Assembly: GCF_025561425.1 (NCBI RefSeq)
Contig: NZ_CP094824.1
Span: 2,542,001-2,606,000 of the forward strand
Length of the DNA: 64,000 bases
Direction: 5' to 3'
DNA from: Mammaliicoccus sciuri
Lineage (GTDB): Bacteria; Bacillota; Bacilli; Staphylococcales; Staphylococcaceae
The notes under the pieces were generated by a model. The model did not search any database. It was not told the DNA's origin and saw only the letters and a program-made list of their open reading frames with translations. Both the position numbers and the translations under genes were made by a program. Positions 1-64,000 of this stretch are shown here, piece after piece (within the stretch, counting starts at the first letter, position 1; every line of letters starts with the position of its first letter).

Positions 1-154
1 TTTCAACCATAGTGCCATGCGTTTTTATATCCTTGTCAAGTTTATAGAATATGTTCAACAAATTCATGTATCGTTCAACTTTTTCTATTTGGACTGGATT
101 ATCTTGTTCAATTTTTTCTAGCAAATATTTTTTTATTTTAGTTTGGTTCCTCAT
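1..154 (-). CDS. Phage terminase small subunit, P27-like (partial, N-terminus only)
   Basis: Reverse-strand translation from an ATG at 154 gives MRNQTKIKKYLLEKIEQ and continues to the window edge (51 codons seen). A strong ribosome binding site, AGGGGG, lies 6 bases upstream. The sequence resembles the start of the P27-family small terminases of staphylococcal cos-type phages. These bind phage DNA and, with the large subunit and often an adjacent HNH nuclease, start packaging. The position just after an HNH gene fits. The C-terminal part is not in the window. Confidence 0.7.
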   Translation of the reverse strand, partial: MRNQTKIKKYLLEKIEQDNPVQIEKVERYMNLLNIFYKLDKDIKTHGTMVE

Positions 155-296
155 TTATATCCCCCTAACATATAATTTTTATAAAAATCTTGCGATCTGT
201 AAACCTCATCGCCGTTTACCTGGAGTGGACAAAATAACCGTTTTGTTTTTATGGGGGGTACATTATTTTTGATGTATTTTTCTTGTGTACATCTAC

Positions 297-1028
297 TCAA
301 TCCCAACGTTCATCTCCCCATTTATCAGGTTTCCGTATATAGCCTTGGTATCTATTATGTTTCTTATTATGGCAAGAGATACAAAGTGTAACGAGATTGT
401 CTAAATCATGTGCAAGTTCTGGATGTGTTTCAAGTTCTAATATATGGTCGACATCAAGTGATTTATGTTTTTCGGGATTAATAGTTGTTACCTTTCCTTG
501 TTTCTTACATTCTTGGCATTCATAGTTATCACGTCGAAGAACAATCTCTCTTGTCTCACGCCATGCTCTCGACTTATAGAATCTCATAGCTTCTTTACTC
601 ACAACTCTATCACTTGCTGGACCTTTGTTATGTTTGATATACCATTCTCTTATAACTTGTTCGATGTGTTCTTTATCTTCTCTGTTTGATTCAGCTAATC
701 GTTTCAAGCATGTACTTATATCTGTTCCAATCTTTACATGTTCTGCTTGTATCTCTAATAGCTTAACTCTATTCAATATAGTATTAGATAAGAACGTTGT
801 AATGATATACATGGTGCCTTCATTATTCCACTTGGCATAATCCATCATACTGTTACGCATCGTTAATAGAAGATCATGTGCATTGTCGTTATACACTTGA
901 TAGTCGCTACAAGTAATAGCTGCAGTCAATGCATCATAGTCATACACAATATCGGATTGAGTTAATCGCTCATTCACATATGTTGTCTTACCACTCATTG
1001 GTGGTCCATATACAATTACTAACTTCAT
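297..1028 (-). CDS. P-loop kinase-like / HNH endonuclease two-domain phage protein
   Basis: The 243-residue protein begins with a Walker A motif GPPMSGKT (8-15) in a small AAA/kinase-like domain of about 130 residues. It ends with an HNH nuclease domain: CxxC at 171-174, DVDHI at 192-196, N211, and a second CxxC with H at 216-220. Staphylococcal phages commonly carry a stand-alone HNH protein of about 100 residues directly before terS, where it helps the terminase cut packaged DNA. Here an ATP-binding domain precedes it. An AAGGAGTAG ribosome binding site precedes the ATG. Role in packaging is inferred from position; the P-loop function is unknown. Confidence 0.8.
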   Translation of the reverse strand: MKLVIVYGPPMSGKTTYVNERLTQSDIVYDYDALTAAITCSDYQVYNDNAHDLLLTMRNSMMDYAKWNNEGTMYIITTFLSNTILNRVKLLEIQAEHVKIGTDISTCLKRLAESNREDKEHIEQVIREWYIKHNKGPASDRVVSKEAMRFYKSRAWRETREIVLRRDNYECQECKKQGKVTTINPEKHKSLDVDHILELETHPELAHDLDNLVTLCISCHNKKHNRYQGYIRKPDKWGDERWD

Positions 1029-1054
1029 AAGCTACTCCTTTATATAAATTAAAA

Positions 1055-1080
1055 GGACCATACTCTATTGAGTACAGTCC
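1055..1080 (-). terminator. Stem-loop with T-tract between early and packaging regions
   Basis: On the minus strand an 11-bp stem (GGACTGTACTC pairing with GAGTATGGTCC, two wobble pairs) with an AATA loop is followed by TTTTAATTT. It sits in the leader of the HNH gene, so transcription reaching that gene must read through it. Confidence 0.5.
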
Positions 1081-1204
1081 ACGGAACAACTACTAATGTA
1101 TCTTCGCTACAAGTCGCTTACAGGTAATCGAATGATTATAGAAATGAAATTAGTTGTCTATCGTAAAGGATGTGATTAATTGTTATCTATAATCTTTCTA
1201 CACT

Positions 1205-1232
1205 ATCATAATAACACCTTGACACACCTCAA
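1205..1232 (-). promoter_or_regulatory. Candidate promoter before the HNH/packaging region
   Basis: On the minus strand TTGAGG and TATGAT are separated by 16 bases. It lies just after the RinA-like activator gene, where such activators usually turn on packaging and late genes. Together with the hairpin at 1055-1080 it would give a leader RNA of about 150 bases. Assignment is by eye. Confidence 0.3.
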
Positions 1233-1254
1233 AAGTCTCATAATACTCTCATCC

Positions 1255-1668
1255 TTAATGTTCAATACCTAATTCATCTGCTAACTTAATGATGATACCT
1301 TTCTTGATTCTATAAAAATGACTACGACTTATGTACAATTTATCTACAATTCCATCTACTGTTAATAGTCTAGGTTTCTTAAAGTAATATAAGTTCATCA
1401 GTTGTTGTTCTAATTGGTTACCTTCATCAAACACTTTCTCTATTGCTATTGTCACACGTTCAAGGTGTTCGATACGTTTGTCATTAACCAATCTTGTAGC
1501 TGTTAGTTCTGTAGTACTTACATTGTTGTTACTTCTACCTCCACCGATGTTCTCATCTTGTGGTTGCCATGGTGTTCTTATCTCTTCTCTTAATTCTTTC
1601 ATACGTTTACGTGTATGATCATAGTTGCATAACTCTTCTTCTAAGTATTTAATCGTACTATTTCTCAT
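1255..1668 (-). CDS. rinA: RinA/ArpU-family phage transcriptional activator
   Basis: The 137-residue protein has a charged helical N-terminal half, a glycine/asparagine-rich linker (about 42-50) and a C-terminal helix-turn-helix-like segment with VDKLYISRSHFYRIKKG near residues 107-125. This layout matches RinA/ArpU-type activators of Gram-positive phages, which switch on late and packaging genes. It is the last gene of the leftward early operon and lies just before the packaging region, as expected. Recognition rests on layout and the C-terminal motif. Confidence 0.7.
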   Translation of the reverse strand: MRNSTIKYLEEELCNYDHTRKRMKELREEIRTPWQPQDENIGGGRSNNNVSTTELTATRLVNDKRIEHLERVTIAIEKVFDEGNQLEQQLMNLYYFKKPRLLTVDGIVDKLYISRSHFYRIKKGIIIKLADELGIEH

Positions 1669-1761
1669 TAAACCATAACCCCTTCCATTTCAATCTCTTT
1701 CATTCGTGCATCTATTGCTTTAAGTAAAGCATCCTGTCCTTTTTCTTTACCTTGTAATACT

Positions 1762-2163
1762 TCATATACTCTTTGGTCTCCTGATTAACCCACGATGTTC
1801 GAATTTATTACCAACTACTTCTACTTCATGATTACCGTATGCTAATGCTTTACCACCTCTATAATTATCCATACGCCATTCTCCACTTCTAGCTTGAATA
1901 ATTTCTAAGTAAGCATTACTTATAAATGGATTAGGTACAGGGACATGTTTGACTATATCCCCCTCAAATATTTCCTTACCGTTCTTGTCGAATAGTCCAG
2001 TTGATTGGAGTAGTTCGATGTCTGAAAAATAAATAAATCCTCCATCACTTTCATCATCAATCATTTCTTTAGTCCATACACCCTCTGCATCATAATTAAT
2101 TCCATGAACATTTAACATTTCTTTATCAAATTTATCCCACTCTCTAAATCTTAGTCTATTCAT
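1762..2163 (-). CDS. YopX-family phage protein
   Basis: The 133-residue protein starts MNRLRFREWDKFDKEM and contains QSTGLFDKNGKEIFEGDIV (about 53-71), the signature of the YopX family common in the early regions of Firmicute phages and of SPbeta. Its molecular function is not established. It lies in the early operon between dUTPase and the RinA-like gene. Confidence 0.85.
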   Translation of the reverse strand: MNRLRFREWDKFDKEMLNVHGINYDAEGVWTKEMIDDESDGGFIYFSDIELLQSTGLFDKNGKEIFEGDIVKHVPVPNPFISNAYLEIIQARSGEWRMDNYRGGKALAYGNHEVEVVGNKFEHRGLIRRPKSI

Positions 2164-2217
2164 CTTCCCAACACTTCCTTTACCTTATCTAAAATATCAG
2201 GCTGACTTTCGCCACCC

Positions 2218-2724
2218 TTAATATCCACTTGATCCAAAACCGTTTGTTCCTCTTTCGCTTTCACTTTCAAACTCCTCTACAACATTTACTTCTGGTGTTA
2301 CGATTGGTACGATAACCAACTGCGCTATTTTGTCTCCTTTGTTGATAACGTATTTTGCATTAACAGGTTCACCAACATAACCACAATCAAGATTATTTTT
2401 AATATCAAAATAAGCATATTCTTTTATATCGAGTATCTGTTTGTCATTCTTAATATTCACTCTCACATGTCCGTTATATCCTGCGTCAATCTTACCTGTT
2501 TCAACAACTAAATGTGTCTTGCTACTTACACCACTTCTGCTAGTCAATAACCCTACATAACCCTCTGGAATGTTTACTGCAATATCTGTTGCAAGTAAAA
2601 TCTTTTCTTGTGGTTCGATTTCAACTTCTTCTGCTGCGTATATATCAAGTCCAGCACTCACACCATATGCCCTAGTTGGAATTGTTGCGTTGTCTGATAG
2701 TAATTTGATGTTTAGGTTGTTCAT
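2218..2724 (-). CDS. dut: Phage trimeric dUTPase with staphylococcal-type insert
   Basis: The enzyme hydrolyses dUTP to dUMP and pyrophosphate, keeping uracil out of phage DNA. All five motifs are present: GLDIYA (25-30), SRSGVSSK (62-69), GKIDAGYNG (77-85), GDKIAQ (130-135) and RGTNGFGSSG (158-167). Between motifs III and IV is an insert (about 93-128). In the trimeric dUTPases of phages phi11 and 80alpha this insert contributes to binding the Stl repressor of SaPI islands. At 168 residues it matches those enzymes. The ATG overlaps the stop of the preceding gene, so translation is probably coupled. Confidence 0.95.
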   Translation of the reverse strand: MNNLNIKLLSDNATIPTRAYGVSAGLDIYAAEEVEIEPQEKILLATDIAVNIPEGYVGLLTSRSGVSSKTHLVVETGKIDAGYNGHVRVNIKNDKQILDIKEYAYFDIKNNLDCGYVGEPVNAKYVINKGDKIAQLVIVPIVTPEVNVVEEFESESERGTNGFGSSGY

Positions 2725-2885
2725 TACTCTACCTCCGTTATTGATAAATCATATTCATCACATTCGCTTGGTACTTCCATTGTTGCTATATCCTGTGCTT
2801 CAAATTCTGCTTCTTCCATACTTTCAGCTGTGATAGTTTCGTTAATTACACCTTTATATATAATTTCAATATTGTATTGTTTCAT
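2724..2885 (-). CDS. Small phage protein, function unknown
   Basis: 53 residues starting MKQYNIEIIYKGVI. I chose the ATG at 2885 rather than an upstream in-frame start because AAGGAGG lies 8 bases before it. The protein is acidic, with repeated EEAEFE/EYD segments, and its stop overlaps the dUTPase start. No family recognised. Confidence 0.7.
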   Translation of the reverse strand: MKQYNIEIIYKGVINETITAESMEEAEFEAQDIATMEVPSECDEYDLSITEVE

Positions 2886-2886
2886 G

Positions 2887-2991
2887 TTATTTGTCCTCCT
2901 TAATTTGTTTAACGTTTTCATACAGTCCGATAACTTCCCCAACTAATCTAATTGTCGTACCTAATAAAATAACTTTTTCGTGTAGTTTCAT
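2887..2991 (-). CDS. Very small phage protein, function unknown
   Basis: 34 residues, MKLHEKVILLGTTIRL and onward, ending in a charged tail. A CGGAGGG ribosome binding site lies 8 bases before the ATG, and the stop is one base before the next start, so it fits the compact operon. A hydrophobic amphipathic segment spans residues 7-23. No function can be assigned. Confidence 0.55.
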   Translation of the reverse strand: MKLHEKVILLGTTIRLVGEVIGLYENVKQIKEDK

Positions 2992-3114
2992 GTTAATTAC
3001 CCTCCGAATCTCCTACTATCTCCCAACATTCATCTAATTTCCCTATATTACGTGTAGAAATATTCCAATCTCCATTGGCATAATTAACTAGTTCTTGTTG
3101 GTAATCTTCGGCAT

Positions 3115-3471
3115 TTAATCAGCCTCCAAATCAAACAACTTTTGATTATTTTCTTCTAAACTTTTAAACAACATTTCCATATGCTCTTTTGGATAATTCC
3201 CATCATTTCTGAGACGCATTTTATATTCAGCTTTCATATTATTAATCGCTTGTTTCATATGCCACCTTGTTAGCTGTTTAACATCATTTGCAAATTCATC
3301 TGACATTGCCATAATATCTCCACTATCTTTTGTGTCGTATATAACAGGTCTAACTTCTAATGGTCTATTGAATGTCTTGTTGTAATCTGTAATTGCCCAT
3401 TTGAGTTTTCTTTGTAAGTCGAAGAATGATAACTGTTGTATTTCTTCAATAGTTAGATTAAATAATGCCAT
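3115..3471 (-). CDS. Phage early protein, function unknown
   Basis: 118 residues from the ATG at 3471 (MALFNLTIEEIQQ). An in-frame GTG at 3480 also exists, but it is only one base from the GGAG ribosome binding site, whereas the ATG is 10 bases away. The protein is mainly helical and charged, with no motif I recognise. The start overlaps the end of the small membrane protein upstream. Confidence 0.65.
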   Translation of the reverse strand: MALFNLTIEEIQQLSFFDLQRKLKWAITDYNKTFNRPLEVRPVIYDTKDSGDIMAMSDEFANDVKQLTRWHMKQAINNMKAEYKMRLRNDGNYPKEHMEMLFKSLEENNQKLFDLEAD

Positions 3472-3472
3472 G

Positions 3473-3592
3473 TCATTCACGCTCCTTTAACAAATTCTTG
3501 AGTAAGCGTATCTCTTTATTTTTTTGGTGTAATAACAAATTCGCGAAAAATACATGCAATAATAATAGTGTTGATAATATTGTTACAGTCAT
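3473..3592 (-). CDS. Small single-span phage membrane protein
   Basis: 39 residues: MTVTILSTLLLLHVFFANLL forms one hydrophobic segment, followed by a lysine/arginine-rich tail. GGAGCGTGAGAAGTA precedes the ATG, which overlaps the stop of the coiled-coil gene (TAATG). Small one-span proteins of this kind are common in staphylococcal phage early operons; the function is unknown. Confidence 0.6.
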   Translation of the reverse strand: MTVTILSTLLLLHVFFANLLLHQKNKEIRLLKNLLKERE

Positions 3593-4083
3593 TACTTCTC
3601 ACGCTCCATATCATTTATATATCCGACTAAACTTTTATATCTCCACTCGCTAGGGTTGTTTTCTTCTTTGAGTCTGATGAAATGCGTAAGTCTCTTATAT
3701 TTCTCACTCAACTTTTCATACATTGGTTTGTATGTTTTAATCGCATCAAGATGCATTTCTATTGCTGCCTTTTCTTCCCTCAACTTCTCCACATCTTTAA
3801 TAAGTGAGTCACGTTCACGCTTATACTTAATACTTTCTTCGACTGCTTCTTTTAATCCAGCTGTTAATTTGTCATGTGCCATTTTGTACTGATCGAGTTC
3901 GTTGTTAAGATTGGCATTTTCTTCTTTTAAATTATCGATGAGTTTATCACGAGTTTTTTGGTTCTTTTTTAATAGAGCTATATCTTCTCGTAACAAATTA
4001 CCTTGGTGTTTTAACTGATCGAGTTCTTTTTTTACCTCTTCATACATCATCAGCAACTCTACTTGGTCCTTACTACCTTCCAT
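3592..4083 (-). CDS. Coiled-coil phage early protein
   Basis: The 163-residue protein is almost entirely predicted coiled coil (residues 10-135, heptads rich in Leu, Lys and Glu), followed by a short C-terminal region with SEWRYKSLVGYI. No enzymatic motif is visible. It sits in the early operon and its stop overlaps the next start. Function unknown; a scaffold or replication accessory role would be speculation. Confidence 0.7.
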   Translation of the reverse strand: MEGSKDQVELLMMYEEVKKELDQLKHQGNLLREDIALLKKNQKTRDKLIDNLKEENANLNNELDQYKMAHDKLTAGLKEAVEESIKYKRERDSLIKDVEKLREEKAAIEMHLDAIKTYKPMYEKLSEKYKRLTHFIRLKEENNPSEWRYKSLVGYINDMEREK

Positions 4084-4914
4084 CTACTCCACCAGCCCTT
4101 TCTCTTTAGTCCATATCAATTGATCTATCCTATCGTTTTTCATTAAATATATTTCTAGATATACAAATCGAGAATTATTAGGTTGTAGACTTAATACTTG
4201 GTTTATACTGACGTTACCTTTTCGACAAACATGAGTACTTTCTCTGTCATAAGGAGATATTTGTTTTCTTACAATCACTACCGCATCTAATACCGTATCC
4301 TCTGTGATTTCTTGTTCAATCTCTACTATGAAAGTATCTTCTTTGCTAAAGGCATATCCAATTACTGTTTTTCCGTCGAATGAAAAGTTAACTGAAAGTC
4401 CATTCTTAGAATTATAAACAGCGTTTTTTATATCATTTTTAAACCCCCACTCAATCAACTGTGGTAATGTCATTTCTTTCTTTGTTTTTATTGTTGGCAT
4501 AGTGCATCCCTCTTTCATGTTTTTAGCAATGTTTAGATTATTACCTTTAGGTTTATCATTTTTATAAACTCTTTCTTTAAAATTAAGCGCCACTGTTTTT
4601 TTATAAGCAGTTCTTTCCATACCAACAAAGTGTTTGTTAGGTGGATGAGATAACGCAATTTCTCTTGGATAACCTCTACTAATTCTCAAATGAAACATCT
4701 TTTTGGTTACACCGTTCTTTTTCATAATGTTTAATTCTTCGGTTGTAAATAACTGACGTTTATGTGTTGGTGTATTGATTGCCTGTGATACAGACCAACC
4801 TCTATTTATTCTTCCTAAAAATGCACTGTATGATACGCCATTAGCTTTTGCCTCTGCTATATCTTCTTTCGTATATTTAGATATTCTTTCGATTTTTGGT
4901 GTGTATTTAACCAT
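4084..4914 (-). CDS. Apparent fusion of two phage early proteins
   Basis: The 276-residue frame has two parts. Residues 10-95 hold two copies of a short unit (NGVSYSAFLGRINRGWSV and NGVTKKMFHLRISRGYPR) like the PVL ORF50-type phage proteins. Residues 139-276 (from MPTIKTKKEMTLPQLIEWGF, ending IWTKEKGLVE) resemble a separate staphylococcal phage protein of about 140 residues. A GAGG ribosome binding site lies 8 bases before the internal ATG at 4500, so the second part may also be made alone. Functions unknown. Confidence 0.65.
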   Translation of the reverse strand: MVKYTPKIERISKYTKEDIAEAKANGVSYSAFLGRINRGWSVSQAINTPTHKRQLFTTEELNIMKKNGVTKKMFHLRISRGYPREIALSHPPNKHFVGMERTAYKKTVALNFKERVYKNDKPKGNNLNIAKNMKEGCTMPTIKTKKEMTLPQLIEWGFKNDIKNAVYNSKNGLSVNFSFDGKTVIGYAFSKEDTFIVEIEQEITEDTVLDAVVIVRKQISPYDRESTHVCRKGNVSINQVLSLQPNNSRFVYLEIYLMKNDRIDQLIWTKEKGLVE

Positions 4915-4928
4915 AACTATATCCCTCC

Positions 4929-5114
4929 TTAATCAACCCATAATATCTCTGTTTCAAGTTCTTTTATTTTTCCGTCTATTAAGTCAGGTGACTTTTGTTC
5001 TGCTAAATTTTTAATATAATCTACTGCCTCTTCTTTCGTTCTACCTGGTGCATATGTTTCGACTTTTAGTTCTGCAGTGACTTTCACTACAACTAATCTT
5101 TGTGGTTCTTCCAT
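4929..5114 (-). CDS. Small phage protein, function unknown
   Basis: 61 residues (MEEPQRLVVVKVTAELKVET and onward), preceded by AGGAAGTGATCAT. The pattern suggests an N-terminal beta strand pair followed by a helix. It lies between two other small early genes in the same direction. No family recognised. Confidence 0.6.
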   Translation of the reverse strand: MEEPQRLVVVKVTAELKVETYAPGRTKEEAVDYIKNLAEQKSPDLIDGKIKELETEILWVD

Positions 5115-5125
5115 ATGATCACTTC

Positions 5126-5287
5126 CTAACAGTTTTCAATAATTGCTGGTGTGTTTTTCAATTTGTATTCTTGAAAAGCTATTTCGTCATATATCTTTTC
5201 GTAATCATTGCCATACCATTTGAAAAACAATTTTGCTCTTTCTTCGCTACAATTTAACCTTCTCTGTATTTCTTTAATTGTTATCAT
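5126..5287 (-). CDS. Small phage protein, helix-turn-helix-like, function unknown
   Basis: 53 residues: MITIKEIQRRLNCSEERAKL begins a segment that resembles a short helix-turn-helix or UBA-like fold, followed by FFKWYGNDYEKIYDEIAF. Its ATG overlaps the stop of the DnaC-like gene (ATGA), indicating coupled translation. No function is known to me. Confidence 0.6.
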   Translation of the reverse strand: MITIKEIQRRLNCSEERAKLFFKWYGNDYEKIYDEIAFQEYKLKNTPAIIENC

Positions 5288-6078
5288 GTTAATTGTCTAA
5301 ATCCTTTCATTCGATAGTCATCGCCTTCTAGTGTTAACGCAGTTGTATTAGACATTAAGCGACTGAACAGTCTTTGTTGGTCTTTTGTAGCAGTAAGTTC
5401 TTTTATCGTTAAATTAGTTGTGATGATGTTATGTTTACCTTTTCTACTTTCAGCAATTTGAAATAGTTTTGACATGCCATAATCAGTAACGTTCATGCCA
5501 TAATCATCAAACACCATTAAATCAACTTGACTTATTGCTCTTTCTAAATCTGATTCTGAATACTCACTATTTTTATCGAATGTAGACCTAAACTTTGATA
5601 TCAATTCTGATAAGTTAATGAATAATACAGAATAGTTCTTGTCCTTTACTTCTTTTAAAATCGACATTGCTAAATGTGATTTGCCTAATCCAAAAGAACC
5701 TTGTAATAACAGTGATTGTTTATTTTCTAGAGTGAATGATTCTGCATATCGCTTGCATAGTGCCTTTGCTTTCTCTTGGCTTTCATTTTCAGGAATAAAA
5801 CCTTCGAATGTTGCGCTCTTTGTTTCCTCGTTTTCACTTGAAAATTTAAGTATTCGATTAACTTCTTTTTGTTTTTGTTGGTATTTGAAGTTTCTTGACA
5901 TTTCTTTACCATGTTCAATCATTTCGCAGTCACAACCTAACTTAAATGAATAACCACTTTTGAATTGATATTCTTCATATTCTCGACCACATTTTTCACA
6001 TCTAGCTTTTTTAATTAATTTAGGCTGTGTTTTATGTTCTAATTTATTTGCTAATTTAGGATTAAATAAGTCGTTCAT
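5284..6078 (-). CDS. DnaC-like helicase loader ATPase
   Basis: The 264-residue AAA+ protein would load the host replicative helicase at the phage origin. It has an N-terminal cysteine cluster (C27, C30, C49, C51), Walker A GSFGLGKS (127-134), Walker B LMVFDD (187-192), a TTN sensor I (220-222) and a conserved arginine near R240. It follows the DnaD-like initiator gene, the usual initiator-loader pair in Firmicute phages. Confidence 0.9.
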   Translation of the reverse strand: MNDLFNPKLANKLEHKTQPKLIKKARCEKCGREYEEYQFKSGYSFKLGCDCEMIEHGKEMSRNFKYQQKQKEVNRILKFSSENEETKSATFEGFIPENESQEKAKALCKRYAESFTLENKQSLLLQGSFGLGKSHLAMSILKEVKDKNYSVLFINLSELISKFRSTFDKNSEYSESDLERAISQVDLMVFDDYGMNVTDYGMSKLFQIAESRKGKHNIITTNLTIKELTATKDQQRLFSRLMSNTTALTLEGDDYRMKGFRQLT

Positions 6079-6087
6079 CTAATCACC

Positions 6088-6837
6088 TCAATTATTCATA
6101 TATTTAAGATATGGATTATCTTCATCAGATATCTTTTCTTGCTTACTTCGTTTATTACTTCTTGCTGAAATATCGTCCAATGTTTTAATGCCATCGTTAT
6201 GCCATGATTTAAGTATTGAGTTAACATAGTTCCAAGTTATTACGTTATTGTTTACTGCTTCTTTCATAGCTGCTATAACTATTTCATTTCCGTATTCTTT
6301 GAAGTCATCTATCCAAGCACTAATTTGATCTGTAATATATGGCTTAAGTACGCCAAAACCATTAGCTTGGTAAAAGTCAAACGGCGACTGCTTACTACTA
6401 CTGTCATTCTTAGTATTGTTATTATTAGTTAAATCATTATTAGTACTATTATTATTAGTAGTGTTCGATTCTCCTACGTAGGTTTTTCCTACGTTGGATT
6501 TTCCTACGTTGGATTTTCCTACGTTGGATAATCGCATGTGGGTTGGATGTTCAAAAACTGAATACTCATATTCTTTTAAACGCCCCTTATCGTCACGTTT
6601 CCTCGTTCTTCGTATATAACCAATTTCTTCAAGCTCTTTAATGCCGCTTTTTAAACTACTCAGCCCATCACTAGTATGTTTTACTAATTCAGTTTCATAT
6701 ACTTGCCAGTCATCTGGACGGCTAAGTAAATACAATAATATTCCTTTGGCTTTCCAACTGATTGTATCGTCGTGTATAAATTCTTTATGAACAGTTACAA
6801 AATTACCTGACTCTTTATAAACTCTAAATGTCGCCAT
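6088..6837 (-). CDS. Phage replication initiator with DnaD-like C-terminal domain
   Basis: 249 residues from the ATG at 6837, chosen over an in-frame GTG at 6846 because AGAGGTG sits 6 bases before it. Residues 1-100 form a winged-helix replisome-organiser domain. Residues 100-150 are a low-complexity linker containing repeated SNVGK units and an Asn/Thr-rich tract. Residues 150-225 resemble a DnaD C-terminal domain. It would bind the phage origin and recruit the DnaC-like loader encoded next. The linker-coding DNA contains tandem repeats that could be the origin. Confidence 0.85.
   Translation of the reverse strand: MATFRVYKESGNFVTVHKEFIHDDTISWKAKGILLYLLSRPDDWQVYETELVKHTSDGLSSLKSGIKELEEIGYIRRTRKRDDKGRLKEYEYSVFEHPTHMRLSNVGKSNVGKSNVGKTYVGESNTTNNNSTNNDLTNNNNTKNDSSSKQSPFDFYQANGFGVLKPYITDQISAWIDDFKEYGNEIVIAAMKEAVNNNVITWNYVNSILKSWHNDGIKTLDDISARSNKRSKQEKISDEDNPYLKYMNN
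6410..6530. other. Candidate phage replication origin: four 15-bp iterons plus AT-rich tract
   Basis: Four head-to-tail 15-bp units, consensus TCCTACGTTGGATTT, occupy 6472-6530. They abut a roughly 60-bp tract made almost only of A and T. They lie inside the initiator gene, where many Gram-positive phages keep their origin. The inference rests on repeat plus AT-rich architecture. Confidence 0.5.
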
Positions 6838-7501
6838 TATTTTCACCTCTTAACATTCTGTTTAATCTTTCATCTACTTGAACCCAACTATCCTCTAAAT
6901 GGTATTTTTTATTGAAGCTATCCATACCTATCGTGTGCTGTTCAGTATGGTGTTCTCTACAAAGTGCTAACACTTTATTATCTGTATGATCAATCTTGTT
7001 TCTATTTCGTCCTCTACCTACTGCATTAAAATGTGCTAAATCGCTATTAGACTTGCCACAAATGGCACATGTCCGATTGATGGTACTTACATATAGAAAA
7101 CTCTTATCGTCCTTTAACAGGTCGCTAGTGCGATAATTTAAAGGTATGTCATGTATGAAAACCCAATTGATAATAATATCTATTAATTCTTTTGCTATTT
7201 CCCTACTACAATTTGATAAGCTAAACGATTCATAACCATTCATGAACACAATGTAATCTTTAAACATCTGTCTCATATACTCTCTTGGTTGCCCTGTGTG
7301 TGCTTCTATGTCATTACATAAGGCGAATATCTTACGACGTTGTTTATCGGTTATCGTATCGATATCTAGTACATCTAACTTCACGTTGACAGGCACATTG
7401 TTATCAAGTAGTAACGTTGTTTTATTGTCTAGTTCAGCATCATCTATGACGATAGTATGGCTACCGTCATAGTTTTGCTGATACGCTATAATTTGAGTCA
7501 T
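6824..7501 (-). CDS. Putative HNHc nuclease of phage recombination/replication region
   Basis: The 225-residue protein has an N-terminal domain of about 140 residues and a C-terminal HNH zinc-finger nuclease with CAICGKSN, AHFNAVGRGRNRN and CREHHTEQH (roughly 155-205). This matches the HNHc-type protein found between ssb and the replication initiator in staphylococcal phages. Its end overlaps the initiator start. The substrate is unknown; a role in recombination-dependent replication is inferred from the neighbours. Confidence 0.8.
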   Translation of the reverse strand: MTQIIAYQQNYDGSHTIVIDDAELDNKTTLLLDNNVPVNVKLDVLDIDTITDKQRRKIFALCNDIEAHTGQPREYMRQMFKDYIVFMNGYESFSLSNCSREIAKELIDIIINWVFIHDIPLNYRTSDLLKDDKSFLYVSTINRTCAICGKSNSDLAHFNAVGRGRNRNKIDHTDNKVLALCREHHTEQHTIGMDSFNKKYHLEDSWVQVDERLNRMLRGENNGDI

Positions 7502-7520
7502 TTGTTCACTTCCTGTTCAT

Positions 7521-8033
7521 TTAGAAAGGTAAATCATCATCCTTTATATCAATTGGTCCATTCGCATTGGCAAATGGATTGTGCTGTTGTTGTGCTTGGT
7601 ATTGATTGTTTTGTGGTTGTTGGTAATTGTTAGGTTGTTGATAACTTTGTTGTTGGTATCCTTGTTGTTGATTATATTGAGGGGCTTGATTGTTACTCTG
7701 CTGTTGGTTATTACTTTTCGGTTCTAGGAATTGTACACTGTCACATACAACTTCTGTGACATATACACGCTTACCTTCATTATTTTCATAATTTCTAGTT
7801 TGAATTCTACCTTCAACACCTGCTAGACTACCTTTTTGTAAATAATTATTAACTGCTTCAGCAGTGTTCTTAAATGATACACAGTTGATAAAGTCTGCTT
7901 GTCTTTCACCATTCTGATTTGTAAATGACCTATTAATCGCTATAGTAAATGTTGTTACCGCAATACCATTTGGTGTAGTTCTATATTCTGGATTTTTAGT
8001 TAATCTCCCTACTAATACTGCTCTATTAATCAT
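7521..8033 (-). CDS. ssb: Phage single-stranded DNA-binding protein
   Basis: 170 residues: an OB fold at 1-105 starting [18 protein letters not shown], a Gln/Asn-rich linker (110-155) and the acidic C-terminal tip DDDLPF that docks partner proteins. It coats single-stranded phage DNA during replication and recombination. It overlaps the ERF gene by four bases (ATGA), a coupling that suits the joint action of SSB and an annealing protein. Confidence 0.95.
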
Positions 8034-8689
8034 TTCTGTTGTCCTCCTTGATTTTGTTTAATAATATCTTGCTTCCAGGCGTTCAATATTTGAATAGCTT
8101 GCATAGTTTCAGCAATACTTAATTTTTCATAGTTAATAATTTTCAATTGCGCTTTGACTGATTCAGTATCTGCTTTTACTAATTGCGCAAATCCTTCTAT
8201 ATGTTTTTGCAATAGTTTGATATCACTATCATCAGCTTTTGTATATTTCTCTTTCTTTTGTTTTGCATCTGCATCATCTTCATCAGTTGGTATATTGAAG
8301 AACTTGAGTAAGAAATAACGTTCGGCATATGTTAAAGCTGTACCATATGCTTTACTGGCATCATCTTGATGACCTATCGCATAGAACGGTACTTCTAATC
8401 TTTCTTTAGGGTTGTCAGTGTTAATAAATGTATACGTCATATTCATTTCTACTAAGATATTTGGTTTCATATTGCCTTTCACTAAAACTTGAATGTCTTT
8501 GTAATCTGCTTGATGAACACTCGGATATAGCAATAAATGATTTTCTTCCATTGCTTTTCTTATTTTGTGTAATATTTGAGAACCTTCAACATAGTTGTAT
8601 TTGTATCCCTCAGCATCCTTTGTAAAGCCTTCTATATTGGATTTAACATCTAAGATACGTTGGTATAAATTTGTTTCTTGTTCACACAT
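8030..8689 (-). CDS. ERF-family single-strand annealing protein
   Basis: The 219-residue protein carries the ERF core: [19 protein letters not shown], then [19 protein letters not shown] and the acidic PTDEDDAD segment. ERF/Sak-type proteins anneal complementary single strands in phage recombination. The C-terminal part from residue 150 is a charged helical tail. It lies between Gp157 and SSB, a standard recombination module order. Confidence 0.9.
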
Positions 8690-9175
8690 TTACTTAACCC
8701 CCAATGATTGTGTTTGTTTAAGCTCTACGCCATCAAACTCACCATTAGCTTTAACATGAGCTAATAACCCGCGTTTATCGAGTTTCGGTGTTTGTTCTTT
8801 ATAAAAATCTTTCGGTATTTTAGTTTCATCTTTAATGTCTAAAGAAGGTGCATTATTTCGTATTGAATAATTGTGTAGTTTAGTTTTAAATTTTGTTTTA
8901 CCTGTATAGGTCATTGCTTCTAATAAAGTAGTTTTTAAACGCTCAATACCGTTATTATTCTTTTTCTTACGTTCTTGTAATCTTTTTACTTCACGATCAA
9001 TCGCTTCATTCTCTGACTCTAACGTTTTAACAACTGCATAATAGCCATCTGCTTTATCTTCTAAGGCATCGTTAATAGAATCTAATGTGTCTTTTAATGC
9101 TTTGTCATCCTCACTGTCTTGAATGATTTCCAACACTTCTCTATATTGACTTGATAGTTCAAATATATTAGCCAT
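8690..9175 (-). CDS. Siphovirus Gp157-family protein
   Basis: 161 residues, MANIFELSSQYREVLEII at the start, a long central coiled coil (about 50-100) and a C-terminal segment LDIKDETKIPKDFYKE. These are the marks of the Gp157 family, which is linked to phage resistance in Streptococcus thermophilus phage Sfi21 work and accompanies ERF or RecT genes. The biochemical activity is not established. Confidence 0.85.
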   Translation of the reverse strand: MANIFELSSQYREVLEIIQDSEDDKALKDTLDSINDALEDKADGYYAVVKTLESENEAIDREVKRLQERKKKNNNGIERLKTTLLEAMTYTGKTKFKTKLHNYSIRNNAPSLDIKDETKIPKDFYKEQTPKLDKRGLLAHVKANGEFDGVELKQTQSLGVK

Positions 9176-9437
9176 GAATATACTCCTCCTTTATTGCTGC
9201 TAATCGTTGGTCCTCTTGTAAACATCTGTATACTTCTTTGCAGACATATTCCATTTCATGTGGATGAATTAAATCTAATGTTGTATGGTAACTGCCTGCA
9301 TATTTAAAGTGAATAACTAATTCACAAATATGTTTGTCGTCTTGTTCTACTTTATACTTAAGTTTTCTCGGCTTTAAGTAACAGTTTTCTAATAATTGAA
9401 GCCTATATTGATTACGTTTTAAATGTGGTGTGTACAT
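9168..9437 (-). CDS. Phage early protein, function unknown
   Basis: 89 residues, basic at the N-terminus (MYTPHLKRNQYRLQLLENC) with a likely beta-rich core. GAAAGGG precedes the ATG and its end overlaps the Gp157 start. It is the second gene of the recombination operon. No family recognised. Confidence 0.65.
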   Translation of the reverse strand: MYTPHLKRNQYRLQLLENCYLKPRKLKYKVEQDDKHICELVIHFKYAGSYHTTLDLIHPHEMEYVCKEVYRCLQEDQRLAAIKEEYIHG

Positions 9438-9439
9438 AT

Positions 9440-9700
9440 TTACAACCCTTTCTTAATCAAAGCCTTTCCTCTCATAACTTCGACCATATGGTTTTTAAGT
9501 CTTTCAAACGATTCTGGATGGTTCTCATAAATAGCAATCCATTTGTTATTGCTGTCGTATGAGTCGTGCCAATGCGTAAAATTAATCGCTATTCCATGTT
9601 TGTTACGATCTATTTCTAACCAGCAACGCTGGTCACTTACTTTAAACTCTTCAAATAATCTAGCAAATAAGCTATATAGTTTCTTCTGATTGCTCGTCAC
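9440..9700 (-). CDS. Phage early protein, function unknown
   Basis: 86 residues from a GTG start at 9700, supported by AAGGAGG upstream. The middle contains RCWLEIDRNKHGIAINFTHW, an alternating pattern that suggests beta strands. It is the first gene after the hairpin at 9760-9789 and heads the recombination/replication operon. No function recognised. Confidence 0.65.
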   Translation of the reverse strand: MTSNQKKLYSLFARLFEEFKVSDQRCWLEIDRNKHGIAINFTHWHDSYDSNNKWIAIYENHPESFERLKNHMVEVMRGKALIKKGL

Positions 9701-9759
9701 CTTTGACGACCTCCTTGATTAGTTATATAATTTAATTTTATAATATTTCTAATTTCATT

Positions 9760-9789
9760 GACTCCTTCTGTCTGCAAACAGTTGGAGTC
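9760..9789 (+). terminator. Terminator-like stem-loop facing right
   Basis: GACTCC and GGAGTC (6 bp) plus an inner CTGT/ACAG stem enclose a 6-base loop; TTTTTATTTTTT follows on the plus strand. The surrounding genes all run leftward, so as a terminator it would stop rightward transcription. On the leftward transcript it is only a hairpin without a U-tract. Confidence 0.5.
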
Positions 9790-9792
9790 TTT

Positions 9793-9990
9793 TTATTTTT
9801 TCAGACTTTCTTTTAAAAACATAAGATCTTTCTTAACCTCTGTTAAAACTTCTATTCTTTCTTGCGATGAAATGAGTCGTTCTTCTGTTCTTTTTATTAA
9901 CGATTTATGTTCTTCAATAATTTCATGATTATCCTTTATTCTCTTCTCGATTTCTCTTATTTGATGTTCGTAGTAATCTGATTTTTTCAT
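9793..9990 (-). CDS. Small coiled-coil phage protein
   Basis: 65 residues, almost wholly coiled coil (IREIEKRIKDNHEIIEEHK and onward). The ATG overlaps the stop of the upstream gene (ATGA). Function unknown. Confidence 0.6.
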   Translation of the reverse strand: MKKSDYYEHQIREIEKRIKDNHEIIEEHKSLIKRTEERLISSQERIEVLTEVKKDLMFLKESLKK

Positions 9991-10280
9991 TTTAAGTTCA
10001 CTCCTGTGTTATTAATAAAGTTGTCTACTTTCTCTCTGAATCTATATTTTATTTCACTGTTAATCGCATCTGAAATATCTCCTGATAAAATGCTAAACCT
10101 AAGTTCTGACTTATTAAAACCATTAAAACTATTTGAAATTTGTGGCGATAACCTTTCAGGTTCAAAATTTCTTAACTCACCTAACGTCTCACATTCTCTT
10201 AAAGCTTTTTTGAATTGAAATTCGACTTCTCGATTAATCTCTATTTCTAATTGGTCTCTTAAATTAATAATATTTTCCAT
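9987..10280 (-). CDS. Phage early protein, function unknown
   Basis: 97 residues, acidic and helical, with an AGGAGG ribosome binding site 8 bases before the ATG. Overlaps its neighbour by four bases. No motif recognised. Confidence 0.6.
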   Translation of the reverse strand: MENIINLRDQLEIEINREVEFQFKKALRECETLGELRNFEPERLSPQISNSFNGFNKSELRFSILSGDISDAINSEIKYRFREKVDNFINNTGVNLK

Positions 10281-10520
10281 CTACTTGTCCTCCTTATCCA
10301 TGATGATTTTTGTTTTAGGCTTAAAGCTGTTAATTTCCTTTACTTCGCTATCTAGTCTTGTAGTTAGACTTTGTAGTTTGTTTTTGTGTTCCTTATAAAA
10401 GTTCAATTCATTTTCAAGTTGATACATTAATGACTGTGCTTCAGATACAAGTTGTTTCATATCATCCATGTTTGTTATTTCTATTGTTACTCGTCCACTT
10501 TTCTTTTTACGTTTAAACAT
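10281..10520 (-). CDS. Small coiled-coil phage protein with basic N-terminus
   Basis: 79 residues. It opens with MFKRKKKSGRV, followed by a coiled-coil stretch (about 18-60). It directly abuts the next gene. Function unknown. Confidence 0.6.
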   Translation of the reverse strand: MFKRKKKSGRVTIEITNMDDMKQLVSEAQSLMYQLENELNFYKEHKNKLQSLTTRLDSEVKEINSFKPKTKIIMDKEDK

Positions 10521-10697
10521 CTACTCTTCAACTCCTTTATATATTTGATCAGCCATTTCAAATCCTGCTACCGTCACTATCCAAAATAGAAACGAATGCT
10601 CAATAGGTGTTGTACTAAATGACGATATAATAAAGAACTCAACAACAATTGCTAGTGTTAAAGCTGGGTACTTCATGATGTTCCATGCCACGGTCAT
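10521..10697 (-). CDS. Small phage membrane protein
   Basis: 58 residues with two hydrophobic segments (about 10-27 and 35-48) separated by a short polar turn. The start abuts the stop of the upstream gene and its stop abuts the next ATG. Likely a two-span membrane protein of unknown function. Confidence 0.55.
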   Translation of the reverse strand: MTVAWNIMKYPALTLAIVVEFFIISSFSTTPIEHSFLFWIVTVAGFEMADQIYKGVEE

Positions 10698-10910
10698 TTA
10701 GTTTACCTCCGTTTCTTTTTTCATAAGGTTTTCAGCTATATAGTCAATAGCTGGTGCTACTTTGATGTAACGCTTGTTTCCATTTCCAAATCGATACATA
10801 CATTTTTCTTGAAAGCCTTTGTTAGCGAAAACTTTTCTTTCTAGATCATTTTCTGATATTCCACTAATTCTTTTAAATTCTTTTACGTCTGCAAAGCCGA
10901 TGAATTCCAT
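10698..10910 (-). CDS. Putative excisionase-like or helix-turn-helix phage protein
   Basis: 70 residues from the ATG at 10910, chosen because AAAGGAGG lies 7 bases upstream; an in-frame start 36 bases earlier has no such site. FADVKEFKRISGISENDL resembles the first helices of MerR/excisionase-type winged helices, and a basic NGNKRYIKV strand follows. The DNA-binding role is inferred from this weak pattern only. Confidence 0.5.
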   Translation of the reverse strand: MEFIGFADVKEFKRISGISENDLERKVFANKGFQEKCMYRFGNGNKRYIKVAPAIDYIAENLMKKETEVN

Positions 10911-10967
10911 GTTATTGCCTCCTTTCGTGCATAATTTAGTTATCAAATAATAAGGTGATGATAAAAT

Positions 10968-11192
10968 ATGAATAAATCTGATAAAGAATTAGCAGTTGAG
11001 CTAACTGTTGCTACTATCGATATGGTTACTAATCATAAAATTATTAAAGCTATTCCAATAATCAATAAAATTAATGATAATTCTATGAATACTAAGACTA
11101 AAAACAAATTCAATATTAGATTGAAAGTCCTGTTCATATCCCCTAACAAGCGATATAAATCTTTCCAAACTATCTTGAGTAAATCTTCTTGA
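10968..11192 (+). CDS. Possible small rightward phage gene, antisense to its neighbour
   Basis: The frame starts MNKSDKELAVELTVATID, which reads like a real small phage protein, behind AAGGTGATG and the segment ATAATTTAGTTATC that also precedes the gene at 11605. The 3' half lies antisense to a well-supported leftward gene (11033-11215) and reads like noise, so the true product may be short or degenerate. Confidence 0.35.
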   Translation: MNKSDKELAVELTVATIDMVTNHKIIKAIPIINKINDNSMNTKTKNKFNIRLKVLFISPNKRYKSFQTILSKSS

Positions 11193-11215
11193 GATAGTTT
11201 TTTGTTTTCGATCAT
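11033..11215 (-). CDS. Small phage membrane protein
   Basis: 60 residues: a charged N-terminal half (MIENKKLSQEDLLKIVWKDL) and a C-terminal hydrophobic segment (about 33-60). AAAGGAGG lies 6 bases before the ATG. It is probably anchored by its C-terminus. Function unknown. Confidence 0.6.
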   Translation of the reverse strand: MIENKKLSQEDLLKIVWKDLYRLLGDMNRTFNLILNLFLVLVFIELSLILLIIGIALIIL

Positions 11216-11267
11216 TTCGTTTCCTCCTTTAAGTTGGTTGTTCGATTGTGGGATTTGTTCATAAATT

Positions 11268-11295
11268 TTCTGCTATACTCCTGTTAAGGAGGTGA
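11268..11295 (+). promoter_or_regulatory. Extended -10 promoter with ribosome-site-pairing inverted repeat
   Basis: TGCTATACT is an extended -10 element. The next bases, CTCCTGTTAAGGAG, form a 5-bp inverted repeat that includes the AGGAG ribosome binding site of the gene at 11302. The block recurs at 12091-12118 with 27 of 28 bases identical. Confidence 0.5.
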
Positions 11296-11301
11296 GTTAT
11301 T

Positions 11302-11406
11302 ATGAATTTCTATTTATCTCTTTATGAGCTAAACAAAAAGTATTCTCAATCTATCGCTTACAATACCGCGATGCTGCTTCTACAAGACGACGAGCAGAAT
11401 CATTAG
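11302..11406 (+). CDS. Very small rightward phage protein
   Basis: 34 residues (MNFYLSLYELNKKYSQSIAY and onward) behind a strong GGAGGTGA site. Its 3' half overlaps a leftward gene by 56 bases tail to tail. It is short and unrecognised; support comes from the ribosome binding site and the repeated promoter block. Confidence 0.45.
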   Translation: MNFYLSLYELNKKYSQSIAYNTAMLLLQDDEQNH

Positions 11407-11545
11407 CCGATTTTGAGCATTTAGGTATAACAAATTTTTCATTTGATAACTCTGAAAGATTCTTAGGTCGATTAAGCAATTGTTCTATCACTGTTGCAGC
11501 AGCGTATAGGATGATTGCTTTTTTAATTGTTTGTAATGCTTGCAT
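11351..11545 (-). CDS. Small phage protein, function unknown
   Basis: 64 residues. MQALQTIKKAIILYAAATVI is a moderately hydrophobic helix; the rest is polar with a basic end. AAGGATG lies 10 bases before the ATG. It overlaps the rightward gene at 11302-11406 in antisense, so the two messages could pair. Confidence 0.5.
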   Translation of the reverse strand: MQALQTIKKAIILYAAATVIEQLLNRPKNLSELSNEKFVIPKCSKSANDSARRLVEAASRYCKR

Positions 11546-11559
11546 TTGTTATTCATCCT

Positions 11560-11594
11560 TTCTGATATAATTTAGTTATCCCTATATGAAGGGA
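11560..11594 (+). promoter_or_regulatory. Extended -10 promoter and leader hairpin of the basic small protein
   Basis: TGATATAAT is an extended -10. About eight bases further TCCCT (11579-11583) and AGGGA (11590-11594) can pair and would cover part of the GGGAGG ribosome binding site of the gene at 11605. Confidence 0.5.
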
Positions 11595-11604
11595 GGTGTT
11601 TTTT

Positions 11605-11775
11605 ATGGCTAAGAACCCACCTAAAGACGGACGTCGCAAAGGTGCAGTTAAAAGTCGTTCTCAAGTTAAAAACCCTAAAACTAAACGTTACGTAAAACGT
11701 AATTCTGAAACTGGTAGATTTATGGATATGAAATCAGATTCAAAACCGTTTAAAGGTGTTCGCAAAGAACATTAA
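11605..11775 (+). CDS. Small, very basic phage protein
   Basis: 56 residues with about one third Lys/Arg and few acidic residues (MAKNPPKDGRRKGAVKSRSQ and onward). GGGAGGTG precedes the ATG. The composition suggests binding to nucleic acid, but no domain is recognisable. Transcribed against the flanking leftward genes, tail to tail with the ImmA/IrrE gene. Confidence 0.6.
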   Translation: MAKNPPKDGRRKGAVKSRSQVKNPKTKRYVKRNSETGRFMDMKSDSKPFKGVRKEH

Positions 11776-12077
11776 CTTGATGGAAGCTGCTCTATTTGAT
11801 TTAGAGTGGCTTTTATTTCGTTTTGAGATACAACTTGATTAATTACTACTGAAAGATTTTTAACCAATTCTTCATCATGGTCTTCATAACCTGCTTCGTA
11901 CATTATTGCGTGAAATAACTCATGCACTAATACTTGCTTCTTACGTTCAGTTGATAAGCCTCGTTTAATTTGTATTAGGCTTTCTCTATATATACAAATA
12001 CCTAAACAACTCGGATCATTATCAACTTCTTCAGCTTGCATTACGTAGTACTTCACTCCACAAACGTTGATATTCAT
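11772..12077 (-). CDS. ImmA/IrrE-type metallopeptidase, short form
   Basis: 101 residues with a zinc protease motif HELFHAIMYEAG (H52, E53, H56). ImmA-type peptidases cleave phage or ICE repressors to induce excision. Here it lies in the lysogeny region near the antirepressor and repressor genes. It is shorter than classic ImmA (about 170 residues) and lacks an obvious DNA-binding domain, so the target is uncertain. Confidence 0.7.
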   Translation of the reverse strand: MNINVCGVKYYVMQAEEVDNDPSCLGICIYRESLIQIKRGLSTERKKQVLVHELFHAIMYEAGYEDHDEELVKNLSVVINQVVSQNEIKATLNQIEQLPSS

Positions 12078-12090
12078 TTACTCTTCTCCT

Positions 12091-12118
12091 TTCTGCTATA
12101 CTCCTATTAAGGAGGTGA
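12091..12118 (+). promoter_or_regulatory. Second copy of the extended -10 / inverted repeat block
   Basis: TGCTATACT followed by CTCCTATTAAGGAG, identical to 11268-11295 except for one base in the loop. It precedes the DUF2513-like gene. Confidence 0.5.
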
Positions 12119-12123
12119 TTAAT

Positions 12124-12505
12124 ATGAAACTAAATCAGGACTGCGTAAGACATTTATTATTAGAAGTTGAATCAAATAAAAAAACTTGGCGAGCCACTTA
12201 CTGAATATAATTTCAAAGACAATATAATTTTTGGTAAATATGATTTTGAAACGGTAATGTACTCGCTTTTAAAATTAAAAGAAGCTGGATATATCGATGC
12301 TCAGTTTAGTTGGTCATCTGGAAAAATTATTGCTTGGATAATCAATGACATCACCTGGTCAGGTCATGAATTTTTAGACAATATTAGAGATGACAAGACA
12401 TGGAAAGAAGTTAAAAAAGTTGCTAGTAAAACATCAAGTATGTCTTTAACATTGCTGAATAAATTAGCTTTCCAATACCTTTCTCAAAAATTCAATCTAA
12501 CTTAA
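12124..12505 (+). pseudogene. DUF2513-family phage protein, frameshifted
   Basis: The ATG at 12124 (site GGAGGTGA) gives MKLNQDCVRHLLLEVESNKK, the usual DUF2513 start, but that frame closes after 26 codons. The rest of the family (LGEPLTEYNFKDN through QYLSQKFNLT) continues in another frame from 12185. The switch falls in a run of seven A at 12178-12184; six would restore one frame of about 126 residues. It is either a recent inactivation, phase-variable slippage or a sequencing error. Function of the family is unknown. Confidence 0.7.
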
Positions 12506-12686
12506 ATTCAACTCCATCAACTAATGCATAAAAGTTGCTTTTTAGTTCAGGTCTTCTCGCTAATGTTCCGTCAATAAAATAATTTTGAGTCATTAAATCA
12601 TAACCATCATTTATTTGAACATCTAATGGTCGTCTATTACCTTCTTCGTCATAGTAGTAATAGATGACCTTTTTTGATTCATTCAC
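12492..12686 (-). CDS. Small phage protein, function unknown
   Basis: 64 residues rich in Tyr and Asp (MNESKKVIYYYYDEEGNRRP and onward), with AAAGGAGG before the ATG. It lies directly downstream of the antirepressor gene and overlaps the DUF2513-like gene tail to tail. No family recognised. Confidence 0.6.
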   Translation of the reverse strand: MNESKKVIYYYYDEEGNRRPLDVQINDGYDLMTQNYFIDGTLARRPELKSNFYALVDGVEFKLD

Positions 12687-12706
12687 TGTGTTTCCTCCTT
12701 TATCTA

Positions 12707-13450
12707 CTACGGCTGTTCACATAAGAACTTATTGATAAAATATTGTTGGCCTTTACCAGTTACTTTTGGTGTCTTACTAATCGATACATGACCATCTGAA
12801 TGTGTAATGGACGTCTCTTTGATTTCAAATAGTTCTCTTTCCATTGAGTACTGTGTCGGCATGTTGTAATCAACGCCCTTACGTTTAATGAGGAATCCAT
12901 TTTGACGTAACCATTCGAATAATCTACGTTGACCAATATCTACACCATTTTGTTTGATAATCTTCGCTAACTCACCAACCAGAATTGATGTCTTTGTTGT
13001 TGCTACTGCATCAGCAAATAATACTTTTGGCTTATCTTTTTCAATCTGTGTTTCTAATTGATAGATTGTGCTATTTGCTATCTTAAGTGCTCGTTGCATG
13101 ATCATTTCTGGACTGTTCCATGCTTTTTCTACTTGGATGAAATATTCTCTAAAATCAAAACCTCTTTCTGTACCTGACATCATCGCTATATGCTTTGCTA
13201 CATCAAGCGTTAAAGCGTAATCTTCTAGTTGTCTAACAGCACCATTATTAACAACCGTACTTGTAAGTACACTTGTAAAATCTTGATTTTCTTTAAAATG
13301 CTTTAAATTAATATCTGCCCATGCGCTAAAACGTTTTTTGACACCTAATGCTTTGTATAACTCTCTTGCGCTTATAGCGATTTCTCCATTTTCTTTTTCT
13401 TGGATATTGAACATTTCCGATATTTTCGGCTTAGTTTGTAAATCTTGCAT
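12707..13450 (-). CDS. Phage antirepressor, AntA/AntB and KilAC domains
   Basis: The 247-residue protein has an AntA/AntB-like N-terminal domain (about 18-95, with ISARELYKALGVKKRFSAWA) and a C-terminal KilAC domain (about 125-245, RRLFEWLRQNGFLIKR). Such antirepressors act on the CI-type repressor to favour lysis. It lies directly after the Cro-type gene, the normal place, so it would be expressed from the leftward lytic promoter. Confidence 0.9.
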   Translation of the reverse strand: MQDLQTKPKISEMFNIQEKENGEIAISARELYKALGVKKRFSAWADINLKHFKENQDFTSVLTSTVVNNGAVRQLEDYALTLDVAKHIAMMSGTERGFDFREYFIQVEKAWNSPEMIMQRALKIANSTIYQLETQIEKDKPKVLFADAVATTKTSILVGELAKIIKQNGVDIGQRRLFEWLRQNGFLIKRKGVDYNMPTQYSMERELFEIKETSITHSDGHVSISKTPKVTGKGQQYFINKFLCEQP

Positions 13451-13485
13451 TGGTTAGTCCTCCTTTAAGTTGTTACTTGTTCTTT

Positions 13486-13680
13486 TTATCGCGAAAACAA
13501 ATATTCAATCTCATACTCTGGAAAGAAAGTATTTTTAATAAGTAACGCTTCTCCAAATTTGAAATCTGAAATACCATTAATCTTATCTGATACTGTTTGA
13601 TATCGAACTTCTAATAAATCTGCGATATCCACCAAAGAGACTTTTTTCTGTTTTCTGACTTCCTCTAAATTAGTCAGCAT
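13486..13680 (-). CDS. Cro-like helix-turn-helix regulator
   Basis: 64 residues with a lambda-repressor-like fold: VSLVDIADLLEVRYQTVSDK forms helices 2 and 3. It is the first leftward gene across from the repressor, with AAGGAGGAGGT before the ATG. By position it is Cro: it would bind the shared operators and repress the repressor gene. Confidence 0.85.
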   Translation of the reverse strand: MLTNLEEVRKQKKVSLVDIADLLEVRYQTVSDKINGISDFKFGEALLIKNTFFPEYEIEYLFSR

Positions 13681-13727
13681 AGTACCTCCTCCTTAATACG
13701 AATTTTCGTACTTTTTATTTTAAAAAT

Positions 13728-13746
13728 AAGCACTCCGCTAGTGCTT
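13728..13746 (-). other. Stem-loop at the 5' end of the cro transcript
   Basis: AAGCACT and AGTGCTT pair (7 bp) around a 5-base loop; on the minus strand TTATTTTT follows. The predicted start from the -10 at 13753-13758 falls at about 13746, so the RNA would begin with this hairpin. It could act as a weak attenuator or protect the 5' end. Confidence 0.45.
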
Positions 13747-13752
13747 ACCTAA

Positions 13753-13781
13753 AATATATACGAATTTTCGTGCCTAGTCAA
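13753..13781 (-). promoter_or_regulatory. Leftward lytic promoter of the phage switch
   Basis: TTGACT (13776-13781) and TATATT (13753-13758) with a 17-base spacer that holds the middle operator. It drives cro, the antirepressor and the early operon. Confidence 0.75.
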
Positions 13782-13814
13782 TGCTAATCTTCATATTTTT
13801 CATAAATTTTTATA

Positions 13815-13843
13815 TTGATATACGATTTTTCGTATGTTATTAT
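13815..13843 (+). promoter_or_regulatory. Promoter of the CI-type repressor gene
   Basis: TTGATA (13815-13820) and TATTAT (13838-13843) with a 17-base spacer filled by the right operator. Binding there would block this promoter. Confidence 0.75.
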
Positions 13844-13874
13844 ATAAGTAGAAATTAAAAACGAGGTAAACAAA

Positions 13875-14489
13875 ATGACTAAAGAAAAAGATTTAAAGCG
13901 TCTTATGGAACTAAAATCTGGTAGTGTGAAAGCTTTCTCAGAAGAAATTGGTTTAGCTTACACAACCGTTAGATCTATTTTAGAACGAGGAGTATTCAAT
14001 GCTAAGGTAGAAAATGTCATCAAAATTTGTAAAGGATTAAATATAAAACCTGAGGATATAATGGAGATTGAACAACCAAAAATAGAAACCCTCCCAGTCA
14101 AAAAAATACCTGTCGTTTCAAAAATATCTGCTGGTCTGCCTATATACTCAGAAGAAAATTTAATCGACTACATTTATTTTGCTACAGATAAAACGAATTC
14201 TAATAAAGAAAAATTTGCTTTAAAAGTATCTGGTGATAGTATGGATAAAATTTTCCAAGATGGTGATATTGTTGTGGTCGAAAAAGATTCCGTTGTAGAG
14301 AATGGACAATTAGGTGTCGTAATGGTGAATGGATACAATGCGACTGTCAAAAGAATTAGATATGACGGCGATCAAGTCATGCTAATACCTGAATCTAATA
14401 ATCCTATCCATTTTCCACAAGTATATAATTTTAACGACGAAATAAAAGTTGTAGGTAAAGTAGTAGCAAGTCAAAGAATTTTTAAATAA
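13875..14489 (+). CDS. CI-type phage repressor with S24 autocleavage domain
   Basis: 204 residues: an N-terminal helix-turn-helix (about 10-65) and a C-terminal LexA/S24 peptidase domain. The Ala-Gly cleavage site is in ISAGLP (86-87), the serine is in SGDSMD (S122), and the lysine is in NATVKRI (K159). It maintains lysogeny by binding the TACGAA operators and should self-cleave when RecA is activated by DNA damage. An ACGAGG site precedes the ATG. Confidence 0.92.
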   Translation: MTKEKDLKRLMELKSGSVKAFSEEIGLAYTTVRSILERGVFNAKVENVIKICKGLNIKPEDIMEIEQPKIETLPVKKIPVVSKISAGLPIYSEENLIDYIYFATDKTNSNKEKFALKVSGDSMDKIFQDGDIVVVEKDSVVENGQLGVVMVNGYNATVKRIRYDGDQVMLIPESNNPIHFPQVYNFNDEIKVVGKVVASQRIFK

Positions 14490-14501
14490 AAGGTGATAAA
14501 A

Positions 14502-15542
14502 ATGAAAGCGAAAAGAAAGGACAAAATGTTATTTCAAGAAAAGTTTCCAAATTCTGATATCTTACTGGAAACAGATGCATCAACAGATGTTGAAAATGTA
14601 TATTCAACAGGATCAATTTTTGTAACGATTAATGAATTTATATTTATTTACTCTAAAAAGAATTTTATTTATAAAATCCCTTGGAAAGATGTACTATCTT
14701 TAGATAAAAAAATTGGCTTCATATCTAATAAATGCATTTTAATGTATGAAAAAGATAAAAAAATAACTCTATCTTTTACATCAAGTGATGCTGTATACTC
14801 AATCGATATTTTATATAAATCAATATGTTTAAATGTCCAGAACAAAAAAGAATTGATTGAAAATATAATAAGTTTGAGGGAAGAAAATGAGAAGTTGCTA
14901 CGTGAAAATACAGAATTAAGAAAAATTAATAACAAGTACAAATCGTTATATAAGACGCCTTTAAAAGAATTATACGAATCTTCAAAAGATGAAAAACATA
15001 CTTTAGATTTAACATATACAAAAGCAAGAAAACTAACTGATACATTTGTCGTTATTGATTTTGAAACTACAGGCTTAAAATACAACGAACATGAAATTAT
15101 ACAATACGGGATTATTGAATACAAAAACGGTAAAATTATCAATGAATATAGTGAATACTTCAAACCCAATAAACAAGTTAGTAAAAGAATTGAACAAAAA
15201 ACTGGAATTACTAATGAATTTCTCCAAGATAAGCCTGCATTAGGTAAACGACACTTAGAAGAATTACATAGTCTAATAAAAGGAAAAACTTTAGTTGCAC
15301 ATAATGCGCCTTTTGATATGAAATTTTTACTAAACCAATTTTACTTACATGATATACAACATGAGAAGTTTAGAGTTATTGATACCCTTACTTATTCACG
15401 AAGGTTAATTAAAGAAACTCCAAACCATAAATTACAAACTTTAAAAGAATATTTCAATTTAGATGATGGTTCTTCTCATAATGCAATCAATGATTGTAGA
15501 GCAACTGGAAATTTACTTTTACTTTTATTAACTAGAGAATAA
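14502..15542 (+). CDS. DEDDh 3'-5' exonuclease with N-terminal PH-like domain; candidate lysogenic cargo
   Basis: 346 residues from the ATG at 14502 (AAGGTGAT seven bases before it). Residues 36-108 alternate strands like a bacterial PH/GRAM-type domain, residues 115-145 are coiled coil, and residues 182-340 are a DnaQ-like exonuclease: DFETT (D186, E188), HNAPFD (D272) and HNAINDC (H326, D331). All DEDDh residues are present, so it is probably active on single-stranded nucleic acid ends. It follows the repressor by 12 bases and is likely expressed in the lysogen, in the slot where temperate phages carry exclusion or defence genes. That role is inference. Confidence 0.8.
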   Translation: MKAKRKDKMLFQEKFPNSDILLETDASTDVENVYSTGSIFVTINEFIFIYSKKNFIYKIPWKDVLSLDKKIGFISNKCILMYEKDKKITLSFTSSDAVYSIDILYKSICLNVQNKKELIENIISLREENEKLLRENTELRKINNKYKSLYKTPLKELYESSKDEKHTLDLTYTKARKLTDTFVVIDFETTGLKYNEHEIIQYGIIEYKNGKIINEYSEYFKPNKQVSKRIEQKTGITNEFLQDKPALGKRHLEELHSLIKGKTLVAHNAPFDMKFLLNQFYLHDIQHEKFRVIDTLTYSRRLIKETPNHKLQTLKEYFNLDDGSSHNAINDCRATGNLLLLLLTRE

Positions 15543-15594
15543 CCAAAACACCCTTATGAAGTTTCTATTTAAAACATTTTAAGGAGGAAATAAG

Positions 15595-15816
15595 ATGGAT
15601 TACAAAACATTTAAAGAACACATGGATGATAACCTCGAATCCCTTGACTCTTTTTATAATAAAGTTACAGAATTCCAATTAGATAAGAATAAAAGCCGTG
15701 CTAAAAAATCAAGATGGAATGATGCTAAAGTACAGCGTGCTATAGATAATCAGTTTCCCATTCCAATCCAGGAGAGGTTTCGAAGGCAGATTGTCAAATT
15801 ATATTATCCTGTATAA
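15595..15816 (+). CDS. Small phage protein between exonuclease and integrase genes
   Basis: 73 residues, helical and charged, with AAGGAGG 7 bases before the ATG. The C-terminal half is basic (KNKSRAKKSRWNDAKVQRAI). It is probably co-transcribed with the exonuclease gene. Function unknown. Confidence 0.55.
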   Translation: MDYKTFKEHMDDNLESLDSFYNKVTEFQLDKNKSRAKKSRWNDAKVQRAIDNQFPIPIQERFRRQIVKLYYPV

Positions 15817-15835
15817 AAGTTCTAATAGACGAACA

Positions 15836-16027
15836 CTACTCAAAATAAAGTATACCTTTTCTTTCTTTTACAGAAGATTCATTTACCTTATCGAATGCGC
15901 TTATAAACGCATTAGTGTACTTCTCTTTAGACAAATCATTATAAGGATTAGAGTATACATCTGTTGTACATTCCAAATGGTAAAGCGCGTCGTATATAAT
16001 TGCTATTTCATCTTGTGAAAAATTCAC
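15836..16027 (-). CDS. Small leftward phage protein in the lysogeny region
   Basis: 63 residues from a GTG at 16027, chosen over another GTG at 16036 because TAGGTGATTATA gives proper spacing. Acidic, starting MNFSQDEIAIIYDALYHLE. It is transcribed against the repressor-integrase direction and meets the gene at 15595-15816 tail to tail. No family recognised. Confidence 0.5.
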   Translation of the reverse strand: MNFSQDEIAIIYDALYHLECTTDVYSNPYNDLSKEKYTNAFISAFDKVNESSVKERKGILYFE

Positions 16028-16099
16028 TATAATCACCTACTTTCTATAATTATAACATATGTTATATAGTTATTGTTTGATTAATTTTCAATAAATAAA

Positions 16100-16131
16100 C
16101 CCTATAGTTCTAGGGTACCTCCCACGTACCC
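16100..16131 (+). terminator. Terminator with an overlapping alternative hairpin before int
   Basis: GGGTAC (16113-16118) and GTACCC (16126-16131) form a stem followed by TTATTATTTTTT. An upstream stem CCCTA/TAGGG (16100-16104 with 16111-16115) uses the same GGG, so the two are mutually exclusive. It lies 35 bases before the integrase start. Confidence 0.55.
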
Positions 16132-16166
16132 TTATTATTTTTTACTTTTTTTAAGGAGGAATACGC

Positions 16167-17216
16167 ATGGCATCATTTACAGTTACGAAACGAAAGAATA
16201 AAACATCAGTTTCTTGGCAATATGATGTGAAAGACAAATCTTTTAAATCGGGTAAAAAGCGCAAATCTGGTTTTAAAACTAAAGCAGAGGCGACATACGC
16301 AGCTCAACAATTAATTAGAGACTTAGAAGACGGCAATAAGATTGAAGATAATAAAACATTTGAAAATTATTATACTGACTGGCTTGTGATTAAAAATAAA
16401 AAGAAAGTTGCCCCAAAACAGTATTATTGGTATGAGCGATCAATTGAATTGTTCATTGAGTATTTTGGAAAGCATATGCTAATTAAAAATGTCACACGTT
16501 CAGAATATCAGAAGTTCTTGAATGAATATGGTGACGGTCGGACATCGGAAACAGTTAGAAAAGTGAATGGCTGTCTTGCCCCCTGTTTTAGAGATGCCAT
16601 ATATGATGGATATTTAAAAAAGGACCCTACCTATAAGGTTGTTATTAAAGGGACCAAGAAAGCCAAAAGTGAAGAAACAAAGTTTATGACTATAAGTGAA
16701 TACGAATCAATGTTGAAGTACTTTAAAACACAAGATGAGCAAATCTATATATTTTTATATCTCCTTGCTATAACTGGTGCTAGGTATAGTGATGTCATTA
16801 ATATGACTTACGATGACCTAAATAAAGAACCAGGCATAATACATCTACCAGGCACTAAGACATCTAACTCGAAGCGTGATGTAGAAGTTAATCAAAAAGA
16901 TGTGATACTTATCAATAGTAAATTATCTAACCTGCCAAGACGAATTGACGGTAAAATATTTAAATTATCACATGCAGCTGTTAGAAAAGCGTTTGACCAT
17001 ACTAAAAAAGAATTAGGTATCAAAGATGTTAAAATAACGCCTTACGCTTTACGTCATACACACACATCATATTTATTAAGTAAAGGTATCCCAGTTGAAT
17101 ATATAAGCAAACGTTTAGGACATTCCAACATATCTATTACATTAGATATTTATTCACACCTTTTAGATGAACATAAAAAAGAGCAAGGTCAGAAAGTGAG
17201 AGAATTATTCTCTTGA
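16167..17216 (+). CDS. int: Tyrosine recombinase, prophage integrase
   Basis: 349 residues with an N-terminal arm-binding domain (1-60), a SAM-like core-binding domain (65-165) and a catalytic domain (175-345). Catalytic residues: R206 (TGARYSD), K231, R296 in ALRHTHTS, H319 in LGHSN and the nucleophile Y329. The usual first His of the HxxR box is Tyr, a variant seen in related phage integrases. AAGGAGG precedes the ATG. It integrates and excises the prophage at the adjacent attachment site. Confidence 0.95.
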   Translation: MASFTVTKRKNKTSVSWQYDVKDKSFKSGKKRKSGFKTKAEATYAAQQLIRDLEDGNKIEDNKTFENYYTDWLVIKNKKKVAPKQYYWYERSIELFIEYFGKHMLIKNVTRSEYQKFLNEYGDGRTSETVRKVNGCLAPCFRDAIYDGYLKKDPTYKVVIKGTKKAKSEETKFMTISEYESMLKYFKTQDEQIYIFLYLLAITGARYSDVINMTYDDLNKEPGIIHLPGTKTSNSKRDVEVNQKDVILINSKLSNLPRRIDGKIFKLSHAAVRKAFDHTKKELGIKDVKITPYALRHTHTSYLLSKGIPVEYISKRLGHSNISITLDIYSHLLDEHKKEQGQKVRELFS

Positions 17217-17299
17217 CACTTTTTTGACACTTTCTCACCTAAATTAACTCACCAATTCCAATGAAATCCCTTTATATCAATACTTAGAATAATTGGTCA

Positions 17300-17330
17300 T
17301 TAAGGTTAAAATGGACAGGGATTCCATTTA
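17300..17330. other. Probable prophage attachment site (attR side)
   Basis: The downstream membrane protein frame is open back to about 17310 and then meets stops at 17307 and 17301, with no ribosome binding site before its first ATG. The phage-host junction should therefore lie near AATGGACAGGGATTCC. The core cannot be defined without the other end. Confidence 0.45.
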
Positions 17331-18230
17331 AAAACTATTCTATTTTCTATTTTAACATCAATCGTTATGGTTCTCATAATGTTAATACCGGGTGTATTAT
17401 TCTTAATCGGTGGTATCTCACTCGCTTCATCACAAGACTTTTCAGGTGAACCTTCTGGCGGAGGACTAGCGATATTCTTTGTCACTATGGTACTCGGCTT
17501 TTTATTAACACTTGGTTTATATATCTTTGTTTTAATTCCTTTAGCTTATGGCATGATTAAATACTATAAAGATACAGACTTAGGTATTGGGCCAAACTTT
17601 AGTGATTTATTTATGTTCTTACGAAAAGGAAACTACGTTAAAACATTAAAACTTACAGTTATTATAGGTGTGATCAGTGTTGCAATGTATATAGCAATTT
17701 ATATTGTCGTATTAGTTGTTGAACTAATCTTCTTTGCAATATTTGGAACATCTATGGCTATTATGCAACCAAGCGGTTCAAGTGAAGCTTTCGGCGCAAT
17801 GTCTATATCATTTGTAATTATCATGTTATTTATGATATTAGTTCTATTCGCAGTGTTTATTCCATTATATTATGTAGTGATATTTATTATGAACACAGTA
17901 CTTGTTCATATTGATCAAAGATCGTTACCAACTTTCACTAAATTCTCAATTGGTTGGAATATTACAAGTAAAGGTCCTAATAATGCTTGGAAATTATTAT
18001 TCAGCAACTTACTTTATGTTGTTGTTGCATATATTGTTTTAGCTATTATTGGTATCGTAATTGCAGTTGTTGTTTCATTTATGCCAGCAGTATTACAAGT
18101 TATATTCGCGGTAATTGGATATATTGTGTACTTTATCTTTATGTTTATTGTTTCATACTTCATTTACGGAAGTGTAATGAACTTCTATCATAAAAATAAA
18201 AATGCACTTTACCCTCCAAATAACCAGTAA
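17310..18230 (+). pseudogene. DUF975-like multi-span membrane protein, 5' end removed by prophage
   Basis: The frame encodes a glycine/isoleucine-rich membrane protein with about six hydrophobic segments and YGMIKYYKDTDLGIGPNFSD, typical of DUF975 proteins. The first ATG (17367) lacks a ribosome binding site and sits inside the first membrane span; the open frame begins around 17310 without a start. The missing N-terminal end is probably at the other prophage junction. Excision could restore the gene. If the ATG at 17367 is used, a 287-residue shortened protein would result. Confidence 0.6.
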
Positions 18231-18248
18231 TCCTATTTGATAACATAT

Positions 18249-18285
18249 AAAGCGCTCAATCTAGATTCAATAGATTGAGCGCTTT
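18249..18285. terminator. Strong bidirectional terminator
   Basis: A 14-bp perfect stem (AAAGCGCTCAATCT with its complement) and a 9-base loop lie between convergent genes, with T-rich sequence on both sides. Confidence 0.85.
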
Positions 18286-18289
18286 ATTT

Positions 18290-18946
18290 TTATAATAAAT
18301 CTTTAATACTATATAAGGATTGTAATTCAAAGTCGGGTTTAACCTCTATATATTCAAAATCACTAAAGTTACGATTAACCCATGCCGTTTGAAATCCAAA
18401 CTTTTGTGCACCAACAATATCCCATTTGTTTGACGATACAAATAGTACTTCATCTTTATTATATGGAATATTTTCTTCTAGCAAAGCATATCCATTAGAA
18501 TCTGGTTTATACACCCCAAACTCTTCAAGAGACAAGATAAACTTAAAGTAACTCTTGATATTTGAATAATCTAATACTCGTTCTATCATGTCTTTATTAC
18601 CATTACTAAATATGATTTGGCCAACTTCTGATAATTCTTTTAATGTGTGTGTGACTTCTGGAAATGGTGTTAATTGATTATATGCTGCCAGACATTCGTT
18701 AATTTCTTTCAATGAATAATCAAAATCATTTCTGCTGAGTATGTACTCTAGTGAATCACGAATCACTTTACTAAATGGTTTATATTCATCCACTAATTGT
18801 CTCACATGTGTATACTCAATTAGTTTATATCGCCATGCTTTAGCAATTCTATCCCCATTTCCCGGGAATAACTTTTCACATTTTTCTCTCACACTATCTA
18901 TATCAAAAAGCGTGCCATATAAGTCATATACTACTGTTTTAATCAT
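18290..18946 (-). CDS. HAD-superfamily hydrolase, haloacid dehalogenase type II-like
   Basis: 218 residues from the ATG at 18946, preceded by GGGGTGATG; the open frame extends upstream without another site. The nucleophile motif is DLYGTLFD, with FSNGN (motif II), a lysine in VYKPD, and VSSNKWDIVGA near the end. These match L-2-haloacid dehalogenase-like enzymes, although many act as phosphatases. Substrate unknown. Confidence 0.8.
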   Translation of the reverse strand: MIKTVVYDLYGTLFDIDSVREKCEKLFPGNGDRIAKAWRYKLIEYTHVRQLVDEYKPFSKVIRDSLEYILSRNDFDYSLKEINECLAAYNQLTPFPEVTHTLKELSEVGQIIFSNGNKDMIERVLDYSNIKSYFKFILSLEEFGVYKPDSNGYALLEENIPYNKDEVLFVSSNKWDIVGAQKFGFQTAWVNRNFSDFEYIEVKPDFELQSLYSIKDLL

Positions 18947-19045
18947 TTCATCACCCCTAAAAACATCATTCATTATATTATATCCAAATGTATATAAACC
19001 AATCGCACAAAATATATTGCTAACAACCTTATTGTTCATAAAATA

Positions 19046-19076
19046 AAACCATGTCACCGTATATCGGACATGGTTT
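19046..19076 (-). terminator. Terminator of the Cof-type hydrolase gene
   Basis: A 10-bp stem, AAACCATGTC with GACATGGTTT, is followed on the minus strand by TTATTTTAT. Confidence 0.7.
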
Positions 19077-19087
19077 CATATATTGAT

Positions 19088-19942
19088 TTAATTAATTAAA
19101 AACTTTTGGCTTAAAAAGTCAGCGACACCATTTTCTACATTTGTACGTCTCGTAACTTCACTACCTAACGCTTTAATATGATCGGGTGCATTTTTCATAA
19201 CAATTGGATTGTCTACAATTTCGAGCATTTGTCTATCGTTATCACTATCACCAATCGCAAATGTTTCAGTATCATCCGCAATTCCTAAATAGTCTAAAGT
19301 CGCTTGAATAGCTGTTGCTTTGTTAACACCTGTTGGCATTGTTTCTAAATTACACGCTGTTGAATGAGAGATTGAAATATCTAATTCTTCTTTCATAGGT
19401 ACGATAAGTTCTTCCCATTTTTTAATTTCTGACTCGTATTTTTTGAAGAAATAAAATTTAGAATAAGCATCTTCAGGTATTTCATCAACCCAATTGATTT
19501 TTTCACTTAAAGCTTCTTGTCGAGATTTCCATTCGTTACGTTCTACATCTCCCAATTCATCTGATTGGATTTCAGAAAGTAATAACGTTTTATCACGTTT
19601 TAATGCGATACGATTTTTATAATATGGAAATAACTCGTAATAAATTTGATGTTGTTCTGCTAAATCTACAAGTTTACGCACTGTTTCCATAGGCAGTTGG
19701 TGTTTAAATATTTCTTCTCCATTAATATATCCTACTGCACCATTTGAAGATAAAATACCATCAACTTGAAAATTCTCAGGTACTAAATATGGAATTTCAT
19801 CATATGCTCTTCCTGTCGCAATAAATACTTTAATGCCTTTTTGTCTAACTTCTTGTATAACATCATTTGTATGATTCGTTACTCTGTTGTCTTCATTTAA
19901 AATTGTCCCGTCCATATCTAAAAAAACTGCTTGAGTCGTCAT
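19088..19942 (-). CDS. Cof-type HAD sugar/nucleotide phosphatase
   Basis: 284 residues. DMDGTILNED carries the catalytic aspartates, FIATGRAYDE is motif II, and GDSDNDRQM is the metal-binding motif IV. A C2-type cap lies between residues 85 and 200. This is the YidA/Cof family of phosphatases, often acting on sugar phosphates or flavin precursors. The true substrate cannot be told from sequence. Confidence 0.85.
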   Translation of the reverse strand: MTTQAVFLDMDGTILNEDNRVTNHTNDVIQEVRQKGIKVFIATGRAYDEIPYLVPENFQVDGILSSNGAVGYINGEEIFKHQLPMETVRKLVDLAEQHQIYYELFPYYKNRIALKRDKTLLLSEIQSDELGDVERNEWKSRQEALSEKINWVDEIPEDAYSKFYFFKKYESEIKKWEELIVPMKEELDISISHSTACNLETMPTGVNKATAIQATLDYLGIADDTETFAIGDSDNDRQMLEIVDNPIVMKNAPDHIKALGSEVTRRTNVENGVADFLSQKFLIN

Positions 19943-20018
19943 GTTGAATCCTCCATATCATTTATCAATATCTATTATTTCATGCTCACAACATAAAGGC
20001 AATTTTTTAAAATGCATA

Positions 20019-20798
20019 TTACTTTTTAGATAAAATTGGTCTATTATTTTTAAATGTAACATCCACATCAATTCCAAATAATTTACTCATATTATCACTG
20101 TTTAATAGCGAATGAATATCACCTGATTGGAATACTTCTCCATTTTTCAATAAAAGTATGTTTTTAAAGATTGGTAAGACTTCTTCTAAATGATGTGTCA
20201 CATAAATAATCGTTGGTCCTTCACTATCTTGACCGATATACTCAATTCTTTCTAACAGATCTTCTCGCGCTACAAAGTCTAATCCATTAGTTGGTTCATC
20301 AAGAATAAGCAACCTCGGTTCTGACATTAACGCTCTACCTATCAATACGCGCGTTTGTTCTCCTTGAGATAGTGTTTCAAATCTTCTATTTATATAATGT
20401 GTAATACCTAGCGTTTCACAAATATGTTTCGCTTTTTCTTTAATTTCTTCAGTAGGTTCTTCATAAACACCAATTGACGCATAAGCACCACTAATAACAG
20501 TTGTATAGGCATTGTCCTGTTGTCTCATTTTCTTAAATAAAGATGATGAAACATAACCAATTTGCCTTCTAATAGCATCAGCAGAATAACCTGGTCTTCC
20601 TTGTTTCATGTCTAGTATTTCAAATTCACCAGATGATGGAGCTGTATATGCGTTAATAATATCAAGAATGGTAGATTTACCAGCACCATTTAATCCATAC
20701 AAGACCCAATGTTCCCCATCTACTATTTCCCAAGAAATATCTTTTAATATGTATTTGCCCTCTCTAATCCAATTAATATGTTTCAAATCAAGAAGCAT
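20019..20798 (-). CDS. ABC transporter ATP-binding protein, stand-alone
   Basis: 259 residues from the ATG at 20798 (AAAGGGGATG upstream). Walker A is GLNGAGKST, the signature is LSQGEQTR, Walker B is LLILDEP, and the switch histidine is in YVTHH. It resembles YlmA/ModF-type single ATPases. No membrane subunit gene adjoins, so partner and substrate are unknown. Confidence 0.85.
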   Translation of the reverse strand: MLLDLKHINWIREGKYILKDISWEIVDGEHWVLYGLNGAGKSTILDIINAYTAPSSGEFEILDMKQGRPGYSADAIRRQIGYVSSSLFKKMRQQDNAYTTVISGAYASIGVYEEPTEEIKEKAKHICETLGITHYINRRFETLSQGEQTRVLIGRALMSEPRLLILDEPTNGLDFVAREDLLERIEYIGQDSEGPTIIYVTHHLEEVLPIFKNILLLKNGEVFQSGDIHSLLNSDNMSKLFGIDVDVTFKNNRPILSKK

Positions 20799-20902
20799 AG
20801 TTACATCCCCTTTAATATAAGAATTTAGAATATTCACTTATTGTACATGAAACAACTTTTATATTAAAGATGATAGGATAGGAAGGCTTAATTTTATGAT
20901 GA

Positions 20903-21688
20903 TTATTCTGGATTAATATCGAATCTTAATCCATCTGGTGAAATCAATACTTCAGATGCTCTGTTCGGTATTTGCATATCGATATTAGCAAGTCCGTAAC
21001 TATGATCTAAATCTTCACGTTTTTTATTAGATTGCCAAGTATTAATCGCAATATGATGATGATAATCTTTCGTTGACATGAATAATGCATTAGGGAAATT
21101 ACCTACAACAATTTTTAATCCTAATGTATCAATATAAAAATCTTTGCTTTCATTGATGTTGCTTGTTTTTAAATGTAAATGACCAATCTTAGCACCTTCA
21201 GGCATACCGTTCCAACCTTCAGTTGATGCATGTTGGACTAAAGCTTCTGCGTCTACTTCAAGCGTATCCATATTGACATTGCCATCATTCCATACCCAAG
21301 TTTCTGGATCTCTATCTCTATAAATTTCTAGACCATTTCCTTCTGGATCATTTAAATACAATGCTTCTGACACGATATGATCCCCAGCACCTAATCTTAC
21401 ATTTAATCTTGAAGCATGTATTAAAAAGTCAGCTAAATCAGCAGTAGTTGGTAATAATATCGCTAGATGGAATAATCCAGCTTCTCTCATACTTGGTTCT
21501 CTACCATCTACTAATAAATTTAATGTAATAGTATGACCTGAGTTACCAATCTCAAATACTGTTTGTTTGTCATCTTTACTTTTTATATTTAATCCTAGAA
21601 TACTATCATAAAATACTGTCATTTTTTCTAAATCTTTAACATTTAATGTAATGCCTTTAACTAAATTTGCATCTTTACCATGAAACAT
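20903..21688 (-). CDS. Two-domain VOC dioxygenase, catechol 2,3-dioxygenase/MhqO-like
   Basis: 261 residues from the ATG at 21688 (GAGGTGC before it). Two glyoxalase/VOC domains (about 5-125 and 160-258) carry metal ligands in HLAIL, GLEIY and HLHL contexts. Such enzymes (CatE, MhqO) open aromatic rings of quinone adducts in Firmicutes. The promoter contains a QsrR/YodB-like operator, which supports a role in quinone or electrophile defence. The exact substrate is unknown. Confidence 0.8.
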   Translation of the reverse strand: MFHGKDANLVKGITLNVKDLEKMTVFYDSILGLNIKSKDDKQTVFEIGNSGHTITLNLLVDGREPSMREAGLFHLAILLPTTADLADFLIHASRLNVRLGAGDHIVSEALYLNDPEGNGLEIYRDRDPETWVWNDGNVNMDTLEVDAEALVQHASTEGWNGMPEGAKIGHLHLKTSNINESKDFYIDTLGLKIVVGNFPNALFMSTKDYHHHIAINTWQSNKKREDLDHSYGLANIDMQIPNRASEVLISPDGLRFDINPE

Positions 21689-21723
21689 AACTTGCACCTC
21701 TTCTTATTTATTAATTAACTATA

Positions 21724-21765
21724 GTATACTTTACATACTATAAAAAGTATACTACCTTGTTTCAA
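21724..21765 (-). promoter_or_regulatory. Promoter with QsrR/YodB-like operator for the VOC dioxygenase
   Basis: TTGAAA (21760-21765) and TATAGT (21737-21742) are 17 bases apart. The segment GTATACTTTACATAC at 21724-21738 differs by one base from the QsrR consensus GTATA-N5-TATAC and overlaps the -10 and start, as expected for repression. Confidence 0.6.
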
Positions 21766-21777
21766 AAAGTAAAAAAA

Positions 21778-21813
21778 CCTATACGATACAATTTAAAATT
21801 GAATCCGTATAGG
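21778..21813 (-). terminator. Terminator of the GNAT gene
   Basis: CCTATACG and CGTATAGG pair with an inner AT-rich stem; on the minus strand TTTTTTTACT follows. Confidence 0.8.
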
Positions 21814-21821
21814 CCATTTTA

Positions 21822-22271
21822 TTACAATTCCATCTCTAATCTCACCATATCTTTGCATTGTATACCATTCTCAAAGATAGGTTCTTCGTAATACTTTACA
21901 AAATAATCAATATCTATTGATTTCATTCTAAATCCAGCTTGTTGATAAAGTTTCAATTGCCCAATACCTGAGTTACCTGTTCCTACAGTTATTGTATGAC
22001 AATGTAATTTTCTCGCTTCATTAATCATATGGTCAATCAATAATTTCCCTATACCTAGATTTTGAAATTGCGGATCAACCGCTAAATTAACTAGCTCATA
22101 TGTATTGGGTCTCGTTAATAACCCAACTGCAATTCCGATATCTTGATGATCTTGTTGATAAACATATACTTGACCTCTAGAAGCATAATCACTAACTGCA
22201 TGTTGATTGTCATCTACTAAAGCTAATAATTCAAAGTGTCTATCATTTAACTGCTCACATAAAGTTATCAT
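21822..22271 (-). CDS. GNAT-family N-acetyltransferase
   Basis: 149 residues from the ATG at 22271 (GAAGGTGATAC upstream). The acetyl-CoA site is NLGIGKLLIDHMINEA, with the family strands VNLAVDPQF before it and TVGTGNSGIGQLKLY after it. Substrate unknown. It follows the DedA gene by 22 bases and is probably co-transcribed. Confidence 0.8.
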   Translation of the reverse strand: MITLCEQLNDRHFELLALVDDNQHAVSDYASRGQVYVYQQDHQDIGIAVGLLTRPNTYELVNLAVDPQFQNLGIGKLLIDHMINEARKLHCHTITVGTGNSGIGQLKLYQQAGFRMKSIDIDYFVKYYEEPIFENGIQCKDMVRLEMEL

Positions 22272-22293
22272 TGTATCACCTTCATTGTTTAAG

Positions 22294-22902
22294 TTATGAA
22301 ACTTTCTTCTTCCTAATAAACCAAATGACAAATACAATTATACCAATTGCAATAACTGCGTACATAAAGTGAGAATAAACATCCATATAATTGACGATTT
22401 GATGCCAATTATCTCCTACTTTAGCACCTACCAGTACTAATACTAAATTCCATATCAATGTACCGATTGTCGTTAACACTAAAAATAACCATTGATTCAT
22501 ACCGCTCATACCGGCTGGAACGGATATTAAACTTCGAATAAGTGGAATAAATCTACAGAAGAATACCGTCCATGGTCCATATTTATCGAACCAAGCATCC
22601 GCTTTTCTTACATCTTCTTTCGTTAACCTAAGATATTTACCCCATTTCTCGATAATTCTTTCGATTCTTTCAACATTTAGAATACGACCAATCCAATATA
22701 ATATGACAGCACCACCTACAGAACCTATTGTAGATGCAGCGACTACACCTAAGACTGTTAGATCTGACTTCGTTGTCATGAAACCTCCAAATGTTAAGAT
22801 AACCTCTGATGGTATGGGTGGGAAAACATTTTCCAATAATATCAATAAGGCAATACCAAAGTAGCCAAATTGTTCCATTACACTTGTAATCCAACTCTCC
22901 AT
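22294..22902 (-). CDS. DedA-family membrane protein
   Basis: 202 residues from the ATG at 22902 (AAAGGAG 8 bases before). It shows the DedA pattern: PPIPSEVILTFGG near the start, then GRFIPLIRSLIS-like FCRFIPLIRSLISVPAGMS in the middle, and four to five membrane spans. DedA proteins contribute to membrane lipid (undecaprenyl or phospholipid) translocation and membrane potential. The exact lipid handled here is not known. Confidence 0.85.
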   Translation of the reverse strand: MESWITSVMEQFGYFGIALLILLENVFPPIPSEVILTFGGFMTTKSDLTVLGVVAASTIGSVGGAVILYWIGRILNVERIERIIEKWGKYLRLTKEDVRKADAWFDKYGPWTVFFCRFIPLIRSLISVPAGMSGMNQWLFLVLTTIGTLIWNLVLVLVGAKVGDNWHQIVNYMDVYSHFMYAVIAIGIIVFVIWFIRKKKVS

Positions 22903-23108
22903 TAATTTACTCCTTTTAGTTGATATCTTTCTCATTTTATTGATTTGTAAATGTAAACTTCTAATAATAAATAAAACATAATGATGAAACTCAATTATAT
23001 AATATATATCGCTGTATAAGTGTAAGACTTAAGTATGAACATGACAATTTTTATTTATATGAATTGTCATTACTTTTTATTTTACAATAAAATGATTCAT
23101 AAAAAAAT

Positions 23109-23265
23109 CAGGCTGGGACATAAAGTAATGTCTCAGCCTGTTTTAGTATATTGGCAGTAGATGACTGAATTGAAATGCGCTTGTAGCAAGCTTTTTTCAA
23201 CTCTAGTCATCCTTGCCGGGGCGGGACTACGAAATCTTTTTATACAAATTAGATTTCTGTCCCGC
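23109..23265. repeat. Structured intergenic element with terminator and nested hairpins
   Basis: This fills most of a 370-base gene-free stretch (22903-23279). CAGGCTGGGACA/TGTCTCAGCCTG (23109-23140) is a bidirectional terminator. Then GATGACT/AGTCATC encloses a GCTTG/CAAGC hairpin, followed by GCGGGAC..GTCCCGC (23221-23265) with an inner GAAATC/GATTTC stem. The last part resembles the GGGAC-AACGAAAT / ATTTCTGTCCC repeats found between many staphylococcal genes. It follows copA, whose transcript it probably ends. Confidence 0.6.
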
Positions 23266-23279
23266 TCCCAATGAAGTAT

Positions 23280-25664
23280 TTATAATTTAACTTTTTTTAA
23301 TCTTAAAGCATTTGTTACGACACTTACAGAGCTTAATGCCATTGCAGCACCTGCAACCCAAGGCGCTAAGATACCTATTGCAGCAATTGGTATGCCTGCC
23401 GTATTATAGCCGAATGCCCAGAATAAGTTTTGTTTAATATTTTTAATTGTTGCATGACTTATTTTAATTGCTTTAGGGATAAGTAATAATTCTCCACCAA
23501 GAATGGTTACATCTGCCGCTTCAATCGCAACTTCAGTACCAGTGCCAATTGCGATACCAATATCTGATATTGCCAATGCTGGTGCATCATTAACTCCATC
23601 ACCGACCATCGCAACCTTTTTACCAGTACTTTGAATTTCTTTAATTTTATCAGCTTTTTCATTTGGTAATACTTCAGAAATGACTTTTTGAATACCTACT
23701 TGATTTGCGATAGCTTGAGCTGTTCGTTCATTGTCACCTGTAAGCATCACGACTTCTAATCCTTCATCTTGAAGCAGTTTAATCGCTTCTGGTGCACTTT
23801 CTTTAATCGTATCCGCAACTGCGACAATACCTTTAAATGAGCGATCAACAGCAACTAACATAGCTGTTTTACCTTCTTGTTCTAAATTAGACATGTCTTG
23901 TTCAAATGATGTCGTTTCGATACCATGTCTTGCCATTAATTTTCGATTACCCACTAATATTTCTTTATTCTGTATCGTAGCTTGAATACCATATCCAGGT
24001 ATTGCATCAAAATCGTCTACATCATTTAGTACGACTTCTTGTTCTGTAGCGTATGCAACAATCGCTTCAGCTAGTGGGTGTTCTGAACCTTTTTCTGCAC
24101 TTGCTAATAGACTGAGTGTTTCTAAGTCGCCAGTGTAATCCGTAACTTCAGGTTTACCTTTTGTAATTGTACCAGTCTTGTCTAGCACGATGGTATCTAA
24201 TTGGTGTGTACGTTCTAAATGTTCACTACCTTTAAATAATATGCCATTCTCGGCAGCTTTACCCGTACCAACCATAATGGATGTTGGTGTAGCTAATCCA
24301 AGTGCACATGGACAAGCAATGACAATCACAGCAATTGCTGCTACTAATGCACGTTCAAACTGACCTGGATTTACTAATGTTAGCCATACTATAAATGTTA
24401 AGATTGATAACCCAACAACAATCGGAACGAAATAACCAGAAATAACATCAGCCAATCTTTGTATAGGTGCTTTAGATCCTTGCGCTTCTTCTACAGTTTT
24501 AACAATAGAAGCCAGTGCCGTATCTTTACCTACTTTTGTTGCTTTTACATGTATTAAACCATTCTTATTAATCGTTGAACCAATGACTTCTTCATTTATT
24601 GTTTTTTCAACAGGAATAGATTCACCAGTAATCATAGATTCATCTATTGATGTACGTCCTTTTTCAATAATACCATCCACCGGTATCTTTTCACCTGGTT
24701 TGATGTTCAATATATCACCGACAACGACATCATCAATAGGTATCATGATCTCTTTATTATCACGAATAACTCTCGCTTCTTTAGCTTGTAAATTTAATAA
24801 AGATGATAAAGAATTCGTTGTTTGACTTTTAGCACGTTTTTCTAAATATTTACCAAACAAGATTAACGTAATTAACGCTGCACTTGTTTCAAAATATAAA
24901 TGCGGCATATACGATGGATTACCAATTGTTTTGATAGCTTCATATAAACTATAAAAATATGCTGCACTTGTTCCTAATGCCACTAATACATCCATATTCG
25001 CGCCACCATTTTTCAAGTTCTTATAAGCACCAACATAGAACTGCCAGCCAATGATAAATTGAACAGGTGTTGCTAGTATAAATTGAAACCAAGGATTCAT
25101 TAATATATGTGGCATAGGCATATTAAATAAATGCACAAACATTGTTAATAAAAGTGGTAACGATAAAATAGCAGAAATAATAAGTTTAGTTTTCATTTTC
25201 TGTACTTCTTGTTTTTTATGCGTTGTTTGATTTTGAACATCACTTTTAGTAGCAGCGTCATAGCCTAAATTTTTAATTTTATTAATAATACTTTTAACAT
25301 CTATAATTTCAGGATTGTATTCGACATTAGCTTGTTCAGTCGTTAAATTAACTGTTGCTTGTGTAATGCCTTCTTGTCGATTGAGTACTTTCTCTATACG
25401 ATTAGAACATGCTGCACATGTCATACCATAGACATCTAATTCAGCCTTTTCTGTTAAGACACCGTATCCGAGATTTTCAATTTTATTTGTAACATCTGAT
25501 AAATTTGTAGTGTCATTATTGAAAGTGATGGATGCTTTTTCAGTCGATAAATTCACTTGAGCATCAACGCCATCCATTCTGTTTAACACTTTTTCAATAC
25601 GATTGGAACATGCTGCACATGTCATACCTGTTACACCAACAGTAACATGTTTAGATTCACTCAT
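23280..25664 (-). CDS. copA: Copper-exporting P1B-type ATPase
   Basis: 794 residues from the ATG at 25664 (GGAGGTAAACC upstream). Two N-terminal HMA domains each carry GMTCAAC, followed by eight membrane spans with the Cu(I)-binding CPC (IACPCALG), the phosphorylation site DKTGTIT, the HP motif in EHPLAEAI, and the hinge [10 protein letters not shown]. It pumps Cu(I) out of the cytoplasm using ATP. It follows csoR and shares its copper-controlled promoter. A copZ chaperone gene, often adjacent in staphylococci, is not present downstream. Confidence 0.95.
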
Positions 25665-25677
25665 TTGGTTTACCTCC

Positions 25678-25980
25678 TTACTTAGAAAATTGTTTAAGTA
25701 CACTCATTAATTCATCAATCGTTTCTTCACCTTCACCATTTTGAATATCGTCCGTCACACAATGCTTAATATGTCTTTCCGTTACCGCAAGTCCAACATT
25801 TTTTAAAGCAGACTGTATCGCACTAATTTGAACTAATATATCCACACAATATCTATCTTCCTCAACCATACTTTGAATACCACGCACTTGACCATCAATA
25901 CGTTTAAGTCTATTGATTACTTTATCTTTTTCCTCTTTCGTTCTAGGTGTTACAGTATGTTCATGTAAATATTCACTCAT
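25678..25980 (-). CDS. csoR: Copper-sensing repressor CsoR
   Basis: 100 residues from the ATG at 25980 (GAGAGGACG before it). The Cu(I) ligands are C45 (DRYCVD), H70 and C74 (RHIKHC), in the CsoR/RcnR helical fold. Without copper it represses csoR-copA; Cu(I) binding releases it. A palindromic operator lies in its own promoter. The gene ends 13 bases before copA. Confidence 0.92.
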
Positions 25981-26004
25981 ACAATCACGTCCTCTCTTCA
26001 ATTA

Positions 26005-26035
26005 ATACTATACCCCCCTATAGTATATTCTTCAA
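26005..26035 (-). promoter_or_regulatory. csoR-copA promoter with CsoR operator
   Basis: TTGAAG (26030-26035) and TATAGT (26007-26012) lie 17 bases apart. The palindrome ATACTATA-CCCCCC-TATAGTAT (26005-26026) covers spacer and -10, a typical G-tract CsoR box. Confidence 0.8.
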
Positions 26036-26079
26036 TATAAAAGCTCAGAAAAAATTATAATGAGTTGTTGAATAGAGAA

Positions 26080-26335
26080 AGTTTGTTACTATGGGGTGCG
26101 TTAGTTACAATTCTCCGGACTTTTGTTACTATAGACCCCCTTAGTTACAATTCTTCGGACTTTTGTTACTATGGAACGCCTTAGTTACAATTCTTCGGAC
26201 TTTTGTTACTATAGACCTCCTTAGTTACAATTCCCCGGACTTTTGTTACTATGGGCTGCCTTAATTACAATTCCTTGGACTTTTGTTACTATGGAGCGCC
26301 TTAGTTACAATTCTTCGGACTTTTGTTACTACAGC
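26080..26335. repeat. Tandem array of 40-bp units with variable 10-bp cores
   Basis: About six and a half units of exactly 40 bp. Each has a constant block of about 30 bases (TTAGTTACAATTCTTCGG then ACTTTTGTTACT) and a variable ten-base block (such as ATGGGGTGCG, ATAGACCCCC, ATGGAACGCC). TTGTTACTA and TAGTTACAA flank the variable block and pair except for one T-T mismatch, so each unit can fold into a hairpin with a variable loop. It lies between csoR and glmS, with no gene in it. Confidence 0.85.
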
Positions 26336-26385
26336 CATCATTCATACTTATCCATTTATAATATATTCAAAATTCACATAAAAAA

Positions 26386-26412
26386 AACACCTGAGCGAGT
26401 AGCTCAGGTGTT
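26386..26412 (-). terminator. glmS terminator
   Basis: An 11-bp stem, AACACCTGAGC with its complement, and a 5-base loop; TTTTTTTATG follows on the minus strand. Confidence 0.85.
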
Positions 26413-26422
26413 CAATATCATT

Positions 26423-28225
26423 CTATTCAACTGTAACTGATTTAGCTAAGTTACGTGGTTTATCTACGTCACAACCTCTGTGTAATGCAGCGTAGTAAGA
26501 GATTAATTGTAATGTGATTACTGATACAAGTGGTGATAACATTTCATGAACGTGTGGTATTACATACGTATCATGATCGTGTTCTAAACCTTCCATAGAA
26601 ATAATACATGGATTAGCACCACGTGCTACAACTTCTTTAACGTTACCACGAATTGATAAGTTAACTTTTTCTTGTGTAGCTAATGCAATGATTGGTGTAC
26701 CTTCTTCAATTAATGCAATTGTACCGTGTTTTAATTCTCCTCCAGCAAATCCTTCTGCTTGGATATATGAAATTTCTTTAAGTTTCAATGCACCTTCAAG
26801 TCCTACGTAGTAATCCATTGTACGTCCAATAAAGAATGCATTACGTGTTGTTTCTAAGAAATCTTTAGCGATTTGTTCCATTTTAGGCGCATCGTCAACA
26901 ATTGCAGTGATTGCAGTTGTTACTTTCGCTAATTCAGGAATAATATCTACGCCAGTATTTTTGTTATGTGCATTCGCAACTACTTGAGAAAGAATTGCTA
27001 ATACTGCGATTTGTGCTGTGTATGCTTTAGTTGATGCAACAGCGATTTCAGGTCCAGCGTGTAAAATTAATGTATGATCCGCTTCACGAGATAAAGTTGA
27101 TCCTGGTACATTTGTAATTGTTAATGCTTTGTGACCTAAACGTTTAGCTTCTACTAATACTGCACGGCTATCTGCTGTTTCACCTGATTGTGAAATAAAG
27201 ATGAATAATGGTTTTTCAGATAATAAAGGCATGTTGTAAACGAACTCTGAAGCTACATGTACTTCAGTAGGAACGCCTGCCCATTTTTCAATATATTCTT
27301 TACCTACTAAACCAGCATGGTAACTTGTACCACATGCAACGATATAAATTCTATCTGCTTGTGCAACATCTTCAATAATTTCTTTATCGATTTTAAGGTT
27401 ACCCTCTTCATCTTGGTAGTTTTGAATAATGTTACGCATAACACCTGGTTGTTCGTGAATTTCTTTTAACATGTAGTGATCGTAAGTACCTTTTTCAACG
27501 TCTGAAGCATCGATTTCAGCTTTATAGCTATCTCTTTCGATTACGTTTCCTTCTTGGTCTTTGATGATTACTTCATCGCGTTTTACGATAACAATTTCAT
27601 TGTCGACTAATTCTTTATAAGTATCTGTTACAGCTAACATAGCAATTGCATCTGAAGCAATTACGTTAAATCCATCACCGATACCCACTAATAATGGTGA
27701 TTTGTTTTTAGCTACATAAATTGTGTCAGCATCTTGTTCATCTAATAAACCTAATGCATATGAACCGTGTAATAATGATAATACTTTATTGAAAGCATCT
27801 TCTGTAGTTAAACCTTCGTTTGAGAAGTGTTCAATTAATTCAACAATAACTTCAGTATCAGTATCTGATTTAAAAGTGATACCTGATAAAAATTCATTTT
27901 TAAGTTGTTCATAGTTTTCAATAACACCGTTGTGTACTAATGTGAAACGACCTGATGTTGATTGATGAGGGTGAGAGTTCTCATAGTTTGGCACACCGTG
28001 AGTTGCCCAACGTGTATGTCCGATACCAATATTCCCATCAAAGTCATCAGAAGCTGCTTTACGTAATTCAGAAATTCTTCCTTTTTCTTTAAATACTTTA
28101 ATTTCTTCTTCATTTCTTACAGCAATACCAGCAGAATCATAACCTCTATATTCTAATTTTTCTAATCCTCTAAGTAATAATTCTTTCGCATTTGCTGTAC
28201 CTATATATCCTACTATTCCACACAT
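26423..28225 (-). CDS. glmS: Glutamine-fructose-6-phosphate aminotransferase
   Basis: 600 residues. It makes glucosamine-6-phosphate from fructose-6-phosphate and glutamine, the first step towards UDP-GlcNAc. I place the start at 28225 because Cys2 of MCGIVGYIG is the nucleophile exposed after Met removal, and GGAGG lies upstream. An N-terminal glutaminase domain (1-240) is followed by two SIS domains. The ending [11 protein letters not shown] is diagnostic. It is controlled by the glmS ribozyme in its leader. Confidence 0.97.
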
Positions 28226-28250
28226 AATCAAAATTCCTCCAATTTTAAAT

Positions 28251-28287
28251 AAGCGGTCAGACTTTTAAAATTTGAGTCTAGTCGCTT
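28251..28287 (-). other. Hairpin between glmS ribozyme and glmS start
   Basis: AGCG and AGACT segments pair with AGTCT and CGCT across an AT-rich loop, 3' of the ribozyme and just before the ribosome binding site. It is not part of the conserved ribozyme and could affect translation or stability of the cleaved RNA. Confidence 0.4.
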
Positions 28288-28312
28288 TCAATACTCTGTT
28301 CAATTTATGGCT

Positions 28313-28515
28313 ATTTCAATGTCTTTGGACATACAGTCACCTATATGCTTTAAACATTGAACTTCGAATGGGCCACATCCGGGATAGCATCCGCCGATAA
28401 TTCGATAACTATCCTCCTCGTCAACAAAGGTCATAACACTCATTCAGCATGTATCTGATTATACGTGCCTCTTCAATCGTGTATGTTCTTTGTTCAGGCG
28501 CTATAAGTTTCCTTA
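28313..28515 (-). ncRNA. glmS self-cleaving riboswitch (ribozyme)
   Basis: The minus-strand leader contains the cleavage core AGCGCC (28502-28497; cleavage just 5' of the G), then the pseudoknot and P3/P4 segments, GAGGAGGATAGTTATCG, CGGCGGATGCTATCCCGG and GTGGCCCATTCGAAG. GlcN6P binding triggers self-cleavage and loss of the mRNA, lowering GlmS. The 3' edge is approximate. Confidence 0.92.
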
Positions 28516-28650
28516 TTTCGATAAACCTCACAATCCTCCTTAAGCAAGCTCTCTTCATTCTACAATGAAATTGTATGTTGTGCAATTATAATACTATATT
28601 TAGTGCAATTTTCTCATAAACATATAATAATAACAGTTGTAATAAATAAA

Positions 28651-28685
28651 AAATCTGAGACACACTTAGTAGTTGTCTCAGATTT
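28651..28685 (-). terminator. glmM operon terminator
   Basis: A 12-bp stem, AAATCTGAGACA with its complement, followed on the minus strand by TTTTTATTTATT. Confidence 0.85.
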
Positions 28686-28694
28686 ATAATATAT

Positions 28695-30047
28695 TTATTC
28701 AATTCCCATTTCTTGTTCTACTACTTCTGCAATGCTGTTAACAAATCTTTCAGCATCTTCTTCTGTTTTAGCTTCAACCATTACACGAACAAGTGGTTCA
28801 GTACCTGATGGTCTTACTAATATACGACCTTCGCCATTCATTTCAACTTCAACTTTAGTCATAATTTCAGAAACTTTAGCATTTTCTTCAACACCATATT
28901 TGTCAGAAACTCTTACGTTTACTAATTTTTGTGGATATTTTTTCATATTGCTTGTTAAATCACTTAAACTTTTACCTGATCTTTTAACGATACTTGCAAG
29001 ATGCGCACCAGTCAGTAAACCATCACCAGTCGTATTATAATCCATCATAACGATATGACCTGATTGTTCTCCACCAAGACTGTAAGAACCACGACGCATT
29101 TCTTCTACAACATATCTATCTCCAACTTTAGTTTTGTTAGATTTAATACCTTTTTCTTCTAGTGCTTTATAGAAACCTAAATTACTCATTACTGTTGAAA
29201 CGACCATATTATCTTTTAATTCGCCATTTTGTGCCATATCTTCAGCTAACACATACATGATTTGGTCACCGTCAACGATTTGTCCTTTATCATCTACAGC
29301 AATGATTCTATCCCCATCACCATCAAAAGCTAAACCAAGATCTGCACCATGTTCAATAACAGCTTTTGCTAATTCTTCTGGGTGTGTAGACCCAACATTT
29401 AAGTTAATATTATAACCATCTGGCTTACAACCGATTGTTTCGCTCGTTGCTTCTAAATCACCGAATAAATATGGCGCAAGAGAATAAGTAGCACCATGTG
29501 CACCATCTAGGACAATTTTCAATCCATCTAAATCTCCGTCAACAGTTGATTTAATATAGCTTATATATTTTTGAGCACCTTCAAAGTAATCCGAAATATG
29601 ATTTAATTGGTTACCTGTTGGTCTTGGTAAATTGTCTTCTGTAGAATCTAATAACTTTTCAATTTCTAATTCTTCATCATCCGTTAATTTGAAACCATCT
29701 GGACCAAAGAATTTAATACCATTATCTGCTACTGGATTGTGTGACGCACTAATCATAACACCTAAATCTGCATCCACTTTTCTCGTTAAATAAGCTACAC
29801 CTGGTGTTGAAATAACACCTAATCTCATGACTTCTGCACCAATTGATGAAAGACCTGCGATTAGAGCTGCTTCTAACATTTCCCCAGAAACACGCGTATC
29901 TCTACCTACTAATACTTTAGGGTTTTCACTACCATGTTTCTTCGATAATACATAGCCGCCAAATCTACCTAATCTAAATGCGATTTCTGGTGTTAATTCA
30001 GAATTTGCTACACCTCTAACACCATCTGTACCAAAATATTTGCCCAT
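28695..30047 (-). CDS. glmM: Phosphoglucosamine mutase
   Basis: 450 residues. It interconverts glucosamine-6-phosphate and glucosamine-1-phosphate for UDP-GlcNAc. The active serine is S102 in ISASHNP, the Mg site is DGDGDR, the sugar-binding loop is GGEQSGH, and the phosphate site is [10 protein letters not shown]. It is the last gene of cdaA-cdaR-glmM; GlmM is known to bind and inhibit CdaA in Firmicutes, so the linkage has functional sense. AAAGGAG precedes the ATG. Confidence 0.97.
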
Positions 30048-30068
30048 TATAATTCTCCTTTAATTCCG

Positions 30069-31004
30069 TTAGTTTTTAGAAGTTTCTATTTTTGCTTCAA
30101 CATCTTTGAATTCTGCTTCGTCCACACCATCAGGCAAGCTAATACTTACTTTTTTAGTTGTATCACCGTCAATATTTGAAATATCGACAGGTACATCTAT
30201 TGATTCTATACCATCAAGAACGTTTCTCGAACCATATATTTTAACTTCGGCTTTATCTAAAGTAATATCATCAATATTTATACTTTTAGATGCACTACCT
30301 TTTGTAACAGGATTTAATGTCACAGTTTTACTAGATCTTGCAACTTTAATATTTACGTTAACAGTATCTGGTCTAATCTGTACGTCAAGTTTATTTAAAT
30401 TACTATCAAGTACACTAATACCCGCTTTTTCAGTCGTATCATCAGTTAATTGCTTTGTTTCATCTAAAGTAGCTTTAACATAAGCAATTTTATTAAGTTC
30501 TTCTTGTCCACCTGTAATCGTTACTTGTGATGGATTAACAGTTTCTCCTACTAGCTCATATCCAGAAGCAATTCTGTTTTGGTTTATCTCAGCTTCAATT
30601 GGATATTTTTTAGAAACTTTGTCTTGTAACGTTACATTTGCGCTTTTAGGCACAACTGTCGCTTTAAGTTCATCACTAAGTCCTTTAATTTTAAAGTTTT
30701 CTTTATATTGTCCTACTGATTTGTTTTTCAAATCCAATTCTACTTTAAAATTCAATAATTTTTCAGCTTGTAATATTGTAGATTGTGGACCAGAAACTTT
30801 TACATCTACTGTTTTAGGTGCTCCTGATAAATATAATTCTTTCGTATTATAGATTGTATCTACTGGAACATCTTCTATTACATGATCTGAATTTTTTAAA
30901 GCATTTTCTGAAAACAAACTACCGAACACATTATTCACAGATAAGAACATGAGTAGCGCTAAAATTAAAGCTACAAATCGTAAACCCCATTTAGATTCTA
31001 GCAT
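30069..31004 (-). CDS. cdaR: CdaR/YbbR-domain regulator of c-di-AMP synthesis
   Basis: 311 residues: one N-terminal membrane span (about 7-25) and an extracellular part with several YbbR repeats (for instance the segments beginning VPVDTIYNTKEL, YPIEAEINQNRI and VTLNPVTKGSA). CdaR regulates the adjacent diadenylate cyclase CdaA. It starts directly after the cdaA stop, with a ribosome binding site inside the end of cdaA. Confidence 0.9.
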   Translation of the reverse strand: MLESKWGLRFVALILALLMFLSVNNVFGSLFSENALKNSDHVIEDVPVDTIYNTKELYLSGAPKTVDVKVSGPQSTILQAEKLLNFKVELDLKNKSVGQYKENFKIKGLSDELKATVVPKSANVTLQDKVSKKYPIEAEINQNRIASGYELVGETVNPSQVTITGGQEELNKIAYVKATLDETKQLTDDTTEKAGISVLDSNLNKLDVQIRPDTVNVNIKVARSSKTVTLNPVTKGSASKSINIDDITLDKAEVKIYGSRNVLDGIESIDVPVDISNIDGDTTKKVSISLPDGVDEAEFKDVEAKIETSKN

Positions 31005-31811
31005 CTACTTCACATCCTTTCTGTTTTGAACAGAACCAAACCAAAGCTCAACTAGTAACTCTCTAAAGGTTTCACTAGAAATTTCTTTTCTTAATCGACC
31101 ATCAATTGTTACAGATATTGAACCTGTTTCTTCTGATACTACAACTGTAAATGCATCTGATACTTCTGAAATCCCCACAGCTGCTCTATGACGCGTTCCT
31201 AAACTTTTAGAAATTTTTTGACTGTCAGATAACGGCAAATAACTTGCTGCTGTAGCAATTTTTTGTTCACGTATGATCATCGCACCATCATGTAATGGTG
31301 TATTTGGAATAAAAATATTTGTGAGTAATTCTTGAGAAATATCAGCATTAATAGGTATACCTGTTTCTATGTAGTCTTGAAGTCCTGTTTCTTTCTCGAA
31401 TACTATTAATGCACCGATTCTTCTTTTAGCCATATACTGAACAGCTTTATCAACACTATCAGTTAACCTTTCTTGTTCTGCTGATGTCGCCACATTTACT
31501 CGTTTAAATAGACTTCCTCGCCCTAATTGTTCCAACGCTCTTCTAAACTCTGGTTGGAATATTACAATGATTGCTAAAAATCCCCATTGCAATACAAAAT
31601 CAAATAAAAGCGTAGTAGTCGTCAAATTCAAAAAATTACTTACTGTTCTACCAATTATGATGAAAAATATACCTTTTAATAGTTGTATCGCTTTTGTACC
31701 TTTAACGACCGTTATGATTAAGTACAATACATACCATACAATAATTAAATCAAGTATACCTGTTATAACTTTTAAGGCACTTAATTCACCAAAAATGTCA
31801 GGTAACTGCAT
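31005..31811 (-). CDS. cdaA: Membrane diadenylate cyclase (c-di-AMP synthase)
   Basis: 268 residues from the ATG at 31811 (GGAGGAG upstream), close to the 269 of S. aureus DacA. Three N-terminal membrane spans (about 12-90) precede a DAC domain with the catalytic DGA (175-177) and RHR (207-209) motifs. It makes c-di-AMP from two ATP, controlling potassium and osmolyte transport and cell-wall stability. It is the first gene of the cdaA-cdaR-glmM operon. Also called dacA. Confidence 0.95.
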   Translation of the reverse strand: MQLPDIFGELSALKVITGILDLIIVWYVLYLIITVVKGTKAIQLLKGIFFIIIGRTVSNFLNLTTTTLLFDFVLQWGFLAIIVIFQPEFRRALEQLGRGSLFKRVNVATSAEQERLTDSVDKAVQYMAKRRIGALIVFEKETGLQDYIETGIPINADISQELLTNIFIPNTPLHDGAMIIREQKIATAASYLPLSDSQKISKSLGTRHRAAVGISEVSDAFTVVVSEETGSISVTIDGRLRKEISSETFRELLVELWFGSVQNRKDVK

Positions 31812-31899
31812 AGTATCTCCTCCGTATTTCATTTACCTAGTGCTTATTATAACAATTTTTGAGATATATTGTTAATTTAATTATATATAAAACAAAAAA

Positions 31900-31918
31900 A
31901 GCCTCTATAAAAGAGACT
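31900..31918 (-). terminator. rocF terminator
   Basis: AGTCTCT pairs with AGAGGCT (one wobble) around a 5-base loop, then TTTTTTTG on the minus strand. Confidence 0.7.
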
Positions 31919-31953
31919 TCTTTATTAAAGTATATTTTATCCATGATTGTCAA

Positions 31954-32859
31954 TTATAATAATTTCTCTCCAAAGAATGAGCCCATTAACCCAATTGCTT
32001 GGTGAGCCGTTTTATTATATTCATCGATTAGAGGATTTACTTCGACTAAATCAGCAGATACGATTAAATTTGACTCATGGAGTAACTCCATAGCTAAATG
32101 GCTTTCTCTATATGTTGCGCCTCCTGGTACAGTTGTACCCGTACCAGGTGTTTCGACTGGATCTAATGCATCAACATCCAATGAAAGATGTACACCGTCT
32201 GTTTTATCCTTTAAGTAATCTATCGTTTCAGATATAACTTGATTCATGCCAAGTTTATCTATATCTGCCATTGTATATGTACGTATACCTGACTTTTTAA
32301 TATATTCCTTTTCACCATCATCTAAATCTCTCATTCCAATTAGAACGATATTTTCAGGTTTTACTTTATTCTTATATCCACCGATATTCATTAATTCTTC
32401 ATTACCTTCACCTAATAAAACTCTTAATGGCATTCCATGAATATTCCCACTTGGTGAAGAATCTAATGTATTTAAATCTCCATGTGCATCATACCAAATA
32501 ACACCGAGATTATTATAATGTTTACTGATACCAGCGATTGATCCAATTGATAATGAATGATCTCCACCTAAAATTAAAGGAAAGTTACCATTATTCATCG
32601 TTTCATTTACGGATTCATATAGGTTATTTGAAAATGAAATCACTTCATCTAAATTTCTTAAACCTTCTTGTTCGCTTTTATATTTTTTCATATCTATCTT
32701 AGGTGATTCTACATTACCCTTATCTATGACATGATGACCTATATTTTCTATTCTCTCAATCAAACCAGCATATCTCAAAGCATCTGGTCCGAAATTAACG
32801 CCTAATTTTCTTTGACCAAAAGCAGTTGGTGCACCGATTATTCCAATGCTCTTTTTCAT
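31954..32859 (-). CDS. rocF: Arginase
   Basis: 301 residues. It hydrolyses arginine to ornithine and urea. Manganese ligands are in GGDHSLSIG (H101), DAHGDLN (D124, H126, D128) and SLDVDALDP. The S. aureus gene occupies the same place between the glmM cluster and tRNA/rRNA genes. AAGGGGG precedes the ATG. A cre-like site upstream suggests control by CcpA. Confidence 0.95.
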
Positions 32860-32905
32860 AATTTCAAATCCCCCTTAATTTGCATTACTATTATATTCTA
32901 GTATA

Positions 32906-32919
32906 TGTAAGCACTTACA
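32906..32919. promoter_or_regulatory. cre-like site upstream of rocF
   Basis: TGTAAGCACTTACA is a perfect palindrome and differs from the optimal cre TGTAAGCGCTTACA at one central base. It lies 47 bases before the rocF ATG. CcpA repression of rocF is known in S. aureus. Confidence 0.6.
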
Positions 32920-33010
32920 TCAAGCTATATAAGGGTTTGTGGATAATATTAATATATTCCAAATATTTATACGTATATACATCAATTTATGCATATTTTC
33001 ATCAACAAAA

Positions 33011-33039
33011 AAGAGACATTAGATTAACTAATGTCTCTT
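33011..33039 (-). terminator. Terminator of the rRNA-tRNA operon
   Basis: A 12-bp stem, AAGAGACATTAG with its complement, followed on the minus strand by TTTTTTGTTG, just after tRNA-Lys. Confidence 0.85.
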
Positions 33040-33044
33040 ACTTA

Positions 33045-33117
33045 TGAGCCATAGAGGATTCGAACCTCTGACCCTCTGATTAAAAGTCAGATGCTCTACC
33101 AACTGAGCTAATGGCTC
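33045..33117 (-). tRNA. tRNA-Lys (UUU)
   Basis: Minus strand: acceptor GAGCCAT/ATGGCTC, anticodon loop CTTTTAA (anticodon TTT), T loop GGTTCGAATCC. Last gene of the operon; CCA not encoded. Confidence 0.95.
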
Positions 33118-33121
33118 TTAA

Positions 33122-33196
33122 TGGCTGGGCTAGCTGGATTCGAACCAGCGAGTGACGGAGTCAAAGTCCGTTGCCTTACCGCTTGGCTATAGCCCA
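33122..33196 (-). tRNA. tRNA-Gln (UUG)
   Basis: Acceptor TGGGCTA/TAGCCCA, anticodon loop CTTTGAC (anticodon TTG), and an encoded CCA end. Confidence 0.95.
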
Positions 33197-33200
33197 AAAA

Positions 33201-33285
33201 TGGTGGAGGGGGGCAGATTCGAACTGCCGAACCCGAAGGAGCGGATTTACAGTCCGCCGCGTTTAGCCACTTCGCTACCCCTCCA
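33201..33285 (-). tRNA. tRNA-Tyr (GUA)
   Basis: Class II tRNA with a long variable arm, anticodon loop CTGTAAA (anticodon GTA), encoded CCA. Confidence 0.95.
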
Positions 33286-33300
33286 GCTTATTAAATTAAA

Positions 33301-33377
33301 TGGTGGAGAATGACGGGTTCGAACCGCCGACCCTCTGCTTGTAAGGCAGATGCTCTCCCAGCTGAGCTAATTCTCCA
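33301..33377 (-). tRNA. tRNA-Val (UAC)
   Basis: Acceptor GGAGAAT paired with ATTCTCC, anticodon loop CTTACAA (anticodon TAC), encoded CCA. Confidence 0.93.
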
Positions 33378-33384
33378 TAAATAA

Positions 33385-33456
33385 TGACCCCTACGGGATT
33401 CGAACCCGTGTTACCGCCGTGAAAGGGCGGTGTCTTAACCGCTTGACCAAGGGGCC
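33385..33456 (-). tRNA. tRNA-Glu (UUC)
   Basis: Acceptor GGCCCCT/AGGGGTC, anticodon loop CTTTCAC (anticodon TTC). CCA not encoded. Confidence 0.95.
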
Positions 33457-33457
33457 A

Positions 33458-33532
33458 TGGCTCCACAGGTAGGACTCGAACCTACGACCGATCGGTTAAC
33501 AGCCGATAGCTCTACCACTGAGCTACTGTGGA
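33458..33532 (-). tRNA. tRNA-Asn (GUU)
   Basis: Acceptor TCCACAG/CTGTGGA, anticodon loop CTGTTAA (anticodon GTT), encoded CCA. First tRNA after 5S rRNA. Confidence 0.95.
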
Positions 33533-33551
33533 ATAATAAAATTAAACATTT

Positions 33552-33666
33552 GCCCGGCAACGTCCTACTCTCGCGGAACGTAAGCCCAACTACCATCGGC
33601 GCTAAAGAGCTTAACTTCTGTGTTCGGCATGGGAACAGGTGTGACCTCTTTGCTATCGTCACCAGA
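33552..33666 (-). rRNA. rrf: 5S ribosomal RNA
   Basis: The minus strand reads TCTGGTGACGATAGCAAAGA at the 5' end, with the conserved CCGAACACAGAAGTTAAGC and a closing GTTGCCGGGC. Its 115 bases match staphylococcal 5S. Confidence 0.95.
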
Positions 33667-33865
33667 CAAATTATTGCTTGAGTCAATCGTTTACATACTT
33701 CCTCATCACCGCTGTCTTCCTCATTCATTTACGAAAGTAAACTCATTTGTCAGCCATTGTGATTCGTTGTCTATAAGCGTTTTCTCTACGCAATACAAAT
33801 TGAAATGTATTACACATTCAAAACTAGATAGTAAGTAGATTTTACGGCTAAAACCGATTTAAATT

Positions 33866-36792
<2,927 letters not shown>

Positions 36793-37064
36793 GTGTAAAA
36801 GCTTGGTCAAACGAATGTATCAATAATGATACTTGTTTACCAGTTTTACGAGTTATTAATCTGTGATGTCGTCTATAAAGACGACGCGCGATTATTAAGC
36901 TTGTTGAATTTCGTTAAAAATTCACTCGTTTTTTTGCTTGGTAAAATCTATTTTACTTACTTATCTAGTTTTCAATGTGCAATGTTGAATGTTATAAACA
37001 TTCAAAACTGAATACAATATGTCTTCATTATTCCATGACCTAATGGTCATTCCGTAATATCCTT

Positions 37065-38619
<1,555 letters not shown>

Positions 38620-38925
38620 AGAAGTAAGCTTGATAAGCTCATTTTTGATTGGTTAAGCCAATCACTCTGAAGTACTTTTAGTACTCAATTATTGGAATTA
38701 ACGTTGACATATTGTCATTCAGTTTTCAATGTTCATCTAATTTGCGCCTAAACAATATTGTACTAAAAACAATGTTTGTTTTCAACTAATTTCGTTAACT
38801 TATTTTTAACACGTTTATAAATATATAACATTTATTTCATATTAACAAGAGTCAATTTTACACTTTCAAGAAAAAGTTTTGATAACATTTTTCGTTGTTG
38901 TGCTGTCGTTTTCAGCGACTTTTAT

Positions 38926-38954
38926 ATAATATCAAGTGAGGTTTTAAAAGTCAA
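38926..38954 (-). promoter_or_regulatory. rRNA operon promoter
   Basis: TTGACT (38949-38954) and TATTAT (38926-38931), 17-base spacer, about 300 bases before 16S. The rest of 38620-39034 is AT-rich leader with a second weak promoter-like pair (TTGAAA..TAATAT, 19-base spacer) and no gene. Confidence 0.7.
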
Positions 38955-38987
38955 CACTATTTATCATCTTTTTTAACAAAAAATTAA

Positions 38988-39031
38988 AAAGCACAAGATT
39001 AAGGTGTAAATAGAATTTAATCTTGTGCTTT
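38988..39031 (-). terminator. kbaA terminator
   Basis: A 15-bp stem, AAAGCACAAGATTAA with its complement, and a 14-base loop; TTTTTAATTTTTTG follows on the minus strand. It separates kbaA from the rRNA promoter. Confidence 0.85.
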
Positions 39032-39034
39032 GTA

Positions 39035-39685
39035 TCATTTCTTCAATGATTTACTGTCTTTATTCAACTTTGATTTCTTGGCTTTTCTCTCTTCAAGAGA
39101 CAACGCATTATATTTAGGTAATGTAATTAATTGATAAGCATTACATAATAATAATCCAAAGATTGTTAGATAAATCCAACTCGTATCTTCCACTTTTAAA
39201 AATGGTATAAGTTCTACTGTCGTCATTACAACCATGAAAAACATAGATGGAATCCATAAATTCTTTTTAGATTGTTTGTTTTTTATATTACTTGTAATGA
39301 TCGCAAAAATAACGACAACTATCGGTAACCAAATAAATGATAAGATTTGATCTGTTCCACCAAATCTTAAAAATCTAAAATACACTAAATCAAATATAGC
39401 AAATACTGTTACAATGATTTGTACATGTGGCCATATCTTACCAAAGATACCTATGCCTAATTGATTAATGAATAAATAGATGAAATATGCAAGCTGACTA
39501 ATGGTTGCTACAAGTAGTCCTACAACTAAGAACCATATTGAAGCTGCTACAAACTCACCTATTTCTCCAGCAAATAAATATTTCGTTACTTTATCATATC
39601 CAAAGATAAGTGACGCAATGTATGTCACAACTACACCTATCAACAGTGTATTTCTGTAAAATTGAATTAAATATTTTAAAGTCAC
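39035..39685 (-). CDS. kbaA: KbaA-like membrane protein (KinB signalling pathway activator family)
   Basis: 216 residues with six hydrophobic segments and a basic C-terminal tail (ERKAKKSKLNKDSKSLKK). In Bacillus, KbaA helps activate KinB in sporulation and lies near salA/mrp; this gene likewise follows mrp by 15 bases. Staphylococci do not sporulate and lack KinB, so the protein must act differently here. The assignment rests on similarity of layout and gene order. Confidence 0.7.
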   Translation of the reverse strand: MTLKYLIQFYRNTLLIGVVVTYIASLIFGYDKVTKYLFAGEIGEFVAASIWFLVVGLLVATISQLAYFIYLFINQLGIGIFGKIWPHVQIIVTVFAIFDLVYFRFLRFGGTDQILSFIWLPIVVVIFAIITSNIKNKQSKKNLWIPSMFFMVVMTTVELIPFLKVEDTSWIYLTIFGLLLCNAYQLITLPKYNALSLEERKAKKSKLNKDSKSLKK

Positions 39686-39700
39686 TTGCTTACCTCCGCA

Positions 39701-40762
39701 CTAATCTTCATCTGTTATATTAATGATATTCTTAGCAATTTGACTATAAACTTTACCTAAATCTTCATGTTCTTTATAGATAGAAGGTGAAAAGTTATTT
39801 TCATCCCACTCAGGTTGACTTAATGGAAGCTCACCTAATAACGTCGTTTGAAGTTCCTGTGCTAATTTAGCACCGCCGCCTTTACCGAATACATATTCTT
39901 TATTTCCTGTTTCTTTACTTTGGAAATAAGACATATTTTCGATTACACCTAAAATAGAATGTTCAGTATGTTTAGCCATTGCACCCGCTCTTGCTGCAAC
40001 AAATGCTGCAGTAGGATGAGGTGTCGTTACAATAATTTCTTTACTTGAAGGTAACATAGTATGTACATCTAAAGCTACATCACCAGTACCTGGTGGTAAA
40101 TCAAGTATTAAGTAATCTAATTCCCCCCATTTAACTTCAGTAAAGAAACTTGTGATCATTTTTCCTAACATTGGACCTCTCCAAATGACAGGTGCATTTT
40201 CTTCAACGAAAAATGCCATAGAAATAACTTTAACGCCTTCACGCTCAACAGGAATAATTTGTTCGCCTTCAACTTGTGGCTTCTCTTGTATGCCCATCAT
40301 ATCCGGAGCACTAAATCCATAAATATCAGCATCAACAAGTCCAACTTTCTTACCTTCTCTAGCAAGAGATACTGCTAAGTTAACCGCTACTGTTGATTTA
40401 CCAACACCGCCTTTACCTGAGGCAACCGCAATAAATTCAACTGGATTATCTTTAGATAATAGTCCTTCTATCGTTTGTTCTTCCATAACACCTTTGAATT
40501 TTTCTAATGCTTCATCTGATAATTCATCAAATCTTATCCCTACAGTTTTCGCACCATTTTCTTTTAATAGATCTACAATTTCCATTTGTAAATCAAGTTG
40601 TGGTTGTCCGCCAAGCTTAGCTATCGCAACTTTGACACTCACATGTTCTTTTTCTTCTTTGATGCTAACTTCAACTATGCCGCCTGTTTCTTTAAGTGGT
40701 ACATCTACAATCGGATCATGTAACGCTCCCACAAGTTCTTTAACCTGTTCTACTGATAACAA
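39701..40762 (-). CDS. mrp: Mrp/ApbC-family Fe-S cluster carrier ATPase
   Basis: 353 residues. An N-terminal MIP18-like domain (1-95) precedes a ParA-type P-loop ATPase with GKGGVGKST, the switch region DADIYGFSAPDM and DLPPGTGD. It carries or inserts Fe-S clusters; the Bacillus homologue is SalA. The start is TTG at 40762, supported by GGGGAG upstream. Promoter at 40802-40830. Confidence 0.92.
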   Translation of the reverse strand: MLSVEQVKELVGALHDPIVDVPLKETGGIVEVSIKEEKEHVSVKVAIAKLGGQPQLDLQMEIVDLLKENGAKTVGIRFDELSDEALEKFKGVMEEQTIEGLLSKDNPVEFIAVASGKGGVGKSTVAVNLAVSLAREGKKVGLVDADIYGFSAPDMMGIQEKPQVEGEQIIPVEREGVKVISMAFFVEENAPVIWRGPMLGKMITSFFTEVKWGELDYLILDLPPGTGDVALDVHTMLPSSKEIIVTTPHPTAAFVAARAGAMAKHTEHSILGVIENMSYFQSKETGNKEYVFGKGGGAKLAQELQTTLLGELPLSQPEWDENNFSPSIYKEHEDLGKVYSQIAKNIINITDED

Positions 40763-40801
40763 AATCTACGACTCCCCTTCTAAAATAATTATCTACTTAT
40801 C

Positions 40802-40830
40802 ATTATATTCAGTGTAACAAAAAATTTAAA
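40802..40830 (-). promoter_or_regulatory. mrp promoter
   Basis: TTTAAA (40825-40830) and TATAAT (40802-40807) with a 17-base spacer, 40 bases before the TTG start. Confidence 0.55.
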
Positions 40831-40868
40831 CATACAGGTAGTTTATTGTTCAAAAACATACTAAGATT

Positions 40869-40909
40869 AGTAGCGAAGTAATCTACGACGGTAGATGAGC
40901 TTCGCTACT
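40869..40909 (+). terminator. Stem-loop with T-tract at the left of the IS110 element
   Basis: AGTAGCGAAG and CTTCGCTACT pair, with an inner ATCTAC/GTAGAT stem and GACG loop; TTTTTTATATTC follows on the plus strand. It could shield the element from outside transcription. Confidence 0.6.
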
Positions 40910-41105
40910 TTTTTATATTCTTTATCTTACCGTTGATAGTTATTTTAAGAATATGAAATAGTAGAAGAGAGAAGTACTCCGAATAGATTTTAGGGTCAAA
41001 GAATCCGTAATAAAAACTGGAGAACTTCACTCTCCTTATGAATTCGATTTTAGTATGTTGGGTCCCTTGAGATCGTGTACAGGAAAATGAACTAAGTAAG
41101 GCTAA

Positions 41106-42350
41106 GTGAAGTTAAAGCTTCTTAAATTTAATAACTTAGGAGTGATTTTTATCGAATATTTTGGTATAGATGTTGGAAAAGGAAAGAGTTTTATTGCACA
41201 TTATTCAAACAATGAATTTGTTAAAGAATTTGAAATTACCCACGATAATAATGGTTTTGAGTCACTAAACAAATATATAAAGGATTTCGCAGGAGTATAT
41301 TTTTTATTTGAAGCTACTGGTATATATTCAAAAGTGTTAGAGAAATTCTGTACAGTTAACAACATTTCATTTTGTGTAATTAATCCTCTTGAGGCAAAAT
41401 TACTAACTAATTCTTTAAGAAATTGGAAAACAGATAAATCTGATGCACATAAACTTGCCGTTTTAGCTAAAAATATAAATAAAAAACCTTCTAGAAATTT
41501 AATGGAAGAAAAATACGTAAAACTGAGAGAACTGACAAGATACTATGAAGAAATTAACAATCAACAAAATTACTTAAAAAACCAATTGATTCAGTTACTA
41601 GATATGACTTTTCCAGAATTACAAAACCTATTTAAGGATAGATATTCAAAATTGGCTTTACAAGTAGCTAGTAAGTTCCCACATCCTGACTTTGTTGATT
41701 CTAATGAAATTGAAGAACTAAAAAATACAATTAATAGTTGTACAGAAAAAAATCTATCAGAGAAAAAGAAAGCACAATATGCAAAAAAACTCGTAGAGTT
41801 CTCTATGGTCAGTTATCCTTCTGTTTCTAAAGATTCATTTTTAACAGATAAATTAATTTATGTGATTGAAGATTTATTAAATCTAATGAAACGGCATGCT
41901 TCTATAAAACAAAGGTTATTAGTGTTAGCTGAGGAATTCGAAGAATTTAAAATAATTAAATCTATTCCTGGCATTGGTGATTTAACAGCCATAATGATTA
42001 TTGGCGAATTAGGTGACATCAAATCCTTTGATTCTCATAAACAATTGAATGCATATGTAGGCATTGATATAAAAAGATATCAGTCTGGTAAAACGCATTT
42101 TAAAGATAAAATTAACAAACGTGGAAACAAACATGCTAGATCATTATTTTACTTAATCATTAAAAATTTCCTGTTGGGTCAAAGGTTATTTAAAAATCAT
42201 ATTATCGACTATTATTACAAATTAAAAAAGCAGCCTAATGGCAAAGGCCACAAGACTGCTTCAATAGCTTGCGTTAACAAGCTACTTAAAACCATTCATT
42301 ATCTAGTTATAAATAATAAAGAATATGATTATCACTTGTCTCCACACTGA
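41106..42350 (+). CDS. IS110-family transposase
   Basis: The product has an N-terminal RuvC-like DEDD domain (YFGIDVGKGKSFIAHY, then LFEATGIY and DKSDAHKLA) and a C-terminal Transposase_20 domain with the conserved serine region RGNKHARSLFY. This is the DEDD/serine two-site recombinase of IS110. The longest frame starts with GTG at 41106 behind a poor ribosome binding site. The best site, TTAGGAG, is 8 bases before ATC at 41151, exactly where homologues start (IEYFGIDVGK), so the start is uncertain. Confidence 0.9.
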   Translation: MKLKLLKFNNLGVIFIEYFGIDVGKGKSFIAHYSNNEFVKEFEITHDNNGFESLNKYIKDFAGVYFLFEATGIYSKVLEKFCTVNNISFCVINPLEAKLLTNSLRNWKTDKSDAHKLAVLAKNINKKPSRNLMEEKYVKLRELTRYYEEINNQQNYLKNQLIQLLDMTFPELQNLFKDRYSKLALQVASKFPHPDFVDSNEIEELKNTINSCTEKNLSEKKKAQYAKKLVEFSMVSYPSVSKDSFLTDKLIYVIEDLLNLMKRHASIKQRLLVLAEEFEEFKIIKSIPGIGDLTAIMIIGELGDIKSFDSHKQLNAYVGIDIKRYQSGKTHFKDKINKRGNKHARSLFYLIIKNFLLGQRLFKNHIIDYYYKLKKQPNGKGHKTASIACVNKLLKTIHYLVINNKEYDYHLSPH

Positions 42351-42464
42351 TAATCTATTCAAATAAATCATAACATATTGAAAAAATTATTAAATAATAA
42401 AGGCTTATTTAGTGATGCCAATTTTAAATACATTTTACTACGTAGTAGTTGACAAATCGTAGGA

Positions 42465-42492
42465 AAAGGCTGAGATCATTATCTCAGCCTTT
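42465..42492. terminator. Terminator after lmrB
   Basis: A 12-bp stem, AAAGGCTGAGAT with its complement, and a 4-base loop, with T-rich flanks on both strands. Confidence 0.75.
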
Positions 42493-42500
42493 AAATCTTC

Positions 42501-43970
42501 TTATTTTGAATGATTAGGTATTCTTGTGTTGCGGTGTTTATTTTCAGTTTTAATAAATATCGATAATACAACTCCAAAAAATACAATAACAGTTAATACT
42601 AAGAAAGCAATATTAATACCGTGAATCATTGCTTCAGATTGTAATATCTTCGCAGTATTACCTGCATTGGCATGTTCTAATTGTGTCTTTGAAGGTTCAA
42701 AGTTCTTAGCACCAATCGACATAATTGTTACTAATATACCAGTACCAATTGAACCAGCAATTGTTCTTAATGTATTCATCATCGCTGTACCATGAGATAA
42801 TACTTCGTTTGGAATCGCATTTAATCCTGCTGTATTAACAGGCATCATAATCATAGAGACACCAAACATTCTAATGGAATAAACAACAATTAAATACAAT
42901 AGTGATGTACTATCATTTAAGAATGCAAGCATGAATGTTGTGATTGTAATGATTGTAAATCCGATGATTGCCAACCATTTTGCACCATATTTGTCGAACA
43001 AACGACCTGTTACAAGTGACATAACACCTGTAATGATTGCACCTGGTAATAATAGTAAACCAGAGATTAATGCTGAATATCCTCTTGCATCTTGCATATA
43101 CATTGGCATTAATAAAGATGGACCGATTAAAGATACCATTGAGAAAATACCTATGATTGTTGTTAAAGTAAATGTTTTATATTTGAATACTCTAATATTC
43201 AATAATGGGGTTTCTAATTTTAACTGTCTTAATACGAAGATTACTAACGTTACGATACCTACAATTAATGCAACGATAACAATTGGTGATGTGAATCCTA
43301 GTGATCCTGCACTACTGAATCCATATAATAAAGATCCAAAGCCTACTGTAGATAGAATAATAGATGGTACATCTAAGTGAACATCTTTTGGTTTAGAAAT
43401 ATTCGTTAAGTATTTCGCACCAAAAGCTAATGCTACAACCGCGAATGGAATGATTGTGTAGAATGGACTTCTCCAACTAAAGTTATCAACGAGATAACCA
43501 GATAATGTTGGACCTAATGCTGGGGCGAATGAGATAACGAGACCCGCCATACCCATTGCAAAACCACGTTTTTCTTTAGGGAATAAATTAAAGAGTACAA
43601 ATTGCATAAGGGGCATCATAACACCTGCCCCCATTGCTTGAAGTACTCTTGCTACCATTAATATTCCGAAGTTTGGCGATAAAGCGGCAACTAACGTACC
43701 GATTGTAAATGATAACATCGCCATTAAATAAAGTGGTCTTGTATTAAATTTATCCATTAAAAATGCTGTAGCCGGTATCATAACACCGTTGACTAACATA
43801 AATCCTGTCATTAACCATTGACCTTGGTTGGCATCGATTTTTAAATGTACCATGATTTCAGGTATTGCTGTATTTAATAAAGTTTGGTTTAAAATCGCCA
43901 CAAAGGCACTTACTAACATTACAGCTACTACTAAATTTCTTTGACCTTTTGAAATGTCCTGAACATTCAT
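42501..43970 (-). CDS. lmrB: DHA2-family multidrug efflux transporter, LmrB-like
   Basis: 489 residues from the ATG at 43970 (GGAAGGAG upstream). Fourteen hydrophobic spans and the DHA2 motif GVMIPATAFLMDKFNTRPLY in the first loop identify an EmrB/QacA-type drug:proton antiporter. It is the last gene of an amidohydrolase-sdrM-sepA-lmrB run, the same neighbours as in S. aureus. Substrate range cannot be predicted. Confidence 0.85.
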   Translation of the reverse strand: MNVQDISKGQRNLVVAVMLVSAFVAILNQTLLNTAIPEIMVHLKIDANQGQWLMTGFMLVNGVMIPATAFLMDKFNTRPLYLMAMLSFTIGTLVAALSPNFGILMVARVLQAMGAGVMMPLMQFVLFNLFPKEKRGFAMGMAGLVISFAPALGPTLSGYLVDNFSWRSPFYTIIPFAVVALAFGAKYLTNISKPKDVHLDVPSIILSTVGFGSLLYGFSSAGSLGFTSPIVIVALIVGIVTLVIFVLRQLKLETPLLNIRVFKYKTFTLTTIIGIFSMVSLIGPSLLMPMYMQDARGYSALISGLLLLPGAIITGVMSLVTGRLFDKYGAKWLAIIGFTIITITTFMLAFLNDSTSLLYLIVVYSIRMFGVSMIMMPVNTAGLNAIPNEVLSHGTAMMNTLRTIAGSIGTGILVTIMSIGAKNFEPSKTQLEHANAGNTAKILQSEAMIHGINIAFLVLTVIVFFGVVLSIFIKTENKHRNTRIPNHSK

Positions 43971-44040
43971 GGTTTCAACTCCTTCCAAATATACCTTTGC
44001 TATTATGCACTATTTTATTTCGGAAATCAAAATAAATGTT

Positions 44041-44508
44041 TCATCGGTTTAAATTTTTGCCATCTGGATAGAAAATTTCTGTACATATATATAGAACAGT
44101 GATAATTACTAATATGACCCAAAAGTCAATTTTGATTTGTGAATAATATATATGTACTGTGAAATAAAACATAATCGTGCTAACAGTTATCGTTAATAAA
44201 TGAAAAGTCATACCCTTGAAATACGGATTATCATTCAGTCTATTTTTAAATCTATCTAATAAAAATTCTATAGCGACAAGTGTAAAGTAGCCAAACAATA
44301 TATAACTACCATAATAGAACAAGTTATCTATCATACTTTTATTGTAATTGAATTCTGCTAAGCCATAATAAATTAAAATTCTGCTTAATCCAAACATACC
44401 AAAAGAAAGTAGTACAATAAAAATTGCACCAGACAATGTGAAAATACTTATAATAATCAATATGGACAATAAATGAAAAATATCAAAACGCTTATTTTTT
44501 CTTTTCAT
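44041..44508 (-). CDS. sepA: SepA-like four-span membrane protein, multidrug efflux/YrvL-type
   Basis: 155 residues with four membrane spans. Segments SGAIFIVLLSFGMFGLSRIL, NLFYYGSYILFGYF and FYPDGKNLN closely resemble S. aureus SepA (157 residues), reported as a small efflux protein and also grouped with YrvL-type regulators. It lies between sdrM and lmrB as in S. aureus. Whether it transports by itself is unclear. Confidence 0.8.
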   Translation of the reverse strand: MKRKNKRFDIFHLLSILIIISIFTLSGAIFIVLLSFGMFGLSRILIYYGLAEFNYNKSMIDNLFYYGSYILFGYFTLVAIEFLLDRFKNRLNDNPYFKGMTFHLLTITVSTIMFYFTVHIYYSQIKIDFWVILVIITVLYICTEIFYPDGKNLNR

Positions 44509-44540
44509 ACATTGTGACTCCCTCTAAATATGTTTTACAT

Positions 44541-45881
44541 TTAAAAACTTATTCTACTCTTTTCTTTAAATACAATAGACCATACAATCGTCAAAGTAAC
44601 AACTACTAACATAATATACAACATAATATTTTGAACGCCGTAACTTAAAAACGAAATGTTTAATACATATATTGAAGAAACAATTAACGATCCAGTTGTA
44701 CTACCTATCGTCTTAAATAATGTATAAATCGACATCATGGAACCTAATTGGTGATGAGGCGCTTCTTCTTGAACAACGACAACATCTTTCGTATATACCG
44801 TACCAAATGATACGCCCATTACAAAAACAGCAAATGGAATGATTACAATCCATTCGACGCCTGTTAATATAGCAAAGCTACCAACAAACATTGCCAAGAA
44901 AGCTAACATATAAATGAATTTCAATTTAAGTTGATCTAATCTACCAAGTACAAACGTGATAAACAACCAACCTACCGACATTGGAAAAATGATTAAACCA
45001 CTTTGTAACGGTGTAAAGCCTTGTTCATTTTGTAAATAGATTGGCATAAAAATAGTGTAGCCCATCAACATTGTTGAATAAATCATATCTGTAAATAACA
45101 CGAGGATGATCTTTCTATTAAATGCTTCAACGGGTACAAATGGATTTCGCATACGTGTCTCAACTCTATAGAGTAATACGACAAATCCAACTAATAATAT
45201 GAAGCAAATTATACGTACAATAAATGGTATATGTTCTGCAACAATTAGTAAAAAGCTTGCGACTACGCCATAAAATATGAATAGGCCTTTATAATCTAAT
45301 TTAGTTTTTTCTATTTTTTCTTGTTCAAAATTAAAATACTTAATAACCAACCACATAGATACTAAAGCTATAGGTACATTGATATAAAATAGAAAGCTCC
45401 AGTTTAAAGATTCTAATATTGCGCCACCTAACAGTGGTCCTACAATACTAGATATACCCCAAACACTACCAACAATACCCATCACTTTATATCTTCTTGG
45501 AATTGGAAAAGCAAGTTTAGGTACAACTTGACCTAATGTCATCATGACACCTGCACCTAAACCTTGAACGAATCTAGAAATAACAAGCAATGGGAAACTA
45601 TGTGTCATTTCACTTAACCCACAAAATACACTACCTATAATAAATACAGATATACCAAATAACACCACTAACTTAATATTAATTCTCTTTACAAGTTCAC
45701 CAACGATTGGTGTCATAAACACAACCGCTATTAAATATACTGTAAAGATTAATGCAACTTCCGTATCAATATTAAAGTCTTTTTGCATTGTTGGTGTTGC
45801 TAAAGAAACGATTGATGTTTCAATAGCACTCATAAACATAATAAGTACTAAAGCCAACACAATTCCTTTGTTCTTAGTCAT
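44541..45881 (-). CDS. sdrM: MFS multidrug efflux transporter, SdrM-like
   Basis: 446 residues, close to the 447 of S. aureus SdrM, with about fourteen spans. MSAIETSIVSLATPTM is in the first span and GFTPLQSGLIIFPMSVGWL in the second half. SdrM exports dyes and norfloxacin in S. aureus. It starts 3 bases after the amidohydrolase stop and precedes sepA, conserving the order sdrM-sepA. Confidence 0.85.
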   Translation of the reverse strand: MTKNKGIVLALVLIMFMSAIETSIVSLATPTMQKDFNIDTEVALIFTVYLIAVVFMTPIVGELVKRINIKLVVLFGISVFIIGSVFCGLSEMTHSFPLLVISRFVQGLGAGVMMTLGQVVPKLAFPIPRRYKVMGIVGSVWGISSIVGPLLGGAILESLNWSFLFYINVPIALVSMWLVIKYFNFEQEKIEKTKLDYKGLFIFYGVVASFLLIVAEHIPFIVRIICFILLVGFVVLLYRVETRMRNPFVPVEAFNRKIILVLFTDMIYSTMLMGYTIFMPIYLQNEQGFTPLQSGLIIFPMSVGWLFITFVLGRLDQLKLKFIYMLAFLAMFVGSFAILTGVEWIVIIPFAVFVMGVSFGTVYTKDVVVVQEEAPHHQLGSMMSIYTLFKTIGSTTGSLIVSSIYVLNISFLSYGVQNIMLYIMLVVVTLTIVWSIVFKEKSRISF

Positions 45882-45884
45882 AAT

Positions 45885-47474
45885 TCACGCTCTTTCGTAT
45901 ACAATATTTCCGTTAACAATTGTTAATTTAGCTTGAATTTGTGCTAAATCTTGACGGTTAACCTTAAATGGATCTTGATCTAACACAGTGAAATCCGCTT
46001 CATATCCTACTTTAATTCTTCCAGTACGGTCAGTCGTTTGACCAATCTCACTCGCAAGTGTTGTATATAAACGTAACGCATCAAATACAGATAGTGCTTC
46101 TTCAAAGAAATACGCACCTTCTTCACCATACGTTTGTCTATTAACTGCCGCATGAATACCTAGCATAGGATTCGGTGTTTCAATCGGTGCATCTGAACCG
46201 CCACCTATTATAATACCTAAGTCTAACATTGACTTGAATGGATATAAATATCTTGCTCTTTCTTTCCCTACTTTATCTTGAACCCACGGAAAATCACTTG
46301 TAATAAATTGAGGTTGAACGTCACAAATCACAGGTAAATTTGCAACACGTTGTAACAGTTCTTCATTTAATGTACTAATGTGAATCAATCTATCTCTTAG
46401 TCCATTTGGTACAGGATATTTTTCAATTGCATCTAATACCATTTCACAAGCTTTGTCACCAATCATATGAACAGCTATCGCACCATTATATTTTCTGGCG
46501 ATTTTCACCTTTTCTTCGAGTTCTTCTTGTGTATATATCGCAAGTCCATAATTCGTTCCAGTAGGATCATTAGAATAAGGTTCTTTCAACAATGCCGTAC
46601 TACCACCAAAAGCACCATCTGCATAAAATTTCATAGCATCAGGCTCTATCCATTTATCAACAAAAGTCGCCTGTTCTTCCATCATTTGTTCATAAACACT
46701 AAAATGACGTAACAATCGTACTCTAAATGGCTTTTGATCTTCGCCTGGCCCTACAACTGTTTTATAAGCATTTAAGACATCTTTATAATCTTCGTAGTAA
46801 CCTAAATCTTCTGTATGCGATCCCGTTATACCATACTGATATAAATATGTAATCGCGTTATTTAAGTGTTTAGTAAGGGACTGTTCATCTTCATTTGAAG
46901 CTAATTCTTCAAATGGTTCCATAGCTGTATCATAAAGCCAACCAGTCAGTTCACCTTCTTGTTTTTCATATGAACCACCGTCAGGATTTTCGACATCATT
47001 TGTCATACCTAAAATCTCTAACGCTTTCGAATTGACGATTGCTGCATGTCTACATACTCTTTTAACAATAACCGGATTATCTTTGCATAATTCATCTAAA
47101 TCAAATTTATTAAGTCTAATGCCATTTAATAAATTTTCGTCATACCCTTCAGCAACTAACCATTCACCTGGTTGTAAGGTTTGGGCTTTTTGGCTAATTT
47201 TTTGTTTTACATTTTCAATATTTGTTTCACCATTTAAAATAACTGATGATAACCAAACGCCAGTCCCCATAACATGAATATGTGTTTCAACAAATCCTGG
47301 AAACATCGTCCCACCTTTTAAATCGATTGTTTCAAAATCCGTTGTTTGAAGTTGCTTTAAATCTTCTTGTGATAAAACAGCTTCTATCATACCATTGTCT
47401 ACAATTACCCCTGCATATGTATCATCTGGTCTTACCATCGTATATATAGTTCCATTCTGATATAATTTCTTCAT
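45885..47474 (-). CDS. YtcJ-like metal-dependent amidohydrolase
   Basis: 529 residues of the amidohydrolase-3 family. The metal-binding HxH is in FVETHIHVMG, further histidines occur in VHMIGDKACE and IHISTLNEE, and the catalytic Asp region is IGGGSDAPIETPNP. Family members hydrolyse amides or formamides; the substrate is unknown. It heads the transcript with sdrM, sepA and lmrB, which may link it to metabolism of an exported compound. Confidence 0.85.
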   Translation of the reverse strand: MKKLYQNGTIYTMVRPDDTYAGVIVDNGMIEAVLSQEDLKQLQTTDFETIDLKGGTMFPGFVETHIHVMGTGVWLSSVILNGETNIENVKQKISQKAQTLQPGEWLVAEGYDENLLNGIRLNKFDLDELCKDNPVIVKRVCRHAAIVNSKALEILGMTNDVENPDGGSYEKQEGELTGWLYDTAMEPFEELASNEDEQSLTKHLNNAITYLYQYGITGSHTEDLGYYEDYKDVLNAYKTVVGPGEDQKPFRVRLLRHFSVYEQMMEEQATFVDKWIEPDAMKFYADGAFGGSTALLKEPYSNDPTGTNYGLAIYTQEELEEKVKIARKYNGAIAVHMIGDKACEMVLDAIEKYPVPNGLRDRLIHISTLNEELLQRVANLPVICDVQPQFITSDFPWVQDKVGKERARYLYPFKSMLDLGIIIGGGSDAPIETPNPMLGIHAAVNRQTYGEEGAYFFEEALSVFDALRLYTTLASEIGQTTDRTGRIKVGYEADFTVLDQDPFKVNRQDLAQIQAKLTIVNGNIVYERA

Positions 47475-47534
47475 CCGATTCAGCTCCCTTATACATTCAA
47501 GTTTATTCTAATTCTACATATTTAATAGTAAAAA

Positions 47535-47557
47535 AGACACCGATAAAATCGATGTCT
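47535..47557 (-). terminator. Terminator of the TipAS-domain gene
   Basis: AGACACCGAT pairs with ATCGATGTCT (one mismatch); TTTTTTACT follows on the minus strand. Confidence 0.65.
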
Positions 47558-47584
47558 CCCATTTTAATTTTATAAACTTCATTT

Positions 47585-47986
47585 TTATTGTATGACATGC
47601 TTAATGGCAGTAATTAATGCTTCGGTTCTTTCTTCACCAAAATAAGCTTTATATCTATCATCCGCTTCATACATATTAATGATTTCTAAATGTTTATCTT
47701 CTGTATAATTTGGCCAACTGAATGTTAACCATTCTCTGTGCAACTTAGTCACTTCTTCTTGTCTTTCGAATGTTGCCCCTTGTTCTACAATATTATCCAG
47801 TTTTTCTACGAGTTTCTTTTCAATTTGATTTTTACCTTTAACTTCATCTTTGGTCATATCAAGAAACTGATCATCAGACTGGTCAATCTTATGTCCGCTT
47901 CTATCTTCTACTGTTTCTCCCTGAATCTCTTCATTAACATTTAGTTTGTCACGATCGAATGTTTCAAAATCTCTTTTTTCTGACAT
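47585..47986 (-). CDS. TipAS-like domain protein without DNA-binding domain
   Basis: 133 residues. An acidic N-terminal half (MSEKRDFETFDRDKLNVNEE) is followed by a C-terminal domain with WLTFSWPNYTEDKHLEIINM and YKAYFGEERTEALITAI, resembling the TipAS thiopeptide-binding domain of MerR regulators. The MerR helix-turn-helix is absent. It could bind an antibiotic or other ligand without regulating genes directly; this is inference. Confidence 0.65.
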   Translation of the reverse strand: MSEKRDFETFDRDKLNVNEEIQGETVEDRSGHKIDQSDDQFLDMTKDEVKGKNQIEKKLVEKLDNIVEQGATFERQEEVTKLHREWLTFSWPNYTEDKHLEIINMYEADDRYKAYFGEERTEALITAIKHVIQ

Positions 47987-48060
47987 TATGATTCCCCCCT
48001 ATTCATATCGTATAACATTTAATATTATCTATTTACCCGTTTTGCAAAAAAATAACAAAA

Positions 48061-48110
48061 TGAGCGGGATAGAAACCTCAATATTCTAAAGAGATTACAT
48101 ATCCCGCTCA
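48061..48110 (-). terminator. Terminator after the small membrane protein
   Basis: TGAGCGGGAT and ATCCCGCTCA pair (10 bp) around a 30-base loop; TTTTGTTATTTTTTTG follows on the minus strand. Confidence 0.65.
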
Positions 48111-48116
48111 CTATCT

Positions 48117-48359
48117 TTATTTCAATCGTCTTTGTTCACCTTTTTTAAGATGTTCATTAAACGTTTGTTTATTATTTCTGCGTTGGTGTTTAACTAACAA
48201 TATTAATGCATAAACTAATATTAGACCGAATATAAGTGAAACAATACCCATAAACTGCAAACCATTTTGTTTGCCGTCACTAAATACAAAGTAATAAAAG
48301 AAATAGCCTTGAATTAAAATAATAATTGTAAGAACCGTATAATACAAACGATAGTTCAT
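48117..48359 (-). CDS. Small two-span membrane protein
   Basis: 80 residues with hydrophobic segments at about 5-25 and 35-57 and a basic C-terminal tail (KHQRRNNKQTF, KKGEQRRLK). It follows the hemolysin-III-type gene by 9 bases and is probably co-transcribed. No family recognised. Confidence 0.7.
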   Translation of the reverse strand: MNYRLYYTVLTIIILIQGYFFYYFVFSDGKQNGLQFMGIVSLIFGLILVYALILLVKHQRRNNKQTFNEHLKKGEQRRLK

Positions 48360-48368
48360 CTTATCCTC

Positions 48369-49067
48369 CTACATAAAGTACATAATTGCTAGAAAATGAA
48401 AAATTGAAGCAATCAAAATGAAAAAGTGCCAAATCATATGGAAGTACTTTTTATCTTTTTGAGCATAGAACCATGCCCCTACTGTATAACTAAGACCTCC
48501 AAATAAAATAAACAACATAAATATTAACGATGTCTTATTGATAACTGTTGGTAACATGAGAACACCCATCCAACCCATGATTAAATACATCGCTAAACTT
48601 AATTTATGGTTAACGTTCTTAGCAGTTGATTTATATATAATGCCCCAAATTGTAATACCCCATTGGACTGCCATAATTAGCCAACCTAACCAGCCGCCCA
48701 CTAACGATAATGCAATCGGCGTATATGTTCCACAGATTGCGATATAAATCATACTATGATCAATAATTCTCATAATGTATTTCTGAGGTGATGAAGATGA
48801 CATTGAGTGATAAATAGCAGATGATAAAAACATCAGCATAATACTTATAATATAAATAGAGACACTTGTCGATTTAAGAGCGCCATCACTAATATAACTT
48901 TCTACTGCTGCGTATGGTAAGAAGAATAATAGAAAGAAAGCAGGGACACCATGTGATACTGCATTTCCAACTTCCTCACCGAAGGAAAGTGGCATAATAT
49001 CTTTAAATGCTTCTTTAACTTTCCCATTTTTTCTATGATGAGACTTTGTATGATTGATTTGTTCCAT
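48369..49067 (-). CDS. trhA: TrhA/hemolysin III-type PAQR membrane protein
   Basis: 232 residues with seven membrane spans. The PAQR signature residues are present: SSAIYHSMSS, the Asp in RIIDHSMIYIAICGTYTP, and the C-terminal histidines in FHMIWHFFILIASIFHF. Bacterial members (YqfA/TrhA) affect membrane energetics and lipid homeostasis; direct haemolysin activity is doubtful. Confidence 0.88.
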   Translation of the reverse strand: MEQINHTKSHHRKNGKVKEAFKDIMPLSFGEEVGNAVSHGVPAFFLLFFLPYAAVESYISDGALKSTSVSIYIISIMLMFLSSAIYHSMSSSSPQKYIMRIIDHSMIYIAICGTYTPIALSLVGGWLGWLIMAVQWGITIWGIIYKSTAKNVNHKLSLAMYLIMGWMGVLMLPTVINKTSLIFMLFILFGGLSYTVGAWFYAQKDKKYFHMIWHFFILIASIFHFLAIMYFM

Positions 49068-49081
49068 TCATATACCTCTTT

Positions 49082-50269
49082 TTATAATAGTTGATTGTTC
49101 TCCAAATCTCTTTGAGCTGTTTCAATACTGTCTTGTCCTTCTTTATTCTTTAAAGGACTAAATTCTTTCGTTCTATCCACTTGTAGTGTAGCAAATGATT
49201 TTGCATATTGGAAAATATCAAAATAAAACAATTCGAATTTCAATGACTCTTCTTCTACAACACTGAAGTCTTCATCTAATTGTTTTAACTTCTTAACTGC
49301 TAAATGATACGGCAATGGTTTAGAAGCCGCTTCTATAAGGAAATCTAATTTAAATACATGAATACCAATGTTAGCATTCTCTAGTTTATCAACATCATCT
49401 TCAGATAGCTCAGAATACTCTAATACACGTTTTTTACCATCAATTGATACAAGACGACCAACTTTTTCTCCACTATGCGCTTTAATAGATTTAGTTGTCA
49501 CATCACTATTATGTTCTACTGTAAATCCAACAAATTCAGGATCCAGAACTTTTACGAGCGCATTATCAATGTTGTTTAAGAATAAGTATTCCACGTCATT
49601 TTCTTTCATTTCAGCAAGTAACTTTGTCTTCTCTAGAGATTTGAATACGTCACCATTACCATTAGGTGTACGCATCACTCTTCTATTTGTATCTAAAATT
49701 AATTGACCGTCTGTCGTTAAAGATACAATGTGATCTTGCTTGAAGAAATGAATATAATTTTCATCGTAATCAAAGTATTTATTTTCTAAGAAAAATGACA
49801 GAGTATCTTTATGATTCACATCACTTGTCATGATATACCAATGAATTGGCGTACCCACTTCTTCTGTTAATTGCTTTAATTGCTCTGCTTGTCTTTCGAA
49901 TAAACTTTTGTTATTGAATGAGAATGTACCCTTTGGTCCTTTATGACCTAATCTTGTACCTTGTCCACCAGCCATTAATAATACCGCGAATTTACCATCT
50001 TTTATCGCTTGTACACCAAGTGAACGGTAAGGTTTCAGTTGTTCTTCTGAAAGCTGATCTTTAACTTCAAATTCAACTTGTTCTATATTATCTGCAACAT
50101 CTATTGTCTTTCTATTTACGTATACATCTTGATATAGTTTATCTATTTCATCTAAATCTAATTGATTAATATCAGATTCTAATTGTTCTTTCTCGCTTTG
50201 GCTCATCACTTTAATATATTCTAAAATGTGATTTTGACCATGTTCTTTCAGGTTTGTTTCATCTAACAT
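49082..50269 (-). CDS. UDP-sugar pyrophosphorylase family protein (UDPGP type)
   Basis: 395 residues from the ATG at 50269 (CGGAGG 8 bases before it). The nucleotide-binding motif is LLMAGGQGTRLGHKGPKG, and NGNGDVFKSL and NNIDNALVKVLDPEF match eukaryote-type UDP-GlcNAc/UDP-glucose pyrophosphorylases. It would form UDP-HexNAc or UDP-hexose from UTP and the sugar-1-phosphate. It is unlike bacterial GalU or GlmU, so its product in vivo is uncertain. Confidence 0.85.
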   Translation of the reverse strand: MLDETNLKEHGQNHILEYIKVMSQSEKEQLESDINQLDLDEIDKLYQDVYVNRKTIDVADNIEQVEFEVKDQLSEEQLKPYRSLGVQAIKDGKFAVLLMAGGQGTRLGHKGPKGTFSFNNKSLFERQAEQLKQLTEEVGTPIHWYIMTSDVNHKDTLSFFLENKYFDYDENYIHFFKQDHIVSLTTDGQLILDTNRRVMRTPNGNGDVFKSLEKTKLLAEMKENDVEYLFLNNIDNALVKVLDPEFVGFTVEHNSDVTTKSIKAHSGEKVGRLVSIDGKKRVLEYSELSEDDVDKLENANIGIHVFKLDFLIEAASKPLPYHLAVKKLKQLDEDFSVVEEESLKFELFYFDIFQYAKSFATLQVDRTKEFSPLKNKEGQDSIETAQRDLENNQLL

Positions 50270-50455
50270 TATAATACCTCCGAAAATTTGACTCATTCTT
50301 ATTATACGACTTTAGAACGATTTGTCTAAAAATATCATAAAAAAATTATAATTAAAATGATTATTTTAAAATTAAATGGGTATATATATATATATTAGTG
50401 TGTTGCTTTAAACACAAAATATTCCTATATATAATAGGCCAAGGAGGATTTTATT

Positions 50456-50608
50456 ATGAGTTTAGGAGATAAGTTTAACGATGCAAAAGACAAAGCAGTA
50501 GAAAAAGGTAAGGATCATTTAGAAGAGAATAAAGACGAATATACTGAAAAAGGTAAAGACTTTGCTAAAGAAAAAGGCGAAGAATTAAAAGGTAAATTCG
50601 GAAAATAG
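50456..50608 (+). CDS. Small CsbD-like stress protein
   Basis: 50 residues, about half Lys, Glu and Asp, with repeated KDKAVEKGKDH/KGKDFAKEKGEE units and a KGKFGK end, resembling short CsbD/YjbJ-like proteins made in stationary phase. AAGGAGG lies 8 bases before the ATG. GGGTAT at 50378-50383 resembles a SigB -10, but I see no good -35. Confidence 0.65.
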   Translation: MSLGDKFNDAKDKAVEKGKDHLEENKDEYTEKGKDFAKEKGEELKGKFGK

Positions 50609-50622
50609 CATAATGTTTAATG

Positions 50623-50654
50623 GAAGCTAAGACACTACCTTTTGTCTTAGCTTC
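50623..50654. terminator. Terminator between convergent genes
   Basis: A 12-bp stem, GAAGCTAAGACA with its complement, 8-base loop, then TTTTTTTATA on the plus strand. Confidence 0.8.
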
Positions 50655-50659
50655 TTTTT

Positions 50660-51151
50660 TTATATAAACAATCGATAAATATCTTTCCACCATAAAATGA
50701 CTGTGATAATGGTAAATGCAGATGATAAGCTTAAATCCATAACACCGCCCGTTCTAAATACAATAGGTAATTTAACTGAGACATTTAAAGGATAAAATAG
50801 TTTGACCCCTCTTGGTGTTAACATATCTAAAATGATATGCGATAACATGCCCAATATAATCGAAACTAAATATGGTTCTGGTGCGGATATTGTTCTCAAA
50901 CCCCAAAATATTAAAAATAGAAATAATAATGAATGGGTAAACGTTCGGTGTCCAAAAATTAACCTAATAATAAAACTGATAGGAAATATTTTCTTACCTA
51001 GATTACTTTTGAAATGACAAATATCTGGGACCAAACTCGCTACGCCACATAAACTTACAATCGTAAATGAAGTAAAAATATCTTCTCCATAATAAATACT
51101 TAATGATGACCCGATGAATATACCGCATGAGAGATGTGTTTTTCCTGTCAT
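50660..51151 (-). CDS. YdjM/LexA-binding-type membrane metal-dependent hydrolase
   Basis: 163 residues from the ATG at 51151 (AGAGGAAAC upstream). Histidine motifs typical of the family are visible: GKTHLSCG near the start, FGHRTFTHSLL in the centre and SHIILDMLTPRGVKL later, between four membrane spans. Members are membrane-bound metal-dependent hydrolases of unclear substrate. Confidence 0.8.
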   Translation of the reverse strand: MTGKTHLSCGIFIGSSLSIYYGEDIFTSFTIVSLCGVASLVPDICHFKSNLGKKIFPISFIIRLIFGHRTFTHSLLFLFLIFWGLRTISAPEPYLVSIILGMLSHIILDMLTPRGVKLFYPLNVSVKLPIVFRTGGVMDLSLSSAFTIITVILWWKDIYRLFI

Positions 51152-51233
51152 ATTAATGTTTCCTCTTTTCAATTACTTTATTTTATTTTACCACAAAATA
51201 CCGAACAAGTATACGAACACTTTGTGACTTTAT

Positions 51234-51249
51234 AGTGATATACATCACA
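51234..51249. promoter_or_regulatory. CRP/FNR-family box, imperfect
   Basis: AGTGA-TATACA-TCACA, one base from TGTGA-N6-TCACA. It lies in the divergent region between the YdjM-like gene and the candidate small RNA. Confidence 0.5.
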
Positions 51250-51273
51250 TAATTGCAATTCAAATGACAAAAT

Positions 51274-51289
51274 TGTGAAAAGAATCACA
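51274..51289. promoter_or_regulatory. CRP/FNR-family box, perfect
   Basis: TGTGA-AAAGAA-TCACA exactly matches the palindrome bound by CRP/FNR-type regulators, including staphylococcal ArcR. It ends 12 bases before the -35 of the candidate small RNA. Confidence 0.65.
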
Positions 51290-51334
51290 TATGTATTGAT
51301 TTGTTATTAATCCCTGTTAAACTATAGTTGTAAG

Positions 51335-51423
51335 TCATATTAAACATAACCCTATACCATTGTTGAAATAACCCCCTTATTTCACAATTAAAAAACGTTC
51401 ATCTAATTCGATGAACGTTTTTT
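51335..51423 (+). ncRNA. Candidate small regulatory RNA with a CCCCC loop
   Basis: TTGTTA (51301-51306) and TATAGT (51323-51328), 16 bases apart, would start a transcript near 51335. It has no convincing reading frame, contains AACCCTATACC, and folds a 7-bp hairpin GAAATAA/TTATTTC with a CCCCC loop (51365-51383). It ends in a terminator, AACGTTCAT/ATGAACGTT plus a run of T (51392-51424). C-rich loops that pair with ribosome binding sites are typical of staphylococcal Rsa-type small RNAs. Expression is not proven. Confidence 0.55.
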
Positions 51424-51426
51424 TAT

Positions 51427-52163
51427 TTAGCTTGCTTTATTTAATTGCGTTTCTTGTTGATGATCACTTTGAGTAGATTCATTGTTGCTTGATTGTTGAG
51501 ATCGATTTTGACTTTGCCCTTCTCTATTTGTATTCTCATCTTGTTGATTCGTGTTTCGAGATGGATCAGCTTGATTATCATCCTCTTCGTACGGTTCATT
51601 ACTTTGTTCATTTGATCCTTGGTTTGAATCTTGGTTAGAATCTTCATTTGTATTTGAGTGATGTTAATCTTGATGACTTTGATTATTCTCATCATTTTCT
51701 TTAGGTAATGTACAGCCATTATCATTACACAAATAGCCATCACGAGATAAATTTTGCCAAGCTCTCGTAAATTCGATTGTATTTTCTGCTTTATCACATT
51801 CTGCTTGAGAGTTACCTTGATTTAATAAACAATTTCTTGCTACTGTATAAGCTTCTGTATCAAAGTTTTCAGTTTCATTCTGATTGTTCGGTTTAACACC
51901 ATTTACATTTTCTTCTACTGGAATTTCATCTGTAGATTGTTGATTGTTATTGTCATTTTGATCATTCTCATTATTGTTATTTGGTTTTGATTTTTCTTCT
52001 TTAGTTTTAACATCTTCACCTGTCGATTCTGAAGTTGTTTTTTCTCAGTAGTCGTTTCAGATGATTTTTCATTATCATTATGTTCATTATTCTTAGAAGT
52101 TTGGTTGTCACATGCTACTAGAAATAATAAGCAAACTGTTAAGAGACCATAAATCCATTTCAT
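51427..52163 (-). pseudogene. Decayed lipoprotein gene
   Basis: The start at 52163 (GAGGAGTG upstream) gives a lipoprotein signal peptide, MKWIYGLLTVCLLFLVAC, then an Asn/Glu/Ser-rich linker. A run of six A on the minus strand (52038-52043) has lost one base, shifting the frame. In the restored frame the protein continues with a cysteine-containing domain (AYTVARNCLLNQGNSQAECD) and meets an in-frame TAA at 51664-51666, probably once CAA, before an Asn/Gln-rich tail ending at 51427. Two lesions imply real decay. The intact family function is unknown. Confidence 0.7.
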
Positions 52164-52279
52164 AGAATCACTCCTCGGCCTTTTTGCTTTTTCTTTCTTA
52201 TTATTCATTAAAGACACTTCTTTCTTATAAAATAATTAAGCATTTAATAAAACATAAGAATATCATACATGATAAACTA

Positions 52280-52299
52280 ACAATAGTAAAAACTATTGT
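52280..52299. promoter_or_regulatory. Inverted repeat in the hutG leader
   Basis: ACAATAGT and ACTATTGT form a perfect 8-bp inverted repeat around AAAA, 21 bases before the hutG ATG. It could be an operator or an RNA hairpin next to the ribosome binding site. Confidence 0.4.
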
Positions 52300-52320
52300 A
52301 ACATGTAGGAGGTATTAAAT

Positions 52321-53310
52321 ATGTATAGAAATGTTAAAAAGGATGAGTGGACAGGTAGAACAGATAGCACAACATTGCGTTCTGCTTTTAGATTTCATCA
52401 AATCGTTGACTCAATTCATATTGAGAAAGAAGACATTACACCAAAGAAAGAATTCGAACATCAAGTTAATATGGCACTTATAGGTTTTGAATGCGATGAA
52501 GGTGTTTCTAGAAATAATGGTCGACCAGGTGCTGTAGATGGTCCTAAACATTTTAGAAAAGCTTTAAGTCCTTTACCAATACATAATGAGTATTTACATT
52601 TAACTGACTACGGAGATGTCATTTGCCACAAAAATAAAATGGAAGAAGCGCAATCAGAACTTGGAGATAAAATCTCTAACATATTATTACATAATGACTT
52701 CACAGTTATTATCGGTGGTGGTCATGAAGTATTATATGGCCATTATTTAGGCGTAAGAAAAGCCAACAAAGACAAAAAAATTGGCATCATCAATATAGAC
52801 GCACATTTTGATATGAGAGACTACGACGAGAAACCATCTTCTGGCACAATGTTTAAACAGATTTTAGATCAAGATGATCAAGTTGGTTATTTCGTTCTAG
52901 GTATTCAGAAAAATGGTAATACAAAAGCACTCTTCGAAAGAGCTGATGAATATGGTGTCCAATACATTCGTGAAGATGAACTTCGTAGCCATTTATCGAT
53001 AGAGACGATTACTTCTATTAATTCATTTATTGAAGGATATGATGAAATCCTCATTACATTATGTACAGATTCTATAGATGTAAGTTATGCACCTGCAGTA
53101 AGTGCACCTTGTATTATGGGATTACAACCTCAAATCGTTCAAACAATTTTACAATTAGTTACAAACTCAAACAAAAGTTCAAGCATTAGTATTGCTGAGC
53201 TATCACCAAGATTCGATATAGATAATCGAACTGCAAGATTACTTGCGAATATCGCATCGAATATTTATCACGATCAAGCAGAAGTCATTCAATCACAGTG
53301 GGAGTCCTAA
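52321..53310 (+). CDS. hutG: Formimidoylglutamase
   Basis: 329 residues of the ureohydrolase superfamily. Manganese ligands occur in GGGHEVLYGH, NIDAHFDMRD and CTDSIDVSYAPAVSAP. The opening VSRNNGRPGAVDGPKHFRKA fits HutG, which hydrolyses N-formimidoyl-glutamate to glutamate and formamide in histidine breakdown. Other hut genes are not nearby, as is usual in staphylococci. AGGAGG lies upstream. Confidence 0.9.
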   Translation: MYRNVKKDEWTGRTDSTTLRSAFRFHQIVDSIHIEKEDITPKKEFEHQVNMALIGFECDEGVSRNNGRPGAVDGPKHFRKALSPLPIHNEYLHLTDYGDVICHKNKMEEAQSELGDKISNILLHNDFTVIIGGGHEVLYGHYLGVRKANKDKKIGIINIDAHFDMRDYDEKPSSGTMFKQILDQDDQVGYFVLGIQKNGNTKALFERADEYGVQYIREDELRSHLSIETITSINSFIEGYDEILITLCTDSIDVSYAPAVSAPCIMGLQPQIVQTILQLVTNSNKSSSISIAELSPRFDIDNRTARLLANIASNIYHDQAEVIQSQWES

Positions 53311-53313
53311 AAC

Positions 53314-54225
53314 ATGTCAGAATTTAAAAAAGGTATTATATATGCAATATTGGCATATGTTATTTGGGGTGTCCTACCAATTTATTGGAACCTCGTAAGT
53401 GAAATTGGACCATTCGAAATTTTAGCACATCGTATTATATGGTCAGCAGTATTCATGTTATTACTGCTATTATTTACAAAACAATTTCCAATGTTCAAAG
53501 CAGCAACAATTAAGTTATTTAAACAAAAGAAAATGCTATTCGCTATTATCATCGCTGGTTATATAATTACAGTGAACTGGGGTACATTTATTTGGGCGGT
53601 TAATAACCACCATGTACTACAAGCAAGTCTTGGTTATTACATCAATCCTTTAATGAGTATATTCCTAGCCTTTATTTTCTTAGGCGAACGATTCTCAAAA
53701 GCTCAATGGGTAGCTATTCTATTAGCATTTGTTGGCGTTATTTATATGACTTTTCAAGTCGGAGTATTTCCGTTCGTATCAATATTACTTGCAACATCAT
53801 TTGCGCTTTATGGGTTGATCAAGAAAGTTGTAGATATCGATGCATTTAGTAGTATTACGATAGAATGTATCGTGACATTACCAGCAGCACTTATTTATAT
53901 ATTCTACTTATCACAACATAATGCTGTCACTTTTGGTATGAACAGTTCAAGCGGATGGTTATTACTTTCTGGTGCTGTTACAGCTGTTCCACTTATTTTA
54001 TTTAGTGCTGGCGCAAGAAGAATACCACTATCATTAACAGGCTTTATTCAATATATTGGTCCAACTATCATGTTCTTTATCGGTATATTCTTATTGAACG
54101 AACATTTCGATGTTGATCAATTTATTACATTCATATTTATCTGGGCAGGTATTATCATTTATAGTTACAGTAAATATGTAGAACTTAATCGCAATAGAAA
54201 AAAATTAACAAAAGAAGCTCGTTAA
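53314..54225 (+). CDS. rarD: RarD-type EamA transporter
   Basis: 303 residues with ten membrane spans. GIIYAILAYVIWGVLPIYW is the first span and LLNEHFDVDQFITFIFIWAG lies near the end, as in RarD. The substrate is not known. It begins 3 bases after hutG ends, so the two are co-transcribed. Confidence 0.85.
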   Translation: MSEFKKGIIYAILAYVIWGVLPIYWNLVSEIGPFEILAHRIIWSAVFMLLLLLFTKQFPMFKAATIKLFKQKKMLFAIIIAGYIITVNWGTFIWAVNNHHVLQASLGYYINPLMSIFLAFIFLGERFSKAQWVAILLAFVGVIYMTFQVGVFPFVSILLATSFALYGLIKKVVDIDAFSSITIECIVTLPAALIYIFYLSQHNAVTFGMNSSSGWLLLSGAVTAVPLILFSAGARRIPLSLTGFIQYIGPTIMFFIGIFLLNEHFDVDQFITFIFIWAGIIIYSYSKYVELNRNRKKLTKEAR

Positions 54226-54236
54226 CAATAAGCAAT

Positions 54237-54270
54237 AAAGGCTGAGACATTCATGGATGTCTCAGCCTTT
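54237..54270. terminator. Bidirectional terminator between rarD and argF
   Basis: A 14-bp stem, AAAGGCTGAGACAT with its complement, and a 6-base loop between convergent genes. Confidence 0.85.
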
Positions 54271-54275
54271 AATTA

Positions 54276-55277
54276 TTAATATATATCGCCACAAGTTGTA
54301 GCTAATAATGCTTTAATTGTATGCATTCTATTTTCTGCTTGTTGGAACACTTTTGAATAATCTGATCTAAATACGTCATCTGTCACTTCCATACATGTTA
54401 CGCCAAACTTTTCGAAGCATAGCGCACCCATTTCAGTATTCAAATCATGAATAGCTGGTAAGCAATGTAAAAATAAAGTGTCATTTTTACCAGTTAAATT
54501 AATTAAGTTTTGATTTACTTGGTAATCTTTGAGTAATTCAAAGCGTTCTTCTAATTGTTGTTCCTCCCCCATTGAACACCAAACATCTGTATATATGATA
54601 TCACTGCCGTAAATACCTTCTTGGATATTATCTGTAATTAATATCTCACTTCCAGATTCTTTACTAAATGACAATGCCATATTTTGAACTTCTTCATTTG
54701 GTTGAAGTGATGATGGTGCAACAATATGAATATTCACACCTAAAATTGCACTCGTAACGAGCAATGAGTTCGCAACATTATTGCGTCCATCTCCTATAAA
54801 TGTCAAAGTCTTTCCTTCGTATGTACCAAAGTATTCTTTAATTGTCATAAAGTCCGCTAACATTTGTGTAGGATGCAACTCATTTGTTAAGCCATTCCAT
54901 ACGGGTACGTTGGAATATTGAGCTAAGTCTTCTACTGTCTTTTGTTCAAATCCTCTAAAAGCAATACCATCAAACATGGATCCAAGTACGACTGCTGTAT
55001 CTTCTACAGATTCTTTCTTACCTAGTTGTAAATCTTCTTTACCTAAATAAGACACACTTGCACCCATTTTAGTTGCAGCTACTGTGAAAGCTGAACGTGT
55101 TCTTGTTGATTGCTTTTCAAATAATAAAGCGATATGTTTCCCGTTTAAATAACGATGTGGGATCTGATGCTTTTCTTTGAATTTTAATTCCATTGCCAAA
55201 TCAATAAGTGATTCTAATTCTGCTTTAGAAAAATCTACTTCTTTTAAAAAACTTGTCTTGTTTAATTCTTTTAACAT
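54276..55277 (-). CDS. argF: Ornithine carbamoyltransferase
   Basis: 333 residues. STRTR (57-61) binds carbamoyl phosphate, HPTQM is the second site, and HCLPAIHD carries the catalytic cysteine for ornithine. It joins carbamoyl phosphate and ornithine to citrulline; a catabolic (arcB-type) role is also possible because no other arginine gene adjoins. The ATG at 55277 has no strong ribosome binding site at the usual distance. Confidence 0.9.
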
Positions 55278-55443
55278 AGATAACTTCGTCCCAATGAAAC
55301 CAGCTCCTTATTAATTTATAAAGATAATATTACAACATACGATTCTATTTGTAAATAGTTATTCAATATATTGCATAAAAATACTTTCATTAATTAGTAT
55401 GACATAATAAATAAAAAATATAACACAATTTCATGTTTTTCTA

Positions 55444-55472
55444 TTGAAAACGGATACATAATACGTTATGAT
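55444..55472 (+). promoter_or_regulatory. Promoter of the SunI/YnzG-like gene
   Basis: TTGAAA (55444-55449) and TATGAT (55467-55472), 17-base spacer, 31 bases before the ATG. Confidence 0.65.
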
Positions 55473-55503
55473 GTAGTCATCAAACAAAAGGATGTGTTTA
55501 GAT

Positions 55504-55770
55504 ATGGCAATGAGAGTATCAAAGGACAATAATCAAGTTCATATTCAATGGAGAGTAGCGGACATTACAATTCCAAATAATGAAATTAAGAACATTAAAG
55601 AGGATCAAGATATTCACGCTTTGTCTAATGAAGCCCAAGATCATATCGTAAGAATCGGCTCAACTTTTGGCAAAACAAATCGTGTGATTATCGAAACAAA
55701 TGATAAAGAATACATTATTTATACACATGCTGATAAAAAGGTTTACAACGAGCTCACTAAAGAAGCTTAA
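55504..55770 (+). CDS. SunI/YnzG-like PH-domain protein
   Basis: 88 residues from the ATG at 55504. [20 protein letters not shown] followed by [20 protein letters not shown] and YIIYTHADK fits the small PH-like fold of the SunI/YnzG family; SunI gives Bacillus immunity to sublancin. Staphylococci carry a homologue at a similar place. The role here is unknown. Confidence 0.65.
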
Positions 55771-55792
55771 GTTCAACCTTTCAAGCATTTAA

Positions 55793-55838
55793 AATAAACA
55801 CCGCGAAGTCATATAACCCTGACTTCGTGGTGTTATTT
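55793..55838. terminator. Terminator after the SunI/YnzG-like gene
   Basis: A long stem (AACACC..CGAAGTCA with TGACTTCG..GGTGTT) around an 8-base loop, with T-rich downstream sequence. Confidence 0.8.
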
Positions 55839-55915
55839 ATATGGCATTTTCAAATTGAATTATTATGATACATTTTTAAAGCATGCTAACATAAAAGAAA
55901 GGAGTGATGTTCAAT

Positions 55916-56638
55916 ATGTTAAGAGACTTAAAAGGGCTTAATGCAGTCATTACAGGTGGCTCTAAAGGTATCGGTAAATCAATCGCGATTGCATTATCTC
56001 AAGAAGGCGTTAATGTCGCTATTGCAAGTAGAAATATTGATACTTTAAAAACAACAGCCGATGAACTTAAACAATATGACGTCAAAGTATTTTATAAAGA
56101 AACCAATATTGCGCACCAAAAAGATGTGCAACGTTTCATAGAAGATTCATATCATGCATTAGGTTCTATAGATATCGTGATTAATAATGCAGGTATTATG
56201 AAGAATAATTCATTTTTAGAAGTAAGTGAATCTGAATTCGATCAATTATTTGAAACAAATGTTAAAGGTATATACTACGTCTTACAAGAAGCATTACCAC
56301 ATCTCGTAAGACAAAAAAGCGGAGATGTTATCAATATCGCCTCAATGTCTGGATTAAAAGCCAGTGCAACAAGCAGTATCTATTCTGCTACTAAATATGC
56401 AGTAATTGGTATGACTGAAGGTATTATGCAAGAAATGAGAAAACATAACATTCGAGTGTCATATTTAACCCCTTCTACCGTATTAACTGATTTAATAGGA
56501 GAAACACAATTACAAGAAGATACGATGACGCATCCAGAAGATATAGCAGATGTAGTCGTATCACAACTGAAACTACAACCAAGAACATTTATGAAGACAG
56601 CACAAATCTGGGCTACTAACCCAACACCAAAAGAATAG
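55916..56638 (+). CDS. Short-chain dehydrogenase/reductase, FabG/YoxD-like
   Basis: 240 residues from the ATG at 55916 (AAAGGAGTG upstream; an ATG at 55907 is too close to that site). The cofactor motif is TGGSKGIGKS, then NNAGIM, and the catalytic S-Y-K are in IASMSGLKAS and YSATK. It probably reduces a keto compound with NADPH. It is 11 bases from the haem monooxygenase gene. Substrate unknown. Confidence 0.85.
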   Translation: MLRDLKGLNAVITGGSKGIGKSIAIALSQEGVNVAIASRNIDTLKTTADELKQYDVKVFYKETNIAHQKDVQRFIEDSYHALGSIDIVINNAGIMKNNSFLEVSESEFDQLFETNVKGIYYVLQEALPHLVRQKSGDVINIASMSGLKASATSSIYSATKYAVIGMTEGIMQEMRKHNIRVSYLTPSTVLTDLIGETQLQEDTMTHPEDIADVVVSQLKLQPRTFMKTAQIWATNPTPKE

Positions 56639-56649
56639 GAGAGATCACT

Positions 56650-56976
56650 ATGTATGTTGTAACAAATAGAATTAAAATGAAAAAAGGTTATGCAGAAAAA
56701 TTAGCACCGATGTTTACTAAAGGTGGCGCATTACAAGAAATGAAAGGTTTCATTAAAGTTGAAACTTGGAACATGCAAGATATTGAAGACAATGACGAAT
56801 TACATGTGAATATGTGGTGGGAAGAACTAGAAGACTTCGAAGCATGGAAAACGAGCGATGCATTTAAACAAGCACATAGTCGCGGCGGAGACAGTAATAA
56901 AGATAAAGGCGAATCCCCAATGTTAGGATCTGAAATCGCAATCGCTAAAGTCGAAACAACAATCGATTCAAAATAA
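56650..56976 (+). CDS. IsdG/HmoA-like haem-degrading monooxygenase
   Basis: 108 residues, one ferredoxin-like ABM domain. The family's Asn-Trp-His triad is present as N6 (VVTNRIK), W66 (EAWKTSD) and H76 (KQAHSR). IsdG-type enzymes open the haem ring to release iron. GGAGAG precedes the ATG. No Fur box is seen near it and it follows an SDR gene, so it is closer to HmoA-like enzymes than to the iron-regulated isd locus. Confidence 0.85.
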   Translation: MYVVTNRIKMKKGYAEKLAPMFTKGGALQEMKGFIKVETWNMQDIEDNDELHVNMWWEELEDFEAWKTSDAFKQAHSRGGDSNKDKGESPMLGSEIAIAKVETTIDSK

Positions 56977-56987
56977 TCGAAATATGG

Positions 56988-57016
56988 ACAAACTGAACTT
57001 ATCTAGTTCAGTTTGT
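56988..57016 (+). terminator. Terminator after the haem monooxygenase gene
   Basis: A 12-bp stem, ACAAACTGAACT with its complement, and a 5-base loop, then TTTTTTTG. Confidence 0.85.
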
Positions 57017-57157
57017 TTTTTTGTTATGGGGGGGAATGAGGAAGATTTGAGTTTATTTGGTGCTTAAGCTATGACTTGGACGATCTCTTGGCTTTATTCT
57101 GGACTTAAGCCATGACTTGGACGATCTCTGTACTGAACCCAAAAATCTAAACCTTAA

Positions 57158-58081
57158 TTAGTATATTATTTCAAAGGTTTGTCTCCTGTAATTTTTGGGA
57201 GATAAGCCTTTTAATTTTGATTTGATTCTTTCGTTATTATAAAAATCGATATATCGATGAATAGCTTGTTCAAGGTCCTGAAAATCTTTAAATTCTTGGC
57301 CATAATACATTTCTTGTTTAAGTAACCCAAAAAAGTTTTCCATAACTGAATTATCTAGACAATTACCTTTTCTAGACATACTCTGAAATATTTTATGGTC
57401 TTTTAATAATCTAGTGTATTGTGAATGTTGATAATGCCAGCCTTGATCTGAATGAATCGTTAAACGATGATCTAGGTTTGGACGACGCTTTATCATTTCT
57501 TTTAATGGATTGATGACTATATCTAATGTAGGACGACTTGAGATTTTAAAGCTGATAATCTCTGAACTATATAAGTCCATAAAAGGTGATAAATATAATT
57601 TCTGACCATTCATTAATTTGAACTCTGTAATATCTGTTACGACTTTTTGAAATGGGAGACTTGTTTTAAATCTACGATTTAATATATTTTGAGCTACTTT
57701 ACCAACTTTACCTTTAAAGGAACGATACTTACGACCTCTATGTGTGAACTTTGTACAAGTTAGATTATGTTCTTTCATAATTCTTAGTACTTTTTTATGA
57801 TTTACGATAAGACCTCTATTTCTTAGTGCTTGTGTAACACGACGATAACCATAGGTATGGTTTGATTCTTCACATATTTCTTTTATTACTTGAATCAATG
57901 TTTCATCTTTATCAGCTTTACTAAATTTATTTATCCAATAATAGTATACAGATTTAGCTATTTGAGCGACTTTAAATAAGATACTTAATCGTATATTATA
58001 TGTTTCATTTAGTTCCTTAATGACCTTTACTATTTCTGATTTTTGCTTCCGTAAATGTCGGTCAAGGCTTGTAACTTTTTT
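57158..58081 (-). CDS. IS3-family transposase OrfB (DDE integrase), copy 1
   Basis: The frame runs from the slippery site A AAA AAG (58081-58075) through LDRHLRKQKSEIVKVIK to FEIIY. The DDE residues are in VTDITEF, HSDQGWHY and NSVMENFFG, with an HTH_21 segment around YGYRRVTQALRNRG. It is made as an OrfAB fusion by -1 frameshifting from orfA. All key residues are intact. Confidence 0.88.
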   Translation of the reverse strand, partial: KKVTSLDRHLRKQKSEIVKVIKELNETYNIRLSILFKVAQIAKSVYYYWINKFSKADKDETLIQVIKEICEESNHTYGYRRVTQALRNRGLIVNHKKVLRIMKEHNLTCTKFTHRGRKYRSFKGKVGKVAQNILNRRFKTSLPFQKVVTDITEFKLMNGQKLYLSPFMDLYSSEIISFKISSRPTLDIVINPLKEMIKRRPNLDHRLTIHSDQGWHYQHSQYTRLLKDHKIFQSMSRKGNCLDNSVMENFFGLLKQEMYYGQEFKDFQDLEQAIHRYIDFYNNERIKSKLKGLSPKNYRRQTFEIIY

Positions 58082-58566
58082 TGATAAGCTATACCTGCCT
58101 TTAACGTCTCATTTTCATTTCTAAGTCTTTCAAGTTCTTCACGTTCATTTTCATTTAAAGGTAAATTTTTATTATCTGATTTAGATCGTTTTTTAGTCAT
58201 AGTGTGAGATCGTCCCTTTTGTTTATTATCTATATCAAGACGACACTTTTCATCAAATTGATGTTGCCAATTGGCAATGATAATAGGATTAATAATTCTA
58301 AAGTGATTCGCAGTATCTTGATAAGACAACATATTTTCTTGTCTAAATTTTAAAACAGATAATTTAAATTCGCTAGTATAAACAGTATTTCTACTTTTTA
58401 TTTCTAAACCTTCTTCTCCAAACTCTTTATATTGATTGACCCAAATCCGAAGGACAGACCAACTTGAAATACCATATTTTAAAGCAATTGTTCTATAACT
58501 TTGATGTCCTTCTAAATATTCTTTTACAAGTTTTAGTTTGAATTTAAATTCATATTTTTTCCTCAT
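58030..58566 (-). CDS. IS3-family transposase OrfA, copy 1
   Basis: 178 residues from the ATG at 58566 (GGGGTG 8 bases before it). Two helix-turn-helix segments (YRTIALKYGISSWSVLRIWV and YQDTANHFRIINPIIIANW) bind the IS ends, and a leucine-rich coiled coil follows (NEREELERLRNENETLK). Ribosomes that do not slip at A AAA AAG finish this protein. Confidence 0.88.
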   Translation of the reverse strand: MRKKYEFKFKLKLVKEYLEGHQSYRTIALKYGISSWSVLRIWVNQYKEFGEEGLEIKSRNTVYTSEFKLSVLKFRQENMLSYQDTANHFRIINPIIIANWQHQFDEKCRLDIDNKQKGRSHTMTKKRSKSDNKNLPLNENEREELERLRNENETLKAGIAYQKKLQALTDIYGSKNQK

Positions 58567-58724
58567 TAGAATGCACCCCAATATTTTGATTTGTTTAGTT
58601 CAAATATTTGGGTTCACATCACTCTTGGCTTTATTTAGCACTTAAGCCACGACTTGAGCTATCTCTTGGCTTTACTCGGACATTAAGCCATGACTTGAAC
58701 GATCTCTTGGCTTTGTTCAGTCAA

Positions 58725-60122
58725 GTCCATATGTTTGTGTAATATCTTTAGAATGTAATCAACCTTTGGTTTTTTAATGAATCGAACAACTATATTTGTT
58801 TTGAAGTTTAAACAGATATAGTTGTTTGATCACTACTTATTTTTTAAAAAATAAGTAGCTTAATTAAGCGATAAATGGTCTGTTAGACTTATCAAATCTT
58901 TCTTGAATATCCATAAGTACTGCGCCAATTAATCTAAAAGCTGAATCTAGATTAGGGAATGTTTTAACTATTTTTTCTCGTTTTCTGAGTTGCATATTAA
59001 TATTTTCAACTGAATTAGTAGTTCTTAGATTTTTATGATGTTGAGCAGGAAATCTATAGAATTGTGAGGCATCTTCGAAGCCTTCATCCAATATTTTAAT
59101 AGCTTCCACATACTTAGGATTACTTTCATATTGTGCAATGAATTCATCTTTGAGCTGAACAGCGTGACGATATGTTGGTGCTTGGAATATTGATTTAAGT
59201 AACATTCTAGCTTCTTTAGAGTTCTTTTTAGGAAATCTCTCTACAATATTTTTAAGAAAATGGAATGTACAACGTTGCCAAGATGAATCAATAAACTGTG
59301 ACTTAATAGATTTAATAAGTCCAGAATGCGCATCAGAGATAATAAGTTCAGGTGTTGTTAAACCACGCATTCTTAAGTCTTCAAAAAACTCTGACCAAGC
59401 TAATTCTGACTCTTGATTAGAAATTTTAAAGCCAATAATGTCGCGTTTTCTATTTTCGTTGATACCCATAGCGATATAAACACCTTTAGAAACAATTTTA
59501 TTATTCTCTCTTACCTTAATGTGCATAGCATCAACAAATACATACTTATACTGATGACTAACAATAGGTCTACCAGCCCATTCTTTAATTTCAGGATCTA
59601 GGTTTTTTATTACGCCTGAAACAGTTGATTTAGACACAGATTTTCCCGTTAGGGATTCCACAATTTTATTAACATTTCTAGTTGAAACACCATTAATGTA
59701 TGCTTCTGTCATCGCTAAAATAAGCGATTGGTCAGAACGCGAATATTGATTAAATACTTCAGTTGTAAATTCACCGTCACGTGTTCTTGGAACTTTTAAT
59801 GTCAGATTGCCAATAGGCATCAGGAAATCACGCTCATAATAGCCATTACGTTGTGCGTTTCTTCCTGAATTCTTTTGTTTATATCCAGCATTAACATACT
59901 TGTCTCTTTCCATTTCCATGTATGCATTTATGACAGTCATAGCTATTGTTTTCATAGACGCATTCATATCACTTCCAAAAATAGCACTTGCCAATTCTTC
60001 ATAATCTAAGTTAACATTTAATTGAGTCATATATAGTCACCTCTACAATTTTTTCTTAGTCGATTACATTGTACCAAAGTGAGCTATATGTGGCTCTTTT
60101 TTTATTACACAATTATATGGAC
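58725..60122 (-). mobile_element. IS256-family insertion sequence
   Basis: About 1398 bp bounded by imperfect inverted repeats: GTCCATATGTTTGTGTAATA at the left and, inverted, GTCCATATAATTGTGTAATA at the right. It encodes one Mutator-type transposase. It also interrupts the 41-bp array. I see no clear 8-9 bp target duplication, so the ends or their surroundings may have changed after insertion. Confidence 0.8.
58864..60030 (-). CDS. IS256-family (Mutator type) transposase
   Basis: 388 residues. The DDE core is visible as FVDAMHIKVRENN, then LIISDAHSGLIKSIK and, later, the Glu in TTNSVENINMQLRKREK; SSWQRCTFHFLKNI is the family's CxxH region. It resembles but clearly differs from the Tn4001 IS256 transposase. 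The length and all motifs are intact. AGAGGTG lies upstream of the ATG. Confidence 0.93.
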   Translation of the reverse strand: MTQLNVNLDYEELASAIFGSDMNASMKTIAMTVINAYMEMERDKYVNAGYKQKNSGRNAQRNGYYERDFLMPIGNLTLKVPRTRDGEFTTEVFNQYSRSDQSLILAMTEAYINGVSTRNVNKIVESLTGKSVSKSTVSGVIKNLDPEIKEWAGRPIVSHQYKYVFVDAMHIKVRENNKIVSKGVYIAMGINENRKRDIIGFKISNQESELAWSEFFEDLRMRGLTTPELIISDAHSGLIKSIKSQFIDSSWQRCTFHFLKNIVERFPKKNSKEARMLLKSIFQAPTYRHAVQLKDEFIAQYESNPKYVEAIKILDEGFEDASQFYRFPAQHHKNLRTTNSVENINMQLRKREKIVKTFPNLDSAFRLIGAVLMDIQERFDKSNRPFIA

Positions 60123-60230
60123 ATATTCTATCTCTTGGCTTTACTCGTTACTTAAGCCATGACTTCAGCTATCTCTGATGTGAACCCAAATATTTGAACT
60201 AAACAAATCAAAATATTGGGGTGCATTCTA

Positions 60231-60770
60231 ATGAGGAAAAAATATGAATTTAAATTCAAACTAAAACTTGTAAAAGAATATTTAGAAGGACATCAAAGTT
60301 ATAGAACAATTGCTTTAAAATATGGTATTTCAAGTTGGTCTGTCCTTCGGATTTGGGTCAATCAATATAAAGAGTTTGGAGAAGAAGGTTTAGAAATAAA
60401 AAGTAGAAATACTGTTTATACTAGCGAATTTAAATTATCTGTTTTAAAATTTAGACAAGAAAATATGTTGTCTTATCAAGATACTGCGAATCACTTTAGA
60501 ATTATTAATCCTATTATCATTGCCAATTGGCAACATCAATTTGATGAAAAGTGTCGTCTTGATATAGATAATAAACAAAAGGGACGATCTCACACTATGA
60601 CTAAAAAACGATCTAAATCAGATAATAAAAATTTACCTTTAAATGAAAATGAACGTGAAGAACTTGAAAGACTTAGAAATGAAAATGAACGTGAAGAACT
60701 TGAAAGACTTAGAAATGAAAATGAGACGTTAAAGGCAGGTATAGCTTATCAAAAAAGTTACAAGCCTTGA
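60231..60770 (+). pseudogene. IS3 OrfA, copy 2, with 36-bp duplication and lost frameshift site
   Basis: The 179-residue frame matches copy 1 up to the coiled coil, where NEREELERLRNE is repeated, then ends early as QKSYKP because the run has six A instead of seven. The remaining sequence cannot reach orfB by -1 slippage. Confidence 0.8.
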
Positions 60771-61674
60771 CCGACATTTACGGAAGCAAAAATCAGAAAT
60801 AGTAAAGGTCATTAAGGAACTAAATGAAACATATAATATACGATTAAGTATCTTATTTAAAGTCGCTCAAATAGCTAAATCTGTATACTATTATTGGATA
60901 AATAAATTTAGTAAAGCTGATAAAGATGAAACATTGATTCAAGTAATAAAAGAAATATGTGAAGAATCAAACCATACCTATGGTTATCGTCGTGTTACAC
61001 AAGCACTAAGAAATAGAGGTCTTATCGTAAATCATAAAAAAGTACTAAGAATTATGAAAGAACATAATCTAACTTGTACAAAGTTCACACATAGAGGTCG
61101 TAAGTATCGTTCCTTTAAAGGTAAAGTTGGTAAAGTAGCTCAAAATATATTAAATCGTAGATTTAAAACAAGTCTCCCATTTCAAAAAGTCGTAACAGAT
61201 ATTACAGAGTTCAAATTAATGAATGGTCAGAAATTATATTTATCACCTTTTATGGACTTATATAGTTCAGAGATTATCAGCTTTAAAATCTCAAGTCGTC
61301 CTACATTAGATATAGTCATCAATCCATTAAAAGAAATGATAAAGCGTCGTCCAAACCTAGATCATCGTTTAACGATTCATTCAGATCAAGGCTGGCATTA
61401 TCAACATTCACAATACACTAGATTATTAAAAGACCATAAAATATTTCAGAGTATGTCTAGAAAAGGTAATTGTCTAGATAATTCAGTTATGGAAAACTTT
61501 TTTAGGTTACTTAAACAAGAAATGTATTATGGCCAAGAATTTAAAGATTTTCAGGACCTTTAACAAGCTATTCATCGATATATCGATTTTTATAATAACG
61601 AAAGAATCAAATCAAAATTAAAAGGCTTATCTCCCAAAAATTACAGGAGACAAACCTTTGAAATAATATACTAA
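60757..61674 (+). pseudogene. IS3 OrfB, copy 2, nonsense mutation
   Basis: It carries the same DDE residues as copy 1, but GAA has become TAA at 61561-61563, cutting off the last 37 residues, and one Gly near the catalytic Glu is Arg (MENFFRLL). With the frameshift site lost it should not yield an active transposase. Confidence 0.8.
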
Positions 61675-61820
61675 TTAAGGTTTAGATTTTTGGGTTCAGT
61701 AAACTCTTGGCTTTATTCAGCACTTAAGCTAAGACTTGAACGATCTCTTGGCTTTATTCAGCACTTAAGCTAAGACTCAAAACCGCCTCATCCCCCACAA
61801 CCATTCCCAAACATACAAAA

Positions 61821-61848
61821 ACGACAGGGGCACATCATGCCTCTGTCG
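61821..61848. terminator. Terminator of the YjiH-like gene
   Basis: CGACAGGGGCA pairs with TGCCTCTGTCG (one wobble), with T runs on both strands. Confidence 0.75.
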
Positions 61849-61859
61849 CTTTTTTTAGT

Positions 61860-63218
61860 TTAGAAGAATATATGAGCTAATATAACAATTATTGGTAGCG
61901 CTATGATTGTACGTATAATATAAATCATAAATAGTTTCCCTAGGCTAACTGGTATTTTCGAACCGAGTATAACGCCCCCTACTTCTGATAAATATATTAA
62001 TTGTGAAATACTTAAAGCACCTACGATAAATCTTGTCATATCACTTGGTACATTACTAATCAGTAATGATGGTAAGAACATATCTGCAAAACCGATTAAT
62101 AATGTTTCAGACATTTCTTTTGCATATGGTATTTGCATTAATTCTAATAATGGTACAAATGGTGCGCCTAATATACTAAATGTTGGTGTATATTCTGCAA
62201 CAATAGTTGCTAATGTCCCGATTGTCATAACAACTGGTAATACTGCTAACCACATATCCAATACGGTCTTCACACCGTTAATAAAGAATTGTTTAAGGTC
62301 AGGTGATTTTACAGCTTTTTGAGTTGCTTGTTCAAATCCCCATGATATTGGATTATGTGTTTTAGGAATTGTTTCATTTAATTGCTCAGTGCTTCCGTTT
62401 GAATACTTATCTGGAATTTGTTTAAGTGGCCAAATTCTAGGCATGATAAACGCTGCTACAACACACGCTAAAATAACTGATAAATAAAATTTAAAGAAAT
62501 AATCCATTAAACCGATTGTTTGAGCAATGACAATTGCAAATGTGATAGATACAACAGAGAATGTTGTTGCAATGACAGTTGCCTCTCGACGTGTATAAAA
62601 TCCTTGTTCATATTGTTGACTTGTAATCATAACGCCTACAGTTCCATCACCAATAAATGATGCTAGATTATCAACAGTTGATCTACCAGGTAATTTAAAT
62701 GCTGGTCTCATAATTGGTGCAAACATTGGTCCTAAAAATTCTAATAAACCAAAGTCCATTAATAATGGTAAAAATAAACCTGCAAAGAAAAATACGGCAA
62801 GTAATGTTGGTAATAAATCATTGTAAACCATTAATCCGGTATTTTTATTTACAACTACACCTGGTCCGAAATCGAAATATATAAATATTGCAAATATCGC
62901 ACCTATTATTCTAATTACGACCCAAATCCAATTGACGTTAAATAATTCGTTCGTTATAGATCTCTTATTAGAAGAACTGAATATCGTAGAATAGATTAAT
63001 GTCATTACTGCAGAAAAACTAATTAAAAGCATAATAATTAGTCCTACATAGTCACCTAACCAATCTAAAGCTGTATTTGCAAGGTATGCAACAGGTAAAC
63101 TTGTTTCCTTTTCCCCTTTATCGTCAGTTACCGTTACAGGCACTAAAAATAAATATATTCCTAACAATGATAATATAATAAACTTTAACCTTCCTACTAA
63201 AACGCTCGTCTCTTTCAT
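61860..63218 (-). CDS. YjiH-family membrane protein with nucleoside-recognition (Gate) domains
   Basis: 452 residues from the ATG at 63218 (AAAGGAGAG upstream; the frame extends further without a site). About ten to eleven membrane spans and two Gate-type segments: GDGTVGVMITSQQYEQGFYT in the first half and GFADMFLPSLLIS in the second. YjiH proteins are thought to be transporters of unknown substrate. A cre site and a good promoter lie upstream, indicating carbon catabolite control. Confidence 0.8.
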   Translation of the reverse strand: MKETSVLVGRLKFIILSLLGIYLFLVPVTVTDDKGEKETSLPVAYLANTALDWLGDYVGLIIMLLISFSAVMTLIYSTIFSSSNKRSITNELFNVNWIWVVIRIIGAIFAIFIYFDFGPGVVVNKNTGLMVYNDLLPTLLAVFFFAGLFLPLLMDFGLLEFLGPMFAPIMRPAFKLPGRSTVDNLASFIGDGTVGVMITSQQYEQGFYTRREATVIATTFSVVSITFAIVIAQTIGLMDYFFKFYLSVILACVVAAFIMPRIWPLKQIPDKYSNGSTEQLNETIPKTHNPISWGFEQATQKAVKSPDLKQFFINGVKTVLDMWLAVLPVVMTIGTLATIVAEYTPTFSILGAPFVPLLELMQIPYAKEMSETLLIGFADMFLPSLLISNVPSDMTRFIVGALSISQLIYLSEVGGVILGSKIPVSLGKLFMIYIIRTIIALPIIVILAHIFF

Positions 63219-63243
63219 ATTTTCTCTCCTTTTCGCAAGACTA

Positions 63244-63272
63244 ACTATACACAATAATTAATAAATATTCAA
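63244..63272 (-). promoter_or_regulatory. Promoter of the YjiH-like gene
   Basis: TTGAAT (63267-63272) and TATAGT (63244-63249), 17-base spacer, about 26 bases before the ATG. Confidence 0.7.
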
Positions 63273-63306
63273 TACTATTCATCTCTAATTTTATTATATA
63301 TTTTTA

Positions 63307-63320
63307 TGTAAGCGCTGTCA
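63307..63320. promoter_or_regulatory. cre site (CcpA operator) upstream of the YjiH-like gene
   Basis: TGTAAGCGCTGTCA, with a preceding A, matches WTGNAANCGNWNNCA at every fixed position. It lies about 35 bases upstream of the -35, a position more common for activation than for repression. The rest of 63219-63574 is AT-rich and shows no gene. Confidence 0.7.
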
Positions 63321-63535
63321 TTATTTTTAGTAAAAATAAAAGAATTATTAATCATAATATACTAATGTATTTATTATATTTTTCCTTTGAATATTTTTAA
63401 TTTTCAAATAACTATTTATTATCCGTATAATATATAGATCAATTCCATTTAATTCTTTCAATTTATACCTTAAAAACACCTTATATTTCTGATTGTTCGG
63501 GTATTAAATTTTATCTGTATTTTTACAAATCACAC

Positions 63536-63544
63536 TGTTATAAT
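63536..63544 (+). promoter_or_regulatory. Extended -10 promoter of the MFS gene
   Basis: TGTTATAAT, an extended -10 with a consensus hexamer, about 30 bases before the ATG; no good -35. Confidence 0.5.
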
Positions 63545-63574
63545 CATGATTATATGTCAAAGAGAAGGAGTTAT

Positions 63575-64000
63575 ATGATGTCGAAACCTCGATTAATTAC
63601 ATTTATGTTAAGCGTATTTGTTGTGGGAATGGTTGAATTAATGATTGCAGGTATACTTACTTTAATGAGTAAAGATTTGAATGTATCAGAAGCAATTGTA
63701 GGACAACTTGTAACAGTTTATGCATTAACATTCGCAATTAGCGGACCCATACTTGTTAAACTGACTAAGAATGTCTCACCAAAGACTGTATTATTAGTAA
63801 GTATGATTATATTTATTTTAGGAAACGGGATTATTGCGATTTCACCTAACTTTACAATACTTGTAATAGGACGAATATTATCTTCAGCCGCTGCAGCAAT
63901 TATTGTCGTGAAGATCTTATCTTTAACTGTTGTGTATTCAAAACCAAGCGAACGCGGGAAAATGATTGGTCTTGTTTATACTGGTTTCAGTGCAGCGAAC
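63575..64000 (+). CDS. MFS transporter, AraJ/YdhP-like (partial)
   Basis: 142 codons are visible and the frame runs off the window. AAGGAG precedes ATGATG; either Met could be first. Four membrane spans are seen, with VVGMVELMIAGILTLMSKDL in the first, the loop GPILVKLTKNVSPKTVLLVS and the LGRILS-like IGRILSSAAAAIIV, as in AraJ-type efflux proteins. Substrate unknown. Confidence 0.8.
   Translation, partial: MMSKPRLITFMLSVFVVGMVELMIAGILTLMSKDLNVSEAIVGQLVTVYALTFAISGPILVKLTKNVSPKTVLLVSMIIFILGNGIIAISPNFTILVIGRILSSAAAAIIVVKILSLTVVYSKPSERGKMIGLVYTGFSAAN

Follow-up and report, generated by a model that had tools for sequence, protein, structure and literature searches.

A conserved C-loop small RNA gene with a putative FNR-controlled promoter in Mammaliicoccus

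The locus described here is part of the 2.92-Mb single-contig genome of an M. sciuri-like Mammaliicoccus (G000), and all positions refer to the window, i.e. the whole stretch of 64,000 nucleotides that was analysed. A ydjM-like gene that points leftward and a lipoprotein gene that converges on the locus enclose two CRP/FNR-type boxes together with a promoter, a hairpin with a C-rich loop and a terminator (Table 1). Among the compared genomes, G003 is the closest relative at the RNA locus (96 %). An earlier reading of the sequence (hereafter the original prediction) had proposed an RNA of about 90 bases starting at 51335, preceded by a perfect and a near-perfect CRP/FNR box. Both boxes are present, as are the CCCCC hairpin and the terminator, whereas the -10 candidate TATAGT (51323-51328), a match in a simple promoter scan, is not conserved and gives way to an extended -10 (TG-T-TAAACT). 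Since the invariant block opens about 7 bases after this extended -10, we set the start at 51330, which corrects the size to about 95 nt.

Table 1. Features of the small RNA locus; positions are those of the window.
Feature	Position	Strand	Remarks
ydjM-like inner-membrane protein gene (PF04307)	50660..51154	-	Divergent neighbour in 108/108 family genomes
Box 1, AGTGATATACATCACA, CRP/FNR-type, one mismatch	51234..51249	+	Only in Mammaliicoccus; GTGA/TCAC half-sites invariant in 8/8
Box 2, perfect TGTGAAAAGAATCACA, putative FNR activator site	51274..51289	+	Centre 48.5 bp upstream of the inferred start; half-sites invariant in 14/14 RNA-bearing genomes
-35-like element, TTGATT	51297..51302	+	TTG invariant in 14/14
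Extended -10, TG-T-TAAACT	51315..51323	+	TAAAAT, TACAAT, TATACT or TATAAT in relatives
Small RNA, ~95 nt	51330..51424	+	Start placed from conservation and promoter
Unpaired 5' part of the RNA	51330..51358	+	TAAGTCA common to three genera; AACCCTATACC stretch only in Mammaliicoccus
Hairpin GAAATAA-CCCCC-TTATTTC, proposed Shine-Dalgarno-pairing element	51359..51388	+	Loop 51372-51376
Intrinsic terminator, 14-bp stem and U run	51390..51424	+	Three pairs with compensatory changes, seven species

Two minor features of the surroundings were also recorded. The lipoprotein gene (minus strand, 51441-52217) is split into separate frames in this genome (ORFs 51915-52217 and 51441-51797), and an unbroken 214-aa form of it lies nearby in G023 (L029:2227-2871). 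A CGAACA-N6-CGAACA direct repeat (51203-51219), which is kept across Mammaliicoccus, lies over the -10 of ydjM.

The case for an RNA gene is one of conservation. Among eight Mammaliicoccus species, 56 of 57 columns are invariant from 51330 to 51386, compared with 58/143 (~41 %) in the flanking spacer (Fisher p 4e-16) and 42/164 at the third codon positions of ydjM in the same species. Because of this difference between block and flanks, the existence of an RNA gene is supported above chance. The hairpin and the boxes, which the original prediction needed to recur in close relatives, do so. Its claim that the RNA contains no reading frame also held: between the RNA start and the terminator, no forward ORF of at least 20 aa begins. 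Coding on either strand was rejected, as no frame is conserved, and a 20-aa minus-strand ORF (MFNMTYN...) was discarded since it diverges past the RNA boundary.

The segment 51335-51424 folds with -22.9 kcal/mol (z -8.4). The hairpin portion by itself reaches a z of only -2.3, so the folding energy alone is weak evidence. In the predicted fold, the CCCCC loop is unpaired with a probability of 1.0, and a C4-C5 run is found in 14/14 sequences, as would befit an RNA that pairs with Shine-Dalgarno sequences. The original prediction had proposed to look for covariation in the hairpin across relatives. All seven pairs of the C-loop stem are invariant across 14 sequences and, because this stem never varies, covariation is uninformative there; the terminator stem does vary yet stays paired, with compensatory changes at three pairs. 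The element is RNA-like and under selection. With a promoter of its own, an intrinsic terminator, no coding frame and conservation that follows the RNA boundaries, it has the features of a trans-acting small RNA gene, and we hold it to be very probably a real one, well above chance, from which the RNA would be transcribed.

For the distribution of the RNA, we used ydjM as an anchor, which was detected in 108/108 family genomes, and read its upstream region in about 25 sampled genomes of the Staphylococcus-type group g5 and in 16 genomes from g2, g3 and g4, three other genera that probably belong to the Macrococcus group. The RNA together with the perfect box is present in all eight Mammaliicoccus genomes, in 5/9 genomes of g2 and in the single g4 genome; both are missing from the ydjM upstream regions of g3 (0/6) and of the sampled g5 genomes. 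The homologues in the two further genera are syntenic but diverged, with the TAAGTCA 5' end and the GAAATAA-CCCC(C)-TTATTTC hairpin kept and a differing middle part. A whole-genome model search agrees with this picture, recovering G023, a member of the training set, at 2.9e-8 and g2 genomes outside the training set at 0.002-0.011. Two sequences upstream of Staphylococcus ydjM (L136 and L138) were considered as diverged homologues and rejected: they score 15-18 bits and have neither C loop nor box, and ydjM faces a different gene there. A longer model (R2) gave no convincing match over the Staphylococcus ydjM-upstream candidates. In g5, the ydjM promoters carry CGAACATACTTTCG-like sequences resembling LexA boxes, and ydjM may be an SOS gene in this group.

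The genomes without the RNA also bear on which gene the boxes serve. In G008, G010, G012 and G016 (L140, L142, L144 and L148; part of g2), the perfect box and the RNA are both gone while ydjM is still there, which ties box 2 to the RNA; these four genomes have kept FNR. ydjM is dispensable for the presence of the RNA or of the RNA's box. Of the alternative left by the original prediction, that the boxes serve the YdjM-like gene, only the part concerning box 1 survives: it lies at about -40 from the TATACT of the leftward promoter on the opposite strand, and may have its role there or in support of the RNA promoter. This position is also what speaks for a more radical reading, in which there is no RNA gene, the whole conserved block regulates ydjM as DNA, and both boxes serve that gene. 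We regard that as scarcely credible, since many genomes keep ydjM without boxes or block, and since the invariance opens at the inferred start and stops at the terminator with its compensatory changes.

Boxes with one mismatch are about as frequent in the window as chance predicts (3 against an expected 2.8). Perfect boxes, on the other hand, occur at 6 sites in 2.92 Mb compared with 1 for a reversed-pattern control, and the centre of box 2 lies 48.5-49.5 bp from the inferred start in 14/14 RNA-bearing genomes. The other perfect boxes are located at rex, at cydA, beside a COX1/COX2 oxidase and at a lactate permease, while next to the sixth are a transposase-like ORF and what may be the start of an ABC transporter. 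This set is in keeping with an oxygen-respiration regulon. The boxes of rex, the COX1/COX2 oxidase, cydA and the lactate permease (L048, L049, L050 and L052) hint that Mammaliicoccus has a respiratory regulon under FNR, in which FNR possibly stands above Rex.

The candidate regulator is a protein of 230 aa, the only one in the genome above the HTH_Crp_2 cutoff. It combines cNMP-binding and Crp HTH domains with a C-terminal C219-X2-C222-X4-C227 motif and D134, i.e. the sequence features of a Bacillus-type [4Fe-4S] Fnr. The motif C219-X2-C222-X4-C227 is given for Bacillus Fnr, and in B. subtilis the cluster is liganded by C227, C230, C235 and, as fourth ligand, the aspartate D141 (PMC3520743). 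The Mammaliicoccus protein, known here from its sequence, thus shares the cysteine spacing and the conserved Asp with the Fnr proteins of B. subtilis and B. cereus (PMC3520743). Every aligned member of the family retains the cysteines and an RD motif, and a close homologue (52-100 % identity) is encoded in every RNA-bearing genome and in several without the RNA. A few g5 genomes encode distant FNR-like proteins (29-35 % identity) that keep the C-terminal cysteines (L074, L076-L079).

Since the sole CRP-family HTH protein above the cutoff bears the ligands of an FNR cluster, the likely regulator is FNR and not ArcR. The original prediction of an oxygen or energy response under ArcR or another CRP/FNR-type protein is therefore supported for the family but not for ArcR. 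An FNR-type box at fixed spacing in a genome that encodes FNR is what an FNR-regulated small RNA should show, and we consider such control quite probable. The same RNA could instead be governed by ArcR, Rex or another regulator reading the box. ArcR and Rex bind similar palindromes, and in S. aureus the motifs for ArcR and Rex overlap at Sau-19 (PMC5826253). The presence of FNR in each RNA-bearing genome and the single protein above the cutoff, with its FNR ligands, make this unlikely, although an ArcR missed by the HTH_Crp_2 model is conceivable. As the box centre at about -49 differs from the classic activator positions (-41.5 and -61.5), FNR could also act differently at this promoter, even as a repressor.

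Taken as a whole, the explanation that we favour, and consider likely, is that of an FNR-activated, trans-acting RNA whose loop blocks the ribosome-binding sites of aerobic carbon genes. At low oxygen, the cluster of FNR would be intact and FNR would occupy box 2, leading to production of the ~95-nt RNA. The CCCCC loop and the adjoining AU-rich stem would then pair with G-rich Shine-Dalgarno sequences and prevent translation. The suitability of the loop for ribosome-binding sites, already part of the original prediction, is in line with its complementarity to AAGGGGG, and blocking of such sites by the RNA appears fairly probable. The silenced genes would be those of aerobic carbon use.

Candidate targets were collected by pattern searches. 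AAGGGGG ahead of an ATG has 57 matches in the genome, and because G-rich Shine-Dalgarno sequences are that common, target lists are weak. The best candidate is yjcH-actP (a DUF485 protein and an ActP-type acetate symporter), which would place acetate uptake first among the repressed functions. In G000 and G003, its ribosome-binding site AAATAAGGGGGTTAT is complementary to 15 nt of the RNA without a mismatch; in G002, 14 of the 15 match. By a hand calculation from base composition, not a simulation, the chance of such an extension among ~50 AAGGGGG sites is ~0.01. All eight Mammaliicoccus orthologues keep the GGGGG of this site and six of the eight keep GGGGGTTA, even though the flanks have diverged. 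In the RNA-bearing g2 species the complementarity (G5) is not kept, so either the target set differs in g2 or the yjcH match is lineage-specific. AAGGGGG sites also precede fadD, citZ and acnA, which are weaker candidates, and for citZ and acnA the pairing extends little beyond the Shine-Dalgarno sequence. Taken singly, any one of these named targets must be called doubtful.

Three further candidates were dismissed. For AAATAAAGGGGTTAT, tried as a target conserved across genera, the g2 matches turned out to be codons within coding frames, among them a single long ORF (NKGVISRIL..., by eye rpoB-like); a dltC-like gene (AAGGGAG) and an LD-carboxypeptidase-like gene showed partial or less conserved pairing. 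In the strain studied, actP downstream of yjcH (L259:555-1400; G000:C1:2440154-2440999) contains one in-frame stop codon; unless this is a sequencing error, the candidate operon may have lost part of its activity in this strain.

The RNA could also be real and act in another way: it might be a sponge that titrates a second RNA, bind a protein, or affect the convergent lipoprotein mRNA in cis. Such a role would account for the near-total invariance over 57 nt including the 5' arm, which is more than a short seed requires, and the lipoprotein gene does converge on the shared terminator. What is kept between genera, however, is the loop and the TAAGTCA end, and this together with the 15-nt match to a ribosome site renders a different mode of action rather improbable.

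In comparison with known systems, the RNA resembles FnrS in its control and RoxS/RsaE in its mechanism, and neither of them by sequence, as far as control and mechanism can be read from the locus. FnrS of E. coli and Salmonella is a small RNA gene driven by FNR under anaerobic conditions (PMC8139620). FNR drive, anaerobic production and the repression of aerobic metabolism are what we propose for the Mammaliicoccus RNA as well (PMC8139620). Unlike enterobacterial FnrS, it would depend on an FNR with a Bacillus-type C-terminal cluster motif, and a comparison with the Rfam models (E up to 5) gave no FnrS match.

RoxS/RsaE pairs with Shine-Dalgarno sequences through C-rich motifs and affects TCA-cycle genes including citZ (PMC4409812). 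A C-rich unpaired region, here putatively directed at Shine-Dalgarno sequences, the predicted redox control and citZ as a candidate are points in common with this family (RF01820; PMC4409812). In contrast to the RNA presented here, RoxS/RsaE is under ResD/SrrAB and Rex and not FNR, and it has several C-rich regions rather than one loop shared across genera. Given the C-rich unpaired stretches of both RNAs and their redox control, predicted in the present case, a distant RsaE/RoxS paralogue that shares the targets of RsaE or antagonises it would be conceivable, and the Rfam RsaE model does align from end to end, with its first position exactly at 51330. The score of this alignment is low (21.1 bits, compared with a gathering threshold of 79 bits; E 0.17 and 0.09 in two scans), homologues from other genera give no match at E up to 10, and the true RsaE is encoded elsewhere (G000:C1:2182555). 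Membership in the RsaE family was rejected on these grounds, and we rate the paralogue as highly improbable.

Among staphylococcal RNAs, Sau-19 of S. aureus is the nearest precedent in control, going by its description. It is ~78 nt long, has an ArcR/Rex motif of the CRP type in its promoter and is listed without a UCCC motif (PMC5826253). The comparison, made by described control and coordinates, shows a short RNA with a CRP-type promoter motif in both cases (PMC5826253); the predicted regulator is ArcR/Rex for Sau-19 and FNR here. The Rsa-type UCCC RNAs of S. aureus are likewise short, end at a terminator of their own and expose an unpaired C-rich motif, but the Mammaliicoccus loop AACCCCCUU contains no UCCC and the RNA is absent from the ydjM locus of the sampled Staphylococcus genomes.

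In the literature searched, to which subscription journals mostly did not belong, neither this RNA nor any Gram-positive small RNA driven by FNR came up. We therefore put forward, tentatively and as a possibility, an unreported Gram-positive FNR small-RNA regulon, in which FNR activates a C-loop RNA that acts on ribosome-binding sites to silence genes of acetate, fatty-acid and TCA-cycle entry. Such a regulon would be the convergent counterpart of enterobacterial FnrS, found in FNR-carrying genera of the family and absent from the sampled Staphylococcus genomes. If true, a circuit of FNR plus small RNA would have arisen outside the enterobacteria. Part of the low-oxygen shift in Mammaliicoccus and its FNR-bearing relatives would thereby be explained, by a layer that is missing at this locus in the sampled Staphylococcus genomes. 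The locus offers an inferred start, a box, a loop and a target prediction, each of which is directly testable, and the g2 genomes with FNR and without the RNA are a natural comparison set for anaerobic physiology.
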